From the NCBI GenBank assembly GCA_949751835.1, contig CATKHK010000077.1, forward strand, positions 124,001 through 188,000: DNA of 64,000 bases. Direction: 5' to 3'. The notes below the pieces were generated by a model. That model worked only from the letters and a program-made list of their open reading frames with translations. It searched no databases and was not told where the DNA came from. The stretch is from Blepharisma japonicum. Its lineage: Eukaryota; Ciliophora; Heterotrichea; Heterotrichida; Blepharismidae. Positions within the stretch are counted from its first letter, which is position 1; the number at the start of each line of letters is the position of its first letter. Below are positions 1 to 64,000 of the stretch, in pieces. The translations under genes and the position numbers were made by a program.

Positions 1-563
1 TATTTCTAAAATAATTTTCTATATAGGTTTAAAATGGTTAAAATTTAGCCATTTTTATGAATAAGGAAATTTAAATTTTAAGCTAAATTTAAATAAAATA
101 TTTATTGCGGAAATAGCCGTATCAAATTTTTACTCAGAAAAACTAAAGATTTTATGAGCTTAATTTTTGTAGTATTATCTATCAAAATCTTTTCAGTTTA
201 TTTTTTAAAAATTAAATTTAGATTAAATCTACTATATTGCTCTCTGCAATTTATTACAAATTTGTTAGCAATTAGACATTTCCTGAATATATTCTAGGGT
301 TTTTCAATAATATTTTCGAAATAAAGAAATAAAATTAGCGAAAAATACAAAAACATCTTTATTCGCAAACGATATTAATAAATACTGGTAGGCTGGGACA
401 AAAAGAAATTACTGAAAGATTAAGCTTTTCTCCCAAAGTTTATTTTTTTTATTATTTCTTAGATTCTGTCAAGAAAAATCCAAAAAATAAATTTCTATTA
501 TGGTTAAATTTATTCTAGAATACCATTAATGGAAAGATATTTAGCACAAATAATAATATATAA
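1..563. other. AT-rich intergenic stretch
   Basis: No reading frame with coding character and no RNA gene is recognisable here, whether TGA is read as stop or as Trp. The sequence is strongly AT-rich with short homopolymer runs, like the other spacers of this window. It presumably holds the upstream region of the zinc-finger gene that starts at 564. Confidence 0.5.
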
Positions 564-1058
564 ATGGATCCAATAATGAAAAGCGAACTTTACAGCATGT
601 TTCTATGGCCCTTTGATAGCGAAATTCCTTACCTTCCTCATATTAATGCTTTTGGGGATGATACCTATACGAAGTCAAAGCCATCTTTCACCCCCAAAAT
701 ACTTAATTGCACAAGTGATCAGTGTTGTCAGCAGAAAAACACAAAAACCACTGGAGATATAAGAAGTATCATATGTGAACTTTGTGGGAGATCATTTAAA
801 AACTATAAAGGTTTAAAGCAACACTCAGGAAAACTACATAGTAAAAATGAAAAAATTTATCATTGCTCACTTTGTGAAAAAAAATTCAACAACAAGTTTG
901 TTGCCAAATACCACACCGAGCAAGTTCACCAAGACAAGAAAAAGGTGATGTGCCCTCTATGCAAAATGATTTTCTATAACAAATACGTTTTAGAAAAACA
1001 TGAAAAGTTAATGCATGCCTCAAACTTACCAAACACACTGGATATTGAAAAACATTAA
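564..1058 (+). CDS. C2H2 zinc-finger protein (three fingers)
   Basis: A 164-residue protein. Three consecutive C2H2 fingers fill its second half: CELCGRSF...H....H, CSLCEKKF...H....H and CPLCKMIF...H...H, at about residues 72-155. The linkers are longer and more basic than the classic TGEKP type. The first 70 residues are acidic to neutral and show no domain. The start at 564 is the first ATG of the frame; a second Met five codons later is also possible. The family usually binds DNA or RNA, so a nuclear role is the natural inference, but no target can be named. It stands alone, with AT-rich spacers of more than 500 bp on the left and 1.5 kb on the right. Confidence 0.8.
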   Translation: MDPIMKSELYSMFLWPFDSEIPYLPHINAFGDDTYTKSKPSFTPKILNCTSDQCCQQKNTKTTGDIRSIICELCGRSFKNYKGLKQHSGKLHSKNEKIYHCSLCEKKFNNKFVAKYHTEQVHQDKKKVMCPLCKMIFYNKYVLEKHEKLMHASNLPNTLDIEKH

Positions 1059-2559
1059 GTGTTTTTATTACATTAAATTATCGCGATTAGATAACTAAAA
1101 AATTGCTTAAATAAGTTATATTTGAAGTTTCCATGTTGAAATTAGACAAATCAGTGTTGACAGCTTAGGAAAATATGGCTTAGTTTTTGATCAAATTTTG
1201 CATCAAATGTTAAGGAAGCATCTCATAGACTTAGCTTCAAATTTTAGACAATTGGCGATCTATTTATTCGATAAAAATAAATATTACAACTTTTAAGTTC
1301 TCAGATTTGCAACCCTCTTAAAAAAAAAAACAAAAGACTTTGGCTTTTTAATTGGTTAAATTCAAATTCAAAAGAAAAGAATTCTGTGGTGAGACTATTA
1401 AGCAAATGTACTTTCAAATTTAGTCTCGAAAAACTTTCGTTAATTATTTTTTTCTATCCTGAATTTCTGGATTTTTTATCATTTAATTCTGGAATTTAAA
1501 CAGAGTTAATTTTTAAGAGACTTATTTTTAATTTTTTTGCTGTTTAGATAAGTATTTTACACGATGGAGAGGAAACTGATTTTTAGATAAAAATATTATT
1601 AGATATGTAACTATTGATAGAAAAATGGCTAAAAATTTTCAATCTTTTAGAAATTGATATAGTCAATTTTTTGTTAATTTATTTTTGATTCCATGCCAAA
1701 TTTGGCTAAAAAATTCATTATCTGATAAAAATCTTTAAACATTAATTATATTAATAAACCATAGAACCCTTTGACTAAATTTAGTTTAAGTATAGGCTTC
1801 AATATTTAGCTAAGCTGAGCTTAATCCTTATATATTAGATAAAACTTTTAAAAATGCTAAGCTTTATTATATAAATAATTTTAATTATTTCTTGTAACGA
1901 TTATTATAATTATTTATTTTTTGTAATTATTTTGATTATTAGTTATAAGTTATAATTTTTAAAGATTATTTGTTGATTTATCTAAAGAATGATTACTATA
2001 TAATTCATTTCATAACTGTTTTATCAATCTTTAAATTCCCAATCAATGCTTGTTTAAATTTAAAAATACAAATTCCAAGTTTTTAATTTTTATTTAAAAG
2101 CACTTCCTGCAGGTTAAACTTTTATATCTTTTGCAAAATGCAAAACAAAACTTGCACTTCTATCGTGGAATGAAAATTTTTGTATAATTTTCATAATTAA
2201 TTAAGTATGAATATTTATATATCTTTAAAAACCTATAAAATTACTTAATATGACAAACTCTTCATTTTACTTTGCTTTTGTTCAAAGATACTTAAGTTTT
2301 GGTGCAAATATTTTTATTCATAATGAATATTTACAAATGAATATGGAATTTCGATAATATAATACCATAATTTTATCCTCACATAATTATTCAAAAAATA
2401 ATTCATTTATTGAGCTTAAGCAAACTTTCCGCCACTAGATATACAATTAAATTTTCTCCTCAGTTTTATTAAAGAATTTAAATTTAATCTATTATCAGAA
2501 TTTTAATTTTAATTTTTGAAATACAGATATCCGAGAAAAATTATAAATTTATATCAATA
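1059..2559. other. long AT-rich intergenic stretch
   Basis: About 1.5 kb with no conserved reading frame on either strand when TGA is read as Trp and 15-16-nt introns are allowed. It contains many A/T runs and short direct repeats. No tRNA-like cloverleaf or other RNA gene was recognised by eye. Confidence 0.45.
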
Positions 2560-3231
2560 ATGAATATAGAAGAGCTTGAAGGATGCATGAATAAAATCAT
2601 TGAAATACAAAACAAAAGAGAAAATGAGTCTCACAAAAAAAGAAAAAATATTAGAATGCAGCTATTAAAGCATGTAAAATCAGCCCAAGATATTTCAACT
2701 ATCCAAAATAATTCTCAAGAAATAACTAAAATTGGAAAAAAGAAGTTCAGTCGATACATAGAAGAACCAACTGAATCCAGCGAATTTTCTCAAATCTTGA
2801 ACGTCTACAATGAAAATCATGAGGCAAAGGTGAATTCTTATACTCTTTCACAAGCAGATGAGCCAATGTCTCCATCTAAAAAGTAGAATTTACTTAGGAA
2901 TCATGGAGGAAATTCACATGTAATAAAGTCAATTTTATCAAGTATTTGCTTACCTGGCGAATCAAATACCTCCAAGCGAGAAGAATTATGGCAAAAAATT
3001 GAAGAAGTCAGTTGAACTAACTGATTCATTGTTGTCTTTAAAGAAACGAATGAAAATGGATTTGCAGTATACGGAAGAAAACCTGGAGTCCTTAACTTAA
3101 TTGCAGGAGGGTTAAATATGCCTAAAAAAATTCCGATTAAAAGAATAGAGACTAGCTATGTATATGATCTCAGCATGCGAAAATTTAAATGGAGCAAGTA
3201 TTGCTGGGACGTCGATGCCGTTGTTATATAA
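2560..3231 (+). CDS. unknown protein, one 15-nt intron
   Basis: Two exons, 2560-2882 and 2898-3231, are joined by removing a 15-nt intron (gtagaatttacttag). The frame then continues to TAA at 3229-3231, giving 218 residues. Two TGA codons in exon 2 fall where Trp fits (EEVSWTNWFIVVF). Without the intron and TGA=Trp the gene would appear to stop at residue 108. The N-terminal half is Lys/Glu-rich and probably helical. The C-terminal half is more hydrophobic, with a short Gly-rich stretch (NLIAGGLNMPKK) and a Trp/Cys-containing end. I do not recognise the family. The gene is convergent with the TPR-SET gene, 43 bp away. Confidence 0.65.
2883..2897 (+). other. 15-nt spliceosomal intron
   Basis: GT...AG sequence gtagaatttacttag. 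It carries an in-frame TAG, and its removal restores a frame of 110 further codons. The length is typical of heterotrich introns. Confidence 0.8.
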
Positions 3232-3274
3232 ACGTTTGACATAATTCTTAATTTTTTAAATGCATAATTATTTT

Positions 3275-4999
3275 TTATTTTCCTATCAGAGGTATTATGC
3301 AGTGTGTTAAATAAGACTCATAAGGGCTTCCTTTTGCTGCCTTTTTCACCTCTTTTCTATCTGCATCTAACAAAGCTAGTGCTATATCAGCAAATTTCAA
3401 ATACCAATGCAAAATTTGTTTTTCGCCTTGTCTCATTAGGGTACAGTTTCTTTGGTTTTCAGTTAGATCAGTTCTTTCTAAAATTTGACCATCTTCTTCT
3501 AAAGTTTCTGGATATAAAGCTATCCCATTTTCCGCAAGTTTTTTGACATGTTGAAGAACTCTTCTTTCATTTGCCAAAGAAATTGGCTTAACTTTGCTTG
3601 GCTTGAACCCAGGCTGATCTTCTTCTTGGCATTCCTCCATTATTCTAGGCAAAATTGAGATGTCATTTAGCTCCAAAAACCTTAAAAATCCAAGAAATTC
3701 ATTAAAAATGTTTTCTTTTTCATCAGCTTGGACTCTAAAAGTTTGTGATGAATTTCCATCAATTAAACTTCTTTTTGTCATTAAATTAGGGTCATCTTCT
3801 CTTAATTTGCATTTAAATGGATATTCATTGGCATCATTATTTCTCACAATAAAGCCATAATTTAATAAAAACCTTGAGTTGCATTTTTTACCATAGCTGT
3901 CTAATACTTCAATTCCTCTTTCAATATCTTCCATAGCCTCAATAATAAAACCATTTTTTGATTCTTCATAAGACCATGTAGTTTGTCTAGGCCTTCTATG
4001 ATTTAGCATATCAGCAAGAGGGACAAAGCCATCAGTTTTATTTCCATCAATTTGCATGCCGAAAATTCTGGAGCTTACACCCATTCTGATTTTAGAAAAT
4101 TCAAAAAGAGGAAAGTTTGCGAATTCTGGGACAGCGTCTACAATACAATTATAATCCTCCTCAATATCTTGTATTTTTTCATTTACCTGTTCCAAAAATG
4201 GAGAACCCGTCAGCCACTCTTTATCTTCATCTGTATAAAATATTGGAAAATTAGAATAGCTTTCAGGCAAAATATCTAAATAAGGCTTCCACCAGCTTTC
4301 TTCTTTTGCTTTTTCCTGCAATATAAAAGAAGATAAAAATGAGTGTTTAGGAGACAACAAATTTAAATTCGCTGCAACCATTTTTTGGCCAATCGGAGTC
4401 GCTTTTGCCATTTCCAATGTAATTATATGAGATCTTGGAATAACCACAATACACTCATTTTTAGCTATAAAAGTTGTGCTGTGGACTCCTCTATAATCCT
4501 TCGAATAAAACCTCAGCTTTATTTTCGGAAATTTTGCTCCACCTTCAATCAGCCAATTAAACAGGTTTTCGAACTTTTTCCTTTCTGGGTGGTCCAAAGG
4601 AAGTGCGGTGTCAATCTCAATATCAGCTTCGATTTCTTTTTTTAATGCTAATAGCTCTGGAAACTCAGGGTTAATTGCAAGCCCACGATGTGCATAATCA
4701 AGTGCTTCTTGGAATCTGCTTAATTCCCTGTGAGCAACTGCCATACGATAGTAACCTTTGATTCAGCTGGGGTCAGTTTCTATAGCTTTGGCAGAATCTG
4801 TGATTGCGTCTTCATAGCGGCGAAGCTCTATATAAGCTGATGCTCGATTAGTCAAAAGTATGACATGCGCTGGGTCTAATTCAAGACCTTTTGTGTATAA
4901 TTCAAGAGCCCTTGAAAAATCGTGCATGTTGAAAGCAGAGTTACCTTTTTCTTTGAAGGATTCTGGAGTATCTCGCTTCTTTTTGCCTTTGCCACCCAT
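3275..4999 (-). CDS. TPR-SET domain lysine methyltransferase-like protein
   Basis: With TGA=Trp this is one frame of 574 residues; the TGA lies inside a TPR helix reading DPSWIKGYYRMAVAHREL. Residues about 8-115 form TPR repeats with the canonical NRASAYIELRRYEDA pattern. Residues about 165-370 form a SET domain of the SETD3/Rubisco-LSMT class, with PLADMLNH and the SYGKKCNSRFLLNYGF block that supply the AdoMet and active-site Asn-His and Tyr positions. A helical substrate-binding-type C-terminus follows. ATG at 4999 (MGGKGKKKRD) is chosen over an in-frame GTG at 5008. Family members use AdoMet to methylate Lys or His of non-histone proteins; the substrate here is unknown. It lies 98 bp downstream of the kinesin gene on the same strand. 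A decayed partial copy lies at 55351-56163. Confidence 0.85.
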
Positions 5000-6834
5000 T
5001 TTTAGCACTTTTATGGAAGAAAGTTATAGAAGTCCAAGAGAAAGCAAATTTTTTTAGAAAAACTATTCTTGAAACATTTGATATTAAGTTACGCTTTCTA
5101 AAATATAAAGCATTTTTCTTTATCTTTTCCACCTTTAGCATTTCTTCCAGATCCTTTAGAGCTTCCTTGATGACTCCCAGTTGTCGCAACCCTTTGAAGA
5201 CCAACTTCTCCTTCATTTTTATGCAAATTGCTTGTGGTCCCGATAGTCACTGCTCTTTGTATCCTATTTTCCATAACATTTTCTACACATGGCGCTTGTG
5301 CAGGCGCGCTCTCATACGTAGGCTTCTGCTTTTGATTTTTTTGTGTTTCTACCTTCATAGCCATTCCAGTCCCGAACACCGAAATTGCTAATTTTTTAGT
5401 CTGCATATAGTTGCATAAGAAATCATCTACAAGCACACTAGTAAATTGCTCCTTATAGCTAAAACTTGGATGTTCTGAATAGCCAGGAAATACATTGGTT
5501 CTTCGAATCCCAAGGCCTGGGAAATGGTACTCACAATATACATTATTTGCGTGGGACAAAGGAATATTCCAAGCATCATGGATTTCGACGCGGAAATTTA
5601 TGAGGGATCCTACAAGTTCTTCAGGTGTTTCTGGGCCTTCGTCTAGGTTGTTGCCTTCTTCGTCAGTAGGGACAATATTCATTTTAAGAAGCCCTGCATC
5701 TCCTCCACTTGTGCTGATTATGAGGATGTTAAAAGGGTTATCAAAAAGTAGACCTAGGGGTTTTAAAGAATAATAGCCTTTCCCAAGTAAATTTTCTTCT
5801 GGAGGATCCCATAGTGGGTCTTCTTCAGGGGACGGATCAGTTTGTTCGTCTAGCATTTCTCTGAGCATACAAAGCCTATCTTCGAATTTTTCTACATCTC
5901 ATAGCCAAATTAAGCCATAATCTTGGTTTTGTACTTCAACTTTGAGCTCTTTTTCCCAATAATCAGGCTCCAGGTCTTCTTCTTTTTCGACCTCATCAGG
6001 AAGAATATTGATGATTTTTACATTGAATTTTACATGTCGGCTTAAATCGGTTGCTATTAAATTGGCTTCGTTCACGAGTGGGAAAAGTTTTGCAAGCCGC
6101 GAATGAAGCTGGCGTTTTTTGCTTATTGGCTCAGGCTCTGGAAGGACTTCAGCGGCTGAAACAGGTTCTTGTGGAGGCTCAGCTGAATTTTCATGATTTT
6201 CAGGGTGTGTTTCAGGTTCAGCTACAATATCATTTTTAGGCTCTTCTTGAAGAGGAATTGAAGCTGTTTTTGTTAAAAGCGGGGTTGGAGGCTGTGGAGG
6301 TAGCTGCGGCAAATCTTTTTCTAGCTCTAATTGTTGGGCTTCATTTTTCTCTTCCATTGCAAATTCATAGTCAATATCATTTTCTTTGTATTTTGAGTCT
6401 TCTCCAGGTCTTTTGAATAAGTAAATTTGGTTAGTCCCTATGATGATTCTGTCCAAGTTCTTAAGAATTATTTTTTCATTAACTTTTTGACCGTTTACAT
6501 ATAAATATTCACTGCAAGAAGGATCTATAGGTTCTAACGTGATATTTTCATTTTCATCTTTATCAAAAGTGCAATGTCTTGGCCTAACACTTGAATTCGC
6601 AATAATTATATCCGGTTTGGGGTTTCCAATTTTTCTACCCACAACTAATGGCACACTATCAAAATTATAGACAACTTTTCCAGAAAGCAAATGATCTTCA
6701 TTAAGATTCGTAAGATGAGGGCCAGACCTATCAATTTCTGGTTCATATTCTTCTTTAACAGCATCTCTTTGCTGCTGCCAGCTTATTCTTTGTGCAGATG
6801 AAAATTTCTCATTTGCTTCTAGCTGCTCTCTTAG
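4236..6834. repeat. source of the 2.6-kb segmental duplication
   Basis: This stretch, from the middle of the TPR-SET gene through its 5' end and on to the kinesin coiled coil, is repeated with a few percent divergence at 55349-58022 in the same orientation. The source has intact frames in both genes and lacks the palindromic insertion found in the copy, so it is taken as the original. Confidence 0.9.
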
Positions 6835-8016
6835 TTCTCTTAATTTTTCAATTCCTCCTGCTTGTTCAATTAAAGATTTTAGCTCATCATTTTCTTTTGT
6901 AAGTTCTCTAATGATTTTTTCTTCTGGTGATTCATTAACAACTGCATGATTTTTTATTTTTTTTGCTCTATCAGCATATCTAAGTGTGGATAAAGTTTCT
7001 TCATAATTTACAGTGGCAGGAGAAAGGGCACAAACCATGACAGTTTTACTGTTCCCTCCCAAGGCGTTTTGTAGGATTCTTGTGAGTGCTGAATCTCTGT
7101 ATGGAATCACAATGCCTTTTTTATTGTCTTTTCCTGACGATTTTTCAGCTAAAGCTTCAATAACTGACCCTAATACGACCAAAGATTTATTAATAGCACA
7201 ACCTTCTTTAAGCCTTTCTCCAGTAGCTCCTGTTTGACCAGCTTTTTCACTGCCTGCTAAATCAACCAGATTAATAACAGAAACTTTTCCAGTTTTTGTA
7301 TCACCATTTATGATAATTTGCTTAAACTCTATAGTAAAAATTGTATGAGCCCTACTACTTGTAGCATTCATCTGTGTTGACCCAATCGATCTATTTGTGT
7401 TTCCTTTTTCCATCAATTTTTCAATTTCCGCATATGAACTGACAGGGTGTTTTGATAAATTTTCTACAAAAACTCCAGTGACTTTGCTTTCTCTAATTTT
7501 GAGGCCTCCTTGTGGTCTTTGGTTTACAGGGATTAACAAATCCTGTACTTTTTCATTATAAATTTCAAGCATACTTACCATAACTTCAAACATCAGATTC
7601 GGATTCGGATTTTGGTTAATTCTGACGAAGATTTCTTCTGAACTTACTGGGATGATGCCTTTATTCGCTCCATATCCTACCATAGAATAGGATTTTCCTG
7701 AGCCAGTTTGTCCATATGCAAAAAGGCAACAATTGTAACCTTCCCAAGCGTTGTTTAAAACTTGTTCTCCAAGCTCACGATACACTATTTGTTGGTCAGC
7801 ATATCGGTCGTCAGCTCTTAGCAGATAGCCATCTTCTCTTTCTGTGAAGCCATCGTGAGACCAAAAGGAATAATCAAATGAAAAATCTCTTGGATTGCCA
7901 GTTTTAGGGTCAGTAATTATAGTCATTTGACCATCCATTTTGATACAAAGCTGAGCGCCTAAGTCCTTTTCTCTAGTATTGAAAGGTCGGACTCTGACAG
8001 CAACTTTCACACTCAT
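5098..8016 (-). CDS. kinesin-3-like motor with FHA and C2-like domains and CaaX tail
   Basis: With one TGA read as Trp (GLIWLWDVEKF) the frame is 972 residues. The motor domain starts at residue 2 (KVAVRVRPF), with P-loop GQTGSGKS at about 102-109, switch I NATSSRAH and switch II DLAGSE. After a short coiled coil, an FHA domain (about 445-520) begins VVGRK and has S.RPRHC. A Pro/Glu-rich linker follows, then at about 800-870 a C2-like segment (NFRVEIHDAWNIPLSHAN) like the domain after the FHA of KIF1/KIF13. Such motors are plus-end vesicle or intraflagellar carriers. There is no PH domain. Instead the protein ends KCFIF, a CaaX-type sequence that would allow prenyl anchoring (inference). Part of the gene is duplicated in the chimeric ORF at 56262-58211. 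Confidence 0.9.
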
Positions 8017-8206
8017 ATTTATTATAAGTAAAACTTTTCTAGTTTAATTTCTGTTGAAATTCTGAAATTGATTTTTGAAGCAATGACAGAATTTTGGTAT
8101 GAAATTTGTATTGCAGGTCCTTAAAGATCAGTATTTTAATTAAAATATGCTGTAATCTACTTAAAATATTTTAAAATTCATTATGAAAAGCAATTTTTAA
8201 CTTATT

Positions 8207-8845
8207 TTAATTTCCCCAGTAAGCTTTTGTTGCATTGAATTTCAATCTTGGCCTTGAAAGATATTCATCCATGTGAGCTAACTCTCTGAAGTGGGATTTA
8301 TAAGCTCCAAAGTTAGGAGATATAGCTGCTAAGTAGTCTAGGTTAAAAGCCTCAATTCTTTCTAAAAGCTCATGTGCGTAAAAATCTACATAAGTAGGCT
8401 GATCTCCATTGAAAAACCTTTTCCCTTCTAAAAATCTGCCGACTCTGTCTAAAACTTCTCTTTTGCTGTCAAGAACTTCAGTAATTTTTACAATTGCATC
8501 TGGATTATAGGCTGCAATTGTAATTGGTGTAAAAATATCTCTAAGGACTCCATAAATCATATTCACATATGCTTGCTCAATTATTGTATTTCCAAGATAA
8601 GCTGGGTTGTATTTCATAGCTATATACACAAAAATCGCATAGCTTTCAGTTAATTTTATATCCTCATCAATCAAATAAGGAAGATTTGGAAAATCAAAGC
8701 CAAGATTATATTTATCTTTAACAATCCAATCTTCTCCTATTAAATACTGCTTATCTTCAAAATCAACTTCTAGATGATGAAGCATCATTCTTATAGACTC
8801 TCCTAAACTTCTCACAGCCCAATAGCCAAGAATAGGTTTTTGCAT
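8207..8845 (-). CDS. glutathione S-transferase, mu-like
   Basis: 212 residues, the usual length of a cytosolic GST subunit. The N-terminal thioredoxin-fold domain starts PILGYWAVRSLGESIR, as in mu-class enzymes, with the catalytic-type Tyr at position 8. It contains FPNLPYLIDEDIKLTESYAI, the cis-Pro and glutathione-binding Glu-Ser region. The C-terminal helical domain has a normal N-capping and Asp-containing segment (PTYVDFYAHELLERI). The enzyme would conjugate glutathione to electrophiles in the cytosol. The gene is divergent from the LRR gene, with 146 bp between the start codons. Confidence 0.9.
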   Translation of the reverse strand: MQKPILGYWAVRSLGESIRMMLHHLEVDFEDKQYLIGEDWIVKDKYNLGFDFPNLPYLIDEDIKLTESYAIFVYIAMKYNPAYLGNTIIEQAYVNMIYGVLRDIFTPITIAAYNPDAIVKITEVLDSKREVLDRVGRFLEGKRFFNGDQPTYVDFYAHELLERIEAFNLDYLAAISPNFGAYKSHFRELAHMDEYLSRPRLKFNATKAYWGN

Positions 8846-8991
8846 TTTTTAATCAATAATCCAATTTTCTACCCAAAAATTTTCTTTTACAAAAACAATA
8901 AAAATTTCATTAATTTCAATTTATTTTATATCCCACCTTGCAGCTCATAAAAAGAGAAGTTACTTTTCAATACATTAAAGCAGTAGTAAAT

Positions 8992-10034
8992 ATGGAAGAT
9001 ATTGAAGAAACCATCGAGCGCCGAAGACTTGATATTGAAAAAGAATGCCAATCTAAAAAGATTGATCTCACCGCAATGGGTTTAGATGACTTAGATGCCC
9101 TTACTGTTGCAATTAGCATATTTAAAAGAAGCGATGAGATTGAAACTATTTATTTAGGCTCAAATTCTATAGGAGATGAAGGACTTGACGCAATTGCAAA
9201 TTCTCTTTCTAAGCATCCAGAACTGAAACATCTGTATCTAGGAAGCAATTTGTTTAGAGAGGCTGGACTCAATGCAATTGCGAATGTGATGCCTGATCTT
9301 ATTAATTTGCAGACCTTAAGTTTAGGTGGAGCACAAATTGATGATAATCTCTGTACAAGTTTGGCGAGTTCTTTAATGGCGATGGAGTCATGCTCTCTTC
9401 GTTATCTTTTTCTAAATGGGAATAGGATTGGAGACGAAGGCTTATTATCTTTGATGTATATATTGATATAGAGTTGCCTTAACAAGCGAGAAATTCCATC
9501 TAGAGACTTTACATTTAGGAGACAACGAGTTTACTTCAAGCGGCTTAAAAATTTTGGCAGAGTTCATTGAAAATGACACTTCTCTGGTAAAATTGTTCTT
9601 AAATGATAACGATTTTGAAGGAGATGGCCTTGGCGATTTAAGTGAAGCCTTATGTGCGAATAGAAACTTAAAGTTTATAAGCTTGGCTAACTGTGGGATT
9701 ACTGATGAAAATTTTAAGCCGATATTAGCTTGTTTAAGTGTAAATGAAACCTTGGAATCATTACACATATGGAATAATTTGTTAACTCAAGAGTCAGCTG
9801 AGCTTATTTTAGAGGTATTAAGAAGACATAATAACACCTTGACTGATTTGCAAATATTTGGAAATCAAATAGAAGATTTCGAAAGCTATAAAGAGGTAGA
9901 TTGATAATTAGGAATTAAATGAAGCATTAGCTAAAAATCAAGCCTTGGCTAGAGGAGGCGAAGTTGATGAAGAAGAGGAAAAAGAATTCGCAGAAATAAT
10001 AGAAAAACAATCTGAAGAAAGTCATCCAGTTTAA
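8992..10034 (+). CDS. leucine-rich-repeat (RNI-type) protein, two introns
   Basis: Three exons (8992-9455, 9472-9895, 9912-10034) give 336 residues after removal of two 16-nt introns. About eight RNI/NLRC3-type LRRs of 28-29 residues repeat the pattern L..L.LG.N.IGDEGL.AIA. The C-terminus is acidic (GGEVDEEEEKEF) and ends in a helical stretch. ATG at 8992 (MEDIEETIERR) is chosen; an upstream in-frame TTG at 8938 is not a credible start. LRR proteins of this sort are scaffolds, often of the cytoskeleton or Ran/GTPase cycle; the partner is unknown. Each apparent stop lies inside an intron, and the LRR phase is continuous across the splice sites, which supports the model. Confidence 0.85.
9456..9471 (+). 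other. 16-nt intron
   Basis: gtatatattgatatag. Removing it joins GLLSL to IVALTSEKFHLETLHL and keeps the LRR register. Confidence 0.85.
9896..9911 (+). other. 16-nt intron
   Basis: gtagattgataattag. Removing it joins ESYKE to ELNEALAKNQ and adds the acidic tail that ends at 10034. Confidence 0.85.
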
Positions 10035-10112
10035 GGTAATAACAAATTAAATTAAATCAGGATTTATGTTTGGTGCTTCTCTTTGATGTGAAATATTAAC
10101 TTTTCAATAGAC

Positions 10113-10137
10113 TTAACGGCTTTTGTAATGCCGTTAA
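10113..10137. terminator. short hairpin between convergent genes
   Basis: ttaacggc and gccgttaa form a perfect 8-bp stem around a 9-nt loop. It lies in the 317-bp gap between the ends of the LRR gene and the CEP350-like gene. It could be a 3'-end signal or a chance palindrome; nothing else is visible in this gap. Confidence 0.25.
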
Positions 10138-10351
10138 ATTTTCAATCAATTTAAATTTTTTATTTTCTTCTATAATAATATTTCCTTGACATTCAAATTT
10201 ATATCTAAACTAAAGGAAGTAGCTTCAGCCAAAATTTCATCTAAAATCTACAGGCATGTCTTTTTGTTTCAACTCTGATCCCCGTCTTTATAATTGTCAA
10301 TGTTACAGCTAGTCTCCATATTTAAAATGTTTATAAGTTCATTAATTATTA

Positions 10352-13300
10352 TTAGTTCACATAAAGTATTTCAACAACCTCAGCTACGAGCTGCTCAAGC
10401 ATCATGTCAGCAAGGTCTAGCTTTACTTGAGTTTCTTCGAATTCATAATCAACCCACTGTTGATCATTTTCCATGACTTCTAATGTCAGCAATTTAGCTA
10501 ACTTTTCTTCACGGATTTTTCGTAAAATTTCTTCTTCTATGCTGACACTAGTGTTTAGGTCGTATTCTGGGATTGTGCCTGCTCGGATTTTGCTGCACTC
10601 CAATATATTGTCCCTTACTTGGGTAAATATTTCGTATATATTTAATATATTTGAAGTACTAGGACTTCGGCTACTCCATGGCATGGGCACACCTTTTTCT
10701 CCATTTTTCCTGTATTTTTGCAAATTTTCGTTAATTGCATCAAAAATCATTTTATTGTGTATTGATTCAGCCTCTGCAAAGGCATCAAGCTTTATTTCTT
10801 TTTCAAATTTATAATAGAATTCAGGAAATAAAACAGGATCTGCAGGTGAATCAGGGATTATGGCAGTCCCAATTTCATTTTCTTGCATCTTGGAAAGTTG
10901 ATCTAAAGGATTTCTTCATATAGGTGCTAATAAGCTCCCTTGGGCTATTTCAGGGCTTTGCAGTACAAAATTTAATAATTTTTCTGTGTATTGCCTAACA
11001 GCATTTTCATCTGTACTTGATATCATTATTTGACTTTCCACAGAAATATTAGGATTTGGCACTTCATGTGGTCTGCTAAACTTTACTTCTTCTACAATTA
11101 AATCAAAAATAATAAAATCCGTTATTTTTACGAGAAATTCAGGAGAAATCATCAGCTGTTTTATAGCTTCATACACAAATTCAGATAAAATACTATTAAG
11201 CATATTTTCCAGCGCGTCAGAAATTAGCATTTCTTCACATTGAGCTTCATCAAATGGTTTTGCGATTTTTTCTTGAAATTTTTCCATATCAATTAAATTT
11301 TCAAGGTCTGGGTTTTCTATTGATGGCTCTTCTGGGATATTACAATTCGAATTTTCAGGTGAGCTTCATTCTTGTATCAAAATTGCTGAATTTTTATTAG
11401 TAGGAGAACTGTTTTTTGAATGAGGTTCATTATCGCTTAATAAATAAGCTCCATATGGTTCTACTATTAAATTAGGCCTAGGGCTTGCTTCATATTCAAT
11501 TAAGCTTGAACTGTCATTTTTTTCACTTGATGATTCTTTTGAGTTTTCTGTGTTTAAATCTAAGCCTTCTTCAAAACTTTTGGAGATTTCTTGAGCATTT
11601 TTTTCAGCTGAAGATTGGATTTCAGCATCTCCTTGGAAAGATTTGAAAGATTGTGAGCTTTCTTCAAAAAATTCGCAAATAAATGGTTCTGAGTCTATAG
11701 AGATATTATTACCAAACTCAGGGCTTGGAAATTTTTCTACTTGTAATGCATTAAATTCTGGCGAATCCCTTTCTTCTGCTATTACATTTTTTATTTCATT
11801 GAATATAGAATCAGCAAACCTCGAATCCTGCCCAAAAGGAGATTTATCAGGTATAGGAAATTGCAATGCTTTTATTTGCTCAATAAAGCTATTTGAAATA
11901 TCAATCGGCTTTTTACTTTGGCAAGGCGAAAGTTCATCAATATCAATTGATTTTTTTTCTTCTTTATTTTCTCCTGTCTCATTATTTTCAATATCAAGTT
12001 CACTTTCCCTTGCACTTTTGTCGGCAGCTGAATCAGAATAATTATCCCACTCTTTTTCTTGGGAATTTATAGCATTTTCTAAAGCTTTTTCTAAGTCTCC
12101 ATTATTTTTTTGCTGTTCTATTAATTTGTCGGCTAGCTTTTTTCGCTGCTCAAAAGTTTTAATTAAAGATTCCTCATCTGCATTTTCTAGGTTATCAGAA
12201 AGTGCTGATTTGACAGCTTCTATATTTTCGTCAAAAATTTTGTTTATGTGGGAGTATCGCCTTTCTATTATATCTTGGAAAAATTTCATGGTTTCTTTAT
12301 CATTCCCTACTTTTTTAGCAATTTTTTCTATATCTTGCATATCTTTTTCCTTAAGTTCTTTAAGTTTTTGTTTTTGATGGATTCTTCATTGCATTTGTGA
12401 CTCTAAAATTTCTTGGATTTCTTTTTGTTTTTCTTTATTTATTTCAGTTTTAATTCCTTCATCTCTTAATCTTTCTAATTCATGTGAAGAAATCGCAGCT
12501 GGGACTGGGGAAAACTTTCGAAAATGAGAGTCTAAGTCAAGCCCTGCTGAGTCTTCTCAGTCTTTTTTTACAGGCACAGGGGATAGTCTAGCGAACTGAG
12601 ATTCTGCGTTTGATTCTTCCCATTTTTGTCCATTAGACAGTTTATTAAAAATTCTTGGACTTATATGGTCAGATTCTTCTCAGCTACTCCCATTTGTGGC
12701 GTTATCTGGTTTTCCTATTTTTCTCAATATTTTTTGTACTTCTTCGTCTTCATCTTCAAAAGAAACCTGCCCATCACTGCCATACAGTCTTTTATAAAGC
12801 CATGTATCATCTGAGCTTTCCAAATTTTCAAAAAACCTTCTTAAAGCCTCCCTTGTAAGCCACCCTCTTGTTCATGCCTGAATTTTTACTGCAGCCTGAT
12901 TTTTTATTTCTTCTTCATTTGTGGAATCTTTTGCGATTTCTCTGGCCCTGTCTACACGGTTTTTAAGCTCAGCTAATTTTTTGCGAATTTCATCTTTTCG
13001 ACGAGAAAGGTCTGAAGACTGAAGTTCTTGGAGTTTTAGCTCTTCACTGACGTCTTCTGTGTAGGTAGGCGTTGTTTCTTTTACTTCTAAAATGGGCATT
13101 GTGACACTACCTATAGGTAAAGTTGATTCTTGATGGACTCGCCGTTCTACTATATCGTTAACGAGCTGTGTAGCGTTTCCTCGTTCTTCGATATCTTGTT
13201 GGTCTGGATAATGCCCAAAAACTTGGCATTCTCGGCCTTCTCTGTTATAGCTGCTTGAGGTCTCTGGAGGCATTCCATACATAATGCCTTTAACTTCTTC

Positions 13301-14488
13301 ATCTTCTGGGTAGTTTGTGTCGCTTTCTTCAACCCATGGCTTTGCAGGTTTTTTCTTGAGGATTTTTTTCCTGACTTTTTCTTTTTTCTTCTCTTTTTGC
13401 TTTTTTTTCTTGAATTTATTTAAATTTGATTTTATTTGAGATTCGAGATGATTTAGTTGAGAAATTCGCTTGGTTTCTTCTTCACGAATTTTTTCACAGT
13501 CAAGTTCTTTTTGGAGTTTTCTTAACTTTTTTTGATACCTCATAAATTCGACAATATCTGGATTCGGCTGTTTCGCTGATTTCTTTTCAGCATGCTTTTC
13601 TTCATCATTATTTCTTGCTGTTTTTGCTCTTTCAGGAGATTTTCAATTCATATTATCCATCCCAATCCTTGCTTTTCCCATCTGCTTGTTTTTTTCTCTG
13701 CTTTCCCTCTGCTTTTTCCTCATTTCTTCTGCTTCTCTCCTCGTTTTTTCATCAGTTTCCCCCATGATTCTTCTTTCATCAGCTCCCCATGGCACTTTTG
13801 GCTTAAATTCATTTTTTTTAAATCTCTGTTTATTTTCAAGCCTCGTTTGCTTATTTAACTGTTCTAATTCTCGCTTATTTTTCTGTTGCTTAACCATCTC
13901 ATCATATTTTCTTTTTTCTGCTAAATCTTTGCTAAGTTTTTGTTTTCTCAAAGTTTTGCTAATAATTTTCTCAATTGATCCTTTTTGAGGATTTTCTTCA
14001 ATAATTGGCTTGTCTATTTTTACTTCTTCTTTATGAGTAGTTGATGTAGGCTGGGGTGTAGCTGAAGACTTCCTCGGGATTTTTTGTTTTAGTGTAATTG
14101 ATTGCTGTTTCGACAAAGGTATAGTAGCTGGCTTGCTGATTTTTACAGGCTCTGGGGTTTTTGACACAGCCTTTCTCTGGATTACTTTTTTTGGTTTATG
14201 AGTATCCTGAAAATAATTAATAATCTTTTTAGTTGGCTGAGGGGACAAAAATTTCAATTTGGGAGATTGTATTACTACAGGAATCGGAAATCGGCTTGTA
14301 CTTTCATTTGAAGGAGAAACGACTGATTCACTTGTAATTCGACGGCCAAGGACTGGCACAGATGGAGTTCTCCCAGTTCCAAAAGATTTAAATATTTCTG
14401 TGTGTTCTGGACTTAATAAACTTGGGGCATATAATGAAAGTGGTGAAATCGACAGGCTGGGTTCTAATGATCGTACTTCTTTTAACAT
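10352..14488 (-). CDS. large CEP350/TRM-like scaffold with IQ motif
   Basis: Five open stretches lie in one frame, separated only by TGA codons. Read as Trp, they give one protein of 1,378 residues. The N-terminal 200 residues are Ser/Pro-rich, followed by long charged coiled coils (about 200-360). An IQ motif near residue 533 (AAVKIQAWTRGWLTREALRRF, where the Trp is a TGA) suggests calmodulin or centrin binding. Another low-complexity acidic region follows. The last 200 residues include LFPEFYYKFEKEIKLDAF and ESIHNKMIFDAINENL. These resemble the C-terminal DUF4378-type region shared by plant TRM proteins, which are related to centrosomal CEP350. A basal-body or cortical microtubule role is inferred from that resemblance and the abundance of such structures in ciliates. 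The family call is moderate; the reading frame is firm. Confidence 0.6.
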
Positions 14489-14945
14489 ATTTAAATCAGC
14501 TTTTATAATTTTACATTTTTTAGTTTAGGATAATAATTAAGTAGAAAGTTTTTAGAGATAAAATCGTAGAATAGAGAGTAAATTGGCTAAAAAAATCATT
14601 ATTTTAACTCTTTAATAGTTATTTTAAGACATCTTTTAGAGATTTGTATAATTTTTTCATTTATAGGTTACATTTATAGCTAATTTTATATTAAAAAAGC
14701 CGATTGAAGCATGTTTAATATAGTTTGCTCTACTTTACTGTAAGCTTAAATATCTTGGTAGAGTATTCTTAATATTTCCTTATTTAAAATTAATATAGCT
14801 CTGAATAAAATAACTAGAATAAGATTAAAAATTTATTGAAAAATCTTTTTTATTAAACTTCCATCAACAAATTATGCATAAAAAGTGTTATAAATAATAT
14901 AGATAATTCTTGTCGATCCTAATTCAAAAGCAGTCCCCATGCAAT
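14489..14945. other. AT-rich intergenic gap
   Basis: 457 bp between the 5' end of the CEP350-like gene and the 3' end of the CPBP protease gene. I see no coding frame or RNA here. Confidence 0.5.
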
Positions 14946-15657
14946 CTACATATTCTTTACCATTGCGCACAAATCGAAGCCCATATGAGCTGAAACTGCA
15001 GATAATAATCCATATCTTTCTTTTATCAGTTGTAATGAGATTCCTACTCCTACGATAAAGGAAAATCCAAAAATGGCTTGAATTATCCCTGTAAATCTAA
15101 GGATTATAAACTATGTAAAAATTTACAAAATGATACTCAGAATATAATAAGGCTACGAACCATTTCCAACTTTCCGGGAAACTTTTAACCAAAAACACCC
15201 TCCAGAACCACTCTTCAACACCTGGATTTACTACTGTAAAATAATAGGCAAAAATCAGTGGATTTAGGAAGTTACTGCAATCAATCGCAAAATCATTGCA
15301 AGTTAATCCACTAAAGCCTGTGAGTCATAGGGCAAAGGACTTAAAAAAATAAATAATCACTGATCCTGGAGCCATGAGTCCTATGACAATAATTGAGCAA
15401 AATATTAAACCGATCAATCCTTGATGAAAAGCGTTTTTGAGTTCTCCTCGTGTGTACTCAAAGGTAGAGGAGTTGAAACAAAGTTTATAGAGAATTGGAA
15501 GGATTATCATGATTGCATGCATAAGGGTCGTTGTAAGTCAGATGCTACTGAAATAAAACAGCCCTAGAGCAATGCTACATAGAGGGGATAACCCAATCAA
15601 AGTCAATAAAACCCGTTGAAAATTACTAGGGTGATATGACTGATGAGCTATGACCAT
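14946..15657 (-). CDS. CPBP-family (CAAX-like) intramembrane protease, one intron
   Basis: This gene is hidden under the standard code. With TGA=Trp (two codons) and one 16-nt intron at 15111-15126, it encodes 231 residues, from ATG at 15657 (with TAA immediately upstream in frame) to TAG at 14946. It is very hydrophobic, with about six predicted membrane spans. The three CPBP/ABI motifs are in the right order and membrane context: EEWFWR (E148, E149, R153; EExxxR), YSEYH (H176, in place of FxxxH) and HMGFD (H219, D223; HxxxD). The family includes Rce1-like enzymes that trim prenylated CaaX proteins, and other glutamate-type membrane proteases. Which substrate applies here is unknown. Two possible CaaX proteins lie in this window. 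Confidence 0.75.
15111..15126 (-). other. 16-nt intron
   Basis: On the minus strand gtaaatttttacatag. Its removal links SEYHF to FIILRFTGIIQAIFGF and gives continuous membrane segments. A competing 15-nt GT...AG just downstream does not restore the frame. Confidence 0.75.
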
Positions 15658-16180
15658 TTATAAAATAATTATTATAATAAAATTTAAGAGATGTCATAGA
15701 GAAATCCAGAAGAAGCCATTTTAAAATTTATGCAACTTAGAAATAATTTCAAAACTGTTTAAAAAAATTTTTGCTATTCTTCCAAAATGGCTATACAGTT
15801 TTAGATATAAGGTAAGAACCAGTTTTTAAGATGGATTTGGTGTGCCAATTTAAAAATGCCCATTCTTAAAAGTCATATAGTGAATTCCGGGTATAAACTT
15901 AAGATTTGAAAATTTTAATAATTAAAGTTTTTGTCTTATTAGAGTAAAGTAGGAAAAATTTATCAGATTTCTCATTTTGTTGTAAGATTCATGAAATTTT
16001 CTGTTTTGAACTACTGGCAATTCCAAATTAATGATTTGGTAAGCAAAATCAATTCTTAAGCTCATAAAAATTTTTGTCAAGCCAAATATCTCCTAACAGT
16101 AAATTGATTAGAATTTTTATAACATACTCCATTTTGGAATATAGAAAAGAAATTATAGATGAGTAGGAATATTAAATAAA
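15658..16180. other. AT-rich divergent intergenic region
   Basis: 523 bp between the divergent starts of the CPBP protease and the pepsin-like gene. No recognisable element beyond A/T runs. Confidence 0.45.
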
Positions 16181-17614
16181 ATGCAATCCTCAACTATTTT
16201 AGCACTATTTATTTGTTTATCGCTTGCTTTTGTAAAAATTCCACTTAAGAGATTTTATAAAGATCAATTAGAAGCCTCAAATTCAACGATTCCGAATATG
16301 ACTGAATTTTTGACTACATCATATCTCAATAATTTTTACAATTTTGGCTATTCAGCTCAAATACATGTTGGCTCGCCTTGGGAATTATTTACTGTTAGAA
16401 TTGGAACTGCATCTCCCTATCTTTGGATTCCTTCTAAAAGATGCCAAAACGTATGCCACCCAGCTTCTAACTATTTTGACCCTTATAGCAGCTCAACTTA
16501 TAAAAATCTTGGCCAATATAACAGAATAACCTATGCAGATTCGAGCTTTGCTCAAGGTGATTTAAGCAAAGAAACATTTTATTTTGGTGATAGCCCACCT
16601 TCTACTAATAAAGGTAAAAAATCACTTACAATTGGCTATATCTACTATTTGACTATTACAGATCAAGTGTTCACTTTAGTTCATCAAGATAGTGGAATAG
16701 AATGGGACACTGATGGGTTTTTAGGATTGAGTTTTGGAGGAGCATTAGGATATCCAACATTCCTTGACAACTTGAAAATTCAAGGGAAAATTTCACAGAA
16801 AATATTTTCTGTCTATCTTTATGATAATGATTTTGTTGCCAGCTATTATGATAGCTCTTCATTAATACTTGGAGGCTATGATCTTGCAAGCTATGCGCAA
16901 AGCACAGAAATAAAATATATTGATATACTTCAGAATGATGGATTTTGGAATCTTCAGATCTCCAATATCAAAGCAAATAACGTTCCAATCCCAAGTCGCG
17001 CGTATACCGCATGTCTTGACATTGGAGCATTTATTATAGCTACCCCAAAAGTTGTGTTTGATGGCTTCTATAATCAGCTTTCAATAGCTGGAAGCTGTTG
17101 GCTAGATAATGGTTTTATTGTATGCGATTGCTATAACTATGCAATAGGTACTTATCCATCGATCAGTTTTGTATTTGGCTGGAAATATACTTTTAGTTTG
17201 GAGCCTGAGCATTATTTTTATAAAGTTGGTAAATCTTGCACATTCCTTTTTTATAATTATGGGGATTATTGGCTTATTGGACAACCTTTTTTTAGGAAAT
17301 ATTATACGATTTTTGATGCGGAATATCTTCAGATAGGCTTTGCACTTGCAAAAAATAGAAAAACAACTAAATTCATTGACTTTCTAGGAACTGAGGCAAA
17401 CTTAAATGATGAAGAGAAAATAAAAAATATTCAAAATGAAGCTCAAGCCGAGGAAAAAGTTATGAAGTACAAGTCTCAAAGTTCTACTACTATTCCTTTT
17501 TATTGGGCAATCTCTGTCATCTTGTTTGTCTTCCTATCAGGATTTATCTATTGCTCATACAAGCAAAAGAAAGAAAATCCTCAAGAAATCTACTACCAAA
17601 AGATTTTAGCTTAG
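16181..17614 (+). CDS. membrane-anchored pepsin-like (A1) protein lacking the first catalytic Asp
   Basis: 477 residues, no intron. The N-terminal signal peptide is about residues 1-18 (MQSSTILALFICLSLAFV), followed by a propeptide-like KIPLKRF. The body has the pepsin fold order: a flap-region YADSSFAQGDL, DGFLGLSFG, the disulfide Cys pairs, and an end with WLIGQPFFRKYYTIFD. The first active-site motif, normally DTGS, reads GTAS at about 75-78. The second reads DIGA (D at about 279). A C-terminal helix (about 438-460) is followed by a basic tail, so the protein is type I membrane-bound. With only one of the two aspartates it is likely catalytically dead or altered. That is inferred from the mechanism of the family; the fold assignment is firm. 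Confidence 0.85.
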   Translation: MQSSTILALFICLSLAFVKIPLKRFYKDQLEASNSTIPNMTEFLTTSYLNNFYNFGYSAQIHVGSPWELFTVRIGTASPYLWIPSKRCQNVCHPASNYFDPYSSSTYKNLGQYNRITYADSSFAQGDLSKETFYFGDSPPSTNKGKKSLTIGYIYYLTITDQVFTLVHQDSGIEWDTDGFLGLSFGGALGYPTFLDNLKIQGKISQKIFSVYLYDNDFVASYYDSSSLILGGYDLASYAQSTEIKYIDILQNDGFWNLQISNIKANNVPIPSRAYTACLDIGAFIIATPKVVFDGFYNQLSIAGSCWLDNGFIVCDCYNYAIGTYPSISFVFGWKYTFSLEPEHYFYKVGKSCTFLFYNYGDYWLIGQPFFRKYYTIFDAEYLQIGFALAKNRKTTKFIDFLGTEANLNDEEKIKNIQNEAQAEEKVMKYKSQSSTTIPFYWAISVILFVFLSGFIYCSYKQKKENPQEIYYQKILA

Positions 17615-18155
17615 TTTCATTAAGTTAAAATCTTGAAAAAAAATTAATAAGAAATTATTCTAAAGAATAATATAATATTGTAAGTTGTACATAATTTTTA
17701 TAGGTAAATCAAGTATTGAAGGTAGTGTCTAGTTCAGATAACTAATATATTAACCCAAAGTAATTGTCAACCGCAAATATAATATTTATGATTAACTGAG
17801 CATACGATTTATGTTTTTAATTTTATTATCCAAAAAAATTAATTATGGCAGATATGAAAATAAGACCAATTCTATAAATCAGATTTTCTTACCTTTAGTG
17901 TTTCATTGTAAAAACTGCATTATATTTTGTATCTCAAATAGTATAAATTAATTTAATTACATAAATTTATGCTAAATTAAAAGTAAAATTATTTATATAT
18001 TAAAGTCATAAGCTTATCAATCTTTTCTAAAAATAATTATTAATTCTTTCTTACAATTTATTTTTCATAAACTTTCTTACCTCTAATTATATAAATATTT
18101 TAATTTTTTATTTCAATTAAATGGCTGATTTTTATGATTTCTCCTAAATTAAAAT
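17615..18155. other. AT-rich intergenic gap
   Basis: 541 bp between two same-strand genes, strongly AT-rich. No coding frame or RNA gene recognised. Confidence 0.5.
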
Positions 18156-19043
18156 ATGTTTTGGTGTTTCATCTATTTTATCATTTTGATAGCTTTCTAT
18201 AAGCTTATAAATTGGATATATAGAAGATGGATTATCAGAGAAGAACCAACTCAAAGCACAACAATTTTAATCACAGGAGGCGCTCAAGGTCTTGGAAGAG
18301 AAACAGCTTTAATTTATGCTCAGAAAAAATGCAAAATCGCTATATGGGATATAAGATATGATCTCCTTGATAAAGTAAAATCTGAAATTACTAAAGCTGG
18401 AGGAATCGCATATTGCTATAAATGTGATATTTCTGATAGGCAAGAAGTAGAAAATACAGCACGACGGACATTAGATGATATGGGTAAAATTGATATTTTA
18501 ATTAACAATGCTGCTATAGCAACACATTTGCAGCATGACGAAATTAAAGAAAATCACTTCAGAAAGCTTAATGAAATTAACTATCTAGGACATGTATGGG
18601 TAACTTTAGCATTTTTGCCCTATGTCAGACATATAACGGTTATCGCTTCAGTGCTTTCTTATATTCATGCTTTAAAAGAATCTGATTACTGTGCAAGCAA
18701 GGCAGCAATAAATTCATATTTTTCATCGTTGAGAATTGAGCTTAAGGTAAGAAAAAGCCCAATAAAGGTCACTATTGTGTATCCTCATCATATTTGTACA
18801 AAAATGTTCGACGATATGAAATTTGGGCCTGTAAAGTATCTATTGCCAAGCCAAAACCCAACTAATGTCGCTAAATCAATTTATAATGGAATTTGTGAAA
18901 AAAGGGAAGAAGTTTTTGTGCCTGGGTACGCCAAAATATTAATTTTAATTGCATTGAGCTTGCCAAGTGAAATTAGGGATTGGGGGAATGAGTTATTATT
19001 TAGAGATGCGTGTGAGAGCTTAAAGCCATTATCTTATAATTAA
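18156..19043 (+). CDS. short-chain dehydrogenase/reductase (SDR16C/17beta-HSD11-like)
   Basis: 295 residues. An N-terminal membrane anchor (about 3-20, WCFIYFIILIAFYKLINWIY) is followed by a classical Rossmann domain: TGGAQGLGRE (about 39-48) binds the cofactor, CDISD caps the adenine, and NNAA stabilises the core. The catalytic Ser lies in VIASVLSY, with YCASK (about 177-181) as the Tyr-x3-Lys pair. The C-terminal part is hydrophobic. ER- or lipid-droplet-bound relatives oxidise retinols or steroids with NAD(P); the ciliate substrate is unknown. No internal TGA and no intron. Confidence 0.88.
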   Translation: MFWCFIYFIILIAFYKLINWIYRRWIIREEPTQSTTILITGGAQGLGRETALIYAQKKCKIAIWDIRYDLLDKVKSEITKAGGIAYCYKCDISDRQEVENTARRTLDDMGKIDILINNAAIATHLQHDEIKENHFRKLNEINYLGHVWVTLAFLPYVRHITVIASVLSYIHALKESDYCASKAAINSYFSSLRIELKVRKSPIKVTIVYPHHICTKMFDDMKFGPVKYLLPSQNPTNVAKSIYNGICEKREEVFVPGYAKILILIALSLPSEIRDWGNELLFRDACESLKPLSYN

Positions 19044-19281
19044 ATTAATAGGTTTAGAGAAAATCCTCGCTTTTATTTTACATTTAATTTTTTAATATAT
19101 CTTGATTTGAATATATAAGGTTTACTTTGATGTTTAAAATAAATATAGATGATTATTAATTACCTTATTATTAATTGATTTTAATACGATTCCTTAAAAG
19201 GACTGGATTATTTTTATGAAGACCTCAAATTTCAAGTATAATGATATTGGGATAAATGATTAGCAGTTATTATAATAATAA

Positions 19282-20721
19282 ATGGGTGGGAAAGGCAAAG
19301 GAAAAGGCAAGAAAGTAAAGAAAGGAAAGAAGAAAAAGCAGAAGGACCCACGAGAAGCCTTGCCTGAAGAGATAAAAGCGATGGATATAGCTACTCTTCA
19401 AAGGGAAATCGAAAGCTGAAGACAAAAGGTTTTGGACACAAAAATTCTTAGGAACAAATTTCAGAATGAAAAAGACCTAATTAAACAGTTTTACGAAGTA
19501 ACCAAAAAGAATACAGAAGACATCACTGCCAGCATAAAAAACAAAGACTCAGAGATGGAGAGGCTTGAAGACGACCATCGAGTTGAAGTAAAAGTTTATA
19601 TGCAAAAAATCCACCATCTTGAGTACGACCACCAAAATGCTTTGAAAAAGCTTGAAGACGATACAAAATCCAACCAAAAAGACGAGGTCAACTATCACTT
19701 TAAAACAGAAAACCAGATGAAACTTGCCAAAATTGAGCTTAAAAAAGAATTAAACGAGCAAGAATTGGCATATGTTAACAGGGTTGGCAAAGAAATGGAG
19801 ACTTATAAGTCAAATTTGGATTTCCTTAAAAGAAGTTATGACCAAGAATTAGCCAGAATTGAGGAAACTTATAACACCAAATTCCAAACCTTAAAAGAAA
19901 ACTTAGAACTTAGGCTAAAAGTAGAAATCCATGAGGTCGAAGAAAGGAAAAACAAGCACAGAAACACTTTAATGATGAAGCATGAAAAAGCATTTAGGAC
20001 TATAAAAGACTATTATAATGATATCACTAGAGGCAACCTTGAAAAAATAAGAGACTTAAAAGACGAAAAAGCGCAGCTCGAAAGAAATCAAATTGAAAAT
20101 AAACAACTTATAGAAGAACTTAGAAAGAAAAACGCTGAGCTTAAAAAGCCATTAGAAGATGCAAAAGAACAGCTAGCTTTATTAGAAGATAAGCTTACCA
20201 ATTATAATTTAGATAAAGTCAGCTTATTTAACGCCAAAAAACACTTGAAAACTTTAATATCAAGACTAGAAAAATGCAAATATGATAAAAACGAGCTTGA
20301 AACCAAATACCGTCAAACCTTGCAAGAAAGAGATGAGCTTTATAAGAGATTTGAGAACTCTATAGATAGAGTCAAACAAAAAGCAGACTATAAGAACGTT
20401 TTCTTAGAAAATAAGCTTAAAGAGCATGAAGACAATTTACAAAGAAAAGAAACTCAGTTACAAGAAGTCCTCGCCAAAGCTAATATTGATCAAGCATTTA
20501 TAGTCGAAATCAATAAGAGGATTGAAGACTCTTTAGAAGCAAAAAACACAATTCTAAAGAACTTGAAGTATTCGCTATCACATGCTATTAAAGCTTATAA
20601 TGACGCTATAAGAGTTTACGAAGCCAAACTTGTAGAGTTTGGAATCCCACCTGAAGAACTTGGCTTCCAGCCTATTGAATCAATGACTTCTACAATGCCT
20701 GCAGGGCTTGTGGCTGCTTAA
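19282..20721 (+). CDS. DRC4: DRC4/GAS8, nexin-dynein regulatory complex subunit
   Basis: 479 residues, starting at ATG 19282 with MGGKGKGKGKK. One TGA is Trp (REIESWRQKVL). The protein is almost entirely coiled coil. The C-terminus carries the GAS8 signature: KNVFLENKLKEHEDNLQRKE, then EVLAKANID, NKRIEDSLEAKN, YEAKLVEFGIPPEELGF and the terminal PAGLVAA. DRC4 lies in the base of the nexin link between axonemal doublets and regulates dynein-driven bending, consistent with motile cilia. The basic N-terminus matches the microtubule-binding start of known orthologs. It is 48 bp upstream of the KICS2-like gene on the same strand. Confidence 0.92.
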
Positions 20722-20769
20722 TTTAGATATAATCTTAATATTTAAAATTTTATTAAAAATATTTTTTAA

Positions 20770-21912
20770 ATGGAAAAATTCATTTGTCATCTCTCTCAGC
20801 AGAACTATGAAGAATGCAATGACTTACTAGAAGAATTCAATGAAAATCCTTCAATTAAACAAGGTCTACAAGGTGCAATTATTTTTGAAATTCAATATTA
20901 TAATTTTGCATACGTAATTTATAGAGATCCAAATAGAGAAAGAGCTATCAGAGAAATTTATACTGATATAAAAAATGAATTCGAAGAAATTGACGATGAG
21001 ATTTATGCTGAACTTTTACATGTTTTAGATATACAAGTAAATTTGTGTGGACTTTATAAAGAATTAGCGCAGGCTGACTATAATTTAAGTGACCAGCTGG
21101 CTACTTGTGAAAGCTTGATAAAAGCACTTGGAGCTGCAAATAATGAATTACTTGAGCCTTTTTATGAGACTATTATAATTGAGCTGAATATTATTAAAAA
21201 TTTAATTGTTGCGTCAAGAAGCATATCAAATCTTAATTATATGAGCACAATTTTAGCCTTGACTCAGGCGCATTCAAATATCCAAGAATGGGAAAAGATT
21301 TTTGTGTTTAAGAAATACTCCCCTGCTTACTCAAATAATTCGCTTGAAGAGTATAATATGATATATAAGTTTCTGTTGAGCACTTTGCATGTAATTATGG
21401 CAAAAGCCAAGCTGATTTTTGGGCCGAATTTTGAAAATATGGCAGGAAGTGAATTTTTGGAGTACGGAGAAGAATTTTTGATAAGAATCCGCAGTAAATC
21501 CGCTGAGCTCGGCATTAGTTATATATCATTATTACTTAATAATGATGAAAACTTAAACTTGCAAGAATACTCTTATAAGTGCAGAAGAAAGCCTAAAGTG
21601 ATAAACGAAATAAGCACAGAGCGATTTATTGTGATTTTCAAACATACTTTAGAAAGCCTGCCTGATGAAATGGAAAATGCTTTATATGTCTCTTTGGAAT
21701 CTGAAGAGCAATCTTTATTGCACTCTTCACATAGAGCTATAACTGCCACTTGTCCATCAACTTTTATGAATTTTCTTTTTAATAAAATAGACACATATAC
21801 TATATTAGTATTCGCCTGTAAAACCCCATCAAAAGAAATATCAAAATTTTTTACTGAATTATCATTTCAGCTAAAAATGTTTGCCCCTAACTATGCAAGA
21901 TTTAAAGAATAA
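20770..21912 (+). CDS. KICS2: KICS2-like protein (KICSTOR subunit family)
   Basis: 380 residues, intronless. It matches animal KICS2 (C12orf66) along its length: the helical N-terminal half, the central ALTQAHSNIQEWEKIFVFKK (compare LHSAHTKLQTWGQIFEKQ), the following LHVIMAKAKLIFGPNF, and the C-terminal TYTILVFACKTPSKEISKFF with a final NYARFK (compare FASLK). KICS2 is part of KICSTOR, which in animals recruits GATOR1 to lysosomes so that mTORC1 senses amino acids. The pattern comparison is from memory, so this is a probable homolog. Whether the rest of KICSTOR exists in this organism cannot be seen here. Convergent with SPT5, with 21 bp between the ends. Confidence 0.65.
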   Translation: MEKFICHLSQQNYEECNDLLEEFNENPSIKQGLQGAIIFEIQYYNFAYVIYRDPNRERAIREIYTDIKNEFEEIDDEIYAELLHVLDIQVNLCGLYKELAQADYNLSDQLATCESLIKALGAANNELLEPFYETIIIELNIIKNLIVASRSISNLNYMSTILALTQAHSNIQEWEKIFVFKKYSPAYSNNSLEEYNMIYKFLLSTLHVIMAKAKLIFGPNFENMAGSEFLEYGEEFLIRIRSKSAELGISYISLLLNNDENLNLQEYSYKCRRKPKVINEISTERFIVIFKHTLESLPDEMENALYVSLESEEQSLLHSSHRAITATCPSTFMNFLFNKIDTYTILVFACKTPSKEISKFFTELSFQLKMFAPNYARFKE

Positions 21913-21933
21913 TTAATTGTGATAAATAGTAAT

Positions 21934-24090
21934 TTAGTATCTACGCGAAGCACTAGGCGAGCGCATATAATCAGCTTTAAATGGATCATTTCTAGGGGTT
22001 TCCCATGGAGATGCAATATCATGAGGTGCTGGCGTTTGCATAGGATACCCAGGTGACTGTGCAGGAGTTTTCATTACGTCCTGTGCAGATTGAATAGCCA
22101 TGCCATTTGCTACAGATTTTACTTCAGCACAAGCGCTTAGGTCAATTGTTATGATTTTGTTTTTGGTGTTTAATTCAATCATAGCTCTTCTGTCCATCAA
22201 TTTAATGATTTTCCCTGTATACCCACGATATGGGCCTTCAGTGATTCTTACGTATTTTCCAACAACATCTTTTGGAGAAGGCTCAGGAGCTGCTACCTCT
22301 TTTCTTTCGCCTCCTAATAATAAGCAATAGCTTGCCTTTATAGGGACTATATTTGCAGTCGCCACTGAGTCAGGGATATTTAAAAATAGCACACCTCTTA
22401 ATGAATTCTTTATCGCTCCAATTTTGTCATGCAAATCATGCTTGAAATAACTGATTTTTACCATGTCCCCTGCAACTAATGAATTACCATCTCTATCAAC
22501 TGCAGCTGCTCTTCTTGCGATATATTTCTTAGCTACCTCATGATACCATACATTTTTAGTTTCCCCATTATCCATGACAGCTTTTACACAGTCATTATCC
22601 ACCTTAACAACTATACCAAAGGCTTTATCATTATTTAATGTGATGATGTCATAGACTTTATAAGCTTCAGTGTGCTGGACACCTGAGCTTATTTCATCAG
22701 TTAACTTTAAGTCATTAAAAAGAACTGAAATCACGTCTTTGGAGACATCACACATTAAATCTGCAGTCGTTTCTTTGGTAGCTGCAATCATCCCGGTGAC
22801 TCCTGAATATCTCCCTCCAGAAACCTTTACATGGTCGCCGACCTCAAAAAACTTGCTGACTTCAGACTCAGGGAAATTCAGCTGCTGATTGGCGAGCTCT
22901 GATATACTCGGAAGGATTGTTACCATCCCTTCAGCAGCCCTCATTACAGATCCTGTAAGTCCTCTGGCATCTCCTTTAATTACTTTGACACGGTCACCCT
23001 GCGAATAATGGATTTTTCTGCCTTGAAATTGTGAAGGCTTATTTTCTTCTTCTTGTGAAGAAGTTTGGAAAATTTGGATTTCTGTCAAGGTTGGCGCAAC
23101 ATTTTCAGTCTGGAGGCTGCGAATTGCCATTGATTTGTGAAGCAGACCGTTGCGGAATTGTAAGCCATTTCATAAGAAAAATATGTCTCGGGACATGACG
23201 TCTCTTTTGGTTTCACAATCAGGGTAGTCTTTTGGGTTAAAAAGTTTGGCTGGTGGCCGGACTTTGCGGTTGCTAGTTTTTTCAAGACGTGGGACGACTC
23301 TTACTTGTGCACGGTCTCTGTGTTCTTCGACCATTACAATTTGGGCGATGTCTCCTTTGTAGTCTCCTGATTTGATCCTGACGAATTTTCCAGGCTCAAT
23401 GGTAAGCTTTTTAGCCTTATCCATTGAAAAAACGTCAACCATTTCTTCAATCGGCACAATAGAAATTTTATATTCCAGTAACAAATGAATCCCTTTAATT
23501 GCAGTAACCACATGCACCTTCTTATAGGCTTCCACATATATATAATCCCTTACATGATTTGACGCAAATGCTGAAAAAATTTCTAATGGCTCCCCTTCTC
23601 TCATCTTAAATAAGGCTTTTTGCATCAAATTCATGGCCGCTTCTTTTTCTTTCCCATTTCTACACCCTACGAGCCATAATTTCGGGTCTTGAATTGATGG
23701 TAAATTTCTCTGCTGGGAGACCTGAGAAAGATCTTTAGGAATATCAGTCATTTGTAAAGTGGCCCGATGTTCAAATCTTCTTGCGATATCTTCAGGCTTT
23801 TCTTCTGACAAATAATCTCGGCGCTTAGGTAGTAAACTTTGAAGTCTTTCAGCTTCGCGACGCTCGTGCTCATATTCAGGATCAATGTCGCTTTCTTCGT
23901 CTTCTTCACCTTCATCTGCAGCAATTTCAAGAAATTTGTTTTTGGCGAATTTCGCACTATTTTTTTGGTGTTTTGTGCCTTTCGAAGAAGATTTTTTGGG
24001 CCGCTTACGAGAGGTTTCTTCTTTGATGTCAAAATCTTCATCTTCACTGGATTCATCATATGAGTCTTCGTCAGAACTTTCGCTTGACAT
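21934..24090 (-). CDS. SPT5: SPT5 transcription elongation factor (DSIF large subunit)
   Basis: 718 residues, with one TGA as Trp (DIFFLWNGLQFRNGLL). The N-terminus is acidic (SSESSDEDSYDESSEDEDFD). Next comes the NGN domain (KLWLVGCRNGKEKEAAMNLM at about 133-220), which pairs with SPT4. Several KOW domains follow, e.g. FVRIKSGDYKGDIAQIV, KVIKGDARGLTGSV, HVKVSGGRYSGVTGMI and YVRITEGPYRGYTGKI. The end is Pro/Ser/Thr-rich with TPAQSPGYPMQTPAP, a short version of the phosphorylated C-terminal repeat region. The protein clamps RNA polymerase II in elongation and pausing. It is shorter than animal SPT5 (about 1,080 residues), mainly in the tail. Its start codon is only 12 bp from that of the divergent POLD3-like gene. 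Confidence 0.93.
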
Positions 24091-24102
24091 TTATAAATTT
24101 AT

Positions 24103-24666
24103 ATGGATGGACTAATTGAGTATTTGAATAGTAAAATTGCAGTGACTGCGACAGAAATTTCGAAAGATTTTGGGGTGGCGATAGGCGAGGCTAGAAAAAT
24201 GCTGTTTTATTATATACAAAATTATCAAAGTAATTTCAACTGTATTTATTCATCTTTTGATCCTTCAAATAGAAAATTTTCACTAATAACAGAAGAGCAA
24301 ATGTTTGATTGCAGCATGTGCGAAATTGAAGTCTATGGTATCGTCCGTGAAAACTATGATAAAAAAATTCTCCTCACAAATTGCAATAAATTAAGGTATG
24401 ACCCTCCTCTTGGAAATCATAAAAAAGGAGTCATAATTAGCACCCTCCCAGTCGTAAAAATTGAAAATCGTATACAAAAAGACGGCACCCCTGCAATCAC
24501 AACAGGCAAAAAATTAAAAAGAAATTCCCTCGATTTTTATTTTAACCCTCCAAAGCGAGTTAAACCAAACTCTGAACTGTCCATTTCTGACATAAAAAGA
24601 CAGGTAAAATTAAATAATGATGGGAAATTAGTATTAGAAGAGCACATTACCTATGAAGAACAATAA
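24103..24666 (+). CDS. POLD3: POLD3/Cdc27-like DNA polymerase delta subunit (short)
   Basis: 187 residues. The N-terminal winged-helix region (YLNSKIAVTATEISKDFGVA, then EARKMLFYYIQNYQS) resembles the domain by which POLD3 binds POLD2. The middle and C-terminal parts are basic and probably disordered. They include KRNSLDFYF, a degenerate PCNA-interaction (PIP)-like motif. The length is less than half that of animal POLD3 (466 residues). The assignment rests mainly on the N-terminal 50 residues. Head-to-head with SPT5 (12 bp) and tail-to-tail with the SPC24-like gene (2 bp). Confidence 0.5.
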   Translation: MDGLIEYLNSKIAVTATEISKDFGVAIGEARKMLFYYIQNYQSNFNCIYSSFDPSNRKFSLITEEQMFDCSMCEIEVYGIVRENYDKKILLTNCNKLRYDPPLGNHKKGVIISTLPVVKIENRIQKDGTPAITTGKKLKRNSLDFYFNPPKRVKPNSELSISDIKRQVKLNNDGKLVLEEHITYEEQ

Positions 24667-24668
24667 AA

Positions 24669-25202
24669 TTAATCTATAATTTCCCACATTCTATTAACAG
24701 AATCATATGCTGACGAATTTTGAATTTTAAAAGGAACTTCTTCATCTCCTTTTATATAATTTCCACTGATATTTTGAGTGTCAGAAGCATTTCATTCGAT
24801 TTTTGCGAACATTCTATATAAGTTTATTTTGCTTTTTAAATAGGATAGCATTTTTTCATGATATTTTAGTTCTTCTTCTAATTCGTATTCTTCGTCAACG
24901 ATGTTGCCGTCTTTTTCTTTTAAGGCTTCTCTTGTGTATTTTTCGACTTCTTTTTGGCTTTTTAGCTTTTCCATTTCCATTAAATGCTTTTTTAGTTCAC
25001 TTTTTTCGTTTGCAGCGTCTTGCTTGGCCTCTTGGTAATTTATAATTTGTTCTTCAACCTTCACTTTTTCATCGTCAAGTTTGTTGCCGAGGAATTTTAA
25101 GTTTTCTTCAGTTTCTACGATTGAGTTGTGGATGGTAAGAGGAAGTTCATCAAGAATTTCTTGACAGGCTTGTAGTGAACTTTTGAGTTCGCCGATATCC
25201 AT
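24669..25202 (-). CDS. SPC24: SPC24-like kinetochore protein
   Basis: 177 residues when one TGA is read as Trp (FAKIEWNASDTQNI). Residues about 20-130 are a continuous coiled coil. They lead to a small globular end: YRMFAKIEW, then a Gly-containing loop (ISGNYIKGDEEV) and a final helix SAYDSVNRMWEIID. This order, including the I-x-W motif and the C-terminal hydrophobic helix, is that of SPC24, the NDC80-complex subunit that with SPC25 anchors the complex to CENP-T/MIS12. The standard-code reading would lose the entire globular domain. It ends 2 bp from the POLD3-like gene. Confidence 0.6.
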
Positions 25203-26019
25203 TTTAAAAATTTAAAAATAATTTCTTCATATAATTTTAATTGTTTTTTATAGAGTATTTCTTTATATTTTTGAAAATCTATCAAGAAAATGAGGTAAAG
25301 AGTAAAAACTTCTATGAAGTCATATTTTTACACCATATTAAAAATTAAAAAATTTTGAAATGGTGGAAAAACTTTCATGCTGTTCTTACAGCGAATACAG
25401 GAGAAAAAACTTCATATAAAAATTTTTTATAAGCTTTGGCCTCGCTTATACCATAATAAAAATTAAAATATATTTGGCGTATCCAGAAATTTTCCAAGAA
25501 ACTATTTTTCATAAAAGATTGCTATTTTACTAGCAAAAACCTTAATGTGTATTTCGATATTGCTTTTTTGCAGTTTTTATATTTTTAAGTTTGTGTGCTT
25601 AATGAAATTGATAAGAGTGGTATGCAATCCTGATTAGAGTATTTTCTTTAAGTATAGATCATATTAAAAAATTTTATATTGAACTTTCATGTAGTTTTAA
25701 GAATTAGCATAAGCAAATGCTAATTGGAACTTATTATATAGTCTGCATCTTTTGGGGATTATTGCTATTATCATCATTTAGTAAATAAATAGTCATTTAA
25801 GACTTTAAACTGGTTTTAATTGGTTTTTGGCTATTCTGTATTCCACAGCCATAATAGCATAATATTTTTTCGGGCAGTTTTTTCATGCTGATTTTGTAGA
25901 AAATTTATGTAAATAATAAGAGCTTTTGACAATTAGGCTCCTTCTTATAACATTTCTTAATAAAATGCTTTATAAATTAAATTAATTGATTTTTAACTAA
26001 AATACATAATAATACTAAA
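25203..26019. other. AT-rich divergent intergenic region
   Basis: 817 bp between the divergent SPC24-like and FAIM-like genes. No frame with coding character is seen even with TGA=Trp. Short A/T runs only. Confidence 0.45.
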
Positions 26020-27180
26020 ATGGAATCCACATTTAAACCTACACAAGTGACTATGGAAGATGTAGGTGAAAGATTTAGGAGGTAAATTCAACATAGTTCT
26101 AAAAAGCATATTATTTGGCATTTTGAATTAGACAATGAAAAGCACGCCGCCGAGCTCGAATGCTCATATTTGACTAATAAACGAAGGGTCACTTTTGACG
26201 GGACCCTAATGTTTACAGGCTATAAGCCTATTGGTGGGGTATTCCAGTACAGATTTTTCCATATGAAGCATGTAATTACAATTGACAACCCAGGTGCAGA
26301 CGCAGATTTATTAGTAGATGGCTTATCTTTTAATGATCTTTATGGGCAGAAGATATGGGAAAGAATGTATGGAAAAGACTCCGCCTCAAGACAGCCCCAT
26401 AAAGACCAAGTCCACGAGTACCCTACAGAAACCTTTAAAAAGGCTGGAGAAGAGCCTAACATTCAGGCCAAAAAAGCCCACGAAATTGGGCAAAAACCAA
26501 AAAATGAAATTAAAATGGCTAAAGAAATGGATTTACTTGAAGATTTACCAAATAAAATTGAGTTTGATTTATTACCAGGAAATGTGAAGCCTGCCAGGGC
26601 TAAGCTGAAAGATGATTTTTTAGAGCTCGGCGCAGAAGAAAATAAAGACTCGGATTTATTAAGTTTGGAAGGTTTAGATATAAAAGCGAGCGAAAATGCA
26701 TTTGATACTATTTTTGATAATAAGCCAAAACCTGCTAATAAAGCTGCTACAGATTTAGATCTTTTTGCAGATATTCAGAAAACTGATAATAAAACTAAAC
26801 CAGCTGGGAGTTCACTCAATATGGATCTTTTTGCAGATATGCCGAAGTCAGCAAGCTTTACTGGGGATATTTTTAGTAAGCCAGCGGTAAATATAACAAA
26901 TAAGCAGGCCAATCCTTCGTCATTTGATTTTGCGAATAGCAATAAGGACTTATTTGCAGGCGCAAAACCGCAGCCGGCTAGCAGCTCAAATCCTTTAGAC
27001 TCGCTATTTAGTCTGGATACAATGAAAACTCAAGCAAAAAGTGTGACTAGCACAAGTGCGCAGCCGGAGCTTTTTCGCATTCAGCAAAACCCTAATAAAA
27101 ATACAGAAAGTTTAATGAATTCATCACAGTCAACTAGCAAAAAAGAAGAAAAATCAGCCTTTGATGATTTATTTTCATAA
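26020..27180 (+). CDS. FAIM-domain protein with DLF-motif tail, one intron
   Basis: Exons 26020-26081 and 26097-27180 give 381 residues. Residues about 20-105 are a FAIM-type beta-sandwich: HIIWHFELDNEKHAAELEC, then TFDGTLMFTG, FFHMKHVITI and LLVDGLSFNDLYG. The remaining 270 residues are disordered and carry repeated short motifs: DLFADIQK, DLFADMPK, DIFSKP, DLFAG, DSLFS and a terminal FDDLFS. DxF/DLF-type peptides are known to bind the AP-2 appendage or clathrin adaptors. An endocytic adaptor role is therefore inferred, helped by an AP-2 mu gene 1.7 kb further on. Animal FAIM is only the domain, without such a tail. Confidence 0.75.
26082..26096 (+). other. 15-nt intron
   Basis: gtaaattcaacatag. 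Removal joins GERFRS to SKKHIIWHFEL and supplies the ATG-containing first exon of the FAIM-like gene. Confidence 0.85.
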
Positions 27181-27274
27181 GACTAATTACAAATTATTTA
27201 AATTTATACGTTTTGAAATAAATCTTTAATATTTAATTTATTATTTAAATCACATATTGCTAAATTGTAATAAA

Positions 27275-27952
27275 ATGGAGACTGTGGATCCAAACGAGAC
27301 TCTCTACATCCAAAATCTCAATGAAAAAATCAAATCTGATGGTAAATTTTATATAGAAATGAGGGTTTTACTCTATCAACTATTCGCACAATACGGCACA
27401 GTCTTAGAAGTCCAAACCCAAAAACAATACCGTATGAGAGGCCAAGCATTCGTAGTTTATGACTCTAAAGAGGATGCTACAAATGCTATGAGACTATTAC
27501 AAGGCTACAGTTTTCATGGAAAAACATTGGTAAGTTTCACCTAGAGAATTTCTTACTCAAAGGTAAAATCTGATATAATCACAAAACGTGAAGGAACATA
27601 TATACCCCGTGATCATACAGAATCCACCTTCAAACGCCAGCACTTTTTCAGAAAACTTGAAGAAAAACAAGCCAAAAGACAAGGAATGCAGATAGAAATG
27701 CCCAGCAATGGCCATGCAGGGGCAAACCATATTTTATTTATTGAAAGAATTGATTCCAGCATCCCTGAAAACGTGATTGCTTCTCTATTTTCTCTATACG
27801 AAGGATATAAAGAAGTAAGAATGATTCCTGAAAAAAGAGTAGCTTTTATAGAATTCGACGAAGATTTCCAAGCTGCTAAAGCTTTAGAAGGCTTAAATGG
27901 GTACAAAATCACAGAAAACTGCCAGCTTATCATTTCTTATGCTAAAAGATAG
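27275..27952 (+). CDS. SNRPB2: U1A/U2B''-like snRNP protein, two RRMs, one intron
   Basis: Exons 27275-27529 and 27545-27952 give 220 residues. RRM1 begins NETLYIQNLNEKIK, has RNP1 MRGQAFVVY, and continues across the intron as GKTLRISYSKVKSDII, which matches the U1A/U2B'' ending of this domain. A Lys/Gln/Arg-rich linker leads to RRM2 (NHILFIERIDSSIPE ... KRVAFIEFDEDFQA ... LIISYAKR). Total length and domain order are those of U2B'' and U1A. One protein often serves both snRNPs in protists, so the choice between them is open. Start at ATG 27275, not the upstream TTG. Confidence 0.9.
27530..27544 (+). other. 15-nt intron
   Basis: gtaagtttcacctag splits RRM1 between GKTL and RISYSK. The conserved RRM sequence across the junction makes this the clearest intron of the window. 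Confidence 0.95.
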
Positions 27953-28040
27953 GTTTAAAATTGTATTTTCTTATATAGGCTAAGAGCTTGCCCTCAAACT
28001 CTTAAATAAAGGTAAGTTAAAGACTAATAGTTAGTAAAAC

Positions 28041-28880
28041 TTAAAATATCTCACAGCATTCATGATGTACAGGCTGCTGATGGTTGCTTTCTACCCTTTC
28101 CACCTGCCTCACAGCTACATTTTTCAGCAACACCCCATCTCCATTTCCAGCCAACAAAATATGTGTGTCCCTAAAACAAGGTATAAATTTATTACAACAA
28201 GAATTCATACACCTTTTATTTGTGGTAACTGCAGTGATAAATACTTTATCGTCGCCATTGTCAATCAAATTCACTTTGATGTCAACGTAGTCTTGGATTT
28301 CGTTTATTTCTTCAAGTTCAGGGATTTCTTGTTTTTTAAAAAATTTAAATTCGTTTCCAGGGCCAATATTTGCACCGAAGATGACGAAGACTCTTTGAGA
28401 GTCCGAGTCTTTTTTAAATTTACAAATCATGGCGTCGGGATCTTTGACCCCGCTTCCTCTTGTTATGATAAAAAATGCAGAGTCGCCGATCAGTCTAAAA
28501 GTCAAATTTAATTCGCAGGCGATGCTTTTAAGCGAAATAGTCGGTTTTGATCTTAATACTAAATTTTGTATCGGAATTCCAAAATTATTCGGCTGAATTT
28601 CAAAAGGTCGAAAATTCCCCCTGACCTCAGAAAGTCCTTCAGACGAGTGACTATAAAAATTTGCGATTTCCCAGTTTGCAGGTTTCGGTATTTGTTGTGA
28701 AAAATTATCAGCTATAATAAGTTTGTTCAGAATATGCCTTTCAGTCTGCTGAAATTCTTCTTGGGAGTCTTTTTGTTCTTTTAAAGGAGACACTTGTCGG
28801 TCGGCTTGGATTTTCATAATAAGTTCTTGATTATAAAGCCGTGGTTGATGGGCTCTGAAGTCTAAAGATTTTGATCTCAT
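28041..28880 (-). CDS. unknown protein with possible CaaX end
   Basis: 279 residues with no TGA codons. The first 100 residues are charged and Gln-rich. The rest looks like a beta-rich domain (LNLTFRLIGDSAFFIITRGS ... KVFITAVTTN ... THILLAGNGDGVLLKNVAV), possibly of the laminin-G/lectin sandwich kind. A Cys cluster (CMNSCCNKFIPC) lies in it. The protein ends HHECCEIF, where C-E-I-F could be a prenylation site and the preceding Cys a palmitoylation site (inference). I do not recognise a family. The start codons of the neighbours do not constrain it. It lies 36 bp downstream of AP-2 mu on the same strand. Confidence 0.6.
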   Translation of the reverse strand: MRSKSLDFRAHQPRLYNQELIMKIQADRQVSPLKEQKDSQEEFQQTERHILNKLIIADNFSQQIPKPANWEIANFYSHSSEGLSEVRGNFRPFEIQPNNFGIPIQNLVLRSKPTISLKSIACELNLTFRLIGDSAFFIITRGSGVKDPDAMICKFKKDSDSQRVFVIFGANIGPGNEFKFFKKQEIPELEEINEIQDYVDIKVNLIDNGDDKVFITAVTTNKRCMNSCCNKFIPCFRDTHILLAGNGDGVLLKNVAVRQVERVESNHQQPVHHECCEIF

Positions 28881-28916
28881 GATTTGAATAATTGTTAGAA
28901 AATATTATGATTATTT

Positions 28917-30197
28917 TTATATTCTGTGCTGATATGATCCAGCTTTAGTTATGTAGCGGATCCACTTAGTAGGCTTATAATTGCTTTTTTCTATAACTCT
29001 TAAAAATCTGACTCGGAGGCCTGAAGAGGTAAACATAGGGACTTGGAAATCAATTGTTACGGGAGGCCGAGACCATGGTTTATCATTTGTAGTGGGAACT
29101 AAATTGACTGAGCCTCTTAACGTGTATTCACTGTCTCCAGGGAATCTTCTGATTCTCCATACAACTGCACCTTGTTCTGGCTCAAGTCTAGCTTTTCCAG
29201 TGACTGCATATATATTGGTTTTTCCTGAATTTTTTGGGACTGGGATTTTTATTACCACATTAGACGCAAAAACATTCCTCTCAAAAAGTGCTTTAATTTT
29301 CAGCGAGATTTCTATCTTGTTTTTATCATACTCGTGCACTATAGGAATAAGCTTGAAAGGAAGATTCACGTTTTCAGTGACCCTATAAGTCATTAATTCA
29401 AAAACACCATCAGGTGGGATAAAAGTAATTGATCTGTCTCTATCAAATTTCCCTAGTCTTACACATTGGTGGAATTTTATATCATCAATAGCTATTCCTT
29501 TATCTCCAAGGACACTATTTCCATCCCCAGCCATTGCTAGCTTATCATTCATACCAAACTTGCATTCTGGCATAAAAGAAAGCAGGCTTTTTACCATGAT
29601 TTGGCCTTGGACTTCACTACGCAAAACAGTGCCTTGGGATGACACGAGGACATGGAGACTTTCAATAACGTCTATATAAACTTCATTATTTTTGTGCCTA
29701 ATATTATCAGGACGCCAACTAGTAATTCCTGTAGCTTGAATTAAAGCTCCTTGGATCTGATCATCCCTAATAGACTTCCTTAACCCGCCTTGGGTGATGA
29801 ATTGTTTTAACACCTCGGTCTCAGTCAGCTGGGGCAAGCCGAAATCCATAATTTCGTCCAATAGCTCATAAATAAGCACATAATTTTTTTTGATTGCATT
29901 TTCATCAAATTCCCCATTAAAATAAGCTTTGAAAACCTCAACAGCTTTATATAGGAATTGAAGGATCATGGCGACGTTGATATTAGAAGCCGCTGCAGCT
30001 ACCACAAAGATGTTGTTTTGAACTGTATGGATATAATGGACGCCATTTAAATAGACGATCGGCTGTTCTGATGCTTCTTTAGCTGCGACTACTTGGGTAC
30101 AGAACTGGGAAACTTCAGTCCGGCTGACGTCGTCACGATATGACCTATAAATCAAGACTTCTCCACGAGAATTTAGAAATAATAAAGCACTAGCCAT
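28917..30197 (-). CDS. AP2M1: AP-2 clathrin adaptor mu subunit
   Basis: 426 residues, close to the family's 435. A longin-type N-domain (ALLFLNSRGEVLIYRSYRDD) is followed by the mu-homology domain with SWRPDNIRHKNNEVYIDVIE, FGMNDKLAMAG, AIDDIKFHQCVRLGKFD, ITFIPPDGVFELMTYR and a terminal KWIRYITKAGSYQHRI. These fit mu2 better than mu1. The subunit binds YxxPhi cargo signals and PIP2 at the plasma membrane, and drives clathrin-mediated endocytosis. It is followed on the same strand by the unknown 279-residue gene, and preceded by syntaxin 5 at 41 bp. Confidence 0.93.
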   Translation of the reverse strand: MASALLFLNSRGEVLIYRSYRDDVSRTEVSQFCTQVVAAKEASEQPIVYLNGVHYIHTVQNNIFVVAAAASNINVAMILQFLYKAVEVFKAYFNGEFDENAIKKNYVLIYELLDEIMDFGLPQLTETEVLKQFITQGGLRKSIRDDQIQGALIQATGITSWRPDNIRHKNNEVYIDVIESLHVLVSSQGTVLRSEVQGQIMVKSLLSFMPECKFGMNDKLAMAGDGNSVLGDKGIAIDDIKFHQCVRLGKFDRDRSITFIPPDGVFELMTYRVTENVNLPFKLIPIVHEYDKNKIEISLKIKALFERNVFASNVVIKIPVPKNSGKTNIYAVTGKARLEPEQGAVVWRIRRFPGDSEYTLRGSVNLVPTTNDKPWSRPPVTIDFQVPMFTSSGLRVRFLRVIEKSNYKPTKWIRYITKAGSYQHRI

Positions 30198-30238
30198 TTC
30201 TTTATAAGAAATATATAACTTATCATAAGAATCGTCAA

Positions 30239-31064
30239 TTAAACTAAGAAAATAACGTAAAACACAAAGAAAATCACAAAAATCATGAAAACTTTGATGC
30301 CTAAGTTCCTGTTGCTGGTGACATTTTGGTGGTATTTTTCTATTTCCTGTTTTCCTTTTTCTAAATTTAATAAAGCTTGATCAGTATTCTGGTCAATTCT
30401 TTCTACCATAAGCTGCTGCTCGTGTACAATTAAAGCTAATCTTTGGACCATCTGGGAGACTTCTGCCATTTGTTTTTCTACTTGTTCGACGCTATCAGCC
30501 CTGGCTTGGAGTTCTGATAAATCATCAATTTGTTCTTGCACATTACCACCTATAGTATTCTTACTTTACTTCTAAAAAGCTTGGGATATCTTTTCTAGAT
30601 AGCTCTACTTCGTTTACAGAGGAAATTTCTTTTTGCTTAAGTTTATTGTCTTTAAGAAGCTTGGTTCTAGTTTGGAGAAGTTTTTGGAAATCTTTGATGA
30701 GAGATAATAAGCGTTGCTGCAGGATTTCTTTGATAATTTCGGCACAGTCACCATCTATTTGGACCCCTCGGACTTCTTCAAGCTTGATTTGGGAAACTTT
30801 TATGCTATCTTCAATTTGTTCGCTGAGCTGGTGGATACGAGAACTTTGGTTATTGAAAAGAGTGTTTTGCTTTGTTAGTTTGAATAAAGAATTGAGCATT
30901 TTGTGGGTTTCGACTAAAGAAAAATGCAATTTTCCAGCTTCGTTCATAAAGTGGCTGTCACTTGCTGAAATTTCAGAAGGCTGAAAGCGCTCTTGATAAG
31001 CAGACTTGAGAGGAGCTTTATAAGTTTGAGTAATAAGAAGAAGCTGAGGTGTAATATCAGTCAT
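30239..31064 (-). CDS. STX5: syntaxin 5-like Qa-SNARE, split by a one-base frame shift
   Basis: Two adjacent frames form one protein. The upstream part (31064-30561, 167 residues) is the Habc region (SSRIHQLSEQIEDSIKVSQI, LIKDFQKLLQTRTKLLK). The downstream part (30541-30239) is the SNARE motif and anchor (LQARADSVEQVEKQMAEV, ERIDQNTD, YHQNVTSNRN, then a C-terminal membrane span), very like STX5. Between them lies a 15-nt GT...AG sequence (gtaagaatactatag), but removing it does not bring the halves into one frame: a length of 1 modulo 3 is needed. The downstream part has no ATG before its SNARE core. Either the sequence has a one-base error, or splicing or decoding is unusual, or the gene is newly broken. 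STX5 drives ER-Golgi and intra-Golgi fusion. Confidence 0.75.
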
Positions 31065-31158
31065 TTTTATACAAAATTAATAAACAGCCCAAAATTATTT
31101 TAAATATATTTTCATTATTTATAAAAATAAACCAATTTACTATCATAATTTCTTATAA

Positions 31159-34098
31159 TTAAGCTAAAACCTGTAGGTTCGGGCATCTCAATCTTATGCT
31201 GTCTTGTGGGCTAATATAAGCTTCCTCCCTCATATATCCAATAATTTTCCTAAAACACTCATCAAGGCATTCAAGTTCTTCAAAACTCTCGAAATAAGGC
31301 GTATTCCTCTTATAAAGCTGGAAAAGCTTGCTCAGTCCTACAGGCTCTCTAGGTTCAGATCTGGGAGGGAGCTCTACAGGCTCATTTTTTACTATTTGGG
31401 AGTTATGGATTTCTTCGTTTTCTTCGTCACTTTTTTTCTCTTCAACCTCTTCTTCTTCACCATTAGCAGGCTTAGGGGGAGGATAATGGACGACTGGGAT
31501 GTACTCAATTTCGACGTTTTGGGCGGATTTTCTGCTACAAATTCGAATTACACTGATGATCTCGCCAAGTTTTTCTTCGAGGGTAAGGAATGTGTCCATG
31601 CCTCGAGGGTATTCGTAAGGGTCTTCGGTTGAGCTGAAATGGGATAGGAGGATTAACTGAGATCTGTAGGGGAGATATTTGTTTAAATAATCCTGGATTA
31701 GTGAAAATTTCAATGATAGTGGAAGCTGAATATGCTGAGATCTCATAGTCTGTATCAAATTTCCACGTTCAGACAGTGTATTAATTTCTTCAGCAATCAC
31801 AATTTCCATATTGACATGGAAAATATCATAATTTATGCACAAATTTTCTATATAAGTTTCATAGTGTTTGTGGCTATCCCCCTCAACAATAATAAACTTT
31901 TTACTGAAAATTGAGTTTAGGTATTCTTTTGTCCTAGAAATGGTTTTCGAGGTATCAATCTGATAATAAATTTTAGTTTTCCAGCTATCTGGATCCAATT
32001 CATGATCATAATGCACTTTTAACGAGTCCAGCCATCCTAAAAACGGATTTTCTTTTGCCGCTGAATCTTTAAATAGTTCATGATGTTCTTCTGTCAGTTC
32101 ATCCTCTTCCCCCAACTCTAAGCTGACAAACAGTCTTTTTTCTAAAATAGGAAGATCAGTCACAGTATGCAAAACCGCATAAGGTGTCCCCATAGCTGCT
32201 ATAAATTCCTCTTTAATTTTATTGAAATATTCCACATTTTTATCTTTTTCGACCACTTCTTCATCTTCTTCATTTTCCTCTTTTTTTTCTTCTTCTGCTT
32301 CTAAAACCATAGTATCTGGTGGAAATCCGTCTAATAAAATAACTGCATTTGGCTTAGAAGCTTGGAAAACTAATTCTTCAATTATATCATGCCAGGTTAC
32401 GTTTTCATATGGTTCTTCTTCGGTACTCTTTTTAGCTTTAATCTGCTCTGGGAGCTCTTCATAATTAATAAGCTTATATTTGTGGTGCTCAGCGAGGTAT
32501 TTAGCTATAGTGGATTTTCCGGTTAAATATTGCCCTAATACTACAATCCATTTTCCTTTTTTTCTATTAATTCGCTCTTGGAGATCGTGTTCAAAATACT
32601 TTAATCTTTCTTCTTCTGATAAGGCTGGATTATAGTAAATTTTGCTTACTCTATTGTCTTTGGCAAGGAAGGTGTCGATTTCTTCTTTGTCGAGCTCTGA
32701 CATAGAGAAATCACTGGGGTTGTTAATTATATGGTAAATTTTGCTGATTTTTGCACAGTCTTTTTCGAAGAATTTTAACTCTTTTACGCTGGCTGGGAAT
32801 TTGCCTTTTATGATGAATTTTTTGCCGAAGCTGGAACCGTTGTATAAGGAGTCTTGAATTAAGCTGACCAGCATCTTTTTAGGGACTATTTTTCCGTTTT
32901 CTATATACTGCATAATATTTTTGCCTTTGGGGGTTTGTCTTTTGCATATCAAAGTCATTGATTCTTGTAAATTTACATCAGTGAACCCTAGCCCATGCAG
33001 ATAATTAGAAAAACTCCCATCTTGGTCTTTTCTAATAATTACTACTTCTGGCTCCATATGACCTGAAATCTGTTTCATTGAATTTTCTACAGTCAAATTT
33101 GCATTAATTTTCGCGAAATTTGGCTTTTTTTCTAATGCGTCTATGACTGGGGACATTTTTTTCATATAGCTTAAATACTCAACATTTATATTTGGGTTTG
33201 TAGACCTCTGCATTAATTCTTCTTTATATAGAGCAATGTAAAAAATTTTCTTAGGTTTTGCATAAGCAAGCTCAAATTGTTTTAAATTGTAAAGAGTAGT
33301 TGGGAAACCTTCAATTAGAAATCTCATAGAGCTTGTCCTTTCCATTGTTTGCATAACTCTAGATGATATAGAGTTGTCGTCTGTGATCCTTACAGGTCTT
33401 CCACTGACATCTCTGTCCCAAACGATGCTTTCTAAATCAATGAAGTGTAAGTTGTATTTTTCGGCCATTTTGGAGCCAATTGTGGTTTTCCCACAGCCAG
33501 GAGCACCGATTATCAAGAAGACTTCTGGTCTTATTGCGAGTTTGAATTTCTTGAAAGAAATTTCTGGGGTTCCAATTGCTTCTGTTTCTTTGACAGCTCC
33601 AAATTGTTTATAAAATTCAATGATTTCGTGCTTTTGGTTTAAATAATGCTCAATTTGTTCTAAATTTTTATTTCTACCTTGCAGCTGTTCAAAATAAGCT
33701 TGCTTATCATTAATGACAAAATGAACAATAAGTTTTATTTCAGCGATTCTTTTCTCGAACTCCAAAGCTTCATCTAGGCTTTTCAAAAATCCTGAAATTA
33801 TGTATGAGTGGCTTGGGTTAATAGAAATTTCTCTTGAAAGTAAGCTTACTCTAATATCTTTAGAAGGAACATGGCCACCTTTAAGCATTTTTTCTATTTG
33901 TTGGCCTTCTTCGCTTCCTCGCTTGATTTCTGCCTGCATTAGAGCTTTCATTGAGATGTGGTAGCAGCCTTGCTCAGAGCTTAACCTTTCTGCTTGAGTT
34001 TTTTTCCCAGAAGATGAAGGACCGTGGAGAAATATGATTTTTGGATTTGGAAAGGCATTAGAAAAAACTGGATTTTTGTGAGTAACTGTTCTTTCCAT
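31159..34098 (-). CDS. AK9: AK9-like protein with several adenylate-kinase-type domains
   Basis: 979 residues, no TGA and no intron. Three P-loops or P-loop relics are visible: GPSSSGKKT (about 26-34), GAPGCGKTT (about 198-206) and GQYLTGKST (about 521-529). Each is followed by adenylate-kinase-like helices and an LLDGFPP / LIEGFPTT / IISGFLKS lid-type segment. A further degenerate domain starts near FIIVEGDSHKHYE. The C-terminus has a Glu-rich linker and a helical end. AK9 is a large multidomain nucleoside-phosphate kinase of animals and protists. Similar proteins occur in cilia, where they balance adenine nucleotides. Some domains have probably lost catalysis. Confidence 0.75.
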   Translation of the reverse strand: MERTVTHKNPVFSNAFPNPKIIFLHGPSSSGKKTQAERLSSEQGCYHISMKALMQAEIKRGSEEGQQIEKMLKGGHVPSKDIRVSLLSREISINPSHSYIISGFLKSLDEALEFEKRIAEIKLIVHFVINDKQAYFEQLQGRNKNLEQIEHYLNQKHEIIEFYKQFGAVKETEAIGTPEISFKKFKLAIRPEVFLIIGAPGCGKTTIGSKMAEKYNLHFIDLESIVWDRDVSGRPVRITDDNSISSRVMQTMERTSSMRFLIEGFPTTLYNLKQFELAYAKPKKIFYIALYKEELMQRSTNPNINVEYLSYMKKMSPVIDALEKKPNFAKINANLTVENSMKQISGHMEPEVVIIRKDQDGSFSNYLHGLGFTDVNLQESMTLICKRQTPKGKNIMQYIENGKIVPKKMLVSLIQDSLYNGSSFGKKFIIKGKFPASVKELKFFEKDCAKISKIYHIINNPSDFSMSELDKEEIDTFLAKDNRVSKIYYNPALSEEERLKYFEHDLQERINRKKGKWIVVLGQYLTGKSTIAKYLAEHHKYKLINYEELPEQIKAKKSTEEEPYENVTWHDIIEELVFQASKPNAVILLDGFPPDTMVLEAEEEKKEENEEDEEVVEKDKNVEYFNKIKEEFIAAMGTPYAVLHTVTDLPILEKRLFVSLELGEEDELTEEHHELFKDSAAKENPFLGWLDSLKVHYDHELDPDSWKTKIYYQIDTSKTISRTKEYLNSIFSKKFIIVEGDSHKHYETYIENLCINYDIFHVNMEIVIAEEINTLSERGNLIQTMRSQHIQLPLSLKFSLIQDYLNKYLPYRSQLILLSHFSSTEDPYEYPRGMDTFLTLEEKLGEIISVIRICSRKSAQNVEIEYIPVVHYPPPKPANGEEEEVEEKKSDEENEEIHNSQIVKNEPVELPPRSEPREPVGLSKLFQLYKRNTPYFESFEELECLDECFRKIIGYMREEAYISPQDSIRLRCPNLQVLA

Positions 34099-34658
34099 TT
34101 TATATAACCTAAAGGATTATCAAATTAAATTTAAAGAAATATGCAAAAATTTGATTATATTTTTCAAAGAAATATTTTATTATTAATTTTTCTTATATGA
34201 ATATTGCATTCGAGCTAATATAAAAATATAATCATTTTTATAAATGTAAATGCGAATAAAAGTTCCAATAGAATAAATTTATAATAAAATCATCTAAAAT
34301 AGGCTAAATATGAATTTTATAAATTCTTTTAATTTGGAGAGCAATTAAGAACTAGAAATTTGAAATAAAAATGGAAATTGTTTCTGATGATTATTAATCG
34401 CGGAAAATTAGCAAATTTCTGCAGATACATAGATATACTATTCAGCAACGCAAAAAATCGAAACAATTAATTAGAAAATAAAATAGGAAAATTCATATGA
34501 TCTTTAAATTTTATAATTAAAGTATCTTATAAGGAAGAAATAATTCACAGTGAGAAAACTATAGATCTTAATGAATAAATCAATTTTGGATTGCGAGGTT
34601 TCAAATAATTTAAGCAATTATATACATTAATGATATTAGTAATAAAAAAAACTTTCAA
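34099..34658. other. AT-rich divergent intergenic region
   Basis: 560 bp between divergent genes. It contains no coding frame that I can support and no recognisable RNA. Confidence 0.45.
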
Positions 34659-35774
34659 ATGGAAAATGATCAAATTTTAAGCATCAACCCTGCATTTAAG
34701 CATTTATTAGACAAGTGCAATATTAATCCAAGTCATTTTAAATCAAAAAGTTTCGACACAACAGAACCAATTCGAAACCAACAAAGGCTTAAATTGCATT
34801 TCGTTTCAAAATCAATAAATTCACTTCCAAAATATAAAATAACCAAAAATGAGTGTGCGATAAAATTTAAACCAGAAGATCTTGCCTCAATTAAGATTGC
34901 AATAAAAGACACTCTTAATGCAAATAAAAATTGTAAAATAGAAAATCATTATGAAATTTATGATGGAGCAGAGTCTATACCAACTGAAAATACACAAGAA
35001 GACAAGCCAAAAACAGAAGGAAAATCAGTATTGAAATGAAAAGAAAATGTAATAGAAGACATGAGAAATACTATATCTTATAAAGAGCTGATAAATTATA
35101 AAACTGGGGACTTAAAAAAGAAGAAAAAAACAACTCAAATAGCACAAGAACCTTTTTCTTGCCCAAATGTAAAATATGAACAAAAGATTATGGCATTAAT
35201 CAGGCCATTTACTACCATAGCAAACCAACTTTGCAAAATGTCTTTTACAGAGTATTGTTCTTGGGAAACTTCAGATAATACTGGTATTAAAAAAACCAAA
35301 CCAAAGGAAAAAACTAAAAAGCCAAAAAAATTTTGCAGAAACACCACAGCTCCTCCAGTTCACAAAATTTTCGATTCTTTAGGACTAGTTAAATTAAGTG
35401 AAAAATTAAAAACTGGCAAAGCACACAGAAGCTCAAGTGAAATGAGAGCTACACAGCCAACAAACAATTCAAATGATGTCAATAAAAGCTATAATTACAT
35501 TATAGAAACCTGTGAAAAAGAGCATTTCATTAATAAATCATTTGTAAAAGGGTTTAAACAAGAAGGTGTATCAATTGTAAATAAATTCAAACGCTTGAAC
35601 CAAGAAAATGCAAGTGAAAAATTGAGGCTAAAAATATGGCAAAAAGAAGAAATTGTGAAATATAAGAAAAATCTTAACGAGATGACAAAAACTCAAATGC
35701 TAGCTTTTAAATCGATAAATGAGAGAAGAATTTCGAAATGCAGCAATAGTGATAAATTACTGTTACATCCATAA
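34659..35774 (+). CDS. unknown basic protein
   Basis: 371 residues when one TGA is read as Trp (GKSVLKWKENVIEDM). It is Lys-rich throughout, with low-complexity stretches (KKTKPKEKTKKPKKF) and a helical C-terminal third (KQEGVSIVNKFKRLNQENAS ... RLKIWQKEEIVKYKKNLNEM). No known domain recognised. It is convergent with the first kelch-array gene; the ends are 4 bp apart. It is the last single-copy gene before the tandem array. Confidence 0.6.
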
Positions 35775-35778
35775 TAAT

Positions 35779-37050
35779 TTAAAAACCATTAATTCTCTTA
35801 ACGTTTCTCATGGTTTTAAGCTTCAAATCAAATTCATATAGATCATGGGTATGATAAGCAAAATAAACTTTATCCTGCCACAGAACTCTATATCCCATTA
35901 AATCTGTATTTTCAATTTCTGTGCATCCTATTGTATTCCAAATCTCCCATTCATGATTACTTTCATAAATATTGCCTCCTGTTTCTATTACAAAATATTT
36001 TTTACCATTTCCACATATTATTTTTCTAAACATTACTTGGGTATCATGCACCTCAGTATAGTAATTTTCTATGGTATCATAGACATAGATTTTGGGGTGT
36101 TCTCTACCAGATAATAAGACTTTGCTTTTTCTAGCAATACAGGATACAAATGAAGATGAAATCGCCATAGACTTCAAAGTTTTTCATTTATTTTCGAGGA
36201 AATTATATTTAAATGCATTATTGACATATCCACTTCCGGTATAGCCTCCAAAAATATAGACACTGTTCTTACAATAAATTGCTCCAGAAAGTCCTAAGCT
36301 ATACGGTGCATCAATTACTTGCTTAATATCATTACTCTTCTCAATAATAAATGCTGAGCTAACTGGTTTAGCATAATTTCCATAGCAAAATATTGAATTT
36401 TCAGGAATTAAACACATAGTAATATACCTGCTTTTTGGCTCGGCTATAGAAATATCAAAAAAAGTCGACGAAAAATTGCTTAAATCTGTTTTAGCAATTC
36501 TCATAGATTCATCTTTGAATAAAACTATTTGATTTGACTCATCATTTATGCTTTCTTTTTTTCCTATAATTCCTCAGTCATCTATAAAAAAATTTGATTT
36601 ATCAAAAATATCAATAAAACCTTCAAGATTTTCAAGTGAATCTTCAGGCTGCATTAATAAAATTTCATCGAGCTTGGCTTTACTATCGCTTGATATAGCA
36701 TTTGTCGAGTTTATTTTAGAAATTAATTGGCGATGCTGCTTGATAACTTTTTCAAAGGATTTTAATGTATTTTGCATTTTGTCATTAAGCTGCTTAATTT
36801 GGTTTGTGAAGTCTAGAATGGCGCTTCGTTTAAAATCATATAAATTTGAAAGGGACTTGCTTAAGATTCTAATAAGATCCCTTTTAGTTTCAGGATTTGG
36901 GAAAATTTTTAGTACTTCAGGGTGGTGCTCTAATTTAGACCCGATTTTAAGGTGCTCGCCGATGTGCAGATCACAGGAATAAATAGGAGAATCCATGCAC
37001 GGGCATATAAATTCCAATTTTTTATCGCATTCTTCTTTTCAACATTTCAT
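35779..37050 (-). CDS. kelch-array gene 1 (zinc module, coiled coil, kelch), intact
   Basis: 423 residues in one frame with TGA=Trp, starting MKCWKEECDKKLEFICPC. The family plan is seen here. Residues 3-34 hold a Cys/His pattern (C-x4-C, C-x-C, C-x2-H, H), like a B-box-type zinc site. Residues about 60-130 are a coiled coil (FTNQIKQLNDKMQNTLKSFE). From about 170 the chain has kelch-type blades, with repeated VYIFGG/LSGREHPKIYVYD, and pairs such as WKTL..M and WEIW spaced one blade apart. TGA codes several of the blade Trp residues. Such proteins are protein-protein adaptors; no partner is evident. This member is the most divergent of the array. Confidence 0.8.
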
Positions 37051-37319
37051 TTTAATACAAAGACATAGTTTTTGAGAATCTTTCATAAATTAATCAAAAA
37101 TTTATCTATATATATGAAATTAAAATCTTAAAAGATCTTAATATTGAATTTAAACAATTTATTGTTGATGCGAAGTTTATTAAGAATTTTAGCAATACTG
37201 CTGACTCCTCCTTTAAGTTTAAGAAAATAATTAATCAATTTAATGTAGAGCGAAAATAGAAATTTGCCTATAGCTTGAGAATATTGATAAATTTAATAAA
37301 TGAGCTATAAATAATATTT

Positions 37320-38552
37320 TTAAACAGTTTTAATCATTTTAGTCGTTTTTTCCTTCATATCAAATTCATATAACTCAAATTTGCGAGAAGTGAAATACAC
37401 TTTATTTTGCCAAATTACTTTATATCCAATTAGCTCATTATTTTCAATGCTTAATGAGCTAGCTATAATGCTCCAACTTTTTCATTCATGATTGCTCTCG
37501 TAGACATTTCTTCCTGTTTCTATCACATAAGCATTAGTATCATTTTCACATACAATTTTTCTAAACGTTCCTGGCTCCATATTATACAACTCAATGCAGA
37601 TTTGCTCAATAATATCATAGCAATATATCTTTGAGTGTTCCCTTCCTGATAGTAAAATTTTGTTTTTTCTCGCAATACAAGATATATGTGAAGATGGGAT
37701 TGGCAGAGACTCCAAATTTTCTCATTTTTGCACCAATGTATCATATTTAAATACATTGGATGCAAAGCTGCCATTTCATCCTCCTAATATATAGACACAA
37801 TTTTTATAATAAATTAAGCCTGGGCATGAAATTTTATGAGGTGCATTTTTTACTTCTCTTATAGTATTATGGGGTCCAATAATAAAAGCTGAGTCTGTAA
37901 AAGTTGGATAGTTTCCATAACAAAAAATTGAATTTTCAGGCATTAAACACATAGCTATGTGCATGCTTTTGGGACTATCCATTTGAAGGCTAAATTCAGT
38001 TGGAGAAAAGTTAGATAAATTTATCCTCACAATCTTTTGGGAAAATTCTCTAAATAAAACAATTTGATTAGAATTTTCTTTAGGATTATTTTCTTCAATA
38101 AGTAAGTTTGATGCATCAATTATTTTTAGTTTTTCACTTATTTCTAGTGGTGCTGAGACCAAAATTTCATCAAGTTCAGTTTTATTTTGATTTGATATAA
38201 TTTCTGTTGAAATAACTTTAGAAATCATTTGGCGTAGCCCTTTTATAGCTTTGTCAAATGATTTTAAGGTAATTTCCATTTCGTAATTAAGCTGCTTAAT
38301 TTGTGCTGACAAGTCTTTAACAGTTTTTATTCTAGATTCATATAAATTTGAAATTTTTTTGTGAAGATGACTAATAAGAGTTATTTTCGTTTCAGGATTT
38401 GGTGTTATAGTTAATGGCTCAGGAAGTTGCTCGAACTTTGAGTGAATTTTAAGATGCTCCACAATGTGAGAATCACATAAATAAGCTGGAGGGTCTGTGC
38501 ATGCACATATATACTCTAGCTTATGTTCACAATGATCTCTTCAACATTTCAT
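37320..38552 (-). CDS. kelch-array gene 2, intact
   Basis: 410 residues with the same plan: MKCWRDHCEHKLEYICAC, coiled coil KDLSAQIKQLNYEMEITLKS, then kelch-type blades (YILGGWNGSFASNVFKYD, LLSGREHSKIYCYDI). The zinc module differs slightly: the site usually read YSCDLH is YLCDSH. The end is FDMKEKTTKMIKTV. Several TGA codons are Trp. It follows gene 1 by 270 bp of AT-rich spacer. No sign of decay. Confidence 0.78.
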
Positions 38553-38665
38553 TTTATGAGTAAATTTTAATGAATAATTGCGGCTTTAAAAATTAATTGC
38601 TTATCTGCTGCATATGGCTTAATAATAAATGTTGAACTTAAAATTACATTTGAATTTAAAGTTTG

Positions 38666-39922
38666 TTAAATTGTTTTAATTTTCTGAATTTTCTTTTCTC
38701 TAAAATCAAACTCATACAAATTATAATTGCTTAAAGCAAAATAAACCTTATTGTGTCATAGCACTCTGCACCCAATAACTGGACCATTTTCAATTTCTGA
38801 GCTTCATAATACCCTCCAGATCTTCCATTCATAATTGCTTTCATAAATATTTCCACCTGCTTCTATCAAATAATAGTTCTCCTTATTTCCACATAATATT
38901 TTGTTATAGTTTGCTTGAACATTTTGCAGTTCAGTGTAATTATTTTGAATTATATCATAATAATATATCTTTGAGTGCTCCCTTCCAGATAATAAAATTT
39001 TATTTTTTCTGCAAATGCAAGATACAAATGAAGAAGGTGCTGGCAAAGAGTTTAAATTTTTTCATTTTTTATTTGCCAAGCCATAACTGAATGCAGAGGT
39101 TGTAGGCATAGTTATTCATCCTCCATAAATATAGACGCGGTTCTTATAATAAATTGAGCCAGAAGCTAACAAACTAGCTGGAGCATTCATTACCTGGCTT
39201 ACATTGTTATTTTCATCAATAATAAATGCAGTATTGGGAAATCTAGCTTGATTTCCAAAGCAAAAAATCGAATTTCCAGGGATTAAACACATTGATGAAA
39301 GCTGGCTTTGTGGATTATCTAATGAGATATTATATTCAGCTGATGAGTAATTATTTAAGTCTGTTTTTGCAATTTTCATTGTGCAATCTCTAAATACCGT
39401 AAATTGATTTGATTCATCTCTAATACATTTTTTAATTATTTTTCCTTCATCATTGATAAAGAACTTTGACTCATCGAAAATGTCAAAAAAATCTTGAAGC
39501 CTTTTTATTGATTCTTCTGGCTCTAGTGTCAAAATTCTATTGATTTTGTTATTATTTAGTTTCGATATAACTTCTAATGAGTTTATTAGAGAAATCATCT
39601 CACAGTGGCTTTGAATGATTTCTTTAAATGAATTCAGTGTAATTTTTATTTTTTCATTGAGAAATTTGATCTGCATTGATAAGTCTGAAATAATTTTTCG
39701 CCTAAATTCATAGAGTTTTGATAGTGACATGTGAAGATAGCCAGCAAGTGCTTTTTTAGTTATTGGATTTGGTATAATCGATAAAGGAATAGGCTTATGG
39801 CTAAGTTTAGATGAGATTTTAAGATGCCCGCTAATATGCAAATCGCATGAGTAAACTGGAGGAGTTGAGCATTGGCATACATATTCCAACTTGTTCTCAC
39901 AATTTTCTTTTCAACACTCCAT
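38666..39922 (-). CDS. kelch-array gene 3, intact (subfamily b)
   Basis: 418 residues, start MECWKENCENKLEYVCQC. The sequence defines a second subfamily, with LSIIPNPITKKALAGYLHMS, coiled coil DLSMQIKFLNEKIKITLNSF and YIYGGWITMPTTSAFSYG. The relics at 41750-42151, 48628-48886 and 59294-60504 are copies of this subfamily. The C-terminal end is FREKKIQKIKTI. No break is seen. Confidence 0.78.
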
Positions 39923-39959
39923 TTTATATTTATAGCATAAAATGTTTCCAACTTCGTGT

Positions 39960-40225
39960 TCTATTTCTCCATGAGAAAATCTGCAGGGTTAAATTTTGGT
40001 TGGTCAGCTGTTATTGCCGCTACTCTATGCTAGTAAAATCTACCATGATATTTAATCGACATCTAGGGTCCCTACCCCACATGGCATCATCTACAGGAAT
40101 TAAGAAGGTAGTGAATGTAACCCACATTTTTAATAATAATAATCCACTAATTCGAGTTGCTAACTGGAAGAATAGCGCCTACCGTTATACGAATTTCCAC
40201 ATCCTTAGCAGTATATTTAAATAAA
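39960..40225. other. orphan block of higher GC between kelch genes 3 and 4
   Basis: About 260 bp, visibly richer in G and C than its surroundings, and not repeated at any other spacer of the array that I can see. It has an open plus-strand frame (e.g. STMIFNRHLGSLPHMASSTG) and a minus-strand frame of about 50 codons. Neither matches a family I know. It may be the remnant of an inserted sequence or gene fragment of outside origin. Confidence 0.35.
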
Positions 40226-40366
40226 ATTAAGATATTTTCTGTTTAAATATGGCAAAATATTAATATTATATATGGTACATAATCAGTTGCTGCAAATAAG
40301 ATTTTAAAAATATTTATAATCATTTGCTTTACTTAACTTTAGTTATAAATCCCGAATAAAACTTTT

Positions 40367-41688
40367 TTAAATTTTTCTAATCTTTTTGCATTTCTTTTCC
40401 TCCATATCAAATTCATACAAATTATTCCCGTGAAAAGCAAAATAAACTTTATTTTGCCATGAAACTTTGCATCCAATTAAGTCGTTTTTTTCAGTTCCTG
40501 AGCTACCAATTGAGTTCCAGACTTTTCAATCATGGCTTCCTTCATAAATGTATCCGCCTGCTTCTATTACATAAGCATTTTCATCATTTCCACATACAAT
40601 TTTTCTTCACATTCCTGATTGAATGTTATGTAACTCGATGTAAATATTTTCAATAATATTATAGCAATATATCTTTGAGTGATCCCTACCAGAGAGTAAT
40701 ATTTTATTATTTTTACCCATACATGACACAAATGAAGATCGAGCTGGCAAAGGATTTAAGTTTTCTCATTTATTTTCTAATAAATTATATCTAAAAGCAT
40801 TACTTAAATATGCCTTTCATGCTAGTCCTCCAAAAATATAAACATTGTTATTATAATAAGTTGAGCCGCTGAGACTCAGACTATGCTGTGCATTAATTAC
40901 TTGCTTGACATTACTATTCGAATCAATAATAAATGCAGCATTTGTAGGTGTTGGATAATTTCCATAGCAAAAGATTGAATTTCCAGGAATTAGACACATT
41001 GTTAAAAATATGCCTTTTGGACTATCTAATGAGATATTGAATTCAGTTGATGAGTAATTATGTAAATCCATTTGGACAATTTTTGTGGAATTATCGCGAA
41101 AAATAATAAATCTATTTGATTCATTAATGAATGGCTCTTGTTTTGCTGCATCTGCATCATTCATAAAGTAATTTGATCCATCAAAAATACCAAAAGAATT
41201 TTTAAGACGCTTAATTGATTCTTCTGGTTCTGAAATCAGTATTTCATCTATTTCGGTCTTATTGACATTTGATATGACTTCTATTATCATTATTTCAGAA
41301 ATTATTTTCTGTTGCTTTTCTATAGACAGATCGAATCCTTCCAATGTAATTTTCATTTTCTCATTAATCTGCTTAACTTGCATTGAAAAATCTAAAACAG
41401 CATTTCTCCTTAACTCATATAAATCTGACAGCGATTTTGAATAATTAAAATAGGAGGTCTTCAGCATCTGTTCTGCTAAGATCAAGGTAGCGATTTGAGA
41501 AGATAATCAATAAGAACTCTTTTTGTTTCTGGGTTTGGTGATATTGCTAAGGGACCAGGAAGATGCCTAGATTTAGATGCAGTTTTCATGTGAGCTACGA
41601 GATGAATATCACATGAGTAAACAGGAGGATTTGTGCATGGGCAAGCAAACTCCAACTTGTTTTCGCAGTTGTCTTTTCAGCATTTCAT
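40367..41688 (-). pseudogene. kelch-array gene 4, interrupted by a 59-bp insertion
   Basis: The zinc module (MKCWKDNCENKLEFACPC ... VYSCDIHLVAH) is open from 41688. The rest, from the coiled coil to the last blade (ending EEKKCKKIRKI, stop 40367-40369), is open in another frame. Between them, near 41440-41500, paralogs are continuous. This copy has 59 extra bases flanked by an 8-bp direct repeat (aaatcgct), which breaks the frame. Apart from this, the gene is undamaged, so the insertion is recent. If the insertion were removed from the transcript the gene would be normal, but it lacks GT...AG borders. Confidence 0.7.
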
Positions 41689-41749
41689 TTTATAAATTAA
41701 TATATTGCCTAATAATTACCTTATTCCAATATTTAAATCCTTTTAATAA

Positions 41750-42151
41750 TTTAGTGTCAAAATTCTATTGATATTGCTATTATTTAGTTGTGATATAACT
41801 TCTAATGAGTTTATTAGAGAAATCATCTCACAGTGGCTTTGAATGATTTCTTTAAATGAATTCAGTGTAATTTTTATTTTTCTCGTTGAGAAACTTGATT
41901 TGCATTGATAGATCTGAAATAATTTTTCGCCTGAATTCGTATAGTTTTGATAGTGAAATGTGAAGATAGCTAGCAAGTGCTTTTTTAGTTATCGGATTTG
42001 GTATAATTGATAAAGACTCAGGCTTATGGCCAAGTATAGAAGAGATTTTAAGATGCTCGCTAAAATGTAAATCACATGAGTAAACTGGAGGAGTTGTGCA
42101 TGGGCATACATATTCCAACTTGTTCTCACAATTTTCTTTTCAACACTCCAT
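41750..42151 (-). pseudogene. 5' relic of a kelch-array gene (subfamily b)
   Basis: Only the zinc module and coiled coil remain: MECWKENCENKLEYVCPC ... DLSMQIKFLNEK, then, in a shifted frame, KITLNSFKEIIQSHCEMISL. The kelch half is missing and the homology ends near 41750, just outside the start of gene 4. It is closest to gene 3. Confidence 0.75.
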
Positions 42152-42796
42152 TTATATTTATAGCATTAAAACGTTCTAAATATCTCACCCCCTCAATTTT
42201 GAGAAAAACAAGTGTTTTTATTTCGATAAATTTTTTATTTATATTAAATTATATATACAATTTTTTTAATTTGTGTAAATTTGAAAAGAAAATAACAAAA
42301 ATTAGAAGAAATCGATTAGATGATTAATTTCTTCATATTTCCTTAAGCCTTGCAATTTCAAATCACATTTAACAATTTTAAGAATAATAGAATTGATTCT
42401 TAAATTTGATTCTGATAAAATCTTTATAATATCACATACAAGTATATCAAGTGTCTGCCAATATTTCATTCAATCTTTTGTTATCACCATTTTGATTACT
42501 TATATATCATAAATTGAATTAGAAGTCATATTAGTCTTATGGAAGCTAATCTCTTAATAAATCAGCAATTGATTTTCTCTTATTGATATCACTCTGAGAT
42601 AGTCATTAAGAATCTGATCAATAATTTAGCCCAGATTTATTTAAATCTAAAGTAATATTTCTTTGATTATAACAAGCTATTGATTTGTACACTCAAAAAA
42701 ATAAATATTAGATATGGCATATAATCAGTGTCATAAAATCTAAGATTTAAAAATATTGCTAGCTATACGCTAAGCTTAGCTTTAGTTATTAATCTA
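42152..42796. repeat. array spacer type C, copy 1
   Basis: This spacer recurs at 48887-49515 and 60505-61146 with modest divergence. It begins with a C-rich line (ctcaccccctca) just upstream of a subfamily-b relic in each case. It ends in the tract before the 3' end of a subfamily-a kelch gene. On the minus strand it contains a small reading frame, listed separately. Confidence 0.75.
42302..42490 (-). pseudogene. 62-codon frame in spacer C, probable gene remnant
   Basis: With TGA=Trp the frame runs MVITKDWMKYWQTLDILVCD ... ending YEEINHLIDFF. The same amino-acid pattern (MKYWQ.LD.L.CD, ESNLRINSI) is kept in the spacer-C copies near 49,050-49,210 and 60,690-60,840. Both of those have a stop inside. 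Conservation of the pattern suggests the spacer holds the end of a co-duplicated gene. I do not recognise the family, and expression is doubtful. Confidence 0.35.
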
Positions 42797-44055
42797 TTAA
42801 ATTGTTTTGATCTTTTTGCATTTCTTTTCTTTCATATCAAATTCATATAAATTATAAGTTTGAAAAGCAAAATAAACTTTATTTTGCCATGAAACACTAC
42901 ATCCAATTAAGTCGTAATTTTCAGTTTCTGAGAAAACTATCGTGCTCCAAGCTCTTCATTCATGACTTCCTTCATAAATATATCCGCCTGCTTCTATTAT
43001 ATAAGCATTTTTATAATTTCCACATACAATTTTTCTTCACTGTCCTGATTGAATGCGATGCAACTCAGTGTAGCTATTTTGAATTATATCATAACAATAA
43101 ATCTTTGAGTGTTCCCTACCAGATAGTAATATTTTATTATTTTTAGCCATGCATGACACAAGTGAGGACCGAACTGGCAAAGGATTTAAGTTTTCCCATT
43201 TGTTTTCTAATAAACTATATCTAAATGCATTATTTGCATTCACTTTTTCATTGGATCCTCCAAAAATATAAACACAGCCATTATAATAAATAGAGCCACT
43301 GAGATACAGACTATGCTCTGCATTAACTACTGGTTTAACATTATTATTCGATTCAATAATAAATGCAGTATTTGTAATTGGTTTATTTCCATAACAAAAA
43401 TTGAGTTTTCAGGAATTAAGCACATTGCTATGTAATGACTTTTTGGACTATCCAATGATATATTGCGTTCAGTTGATGAGTAATTATTTAAATCCGTTTG
43501 CACAATTTTTGTGGAATTATCACGAAAAAGAATAAATCTATTTGATTCTTTTATCGAAGACTCGATTATTAATTTCCCTTCACCATCTATAAAGAAGTTA
43601 GACCCATCAAAAATATCATAAAAATTTTTAAGGAGACTAATGGCTTCTTCTGATTCTGAAGTCAGCATCTCATCTATTCTAGTCTTGTTAAAATTTGATA
43701 TGGCTTCTGTAAGCATTATTTCAGATATTATTTTGCGCTGCTTTTTTATAGATTCGTCGAATGATTCCAATGTAATTTGCATTTTCTCGTTAAGTTGCTT
43801 AATTTGCATTGAAAAATCTGAAACAATTTTTCTCCTTAGCTCATACAAATCTGATAGCGATTTGTGAAGATAATCAATAAGAGCTCTTTTTGTTTCTGGA
43901 TTTGATGAAATTGTTAAGGAATCTGGAATATGCTTAGATTTAGATGCAGTTTTTAGATGAGCTATGAGATGCATATCACACGAATAAACAGGTGGATTTG
44001 TGCATAGGCATCCAAATTCTAACTTATTTTCGCAGTCGTCTTTTCAGCACTTCAT
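42797..44055 (-). pseudogene. kelch-array gene 6, one frame shift in an A run
   Basis: Full length by comparison with intact paralogs: start MKCWKDDCENKLEFGCLC, end KEKKCKKIKTI. The single defect is in the first blade (CLIPENSIF|CYGN), where this copy has one A fewer in a run than its paralogs. The two open parts are 43327-44055 and 42797-43243. A homopolymer error in the sequence would explain it equally well, so this may be an active gene. Confidence 0.7.
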
Positions 44056-46441
44056 TTTATAAATTAATGCAACAATCAATAGCCTAAGTAAGCTACCGAT
44101 ATAATTCACGGGTAAAGTTCAATTTTTGACAGTTGACTATAAATTTCACATGGCAAGATACTAAGAAAAGAAATTTACAGTCAACGATGACAGCTCAGAA
44201 CTCTAGAAAAAGAAATTAAAATTGTTTAATTACCAAGAGTAACAAAATTTTAATTATTTCTAATACTTTAACTATTTTCAAAGAGATTTTTGTCTTTCAC
44301 ATGCGTGTGCTATAATGAAAATTTATTTTCTTTACTTTCCTCCCTCCTCTATGGTCGAGTAAAAGCTTATCTAAGTTATAAATGCTTCTTGGAGAGTATT
44401 ATCTAGATCTGACAGGATTATTTATTCGTAAACCATTTTAGTATGCTAAAAAATTTCGAAATTTAAATATCTAATCAGGCAGCTAACTAGTAAAAGTATT
44501 TATAAATAATGAATTTATTAGCGATTCAAACAGATATAATATTGTCTCTTAATATGAATTTCCTATGATGAAATATGCAAACATAGATTTATCAGCATTC
44601 CCTTTAATTCCAAGTCAATCGCTGTAATATGAGAACCAGAAAATTTAATTGCAGCTGAATAGAAAATACTTTTGATATCAAAAAATGCAGTATAATATCC
44701 AAATTATTTTGCAAGCCAATTTCTCAACAAAAAGAGAAATGGATGAAAGCTTTCATATGAATTAGGAGAAGAATTGGCAGTCAAAATTCAGGAAGAAGAT
44801 ATTAACTAGTTATTTTAAAAAAAATGATGAGTATAGCTTTAGTGAGATGCAGAGTTAATCCATGAAAAAGAAAACTCAATAGGCCAAAATTAAAGGCTTA
44901 TCTTAGTAAATAAAAGCTTTAGATTGAGAAAAGAACTGAAGATATTTTTAATATTGATGAATTTCACATAGAAATGTAGTAGAAACTATGGTTGAATTAA
45001 TGTAAGAATTTCTTATGCTAAGTTACAAGATTTAAAATAAAAGCCTGCAAAGCTATCTCGCTGTGTCAAGTTTATTAAAATATTGCCAAACTCAATTTCA
45101 AATTCAGAACAGATTTTTAATGGGTAAAATATGAAGTTTTCTAATCAAACTCCATTAATATTTACCTCTGGAAATAGTTTATTTTCAAGAGAAATCGGAC
45201 TACTTACAAAATATATTTTGAATTCTTTTAGTATAAACCTGTTTATTAAACATCGGTAAATGCTCTAACGAAGTCCCTCTATTTTTGCAATATAATTCTC
45301 CTTTTAAGTTTTTGGTCTAATAGTCACAGATTTTCATCAATCAATTTATCCATAGATTTATTCAGTCTAATACTATTCATATATATGGACTTTTCATTTA
45401 CTAAAATTTTATAAAAATTTCTCGGTGAATAAGGATTTGCTATTAAATTTTAGCAACTTCACGTATTCTCTGTCTCTTTTACTTGCAGAAGGATAACTAT
45501 CTTCTAAAGACGTAAAAACGGAACTTCAGATGAATTGAATCAAATGATTTATTGCGTTCACTATATAATGAAAGATCAGGAGAAATAGAAGGAGTTTTTT
45601 TAACACTAAGATTCAAAACTTGAGCAAATTATGCAGAAATATTTTTTTGTGGTATTCAAATAGCGTTCTTCCATCACTTAGAGCTCTTAGGCCATTACGA
45701 AGCATAATTAATCCATCATCCCTATTATCTTCTAAATAATTTGCTTTAATACCATTAATAGAGTTCTGATAGTGATTTAAACAATAAGTCATATATAATT
45801 TGCTAATTGCTCTTATCGAATTAATTGAAAAGTTGTTTTCTTTGTTTGCTCATACTCTTTAAATATTTTTGTTTCGTCTTGCCTATTCAAAATGCTTTCA
45901 AAAGCAGTAAAAACTGAAAATCGATATCTATTTTAATCTTCTTCATAATTCCTTTCAACTTTGTATGCATTCCTTCAACACTGCTTGCTTTGAAAATAAT
46001 TTCTGGCTATTTTTAAAGATTCTTCAATGTTTCTTAAATGGACACAATTCAGCCAATTCAATTGAGGAAAATTCGCGCATATCTCTCTTTGTTAAAAATT
46101 AGCGTCTAAAAGAAATTCAATCATTTTTATTAGCAGATTGAACAATTATTACAGTGTTTTCTCCAATAGCACATTTAGCATAAACAATGTCTGTTACGAT
46201 TGAATTTAACTCTCAGATGCTAGATCTATAGCAATACCCTTGCAGTATATCGTCTTCTATGCTATTTTGAGAGCCTCTTGATGTCAGTTCTAGCTCTATT
46301 TACAAATTATGGCCTATTTGGCAACTAATTAAGTCAATATCAACGATTTACAATTAAAATATTAGATATAGCATATAATTTGCGGCATAAAATCCAAATT
46401 TTAAAATATTGCTAGTTATACGCTAAGCTTAGCTTTAGTTA
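44056..46441. repeat. array spacer type A, copy 1
   Basis: A 2.4-kb spacer repeated at 50770-52951 (shortened by internal deletions) and from 62404 to the end of the window. Its left third carries the same plus-strand remnant as spacer B. Its right two thirds carry a minus-strand gene remnant, listed separately. The 3' flank of the kelch gene (atattagatatagcatataat) recurs at its right end. Confidence 0.8.
45050..46320 (-). pseudogene. decayed unknown gene in spacer A, copy 1
   Basis: The minus strand shows runs of convincing protein between breaks, with TGA as Trp: YCYRSSIWELNSIVTDIVYA, KCAIGENTVIIVQSANKNDW, DMREFSSIELAELCPFKKHW and RYRFSVFTAFESILNRQDET. The same text occurs in the two other spacer-A copies. 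The original was a protein gene on the same strand as the kelch genes, and it was duplicated with them. Family unknown. It has several breaks and looks old relative to the kelch genes. Confidence 0.5.
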
Positions 46442-47707
46442 TTAATCTATTATTCTTTTGATCTTTTTGCATTTCTTTTCTTTCATATCAAATTCACATA
46501 AATTATAACCTCTAAAAGCAAAATAAACTTTATTTTGCCATGAAACACTACATCCAATTAAGTCTGCATTTTTAATTCCTGAGCTACCTATCGTACTCCA
46601 GGCTCTTCATTCATGGCTTCCTTCATAAATATATCCGTCTGATTCAATTACATAAGCATTTTTATTATTTCCACATACAATTTTTGACTTTTCTGATTGA
46701 ATGTTATGCAACTCAATGTAGTTATTTTGAATAATATCATAGCAATAGATCTTTGAGTGCTGCCTACCAGATAGTAATATTTTATTATTTTTAGCCATGC
46801 ATGACACATTATAGGATGGAACTGGCAAAGGATTTAAGTTTTCTCATTTGTTTTCTAATAAATTATGTCTAAATGTATTATTTACAGACGCATTTCCATT
46901 ATGTCCTCCAAAAATATAAACACAGCTATTATAATAAATAGAGCCACTTAATCCCAGACTATGCTCTGCATTAACTACTTGTTTAACATTATTATTCGAT
47001 TCAATAATAAATGCAGTATTTGTAATTGGTTGATGATTTCCATAGCAAAAGATTGCGTTTTCAGGAATTAAGCACATTACTATGTAATTGCTTTTTGGGC
47101 TATCCAATGAGATATTGAATTCAGTTGATGAGTAATTATTTAAATCAGTTTGCACAATTTTTGTGGAATCATTACGAAAAAGAATAAATCTATTTGATTC
47201 TTTTATAAGAGGCTCTGTTGTTAATTTCCCTTCATCATCTATAAAGAAGTTAGACCCATCAAAAATATCAAAAGAATTTTTGAGGAGACTAATTGCTTTT
47301 TCTGGTTCTAAAGCCAGCATCTCATCTATTTTAGTCTTGTTAAAATTTGATATGGCTTCTGTTAGCTTTATTTCAGATATTATTTTGCGCTGCTTTTTTA
47401 TAGATTCGTCGAATGATTCCAATGTAACTTGCATTTTCTCATTAAGTTGCTTAATTTGTATTGAAAAATCTGAAACAATCTTTCTCCTTAGCTCATACAA
47501 ATCTGATAGCGATTTGTTAAGACAATCAATAAGAGCTCTTTTTGTTTCTGGATTTGGTGAAGTTGCTAAGGGATCAGGAAGATGCCTAGATTTAGATGCG
47601 GTTCTCATATGAGCTGCGAGATGGATAGCACATGAATAAACAGGCGGATTTCTGCATGGGCAAGCAAACTCCAACTTATTTTGGCAGTGATCATTTCAGC
47701 ACTTCAT
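46442..47707 (-). CDS. kelch-array gene 7, intact (subfamily a)
   Basis: 421 residues, start MKCWNDHCQNKLEFACPC. Coiled coil SIQIKQLNEKMQVTLESFDE; blades include VYIFGGHNGNASVNNTFRHN and LLSGRQHSKIYCYDI; a conserved W (TGA) lies in SHEWRAWSTIG. The end is KKIKRIID, three residues longer than its sisters because the usual TTTAA end has changed. All TGA codons fall at conserved Trp positions. Confidence 0.8.
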
Positions 47708-48627
47708 TTTATAAGCTAATCTACAAAAATTAATAGCCTAAGTAAACTACCGATATCATTCATAGTTAATAGTATAAGTCTTGGCAATTGACTATGAATT
47801 TTACATGTCAAGAAACCGAGAAAATAAATTTACAGTCCAAGATAACAGCTCAGAATTCTAGAAAAAGAAATTAAAAATGTTCAATTACCAAGATTAACAA
47901 AATTTTAATTATTTCTAATATTTTTAACTATTTTAAAAGAGATCTTTGTCTTCCACATACATATATTATATTAAATATTTATTTTATTTAGTAAAAAGTA
48001 TTTAATTATGTTAGCCAACTCAAACAAATATGATATTGTCTCATCAAAATAAATTAAATGTTATGGAAGATATTAGCATATATTTGCCACATTTGTTTAA
48101 TTCAAAGTCAATCCCTGCAATATGAGAACCAGAAAATTTGATTGCAACAGAATGGGAAATACTTTTGTCAAGCACAAGAATCTATATGATTAGCAAATCA
48201 ATTATTTAACAAATCAGCAAAAAGGAAAAGCTCTCATACGAATTAGTAGAAGAACCGGTAATCAAAGTTCATAAAGAAACCCGAATGAAAATAATAACTA
48301 GTTAGTTTTTAAAAAGAATCAAAAGAAAAGAATGTTTATAGCTTTAATAAGATACAGAGTTATCCATGAAAAAAGAAAATTCAATTAGACCAAAAATTAT
48401 AAGGCTTATTATATTTTGTTGAAAGTAATGAAAAATTATTATATATTGGTGAATTCCACATAGCACAATGCAATAGAAATTATGGTTGAATAAAGTTAGA
48501 ATTACTTATGCTAAATTACAAGATTTCAAATAAAAGCCTGCAAAGTTATCTCGCTGTGTCAAATTCTTATGAATTATTGCTTGAATAGAAATTGAAGATT
48601 GAAATAATGGGGTAGTAGTGAAAACCC
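47708..48627. repeat. array spacer type B, copy 1
   Basis: Repeated at 58212-59080. On the plus strand both copies keep a gene remnant: MEDISIYLPHLFNSKSIPAI, then WEPENLIATEWEI with a TGA as the first Trp, and KLSYELVEE further on. The same remnant, more decayed, starts the type-A spacers. No family recognised; it has several breaks. Confidence 0.6.
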
Positions 48628-48886
48628 TCAGAGAAATCATCTCACAGTGGCTTTGAATGATTTCTTTAAATGAATTTAGTATAATTTGAAGATAGCCAGC
48701 AAGTACTTTTTTAGTTATTGGATTTGGTATAATTGATAAAGATTCAGGCTTATGGCCAAGTATAGAAGAGATTTTAAGATGCCCGCTAAAATGTAAATCA
48801 CATGAATAAACTGGAGGGGTTGTGCATTAGTATACATATTCTAACTTGTGCTAACAATTTTCTTTTCAACACTTCATTTATATTTA
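48628..48886 (-). pseudogene. short 5' relic of a kelch-array gene (subfamily b)
   Basis: Only part of the zinc module and coiled coil of a gene-3-like copy remains (HKPESLSIIPN; REIISQ-type text). It has an internal deletion and more than one break. The homology ends at 48628, next to spacer B. Confidence 0.7.
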
Positions 48887-49515
48887 TAGCATTAAAACGT
48901 TTCTAAATATCTCACCCCCTCAACTTTGAGAAAATCAAGTATATTTGTTTTGATTTCTTTTTTTTATATTAATTTAATATACAATTTTTTAAATTTGTGT
49001 AAATTTGAAAGAAAATAACGAAAAATTGGGGGAAGTCGATTAGATAATTAATTTCTTCATATTTCCTTAAGCCTTGCTATTTCAAATCACATTTAAAAAT
49101 TTTAAGATCAATAGAATTGATTCTTAAATTTAATTCTGATAAAGTCTTTAAATTACCATATACAAGTATATCAAGCGTCTGCCAATATTTCATTCAAATT
49201 TTTGATCACCATTTTGGTTACTTATAAATCATAAATTGAATTAGAAGTCATCTTAGTCTTATTGAAGCTTATCTGGCAATAAATCAGCAATTGATTTCTC
49301 TTATTGATAGCACTCTGAGATAGTCATTAAGAATCTGATCAGTAATTTAGTCAGATTTATTTAAATCTAAAGTAATTATTTTTTTGATTATAGCAAGCTA
49401 TTGATTTGTACACTCAAAAAAATAAATATTAGATATGGCATATAATCAGTGACATAAATCCAAATTTTAAAATATTGCTAGTTATGCGCTAAGCTTAGCT
49501 TTAGTTATTAATCTA
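48887..49515. repeat. array spacer type C, copy 2
   Basis: Close copy of 42152-42796, again lying between a subfamily-b relic and the 3' end of a subfamily-a gene. The small minus-strand frame of copy 1 is interrupted here. Confidence 0.75.
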
Positions 49516-50769
49516 TTAAATTGTTTTGATCTTTTTGCATTTCTTTTCTTTCATATCAAATTCATATAAATTATAACCTAAAGCAAAATAAACTTTATTT
49601 TGCAATGAAACACTATATCCAATTAAGTCTGTATTTTCAGTTTCTGAGCTACCTATCGTACTCCAGGCTCTTCATTCATGACTTCCTTCATAAATATATC
49701 CGCCTGATTCTATTACATAAGCATTTTTATTATTTCCACATACAATTTTTGACTTTCCTGATTGAATGTTATGCAACTCAATGTAACTATTTTGAATAAC
49801 ATCATAGCAATAAATCTTTGAGTGTTCTTTACCAGATAGTAATATTTTATTATTTTTAGCCATGCATGACACAAGATATGATGGAACTGGCAAAGTATTT
49901 AAGTTTTTTCATTTGTTTTCTAATAAATTATATCTAAATGCATTATTTACAGACGTACTTCAATTATGTCCTCCAAAAATATAAACACAGCTATTATAAT
50001 AAATAGAGCCACTGGCATACAGACTATGCTCTGCATTAACTACTCATTTAACATTATTATTCGATCCAATAATAAATGCAGTATTTGTTCTTGGATCATT
50101 TCCATAGCAAAAAATTGAGTTTCCCGGAATTAAGCACATTACTATGTAATGGCTTTTTTGCATATCCAATGAGATATTGAATTCAGTTGATGAGTAATCA
50201 TTTAAATCCGTTTGCACAATTTTTGTGGATTTATTACGAAAAAGAATAAATCTATTTGATTCTTTTATCAAAGACCCAATTATTAATTTCCCTTCATTAT
50301 CTATAAAGAAGTTAGACTCATCAAAAATATCAAAAGAATCTTTAAGGAGACTAATGACTTCTTCTGGTTCTGAAGCCAGCATCTCATCTATTTTAGTCTT
50401 GTTAAAATTTGATATGGCTTCTACTAGTTTTATTTCAGATATTATTTTGCGCTGCTTTTTTATAGATTCGTCGACTGATTCCAATGTAACTTGCATTTTC
50501 TCATTAAGTTGCTTAATTTGTATTGAAAAATCTGAAACAATTTTTCTCCTTAGCTCATACAAATCTGATAGCGATTTGTGAAGACAATCAATAAGAGCTC
50601 TTTTTGTTTCTGGATTTGGAGAAATTGTTAAGGGATCTGGAATATGCCTAGATTTAGATGCAGTTTTTAGATGAGCTATGAGATGCATATCACACGAATA
50701 AACAGGTGGATTTTTGCATGGGCATGCAAATTCTAACTTATTTTGGCAGTGGTCTTTTCAGCACTTCAT
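49516..50769 (-). CDS. kelch-array gene 9, intact (subfamily a)
   Basis: 417 residues, start MKCWKDHCQNKLEFACPC and end KEKKCKKIKTI. Blades: YIFGGHNWSTSVNNAFRYNL (TGA as Trp), LLSGKEHSKIYCYDVI. A Trp replaces the usual Gln in NVKWVVNAEHS through TGA. One blade has lost a Trp (VSWQNK is VSLQNK). The copy is otherwise as gene 7. Confidence 0.8.
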
Positions 50770-52951
50770 TTTATAAATTAATGCAACAATCAATAGCCTA
50801 ACAGTTCAATTTTTGACGATTGACTATAAATTTCACATGGCAAGAAACTAAGAAAAGAAATTTACAGTCAATGATGACAGCTCAGAACTCTAGAAAAAGA
50901 AATTAAAATTGTTTAATTATCAAGAGTAACAAAATTTTAATTATTTCTAGTACTTTAACTATTTTCAAAGAGCTTTTTGTCTTTCACATGCGTGTGTTAT
51001 AATTAAAATTTATTTTCTTTATAAATTATAAATGCTTCTTGGAGAGTATTATCTAGATCTGACAGGATTATTTATTCGTAAACCATTTTAGTATGCTAGA
51101 AAATTTCGAAATTTAAATATCTAATCAGGAGGCTAACTAGTAAAAGTATTTATAAATAATGAATTTGTTAGCGATTCAAATAGATATAATATTGTCTCTT
51201 AATATGAATTTCCTTTGATGAAATATGCAAACATAGATTTATCAGCATTCCCTTTAATTCCAAGTCAATCGCTTTAATATGAGACCTAGAAAATTTAATG
51301 GCAGCTGAATAGAAAATATTTTTGATATCAAAAAATGCATCATAATATCCAAATTATTTTGAAAGCCAATTTCTCAACAAAAAGAGAGAAGGATGAAAGC
51401 TTTCATATGAATTAGGAGAAGGATTGGCAGTCAAAATTCAGGAAGAAAATATTAGCTAGTTATTTTTAAAAAAAATCAAAAGAATGGTGGGTACAGCTTT
51501 AGTAAAATGCAAAAAAGATAACTCAATTAGGCCAAAATTAAAGGCTTATCTTAGTATGTAAAAGCTTTATATTTAGAAAAGAAATGAAGATATTATTAAT
51601 ACTGATGAATTTCACATAGAAATGTAATAGAAACTATGGTTTCATTAACGTTAGAATTTCTTATTCTAAATTACAAGATTTAAAATAAAAGCCTGCAAAG
51701 CTATCTCGCTGTGTCAAGTTCATCAACATATTACCAAACTCAATTTCAATGTCAGAACAGACTTTTAATGGGTAAATATAGAGTTTTCTGATCAAACTCC
51801 ATTAATATTTACCTCCGGAAATAGTTTATTTTCAAGAGAAATCGGACTACTTACAATATTTTTTGAATTCTTTTAGTATAAACCTGTTTATTAAGCATCG
51901 GTAAATAAAATTTTATGAAAATTTCTCAACGAATAAAGATCTGCTATTAATTTTTAGCAATTTCACATATTCTCTGTCTCTTTTACTTGCAAAAGGATAA
52001 CTATCTTCTAAAGACGTAAAAACGGAACTTCAGATGAATTGAATCAAATGATTTGTTGCGTTCACTATATAATGAAAGATCAGGAGAAATAGAAGGAGTC
52101 TTCTTAACACTAAGATTCAAAACTTGAGCAAATTACGCAGAAATATTATTTTATGGTATTCAAATAACATTTTTCCGTCACTTAGTGCTTTTAGGCCATT
52201 ACGAAGCATAATTAATCCATCATCCCTATTATCTTCTAAATAATTTGCTTTAATACCATTATAAGAGTTCTGATAGTGATTTAAACATAAGTCATATATA
52301 ATTTGCTAATTGCTCTTATCGTATTAATTGAAAAGTTGTTTTCTTTGTTTGCTCATACTCTTTAAATATTTTTTTTCGTCTTGCCTACTCAAAATACTTT
52401 CAAAAGCAGTAAAAACTGAAAATCGATATCTATTTTAATCTTCTTCATGATTCCTTTCAACTTTGTATGCATTACTTCAACACTACTTGCTTTGAAAATG
52501 ATTTCTGGCTATTTTTAAAGATTCTTCAATGTTTCTTAAATGGACACAATTCAGCCAATTCAATTGAGGGAAATTCGCGCATATCTCTCTTTGTTAAAAA
52601 TTAGCGTCTAAAAGAAATTCAATCATTTTTATTAGCAGATTGAACAATTATTACAGTGTTTTCTCCAATAGCACATTTAGCATAAACAATGTCTGTTACG
52701 ATTGAATTTAACTCTCAGCTGCTAGATCTATAGCAATACCCTTGCAGTATATCGTCTTCTATGCTATTTTGAGAGCCTCTTGATGTCAGTTCTAGCTCCA
52801 TTTACAAATTATGGCCTATTTGGCAACTAATTAAGTCAATATCAACGATTTACAATTAAAATATTAGATATGGCATATAATCTGTGGCATAAAATCCAAA
52901 TTTTAAAATATTGCGAGTTATACGTTAAGCTTAGCTTAAGTTATTAATCTA
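50770..52951. repeat. array spacer type A, copy 2
   Basis: Same content as 44056-46441, about 200 bp shorter because of deletions, the largest near 51,900 (text present at about 45,257-45,405 in copy 1 is absent). Confidence 0.8.
51710..52830 (-). pseudogene. decayed unknown gene in spacer A, copy 2
   Basis: The same minus-strand remnant as at 45050-46320 (YCYRSSSWELNSIVTDIVYA; DMREFPSIELAELCPFKKHW), with its own deletions. Several breaks; family unknown. Confidence 0.45.
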
Positions 52952-54209
52952 TTAAATTCTTTTGATCTTTTTGCATTTCTTTTCTTTCATATCAAATTCA
53001 TATAAATTATAATTTCAGAAAGCAAAATAAACTTTATTTTGCCATGAAACACTACATCCAATTAAGTCGTTATTTTCAATTCCTGAGCTACCTATCGTAC
53101 TCCAGGCTCTTCATTCATTGCTTCCTTCATAAATATATTCACATTCAATTACATAAGCATTTTTATAATTTCCACATACAATTTTTCACTTTCCTGATTG
53201 AATGTTATGCAACTCAATGTAGTTATTTTGAATAATATCATAGCAATAGATCTTTGAGTGCTGCCTACCAGATAGTAATATTTTATTATTTTTAGCTATG
53301 CATGACACAATATAGGATGGAACTGGCAAAGGATTTAAGTTTTCTCATTTGTTTTCTAATAAATTATATCTAAATGCATTATTTACACAACCACTTCCAT
53401 TGGTTCCTCCAAAAATATAAACACAGCTATCATAATAAATAGAGCCACTGGCATACAGACTATGCTCTGCATTAACTACTTGTTTAACATTATTATTCGA
53501 TTCAATAATAAATGCAGTATTTGCAATTGGATAATTTCCATAGCAAAAAATTGAGTTTTCAGGAATTAAGCACATTACTATGTAATGGTTTTTTGGACTA
53601 TCCAATGAGATATTGAATTCAGTTGATGAGTAATTATTTAAATCCGTTTGCACAATTTTTGTGGATTTATTACGAAAAAGAATAAATCTATTTGATTCTT
53701 TTATTAAAGGCTCTGTTTTTGTTAATTTTCCTGTATCATCTATAAAGAAGACTGACCCATCAAAAATCTCAAAAGAATCTTTAAGGAGACTAATGGCTTT
53801 TTCTGGTTCTGAAGCCAGCATCTCATCTATTTTAGTCTTGTTAAAATTTGATAGGGCTTCTGTTAGCTTTATTTCAGATATTATTTTGCGCTGCTTTTTT
53901 ATAGATTCGTCGAATGATTCCAATGTAATTTGCATTTTCTCATTAAGTTGCTTAATTTGTATTGAAAAATCTGAAACAATCTTTCTCCTTAGCTCATACA
54001 AATCTGATAGCGATTTGTGAAGACAATCAATAAGAGCTCTTTTTGTTTCTGGATTTGGTGAAGTTGTTAAGGGATCTGGAAGATGCCTATATTTAGATGC
54101 GGTTTTTATATGAGCTGCGAGATGGGTATCACATGAATAAATAGGAGGATTTGTGCATGGGCAAGCAATCTCTACCTTATTTTGGCAGTGGTCTTTTCAG
54201 CACATCATT
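52952..54209 (-). pseudogene. kelch-array gene 10, one frame shift near the N-terminus
   Basis: By alignment with genes 7 and 9 it would start MMCWKDHCQ. One extra T on the plus strand (five instead of four near 54180) shifts the frame before NKVEIACPC. From there to the stop at 52952 the frame is open and normal (LYELRRKIVSDFSIQIKQL ... KKIKRI). The defect lies in a homopolymer, so a sequence error is possible. If real, translation would need another start. Confidence 0.7.
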
Positions 54210-54334
54210 TTATAATTTAATGAACAAAATTAATAGGCTTTGCGAATCATGATAAAGTTATAATCTGTGGCATAAAATCCAAGATTTAAAAATATCGCTA
54301 ATAATGCGCTAAGCTTACTTTAGTTATTAATCTA

Positions 54335-55350
54335 TTAAATTGTTTTGATCTTTTTGCATTTCTTTTCTTTCATATCAAATTCATATAAATTATAAGTATC
54401 AAAAGCAAAATAAACTTTATTTTACCATGAAATTTTGCATCCAATTAAGTCGTGATTTTCAATTCCTGAACTACCTATCGTACTCCATGCTCTTCATTCA
54501 TGGCTTCCTTCATAAATATATCCTCCTGATTCTATTACATAAGCATTTTTATTATTTCCACATACAATTTTGACTTTCTTGGTTGAATATTATGCAACTC
54601 AATGTAACTATTTTGAATAATATCATAACAATAGATCTTTGAGTGCTGCCTACCAGATAGTAATATTTTATTATTTTTAGCCATGCATGACACAAGTGAG
54701 GAGGAACTGGCAAAGGATTTAAGTTTTTTCATTTGTTTTCTAATAAATTATATCTAAATGCATTATTTACAGGCGCACTTCCATTTCCTCCTCCAAAAAT
54801 ATAAACACAGCCATTATAATAAATAGAGCCATTGGCATACAGACTATGCTCTGCATTAACTACTTATTTAACATTATTATTCGATTCAATAATAAATGCA
54901 GTATTTGCAATTGGATAATTTCCATAGCAAAAAATTGAGTTTTCAGGAATTAAACACACTACTATGTAATAATGTTTTGGACTATCTAATGAGATATTGA
55001 ATTCAGTTGATAAGTAATTATTTAAATCTGTTTGCACAATTTTTGTGGAATTATCACGAAAAAGAAAAAATCTATTTGATTCTTTTATTAAAGGCTCTGT
55101 TGTTAATTTCCCTTCATCATCTATAAAGAAGTTAGACCCATCAAAAATCTCAAAAGAATCTTTAAGGAGACTAATGGCTTTTTCTGGCTCTGATGCCAGC
55201 ATCTCATCTATTTTAGTCTTGTTAAAATTTGATATGGCTTCTGCTAGCTTTATTTCAGATATTATTTTGCGCTACTTTTTATAGATTCGTCGAACGATTC
55301 CAATGCAATTTGCATTTTCTCGTTAAGTTGCTTAATTTGTTTTGAAAAAT
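54335..55350 (-). pseudogene. 3' part of kelch-array gene 11, cut off by an inserted segment
   Basis: Kelch-family sequence from QIKQLNEKMQIALESFDE to the last blade, in several frames, with stop at 54335-54337. Its natural 5' end is at 58023-58211, on the far side of the 2.67-kb inserted segment. About eight codons (RRKIVSDFS-like) were lost at the insertion point. Three or more frame changes show that this half is no longer under selection. Confidence 0.8.
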
Positions 55351-56163
55351 AAAATATTGGAAAATTAGAATAGCTTTCAGGCAAAATATCTAAATAAGGC
55401 TTCCACCTGCTTTCTTCTTTTGCTTTTTCCTGCAATATAAACGAAGATAAAAAGGAATGTTTAGGAGACAACAAATTTAAATTACCGCAACCATATTTTG
55501 GCCAATTGGAGTCGTTTTTGTCATTTACAATGTAATTATATGAGATCTTGGAATAACCACAATACACTCATTTTTAGCCATAAAAGTTGTGTGGGGACTC
55601 CTCTATAATCTTTCGAATAAAACCTTAACTTTATTTTCGGAAATTTTGCTCCACCTTCAATCAGCCAATTAAACAGGTTTTCGAACTTTTTCCTTTCTGG
55701 ATGGTCCAAAGGAAGTGCTGTCTCAATCTCCATATCAGCTTCGATTTCTTTTTTTAATACTAATAACTCTGGAAACTCAGGGTTAATTGCAAACCCACGA
55801 TGTGCATAATCAAGTGCTTCTTGGAATCTGCATAATTCCCTGTGAGTAACTGCCATACGATAGTATAGAAATTGCCCGAGGATGACGCTATCTTGCGCCA
55901 TCCTCGGGCAATTTGTATAGCCTTTATTTCAGCTGGGTCAGTTTCTATAGCTTTGGCAGAATCTATGATTGCGTCTTCATAGTGGCGAAGCTCTATATAA
56001 GCTGATGCTCGATTAGTCAAAAGTATGACATGCGCCGGGTCTAATTCAAGACCTTTTGTGTATAATTCAAGAGCCCTTGAAAATCGTGCATGCTGAAATC
56101 AGAGTTACCTTTTTCTTTGAAGGATTCTAGAGTATCTCGCTTCTTTTTGCCTTTGCCACCCAT
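55351..56163 (-). pseudogene. decayed partial copy of the TPR-SET gene
   Basis: Starts like the source (MGGKGKKKRDTLESFKEKGN) at 56163. It loses the frame in the first TPR through a missing A, is interrupted by the palindromic insertion at about 55866-55919, has further small indels, and ends inside the SET domain (SYSNFPIF) where it meets kelch sequence. It lacks the catalytic half of SET and cannot be functional. Confidence 0.88.
55866..55919. mobile_element. TA-flanked palindromic insertion (MITE- or IES-like), about 54 bp
   Basis: Absent from the source copy (cgatagtaaccttt at about 4745-4758), present here as cgatagta...tagccttt, with TA on both sides. The insert is a nearly perfect inverted repeat: arms aaattgcccgaggatg (55869-55884) and catcctcgggcaattt (55899-55914), continued by acgc/gcgc around the loop tatctt. 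The arms are far richer in GC than their surroundings. TA target duplication plus short inverted arms fits a Tc1/mariner-type MITE, or a germline-limited internal eliminated sequence retained in macronuclear DNA. Confidence 0.75.
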
Positions 56164-56261
56164 TTTTAGCACTTTTATGGAAGAAAGTAATAGAAGTTCA
56201 AGAGAAAGCAAAATTTTTTAGAAAAATTATTCTTGAAACAATTGATATTAAGTTACGCTTT

Positions 56262-58211
56262 CTAAAATATAAAGCATTTTTCTTTATCCTTTTCACCTTT
56301 AGCCTTTTTTTCATATCTTTTAAAATTTTTTTGATGACTCCCAGTTATCGCAATCCTTTGAAGACCAACTTCACCTTCATTTTTATGCAAATTGCTTGTG
56401 CTCCCGATAGTCACTGCTCTTTGTATCATATTTTCTATAACATTTTCTATAACATTTTCTATAACATTTTCTAAACATGGTACTTTTGCAGGCGCGCTCT
56501 CATACGTAGGCTTCTTCTTCAGAATTTTATATGTTTCTACCTTCATAGCCATTCCAGTCCCGAACACCGAAATTGCTAATTTTTTAGTCTGCATATGGTT
56601 GCATAAGAAATCATCTACAAGCACACTAGTAAATTGCTCCTTATAGTTAAAATTAGGACGTTCTGAATAGCCAGGAAATACATTGGTTCTTCGAATCCCA
56701 AGGCCTGGGAAATGGTACTCACAATATACATCATTTGCATGGGACAAAGGAATATTTCAAGCATCATGGATTTCGACTCGGAAATTTATGAGGGATCCTA
56801 TAAGTTCTTCAGGGGTTTCTGGGCCTTCGTCTAGGTAGTTGCCGTCTTCGTCAGTAGGGACAATATTCATTTTAAGAAGCCCTGCGTCTCCTCCACTTGT
56901 GCTGATTATGAGGATGTTAAAAGGGTTATCAAAAAGTAGCCCTAGGGGTTTTAAAGAATAATAGCCTTTCCCAAGTAAATTTTCTTCTGGAGGATCCCAT
57001 AGTGGGTCTTCTTCAGGGGACGGATCAGTTTGTTCGTCTAGCATTTCTCTGAGCATACAAAGCCTATCTTCGAATTTTTCTACATCTCATAGCCAAATTA
57101 AGCCATAATCTTGGTTTTGTACTTCTACTTTGAGCTCTTTTTCCCAATAATCAGGCTCCAGGTCTTCTTCTTTTTCGACCTCATCAGGAAGAATATTGAT
57201 GATTTTTACATTGAATTTTACATGTCGGTTTAAATCGGTTGTTATTAAATTGGCTTCGTTCACAAGTGGGAAAAGTTTTGCAAGTCGCGAATGAAGCTGG
57301 CGTTTTTTGCTTATTGGCTCAGGCTCTGGAGGGACTTCAGCGGCTGAAACAGGTTCTTGTGGAGGCTCAGCTGAATTTTCTTGATTTTCAAGGTGTGTTT
57401 CAGGTTCAGCTACAATATCATTTTTAGGCTCTTCTTGAGGAGGAATTGAAGCTGTTTTTGTTAAAAGTGGGGTTGGAGGCTGCCAAGGTAGCTGCCGTAA
57501 ATCTTTTTCTAGCCCTAATATTTGGGCTTCGTATTTCTCTTCCATTGCAAATTCATAGTCAATGTCTTTTTCTTTGTATTTTGAGTCTTCTCCAGGTCTT
57601 TTGAATAAATAAATTTGGTTAGTCCCTATGATGATTCTGTCCAAGTTCTTAAGAATTATTTTTTCAATAACTTTTTGACCGTTTACATATAAATATTCAC
57701 TGCAAGAAGGATCTATAGGTTCTAACGTGATATTTTCATTTTTATCTTTATCAAAAATGCAATGTCTTGGCCTAATACTACAATTCGCAATAATTATATC
57801 CGGTTTGGGAATTCCAACTTTTCTACCCACAACTAATGGCACACTATCAAAATTATGGACAACTTTGCCAGAAAGCAAATAATCTTCATTAAGATTCGTA
57901 AGATGAGGGCCAGACCTATCAATTTCTGGTTCAAATTCTTCTTTAACAGTATCTCTTTGCTGCTTCCAGCTTATTCTTTGTGCAGATGAAAATTTCTCAT
58001 TTTCTTCTAGCTGTTCTCTTAGCTCATACAAATCTGATAGCGATTTGTTTTCTGGATTTGGTGAAGTTGTTAAGGGGCCAGGAAGATGCCCAGATTCAGA
58101 TGCGGTTTTCATATGAGCTGAGAGATGGATATCACATGAATAAACAGGAGGATTTGTGCATGGGCAAACAATTTCCACCTTATTTTCGCAGTGGTCGTTT
58201 CAGCACTCCAT
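56262..58211 (-). CDS. chimeric gene: kelch-family zinc module fused to kinesin FHA/C2/CaaX tail
   Basis: An uninterrupted frame of 649 residues with TGA=Trp. Residues 1-63 (MECWNDHCENKVEIVCPC ... KSLSDLYEL) are the zinc module and start of the coiled coil of kelch gene 11, including its start codon. From there it continues in frame as REQLEENEKFSSAQRISW, the kinesin coiled coil. The FHA domain (VVGRKVGIPKPDIIIA) follows, then the Pro/Glu-rich linker, the C2-like domain (NFRVEIHDAWNIPLSHAN) and the CaaX-like end KCFIF. There is no motor domain. The frame stayed open although the neighbouring SET copy decayed, which hints at selection or at simple luck. Compared with its kelch sisters, nine codons are missing after SPNPENK. 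A VIEN repeat is expanded. Confidence 0.85.
56431..56478. repeat. 12-bp tandem repeat expansion in the chimeric ORF
   Basis: ttttctataaca is present three times and once partially. The kinesin source (about 5262-5290) has a single unit and a partial one. It encodes repeated ENVI-type residues and keeps the frame. Confidence 0.8.
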
Positions 58212-59080
58212 TTTTATAAGTAATCTACAAAAATTAAAAGCCTAATTAAACTACTGATATCATTCATGGTTAATAGTATAAGTCTTGGCAATTGACTACA
58301 CATCAAGAAACCGAGAAAATAAATTTACAGTTACAAGATGACAACTCAGAATTCGAGAAAAGAAATTAAAGATGTTCAATTACCAAGATTAACAAAATTT
58401 TTATTATTTCTAATATTTTTAACTATTTTAAAAGAGATCTTTGTCTTTCACATACATATGTTATATTAAATATTTATTTTATTTAGTAAAAAGTATTTAA
58501 TTATGTTAGCCGACTCAAGCAAATATGATATTGTCTCATTTAATAAATTAATTGTGATGGAAGATATTAGCATAGATTTGCCACATTCGTTTAATTCAAA
58601 GTCAATCCCTGCAATATGAGAACCAGAAAATTTGATTGCAATTGAATGGAAAATACTTTTGCCAAGCATAAGATCCAAATTATTTCAAATCAATTTTTAA
58701 CAAATCGGCGAAAAGGAGCTCTCATACGAATTAGTAGAAGAACTGGCAATCCAAGTTCATAAAGAAATCAGGAATGAAAATATTAACTAGTTAGTTTTTA
58801 AAAAGAATCAAAAGAAAAGAATGTTGATAGATTAAATAAGATGCAGAGCTATCCATTAAAAAAAAAAACTCAATTAGGTAAAAAATAGAAGGCTTATTAT
58901 ATTTAGTTGAAATTAATGAAGAATTATTATATATTGGTGAATTGCACATAGCACAATGCAATAGAAATTATGGTTAAATAAAGTTAGAATTCCTTAAGTA
59001 ATTACAAAATTTCAAAAAAAGCCTGCAAAGCTATCTCGCTGTGTCAAATTCTTATAAATTATTGCTTGAATAGAAATTGA
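58212..59080. repeat. array spacer type B, copy 2
   Basis: Copy of 47708-48627. It keeps the plus-strand remnant MEDISIDLPHSFNSKSIPAI, WEPENLIAIEWKI (starting near 58559), in a frame that closes soon after. This places the promoter side of kelch gene 11 and of the chimeric ORF in a typical array context. Confidence 0.7.
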
Positions 59081-59293
59081 AGATTGAAATAATGGCATTA
59101 AATGATAAGAATGATTATGAATATTAAGTGCTCCCTTATCGTTACGAAATATAATTTTAGCTCTAAAAATTAGTACAGCGGGAATGTTAATAGATGCTTA
59201 TCTGCTGCATATTAGATAAATTAATGCTGAACTTTAAAATTACATTTGAACTTAAAGAGTTAAAATGGTTTAAAATTACATAGTAAAAGTTTG

Positions 59294-60504
59294 TTAAATT
59301 ATTTTAATTTTCTGAATTTTCTTTCCTCTAAAATCAAACTCATACAAATTATAATTGCTTAAAGCAAAATAGACCTTATTGTGTCATAGCACTCTGCACT
59401 CCATAGCTGGACTATTTTCATTTTCTGAGCTTCCTAATACCCTCCAGATCTTCCATTCATAATTACTTTCATAAATATTTCCACCTGCTACTATCAAATA
59501 ATAGTTTTCCTTATTTCCACATAATATTTTGTTATAGTTTGCTTGAACATTTTGAAATTCAGTGTAATTATTTTGAATTATATCTAATAATATATCTTTT
59601 AGTGCTCCCTTCCAGATAATAAAATTTTATTTTTTCTGCAAATACAAGATACAAATGAAGAAGGTGCTGGCAAAGAGTTTAAATTTTTTCATTTTTTATT
59701 TGCCAAACCATAACTGAATGCCGAGGTTGTAGGCATGGCTATTCATCCTCCATAAATATAGACGCGATTCTTTATAACAAATCGAACTAGAAGCTACCAG
59801 CTAACTGGAGCATTCATTACCTGGCTTACAATGTTATTTTCATCAATAATAAATGCAGCACTAGGAAATAGAACGTAATTTCCAAAGCAAAAAATCGAAT
59901 TTCCAGGGATTAAACACATTGATATACACTGGCTTTGGGAGTAATCCGTTTTGCAATCTTCATTGTGCGATCTCTAAATACCGTAAATTGATCTGATTCA
60001 TCTCTAATACGTTTTTTAATTATTTTTCCTTCGTCATTGATAAAAAATTTTGACTCATCGAAAATGTCAAAAAATTCTTGAACCTTTTCATTGATTCTTC
60101 TGGCTTTAGTGTCAAAATTCTATTGATCTTGCTATTATTTAGTTTCGACATAACTTCTAATGAGTTTATTAGAGAAATCATCTCATAGTGGCTTTGAATG
60201 ATTTCTTTAAATGAATTCAGTGTAATTTTTATTTTCTTTTTGAGAAATTTGATTTGCATTGATAAATCTGAAATAATTTTTCGCCTTAATTCGTAAAGTT
60301 TTGATAGTGACATGTGAAGATAGTCAGTAAATGCTTTTTTAGTTATCGGATTTGGTATAATTGATAAAGACTCAGGCTTATGACAAAGTATAGAAGAGAT
60401 TTTAAGATGCCCGCTAAAATATAAATCACATGAGTAAACTGAGGGGTTGTCCATGGGCATACATATTCCAACTTGTTCTCACAATTTTATTTTCAACATT
60501 CCAT
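59294..60504 (-). pseudogene. kelch-array gene 12, decayed copy of subfamily b
   Basis: Recognisable over its full length against gene 3: MECWK at 60504, coiled coil SDLSMQIKFL, first blade NSIFCFGN, later blades and the end near 59294. A stop already in codon 6, a deletion near 59,950 and several frame changes make it a clear pseudogene. The best open piece is 60020-60460. Confidence 0.82.
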
Positions 60505-61146
60505 TTATATTTATGACATTAAAACGTTTTTAAATACCTTCATCCCCTCAACTTTGAGAAAAACAAGTGTTTTTGTTTAGATATATTTTTTATTTATATT
60601 AATTTATATATACAATTTTTTTAATTTGTGTAAATTTGAAAGAAAATAACGAAAAATTAGAAGAAATCGATTAGATAATTAATTTCTTCATATTTCCTTA
60701 ACTCTTGCTATTTCAAATCACATTTAACTTTTTTGAGATCAATAGAATTGATTCTTAAATTTGATTCGGGTAAAGTGTTTAAATTATCACATGCAAGCAT
60801 ATCAAGCGGCTGCCAATATTTCATTGAATCTTTTGTTATCAACATTTGGTTACTTATAAATCATAAACTGAACTAGAAGTCATATCAGTCTTATGAAAGC
60901 TAATCTGGCAATAAATTAGCAATTGATTTTCTCTTATTGATAGCACTCTGAGATAGTCATTAAAAATCTGATCAGCAATTTAGCCAGATTTATTTAAATC
61001 TAAAGTAATTATTTCTTTGATTATAGCAAGCTATTGATTTGTACACTTAAAAAAATAAATATTAGATATGGCATATAATCAGTGACATGAAATCTAAGAT
61101 TTAAAAATATTGCTAATTATTCTTTATAACTTTAGTTGTTTATCTT
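60505..61146. repeat. array spacer type C, copy 3
   Basis: Third copy of the spacer seen at 42152-42796, again between a subfamily-b relic and the 3' end of a subfamily-a gene. Confidence 0.75.
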
Positions 61147-62403
61147 TTAAATTGTTTTGATCTTTTTGCATTTCTTTTTCTTCATATCAAATTCATATAA
61201 ATTATAACTTCTAAAAGCAAAATAAATTTTATTTTGCCATGAAACTCTGCATCCAATTAAGTCTCTAACTTCAGTTTCTGAGCTACCTATCGTACCCCAG
61301 GCTCTTCATTCATGGCTTCCTTCATAAATATATCCGCATAATTCTATTAAATAAGTATTTTTATCATTTCCACATACAATTTTTATTTTTTCTGATTGAA
61401 TGTTATGCAACTCAATGTAAATATTTTGAATAATTTCATAGCAATAGATCTTTGAGTGCTGATAACCAGATAGTAATATTTTATTATTTTTAGCCATGCA
61501 TGACACACTTGAGGACGGAACTGGCAAAGGATTTAAGTTTTTTCATTTGTTTTCTAATAAATTATATCTAAATGCATTATTTACACAAGCACTTCCAGTG
61601 AATCCTCCAAAAATATAAACACAGCTATTATAATAAATAGAGCCACTGAGATACAGACTATGCTCTGCATTAACTACTTGTTTAACATTATTATTCGATT
61701 CAATAATAAATGCAGTATTTGTAATTGGTTTATTTCCATAGCAAAAAATTGAGTTTCCAGGAATTAAGCACATTGCTATGTAATGACTTTTTGGACTATC
61801 CAATGATATATTGAATTCAGTTGATGAGTAATCATTTAAATCAGTTTGCACAATTTTTGTGGAATTATTACGAAAAAGTATAAATCTATTTGATTCTTTT
61901 ATAAAAGACTCTATTGTTAATTTCCCTTCATCATCTATAAAGAAATTAGACCCATCAAAAATATCAAAAGAATCTTTAAGGAGACTAATGGCTTTTTCTG
62001 GCTCTGAAGCCAGCATCTCATCTATTTTAGTCTTGTTAAATTTTGATATGGCTTCTGTTAGCTTTATTTCAGATATTATTTTGAGCTGCTTTTTTATAGA
62101 TTCGTCGAACGATTCCAATGTAATTTGCATTTTCTCATTAAGTTGCTTAATTTGCATTGAAAAATCTGAAACAATTTTTCTCCTTAGCTCATACAAATCT
62201 GATAGCGATTTGTTAAGACAAGCAATAAGAGCTCTTTTTGTTTCTGGATTAGGTGAAATTGTTAAGGGAGCTGGAATATGCTGAGATTTAGTTGCAGTTT
62301 TTAGATGAGCTACGAGATGCATATCACACGAATAAACAGGTGGATTTGTGCATGGGCATGCAAATCCTAACTCATTTTGGCAGTGGCCTTTTCAGCACTT
62401 CAT
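61147..62403 (-). CDS. kelch-array gene 13, intact (subfamily a)
   Basis: 418 residues, start MKCWKGHCQNELGFACPC and end KKKKCKKIKTI. Coiled coil SMQIKQLNEKMQITLESFDE; blades VYIFGGFTGSACVNNAFRYN and LLSGYQHSKIYCYEII. The zinc-module Cys and His residues are all kept, and the TGA codons fall at the family's Trp positions. Closest to the frame-shifted gene 6 in its N-terminal region (MHLVAHLKTATKSQHIP). Confidence 0.8.
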
Positions 62404-63239
62404 TTTATAAATTAATGCAACAATCAATAGCCTAAGTAAGCTACCGATATCATTTATGGTATCAGTATAATTATTGACAATTGACTATAAATTTCACATG
62501 GAAAGAAACTAAGAAAAGAAATTTACAGTCAACAATGACAGCTCAGAACTCTAGAAAAAGAAATTAAAATTATTTAATTACCAAGATAACAAAATTTTAA
62601 TTATTTCTAATACTTTAACTATTTTCAAAGAGATTTTTGTCTTTCACATGCTTATGCTATCATGAAAATTTATTTTATTTACTTTAACTAGTAAAAGTAT
62701 TTATAAATAATGAATTTGTTAGCGATTCAAACAGATATAATATTGTCTCTTAATATGAATTTCCTTTGATAAAATATGCAAACATAAATTTATCAGCATT
62801 CCCTTTAATTCCAAATCGCTGTAATATGAGACCCATAAAATTTAATGGCAGCTGAATAGAAAATATTTTTGATATCAAAAAATGCATCATAATATCCAAA
62901 TTATTTTGAAAGCCAATTTCTCAACAAAAAGAGAAAAGGATGAAAGCTTTCATATGAATTAGGAGAAGAATTGGCAGTCAAAATTCAGGAAGAAAATATT
63001 AGCTAGTTATTTTTAAAAAAAATCAAAAGAATGGTGGGTACAGCTTTAGTTAGATGCAAAAAAGATAACTCAATTAGGCCAAAATTAAAGGCTTATCTTA
63101 GTAAGTAAAAGCTTTATATTTAGAAAAGAAATGAAGATATTATTAATACTGATGAATTTCACATAGTAATGTAATAGAAACTATGGTTGCACTAATGTAA
63201 GAATTTCTTATTCTAAATTACAAGATTTAAAATAAAAGC

Positions 63240-63967
63240 CTGCAAAGCTATCTCGCTGTGTCAAGTTCATCAACATATTACCAAACTCAATTTCAATGTC
63301 AGAACAGATTTTTAATGGGTAAAATATGGAGTTTTCTGATCAACTCTCCATTAATATTTACCTCCGGAAATAGTTTATTTTCAAGAGAAATCGGATTACT
63401 TACAATATATTTTGAATTTTTTTAGTATAAACCTGTTTATTAAACATCGGTAAATGCTCTCACAAAGTCCCTCTATTTTGCAATATAATTCTCCTTTAAG
63501 TTTTTTGTCTAATAGTCACAGATTTTCATCAATCAATTTATCCATAGATTTATTCAGTCTAATACTATTCACCTATGCGGATTTATCATTTACTAAAATT
63601 TTATAAAAATTTCTCAACGAATAAAGATCTGCTATTAATTTTTAGCAATTTCACGTATTCTCTGTCTCTTTTAGTTGCAAAAGGATAACTATCTTCTAAG
63701 GACTTAAAAACGGAACTTCATATGAATTGAATCAAATGATTTATTGCGTTCACTATATAATGAAAGATCAGGAGAAATAGAAGGAGTCTTCTTAACACTA
63801 AGATTCAAAACTTGAGCAAATTTAGCAGAAATATTGTTTTTATGCTATTCAAATAGCGTTCTTCCATCACTTAGTGCTCTTAGGCCATTACGAAGCATAA
63901 TTAATCCATCATCCCTATTATCTTCTAAATAATTTGCTTTAATACCATTAATAGAGTTCTGATAGCG
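63240..63967 (-). pseudogene. decayed unknown gene in spacer A, copy 3
   Basis: The same minus-strand remnant as in the other two type-A spacers (e.g. the tract reading NKSMDKLIDENLWLLDQK, with TGA as Trp). It continues beyond the window. Several breaks; family unknown. Confidence 0.4.
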
Positions 63968-64000
63968 ATGGCGCGGAATGGCGCCATCCTCAGAAAAGCT
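63968..64000. mobile_element. start of a palindromic insertion sharing the 55,866 core
   Basis: At 63967 the spacer should continue tgatttaaac, as in its two sister copies. Instead it reads gatggcgcggaatggcgcc then atcctcagaaaagct. The inner part is an inverted repeat (gatggcgc/gcgccatc) and shares gcgccatcctc with the right arm of the 55,866 palindrome. The element is cut by the window end, so its full structure is unknown. Confidence 0.5.

What the first reader, a model, noticed from the sequence alone, without database searches (positions are those of the whole stretch)
56262..58211. In-frame chimeric gene born from a segmental copy: kelch-family zinc module plus motorless kinesin tail
A 649-codon frame joins the start codon, zinc module and first coiled-coil turn of a kelch-array gene to the FHA, C2-like and CaaX-like parts of the kinesin-3-like gene about 50 kb away. 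All Trp-TGA codons, the FHA core and the CFIF end are preserved. The TPR-SET part of the same inserted copy has decayed. A motorless kinesin tail could act as a dominant competitor for cargo or membrane, or it may be a young gene without function.
Basis: partly seen in the sequence, partly recalled or inferred. Interest (0 to 1): 0.88.

Follow-up and report, generated by a model that had tools for sequence, protein, structure and literature searches.

The report
Young in-frame kelch–kinesin-tail fusion gene
A 2.6-kb piece of a motor-protein gene was copied into a member of a nearby gene family and made one long readable fusion that lacks the motor; it may be a new regulatory protein, or a young copy that has not yet broken down.

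Summary
Window 4235-6837 was copied, same orientation, to 55349-58025, inside a kelch-array gene, replacing about 17 bp of it, with short microhomologies and no target-site duplication. Under TGA=Trp this gives a clean 649-codon frame: kelch start codon, Cys/His module and first coil turn, then the tail of a kinesin-3.

The 'C2-like' part is better read as the MBS-MATH region of kinesin-3. The junction falls at or just inside coiled coil CC1a, so the fusion keeps what in C. elegans KLP-6 folds back on the motor (CC1-FHA-CC2-MBS-MATH), without motor or neck coil.

Selection is ambiguous. Seven of seven 1-bp deletions counted in the inserted SET piece and orphaned kelch 3' coding part lie outside the fusion frame (P about 0.006). 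No stop has arisen (P 0.04-0.2). But dN/dS is 0.62, amino-acid change is near neutral overall, and the last 89 codons change freely. MBS-MATH looks constrained (P 0.017), but so does the decayed SET piece (P 0.022). Expression could not be tested.

Young chimeric genes are known (Drosophila Sdic). I favour a retained, probably expressed fusion over a neutral leftover, only modestly.

The parts
56262..58211 (-). chimeric ORF, 649 codons, TGA=Trp
58026..58211 (-). kelch-derived part: start codon, Cys/His module (C3, C8, C16, C18, C26, H29, H33 invariant in 8 of 8 aligned proteins, fusion included), first coil turn; in-frame 27-bp deletion relative to kelch copy 46442-47707
58014..58025 (-). kelch/kinesin junction; shared CTAAG
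56262..58022 (-). kinesin-3 tail copy: CC1, FHA (codons 127-196), CC2, MBS-MATH region (codons 306-555), Cys-Phe-Ile-Phe end
56452..56475 (-). 24 bp present in the copy and not in the donor, in frame (placement within a repeat is arbitrary)
55349..56261 (-). rest of the inserted copy: spacer plus truncated, broken TPR-SET piece (four 1-bp deletions, one in-register TAA, 54-bp insert)
55866..55919 (-). 54-bp insertion holding perfect 16-bp inverted arms, CTATAC on both sides
55347..55350 (.). left junction, 2-bp overlap; about 17 bp of kelch lost between the two junctions
54300..55348 (-). orphaned 3' part of the interrupted kelch gene; three 1-bp coding deletions, a fourth after the stop position, and nonsense codons (2, 3 in the pieces)
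58212..58485 (-). upstream region shared with kelch copies (58026-58485 is 89.8% identical to 47541-47990); presumed promoter
5098..8016 (-). donor: intact kinesin-3 gene, 972 codons
3275..4999 (-). donor neighbour: intact TPR-SET frame, 574 codons

Best explanation
A 2.6-kb segment carrying the 3' part of a kinesin-3 gene and the 5' part of the next gene was copied into a kelch-array gene by a microhomology-type join (copy and junctions shown; mechanism inferred). This made an in-frame fusion with the kelch start codon and upstream region and the kinesin's own stop codon (shown). The fusion is most likely transcribed from the kelch promoter (inferred), and its frame has been kept by selection for at least part of its life (moderate statistical support). 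The product would be a motorless kinesin-3 regulatory module, CC1-FHA-CC2-MBS-MATH with a CaaX-like end, fused to a Cys/His module. By the KLP-6 model it would act on the full-length kinesin in trans, either docking on its motor or pairing with an opened monomer to give a one-headed dimer, and could also compete for cargo or membrane (inferred, untested).
For: Copy, junctions and open frame. Seven of seven 1-bp deletions in the compared coding stretches fall outside the frame (4 SET piece, 3 kelch remnant): P 0.0057, or 0.005-0.012 when weighted by homopolymer content; the two indels inside it, 27 and 24 bp, are multiples of three. No stop: P 0.037 if all 83 substitutions are on the copy, 0.098 if 58, 0.21 if 40. 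MBS-MATH replacement:silent is 0.34 of neutral expectation, P 0.017. KLP-6 contacts N410 and W421 are kept as N71 and W82, and R538/Y563/E569 as R192/Y219/E225 (roles from passages of PMC9314371). The isolated CC1c-FHA-CC2-MBS-MATH module of KLP-6 is relatively stable alone (PMC9314371 section 11). Cys/His positions invariant in 8 of 8.
Against: Overall N:S is 0.71 of neutral expectation, P 0.15; 54 changed residues against 58.9 expected, P 0.13. The last 89 codons have N:S 1.27 of expectation. The decayed SET piece shows the same depression (0.43, P 0.022), so the MBS-MATH value cannot be credited to constraint on the copy. Kelch part: changes unique to the fusion are 8 replacement to 3 silent against four intact copies, 6:3 with a fifth, frameshifted copy added. 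Conserved KLP-6 positions are not significantly spared (4/125 vs 20/273, P 0.12). Of 23 mapped KLP-6 contact residues, 15 differ in the fusion and 16 in the donor. If the spacer, which has no deletion, is added to the broken side, the SET-only test is P 0.012 rather than 0.006. The frame was chosen for study because it is open. No expression, protein or outgroup data.
Confidence: 0.5

Rival explanations
1. Neutral passenger: a recent segmental insertion whose frame is still open by luck; not selected, and expressed, if at all, only as noise.
For: dN/dS 0.62 and N:S close to neutral; fast change in the C-terminal 89 codons; lower FHA score; an in-frame join has a 1-in-3 chance; if only about 40 changes fell on the copy, P(no stop) is 0.21.
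Against: All seven 1-bp deletions counted in the compared coding stretches lie outside the frame, P about 0.006; the Cys/His positions are kept.
Confidence: 0.4
2. Assembly artefact: the junctions are misjoins.
For: No reads could be examined.
Against: The insert differs from the donor by about 5%, so it is not a misplaced donor read. Both flanks belong to kelch units, with only about 17 bp missing between them, which would need two coordinated misjoins.
Confidence: 0.03
3. The donor was a different, lost or unseen paralogue of the kinesin/TPR-SET region, and the insertion is much more recent than the 5% divergence suggests. (Overlaps with either of the first two readings, so the odds do not add to 1.)
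For: The SET piece shows depressed N:S (0.43), as if constrained during part of its divergence; a 288-bp stretch with one difference (57229-56940) suggests uneven history or gene conversion.
Against: The kinesin part has N:S 0.71 of neutral, high for two functional kinesins; no other copy in the window at the reporting cut-off. The rest of the genome was not available.
Confidence: 0.15

Closest known systems
Sdic, Drosophila melanogaster (AnnX-Cdic chimera; PMC3395120, passages seen)
   Same: Young chimeric gene made by duplication and fusion of a motor-complex gene with an unrelated gene; both parents intact elsewhere; sits in a repeated gene cluster
   Different: Sdic comes from neighbouring parents and has reported expression and a sperm-competition effect; this fusion comes from a copy inserted about 51 kb away and has no functional evidence
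Kinesin-3 KLP-6 (C. elegans), PDB 7wrg
   Same: The fusion retains the CC1-FHA-CC2-MBS-MATH order that folds back on the motor
   Different: No motor or neck coil; adds a Cys/His module and a CaaX-like end; 125/398 aligned tail positions identical
Kelch-array genes of the same window
   Same: Start codon, Cys/His module, start of the coil, upstream region
   Different: No beta-propeller: the fusion leaves the kelch gene after about 63 residues

Membership tests
Kinesin-3 (donor gene 5098-8016) | Motor domain closest to kinesin-3 | tested here: met
   Pfam Kinesin 2.3e-104; the top PDB chains are 7wrg, KIF1A and KIF13B
Kinesin-3 (donor gene 5098-8016) | FHA domain after the neck/CC1 | tested here: met
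   PF00498 1.1e-09 at 458-527; Kinesin_assoc PF16183 just below its cut-off, 29.1 vs 29.5 bits
Kinesin motor protein (the fusion) | Motor domain | tested here: not met
   No kinesin motor match in P0001 at E up to 0.1; it is not a kinesin motor
Kinesin-3 tail (the fusion) | FHA and MBS-MATH regions | tested here: met
   PF00498 4.7e-08; 7wrg aligned to codons 58-225 and 306-555, E 5.9e-32
Kinesin-3 autoinhibitory module (works like) | Contact residues of KLP-6 | tested here: inconclusive
   25 residues named in passages of PMC9314371 were looked up (not every one the paper names), 23 could be mapped; 8 match in the fusion (E409, N410, W421, V466, R538, Y563, E569, L597), 7 in the donor
Kelch protein (the fusion) | Kelch repeats | tested here: not met
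   No kelch match in P0001 at E up to 0.1
CaaX prenylated protein | C-terminal Cys-a-a-X that is modified | not testable with these tools
   C-F-I-F end is the same in donor and fusion; the CaaX reading is recalled knowledge, modification untested
Functional young gene | Expression | not testable with these tools
   No RNA data held
Functional young gene | Constraint on the coding frame | tested here: inconclusive
   Frameshift test P about 0.006; N:S near neutral

The most novel reading that the evidence does not exclude
A single copying event cut a kinesin-3 at the boundary between its motor/neck and its autoinhibitory module and put the free module under the promoter of a fast-evolving kelch family, creating in one step a selected, diffusible (or membrane-anchored) inhibitor of the parent motor.
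Probability: 0.12. Interest if true: 0.75.

Novelty: new member of a known kind. Interest (0 to 1): 0.45.

Why it matters
If expressed and kept, it would be a natural instance of a motor's autoinhibitory module turned into a separate gene, and would show how a segmental insertion into a gene array makes a new domain combination. It is young enough that donor, recipient and broken by-products can all still be read, so its age and fate are testable. If neutral, it is a clear snapshot of a fusion gene before decay.

Tried and rejected
Structure of the fusion: AlphaFold2 with two sequences gave mean pLDDT 30.3 and was not used. Own genome: none held. Outgroup: one viral-contig scan with the donor tail found no relative; the prokaryote collection was not scanned, since an outgroup there is unlikely, and no metagenome scan was allowed. 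Direction of change without outgroup: G/C-to-A/T against A/T-to-G/C differences, donor to copy, are 67:28, which suggests most change is on the copy; but at the eight differences where one protein matches KLP-6, fusion and donor split 4:4 (16 more match neither), so the polarity is not firm. 16-nt GT-AG hits at 57083 and 5895 lie inside the open frame of both genes and were dismissed; the intron scan as a whole is not informative, since lengths 13 and 20 give as many or more hits on the minus strand. A fourth 1-bp deletion in the kelch remnant (counted as coding, where P was 0.0036 for 8 of 8) lies after the stop position and was dropped from the final count (7 of 7). One search lists one 'stop' among the kinesin changes: it is a single-change step of a codon with more than one change, not a stop in the frame. 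Literature (10 searches): 28, 29 and 50 returned no paper; two found 56 and 196 partial matches, of which I saw 8 listed each and none, by title and abstract start, describes this; one returned two papers, seen as listing only; PMC10946202 was searched for kelch and kinesin, with no occurrence, as was PMC9942806.

Full report
What is there. The window is from an organism that very likely reads TGA as Trp: of 37 ATG-started frames of at least 150 codons under code 4, 25 contain a TGA. A kinesin-3, a TGA=Trp code and compact genes fit Blepharisma, for which UGA=Trp is reported (PMC9942806, passages). The species was not proven, and a scan for 15-16-nt introns was not informative. The frame 56262-58211 on the minus strand is 649 codons.

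Origin. Self-comparison shows 4235-6837 copied to 55349-58025, same strand. On the kelch side the unit runs 54259-55350 and resumes at 58014. About 17 bp of kelch sequence are missing between the two points; the joins share CTAAG on the right and AT on the left, and I see no target-site duplication. This reads as a microhomology-type repair or template switch rather than transposition (inference). Window 58026-58485 is 89.8% identical to the upstream and start of the intact kelch copy 46442-47707, so the fusion probably has a kelch promoter (inference).

What the protein would be. Codons 1-63 are kelch: seven Cys/His positions are invariant in 8 of 8 aligned proteins, the fusion included. From codon 64 on it is the tail of the donor kinesin. 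The donor is a kinesin-3. In the fusion Pfam finds FHA (4.7e-08), and phmmer aligns codons 58-225 and 306-555 to PDB chain 7wrg (5.9e-32). PMC9314371 names 7WRG once (counted, that passage not displayed), and the residues it lists agree with that chain where aligned, so 7wrg is taken as KLP-6. That paper (passages; section 11) describes KLP-6 as motor-neck coil-CC1-FHA-CC2-MBS-MATH, with the segments after the neck folding back to lock the motor (the MATH domain has little contact with the motor), and reports that CC1c-FHA-CC2-MBS-MATH is relatively stable alone. Fusion codon 64 corresponds to KLP-6 residue 403; the CC1a contact N410 is N71 and the CC1b contact W421 is W82. So the cut leaves out motor and neck coil and keeps CC1 onwards. 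Of 25 contact residues looked up, 23 could be mapped; the fusion matches KLP-6 at 8 and the donor at 7. Both differ from KLP-6 at the rest, so the detailed interface is not shown to be the same.

Is it kept by selection? For: 1-bp deletions. The SET piece has four; the kelch 3' coding remnant has three against four intact copies; the fusion frame has none. Conditional probability 0.0057 by length, 0.005-0.012 weighted by homopolymer runs; SET piece alone (4 of 4) 0.005-0.0105, or 0.012 with the deletion-free spacer added. The two indels within the frame are 27 bp and 24 bp; the 27-bp one may be older than the fusion. Stops: none, P 0.037 to 0.21 depending on how many of the 83 differences fell on the copy. 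Against: dN 0.044, dS 0.071, ratio 0.62, where a constrained parent and a free copy would be expected to give about 0.5 to 1 (reasoning, not a call). Replacement:silent relative to the mutation spectrum is 0.71 overall (P 0.15), 0.83 for CC1-FHA, 0.64 linker, 0.34 MBS-MATH (P 0.017), 1.27 for the last 89 codons, but 0.43 (P 0.022) for the decayed SET piece too. The kelch part has 8 replacement and 3 silent changes of its own against four intact copies. The remnant's unique changes number 26 in 339 codons (2 of them nonsense), against 12, 17, 20 and 25 in the four intact copies, so the insertion need not be old. A cold spot, 57229-56940, has one difference in 288 bp (at most 2 in some 300-bp window: P 0.004); it lies in the MBS region and may be constraint or gene conversion.

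Verdict. The fusion is real in this sequence and young. I judge a retained, expressed fusion slightly more likely than a neutral leftover (0.5 against 0.4; the paralogue-donor rival overlaps with both). The mechanism, action on the parent kinesin in trans, is inference from KLP-6. The kind of event is known from Sdic (PMC3395120, passages).

Noticed in passing
55866-55919: 54-bp insert in the broken SET piece with perfect 16-bp inverted arms (AAATTGCCCGAGGATG), CTATAC on both sides, 48% GC in an AT-rich window; a 15-base part of the arm matches nowhere else in the window with up to 3 mismatches. Looks like a tiny MITE-like element; shorter than the 65-bp first peak reported for Blepharisma IESs (PMC9942856 passages).
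   Followed up: partly
44497-45086, 47985-48610, 51147-51721, 58480-59095, 62690-63290: A non-kelch element repeated between kelch units; pairs range from about 71% to 96% identity. Translating five copies in the three plus-strand frames showed no long frame; the minus strand was not translated.
   Followed up: partly
35779-62403: Kelch array of about a dozen units and fragments, seven intact frames used here. Changes unique to each of four close intact copies are 10:2, 19:6, 13:4 and 15:5 replacement to silent, so the family seems weakly constrained or diversifying; a neutral ratio was not computed for kelch (for the kinesin codons it was 3.0-3.5).
   Followed up: partly
56940-57229: Stretch with one difference from the donor in 288 bp, in a copy that is otherwise about 5% diverged; possible gene conversion between loci 51 kb apart.
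   Followed up: partly
41437-41488: Kelch copy 40367-41467 is broken by about 59 bp of extra sequence within some 20 bp of the coil position where the kinesin piece entered the other copy.
   Followed up: no
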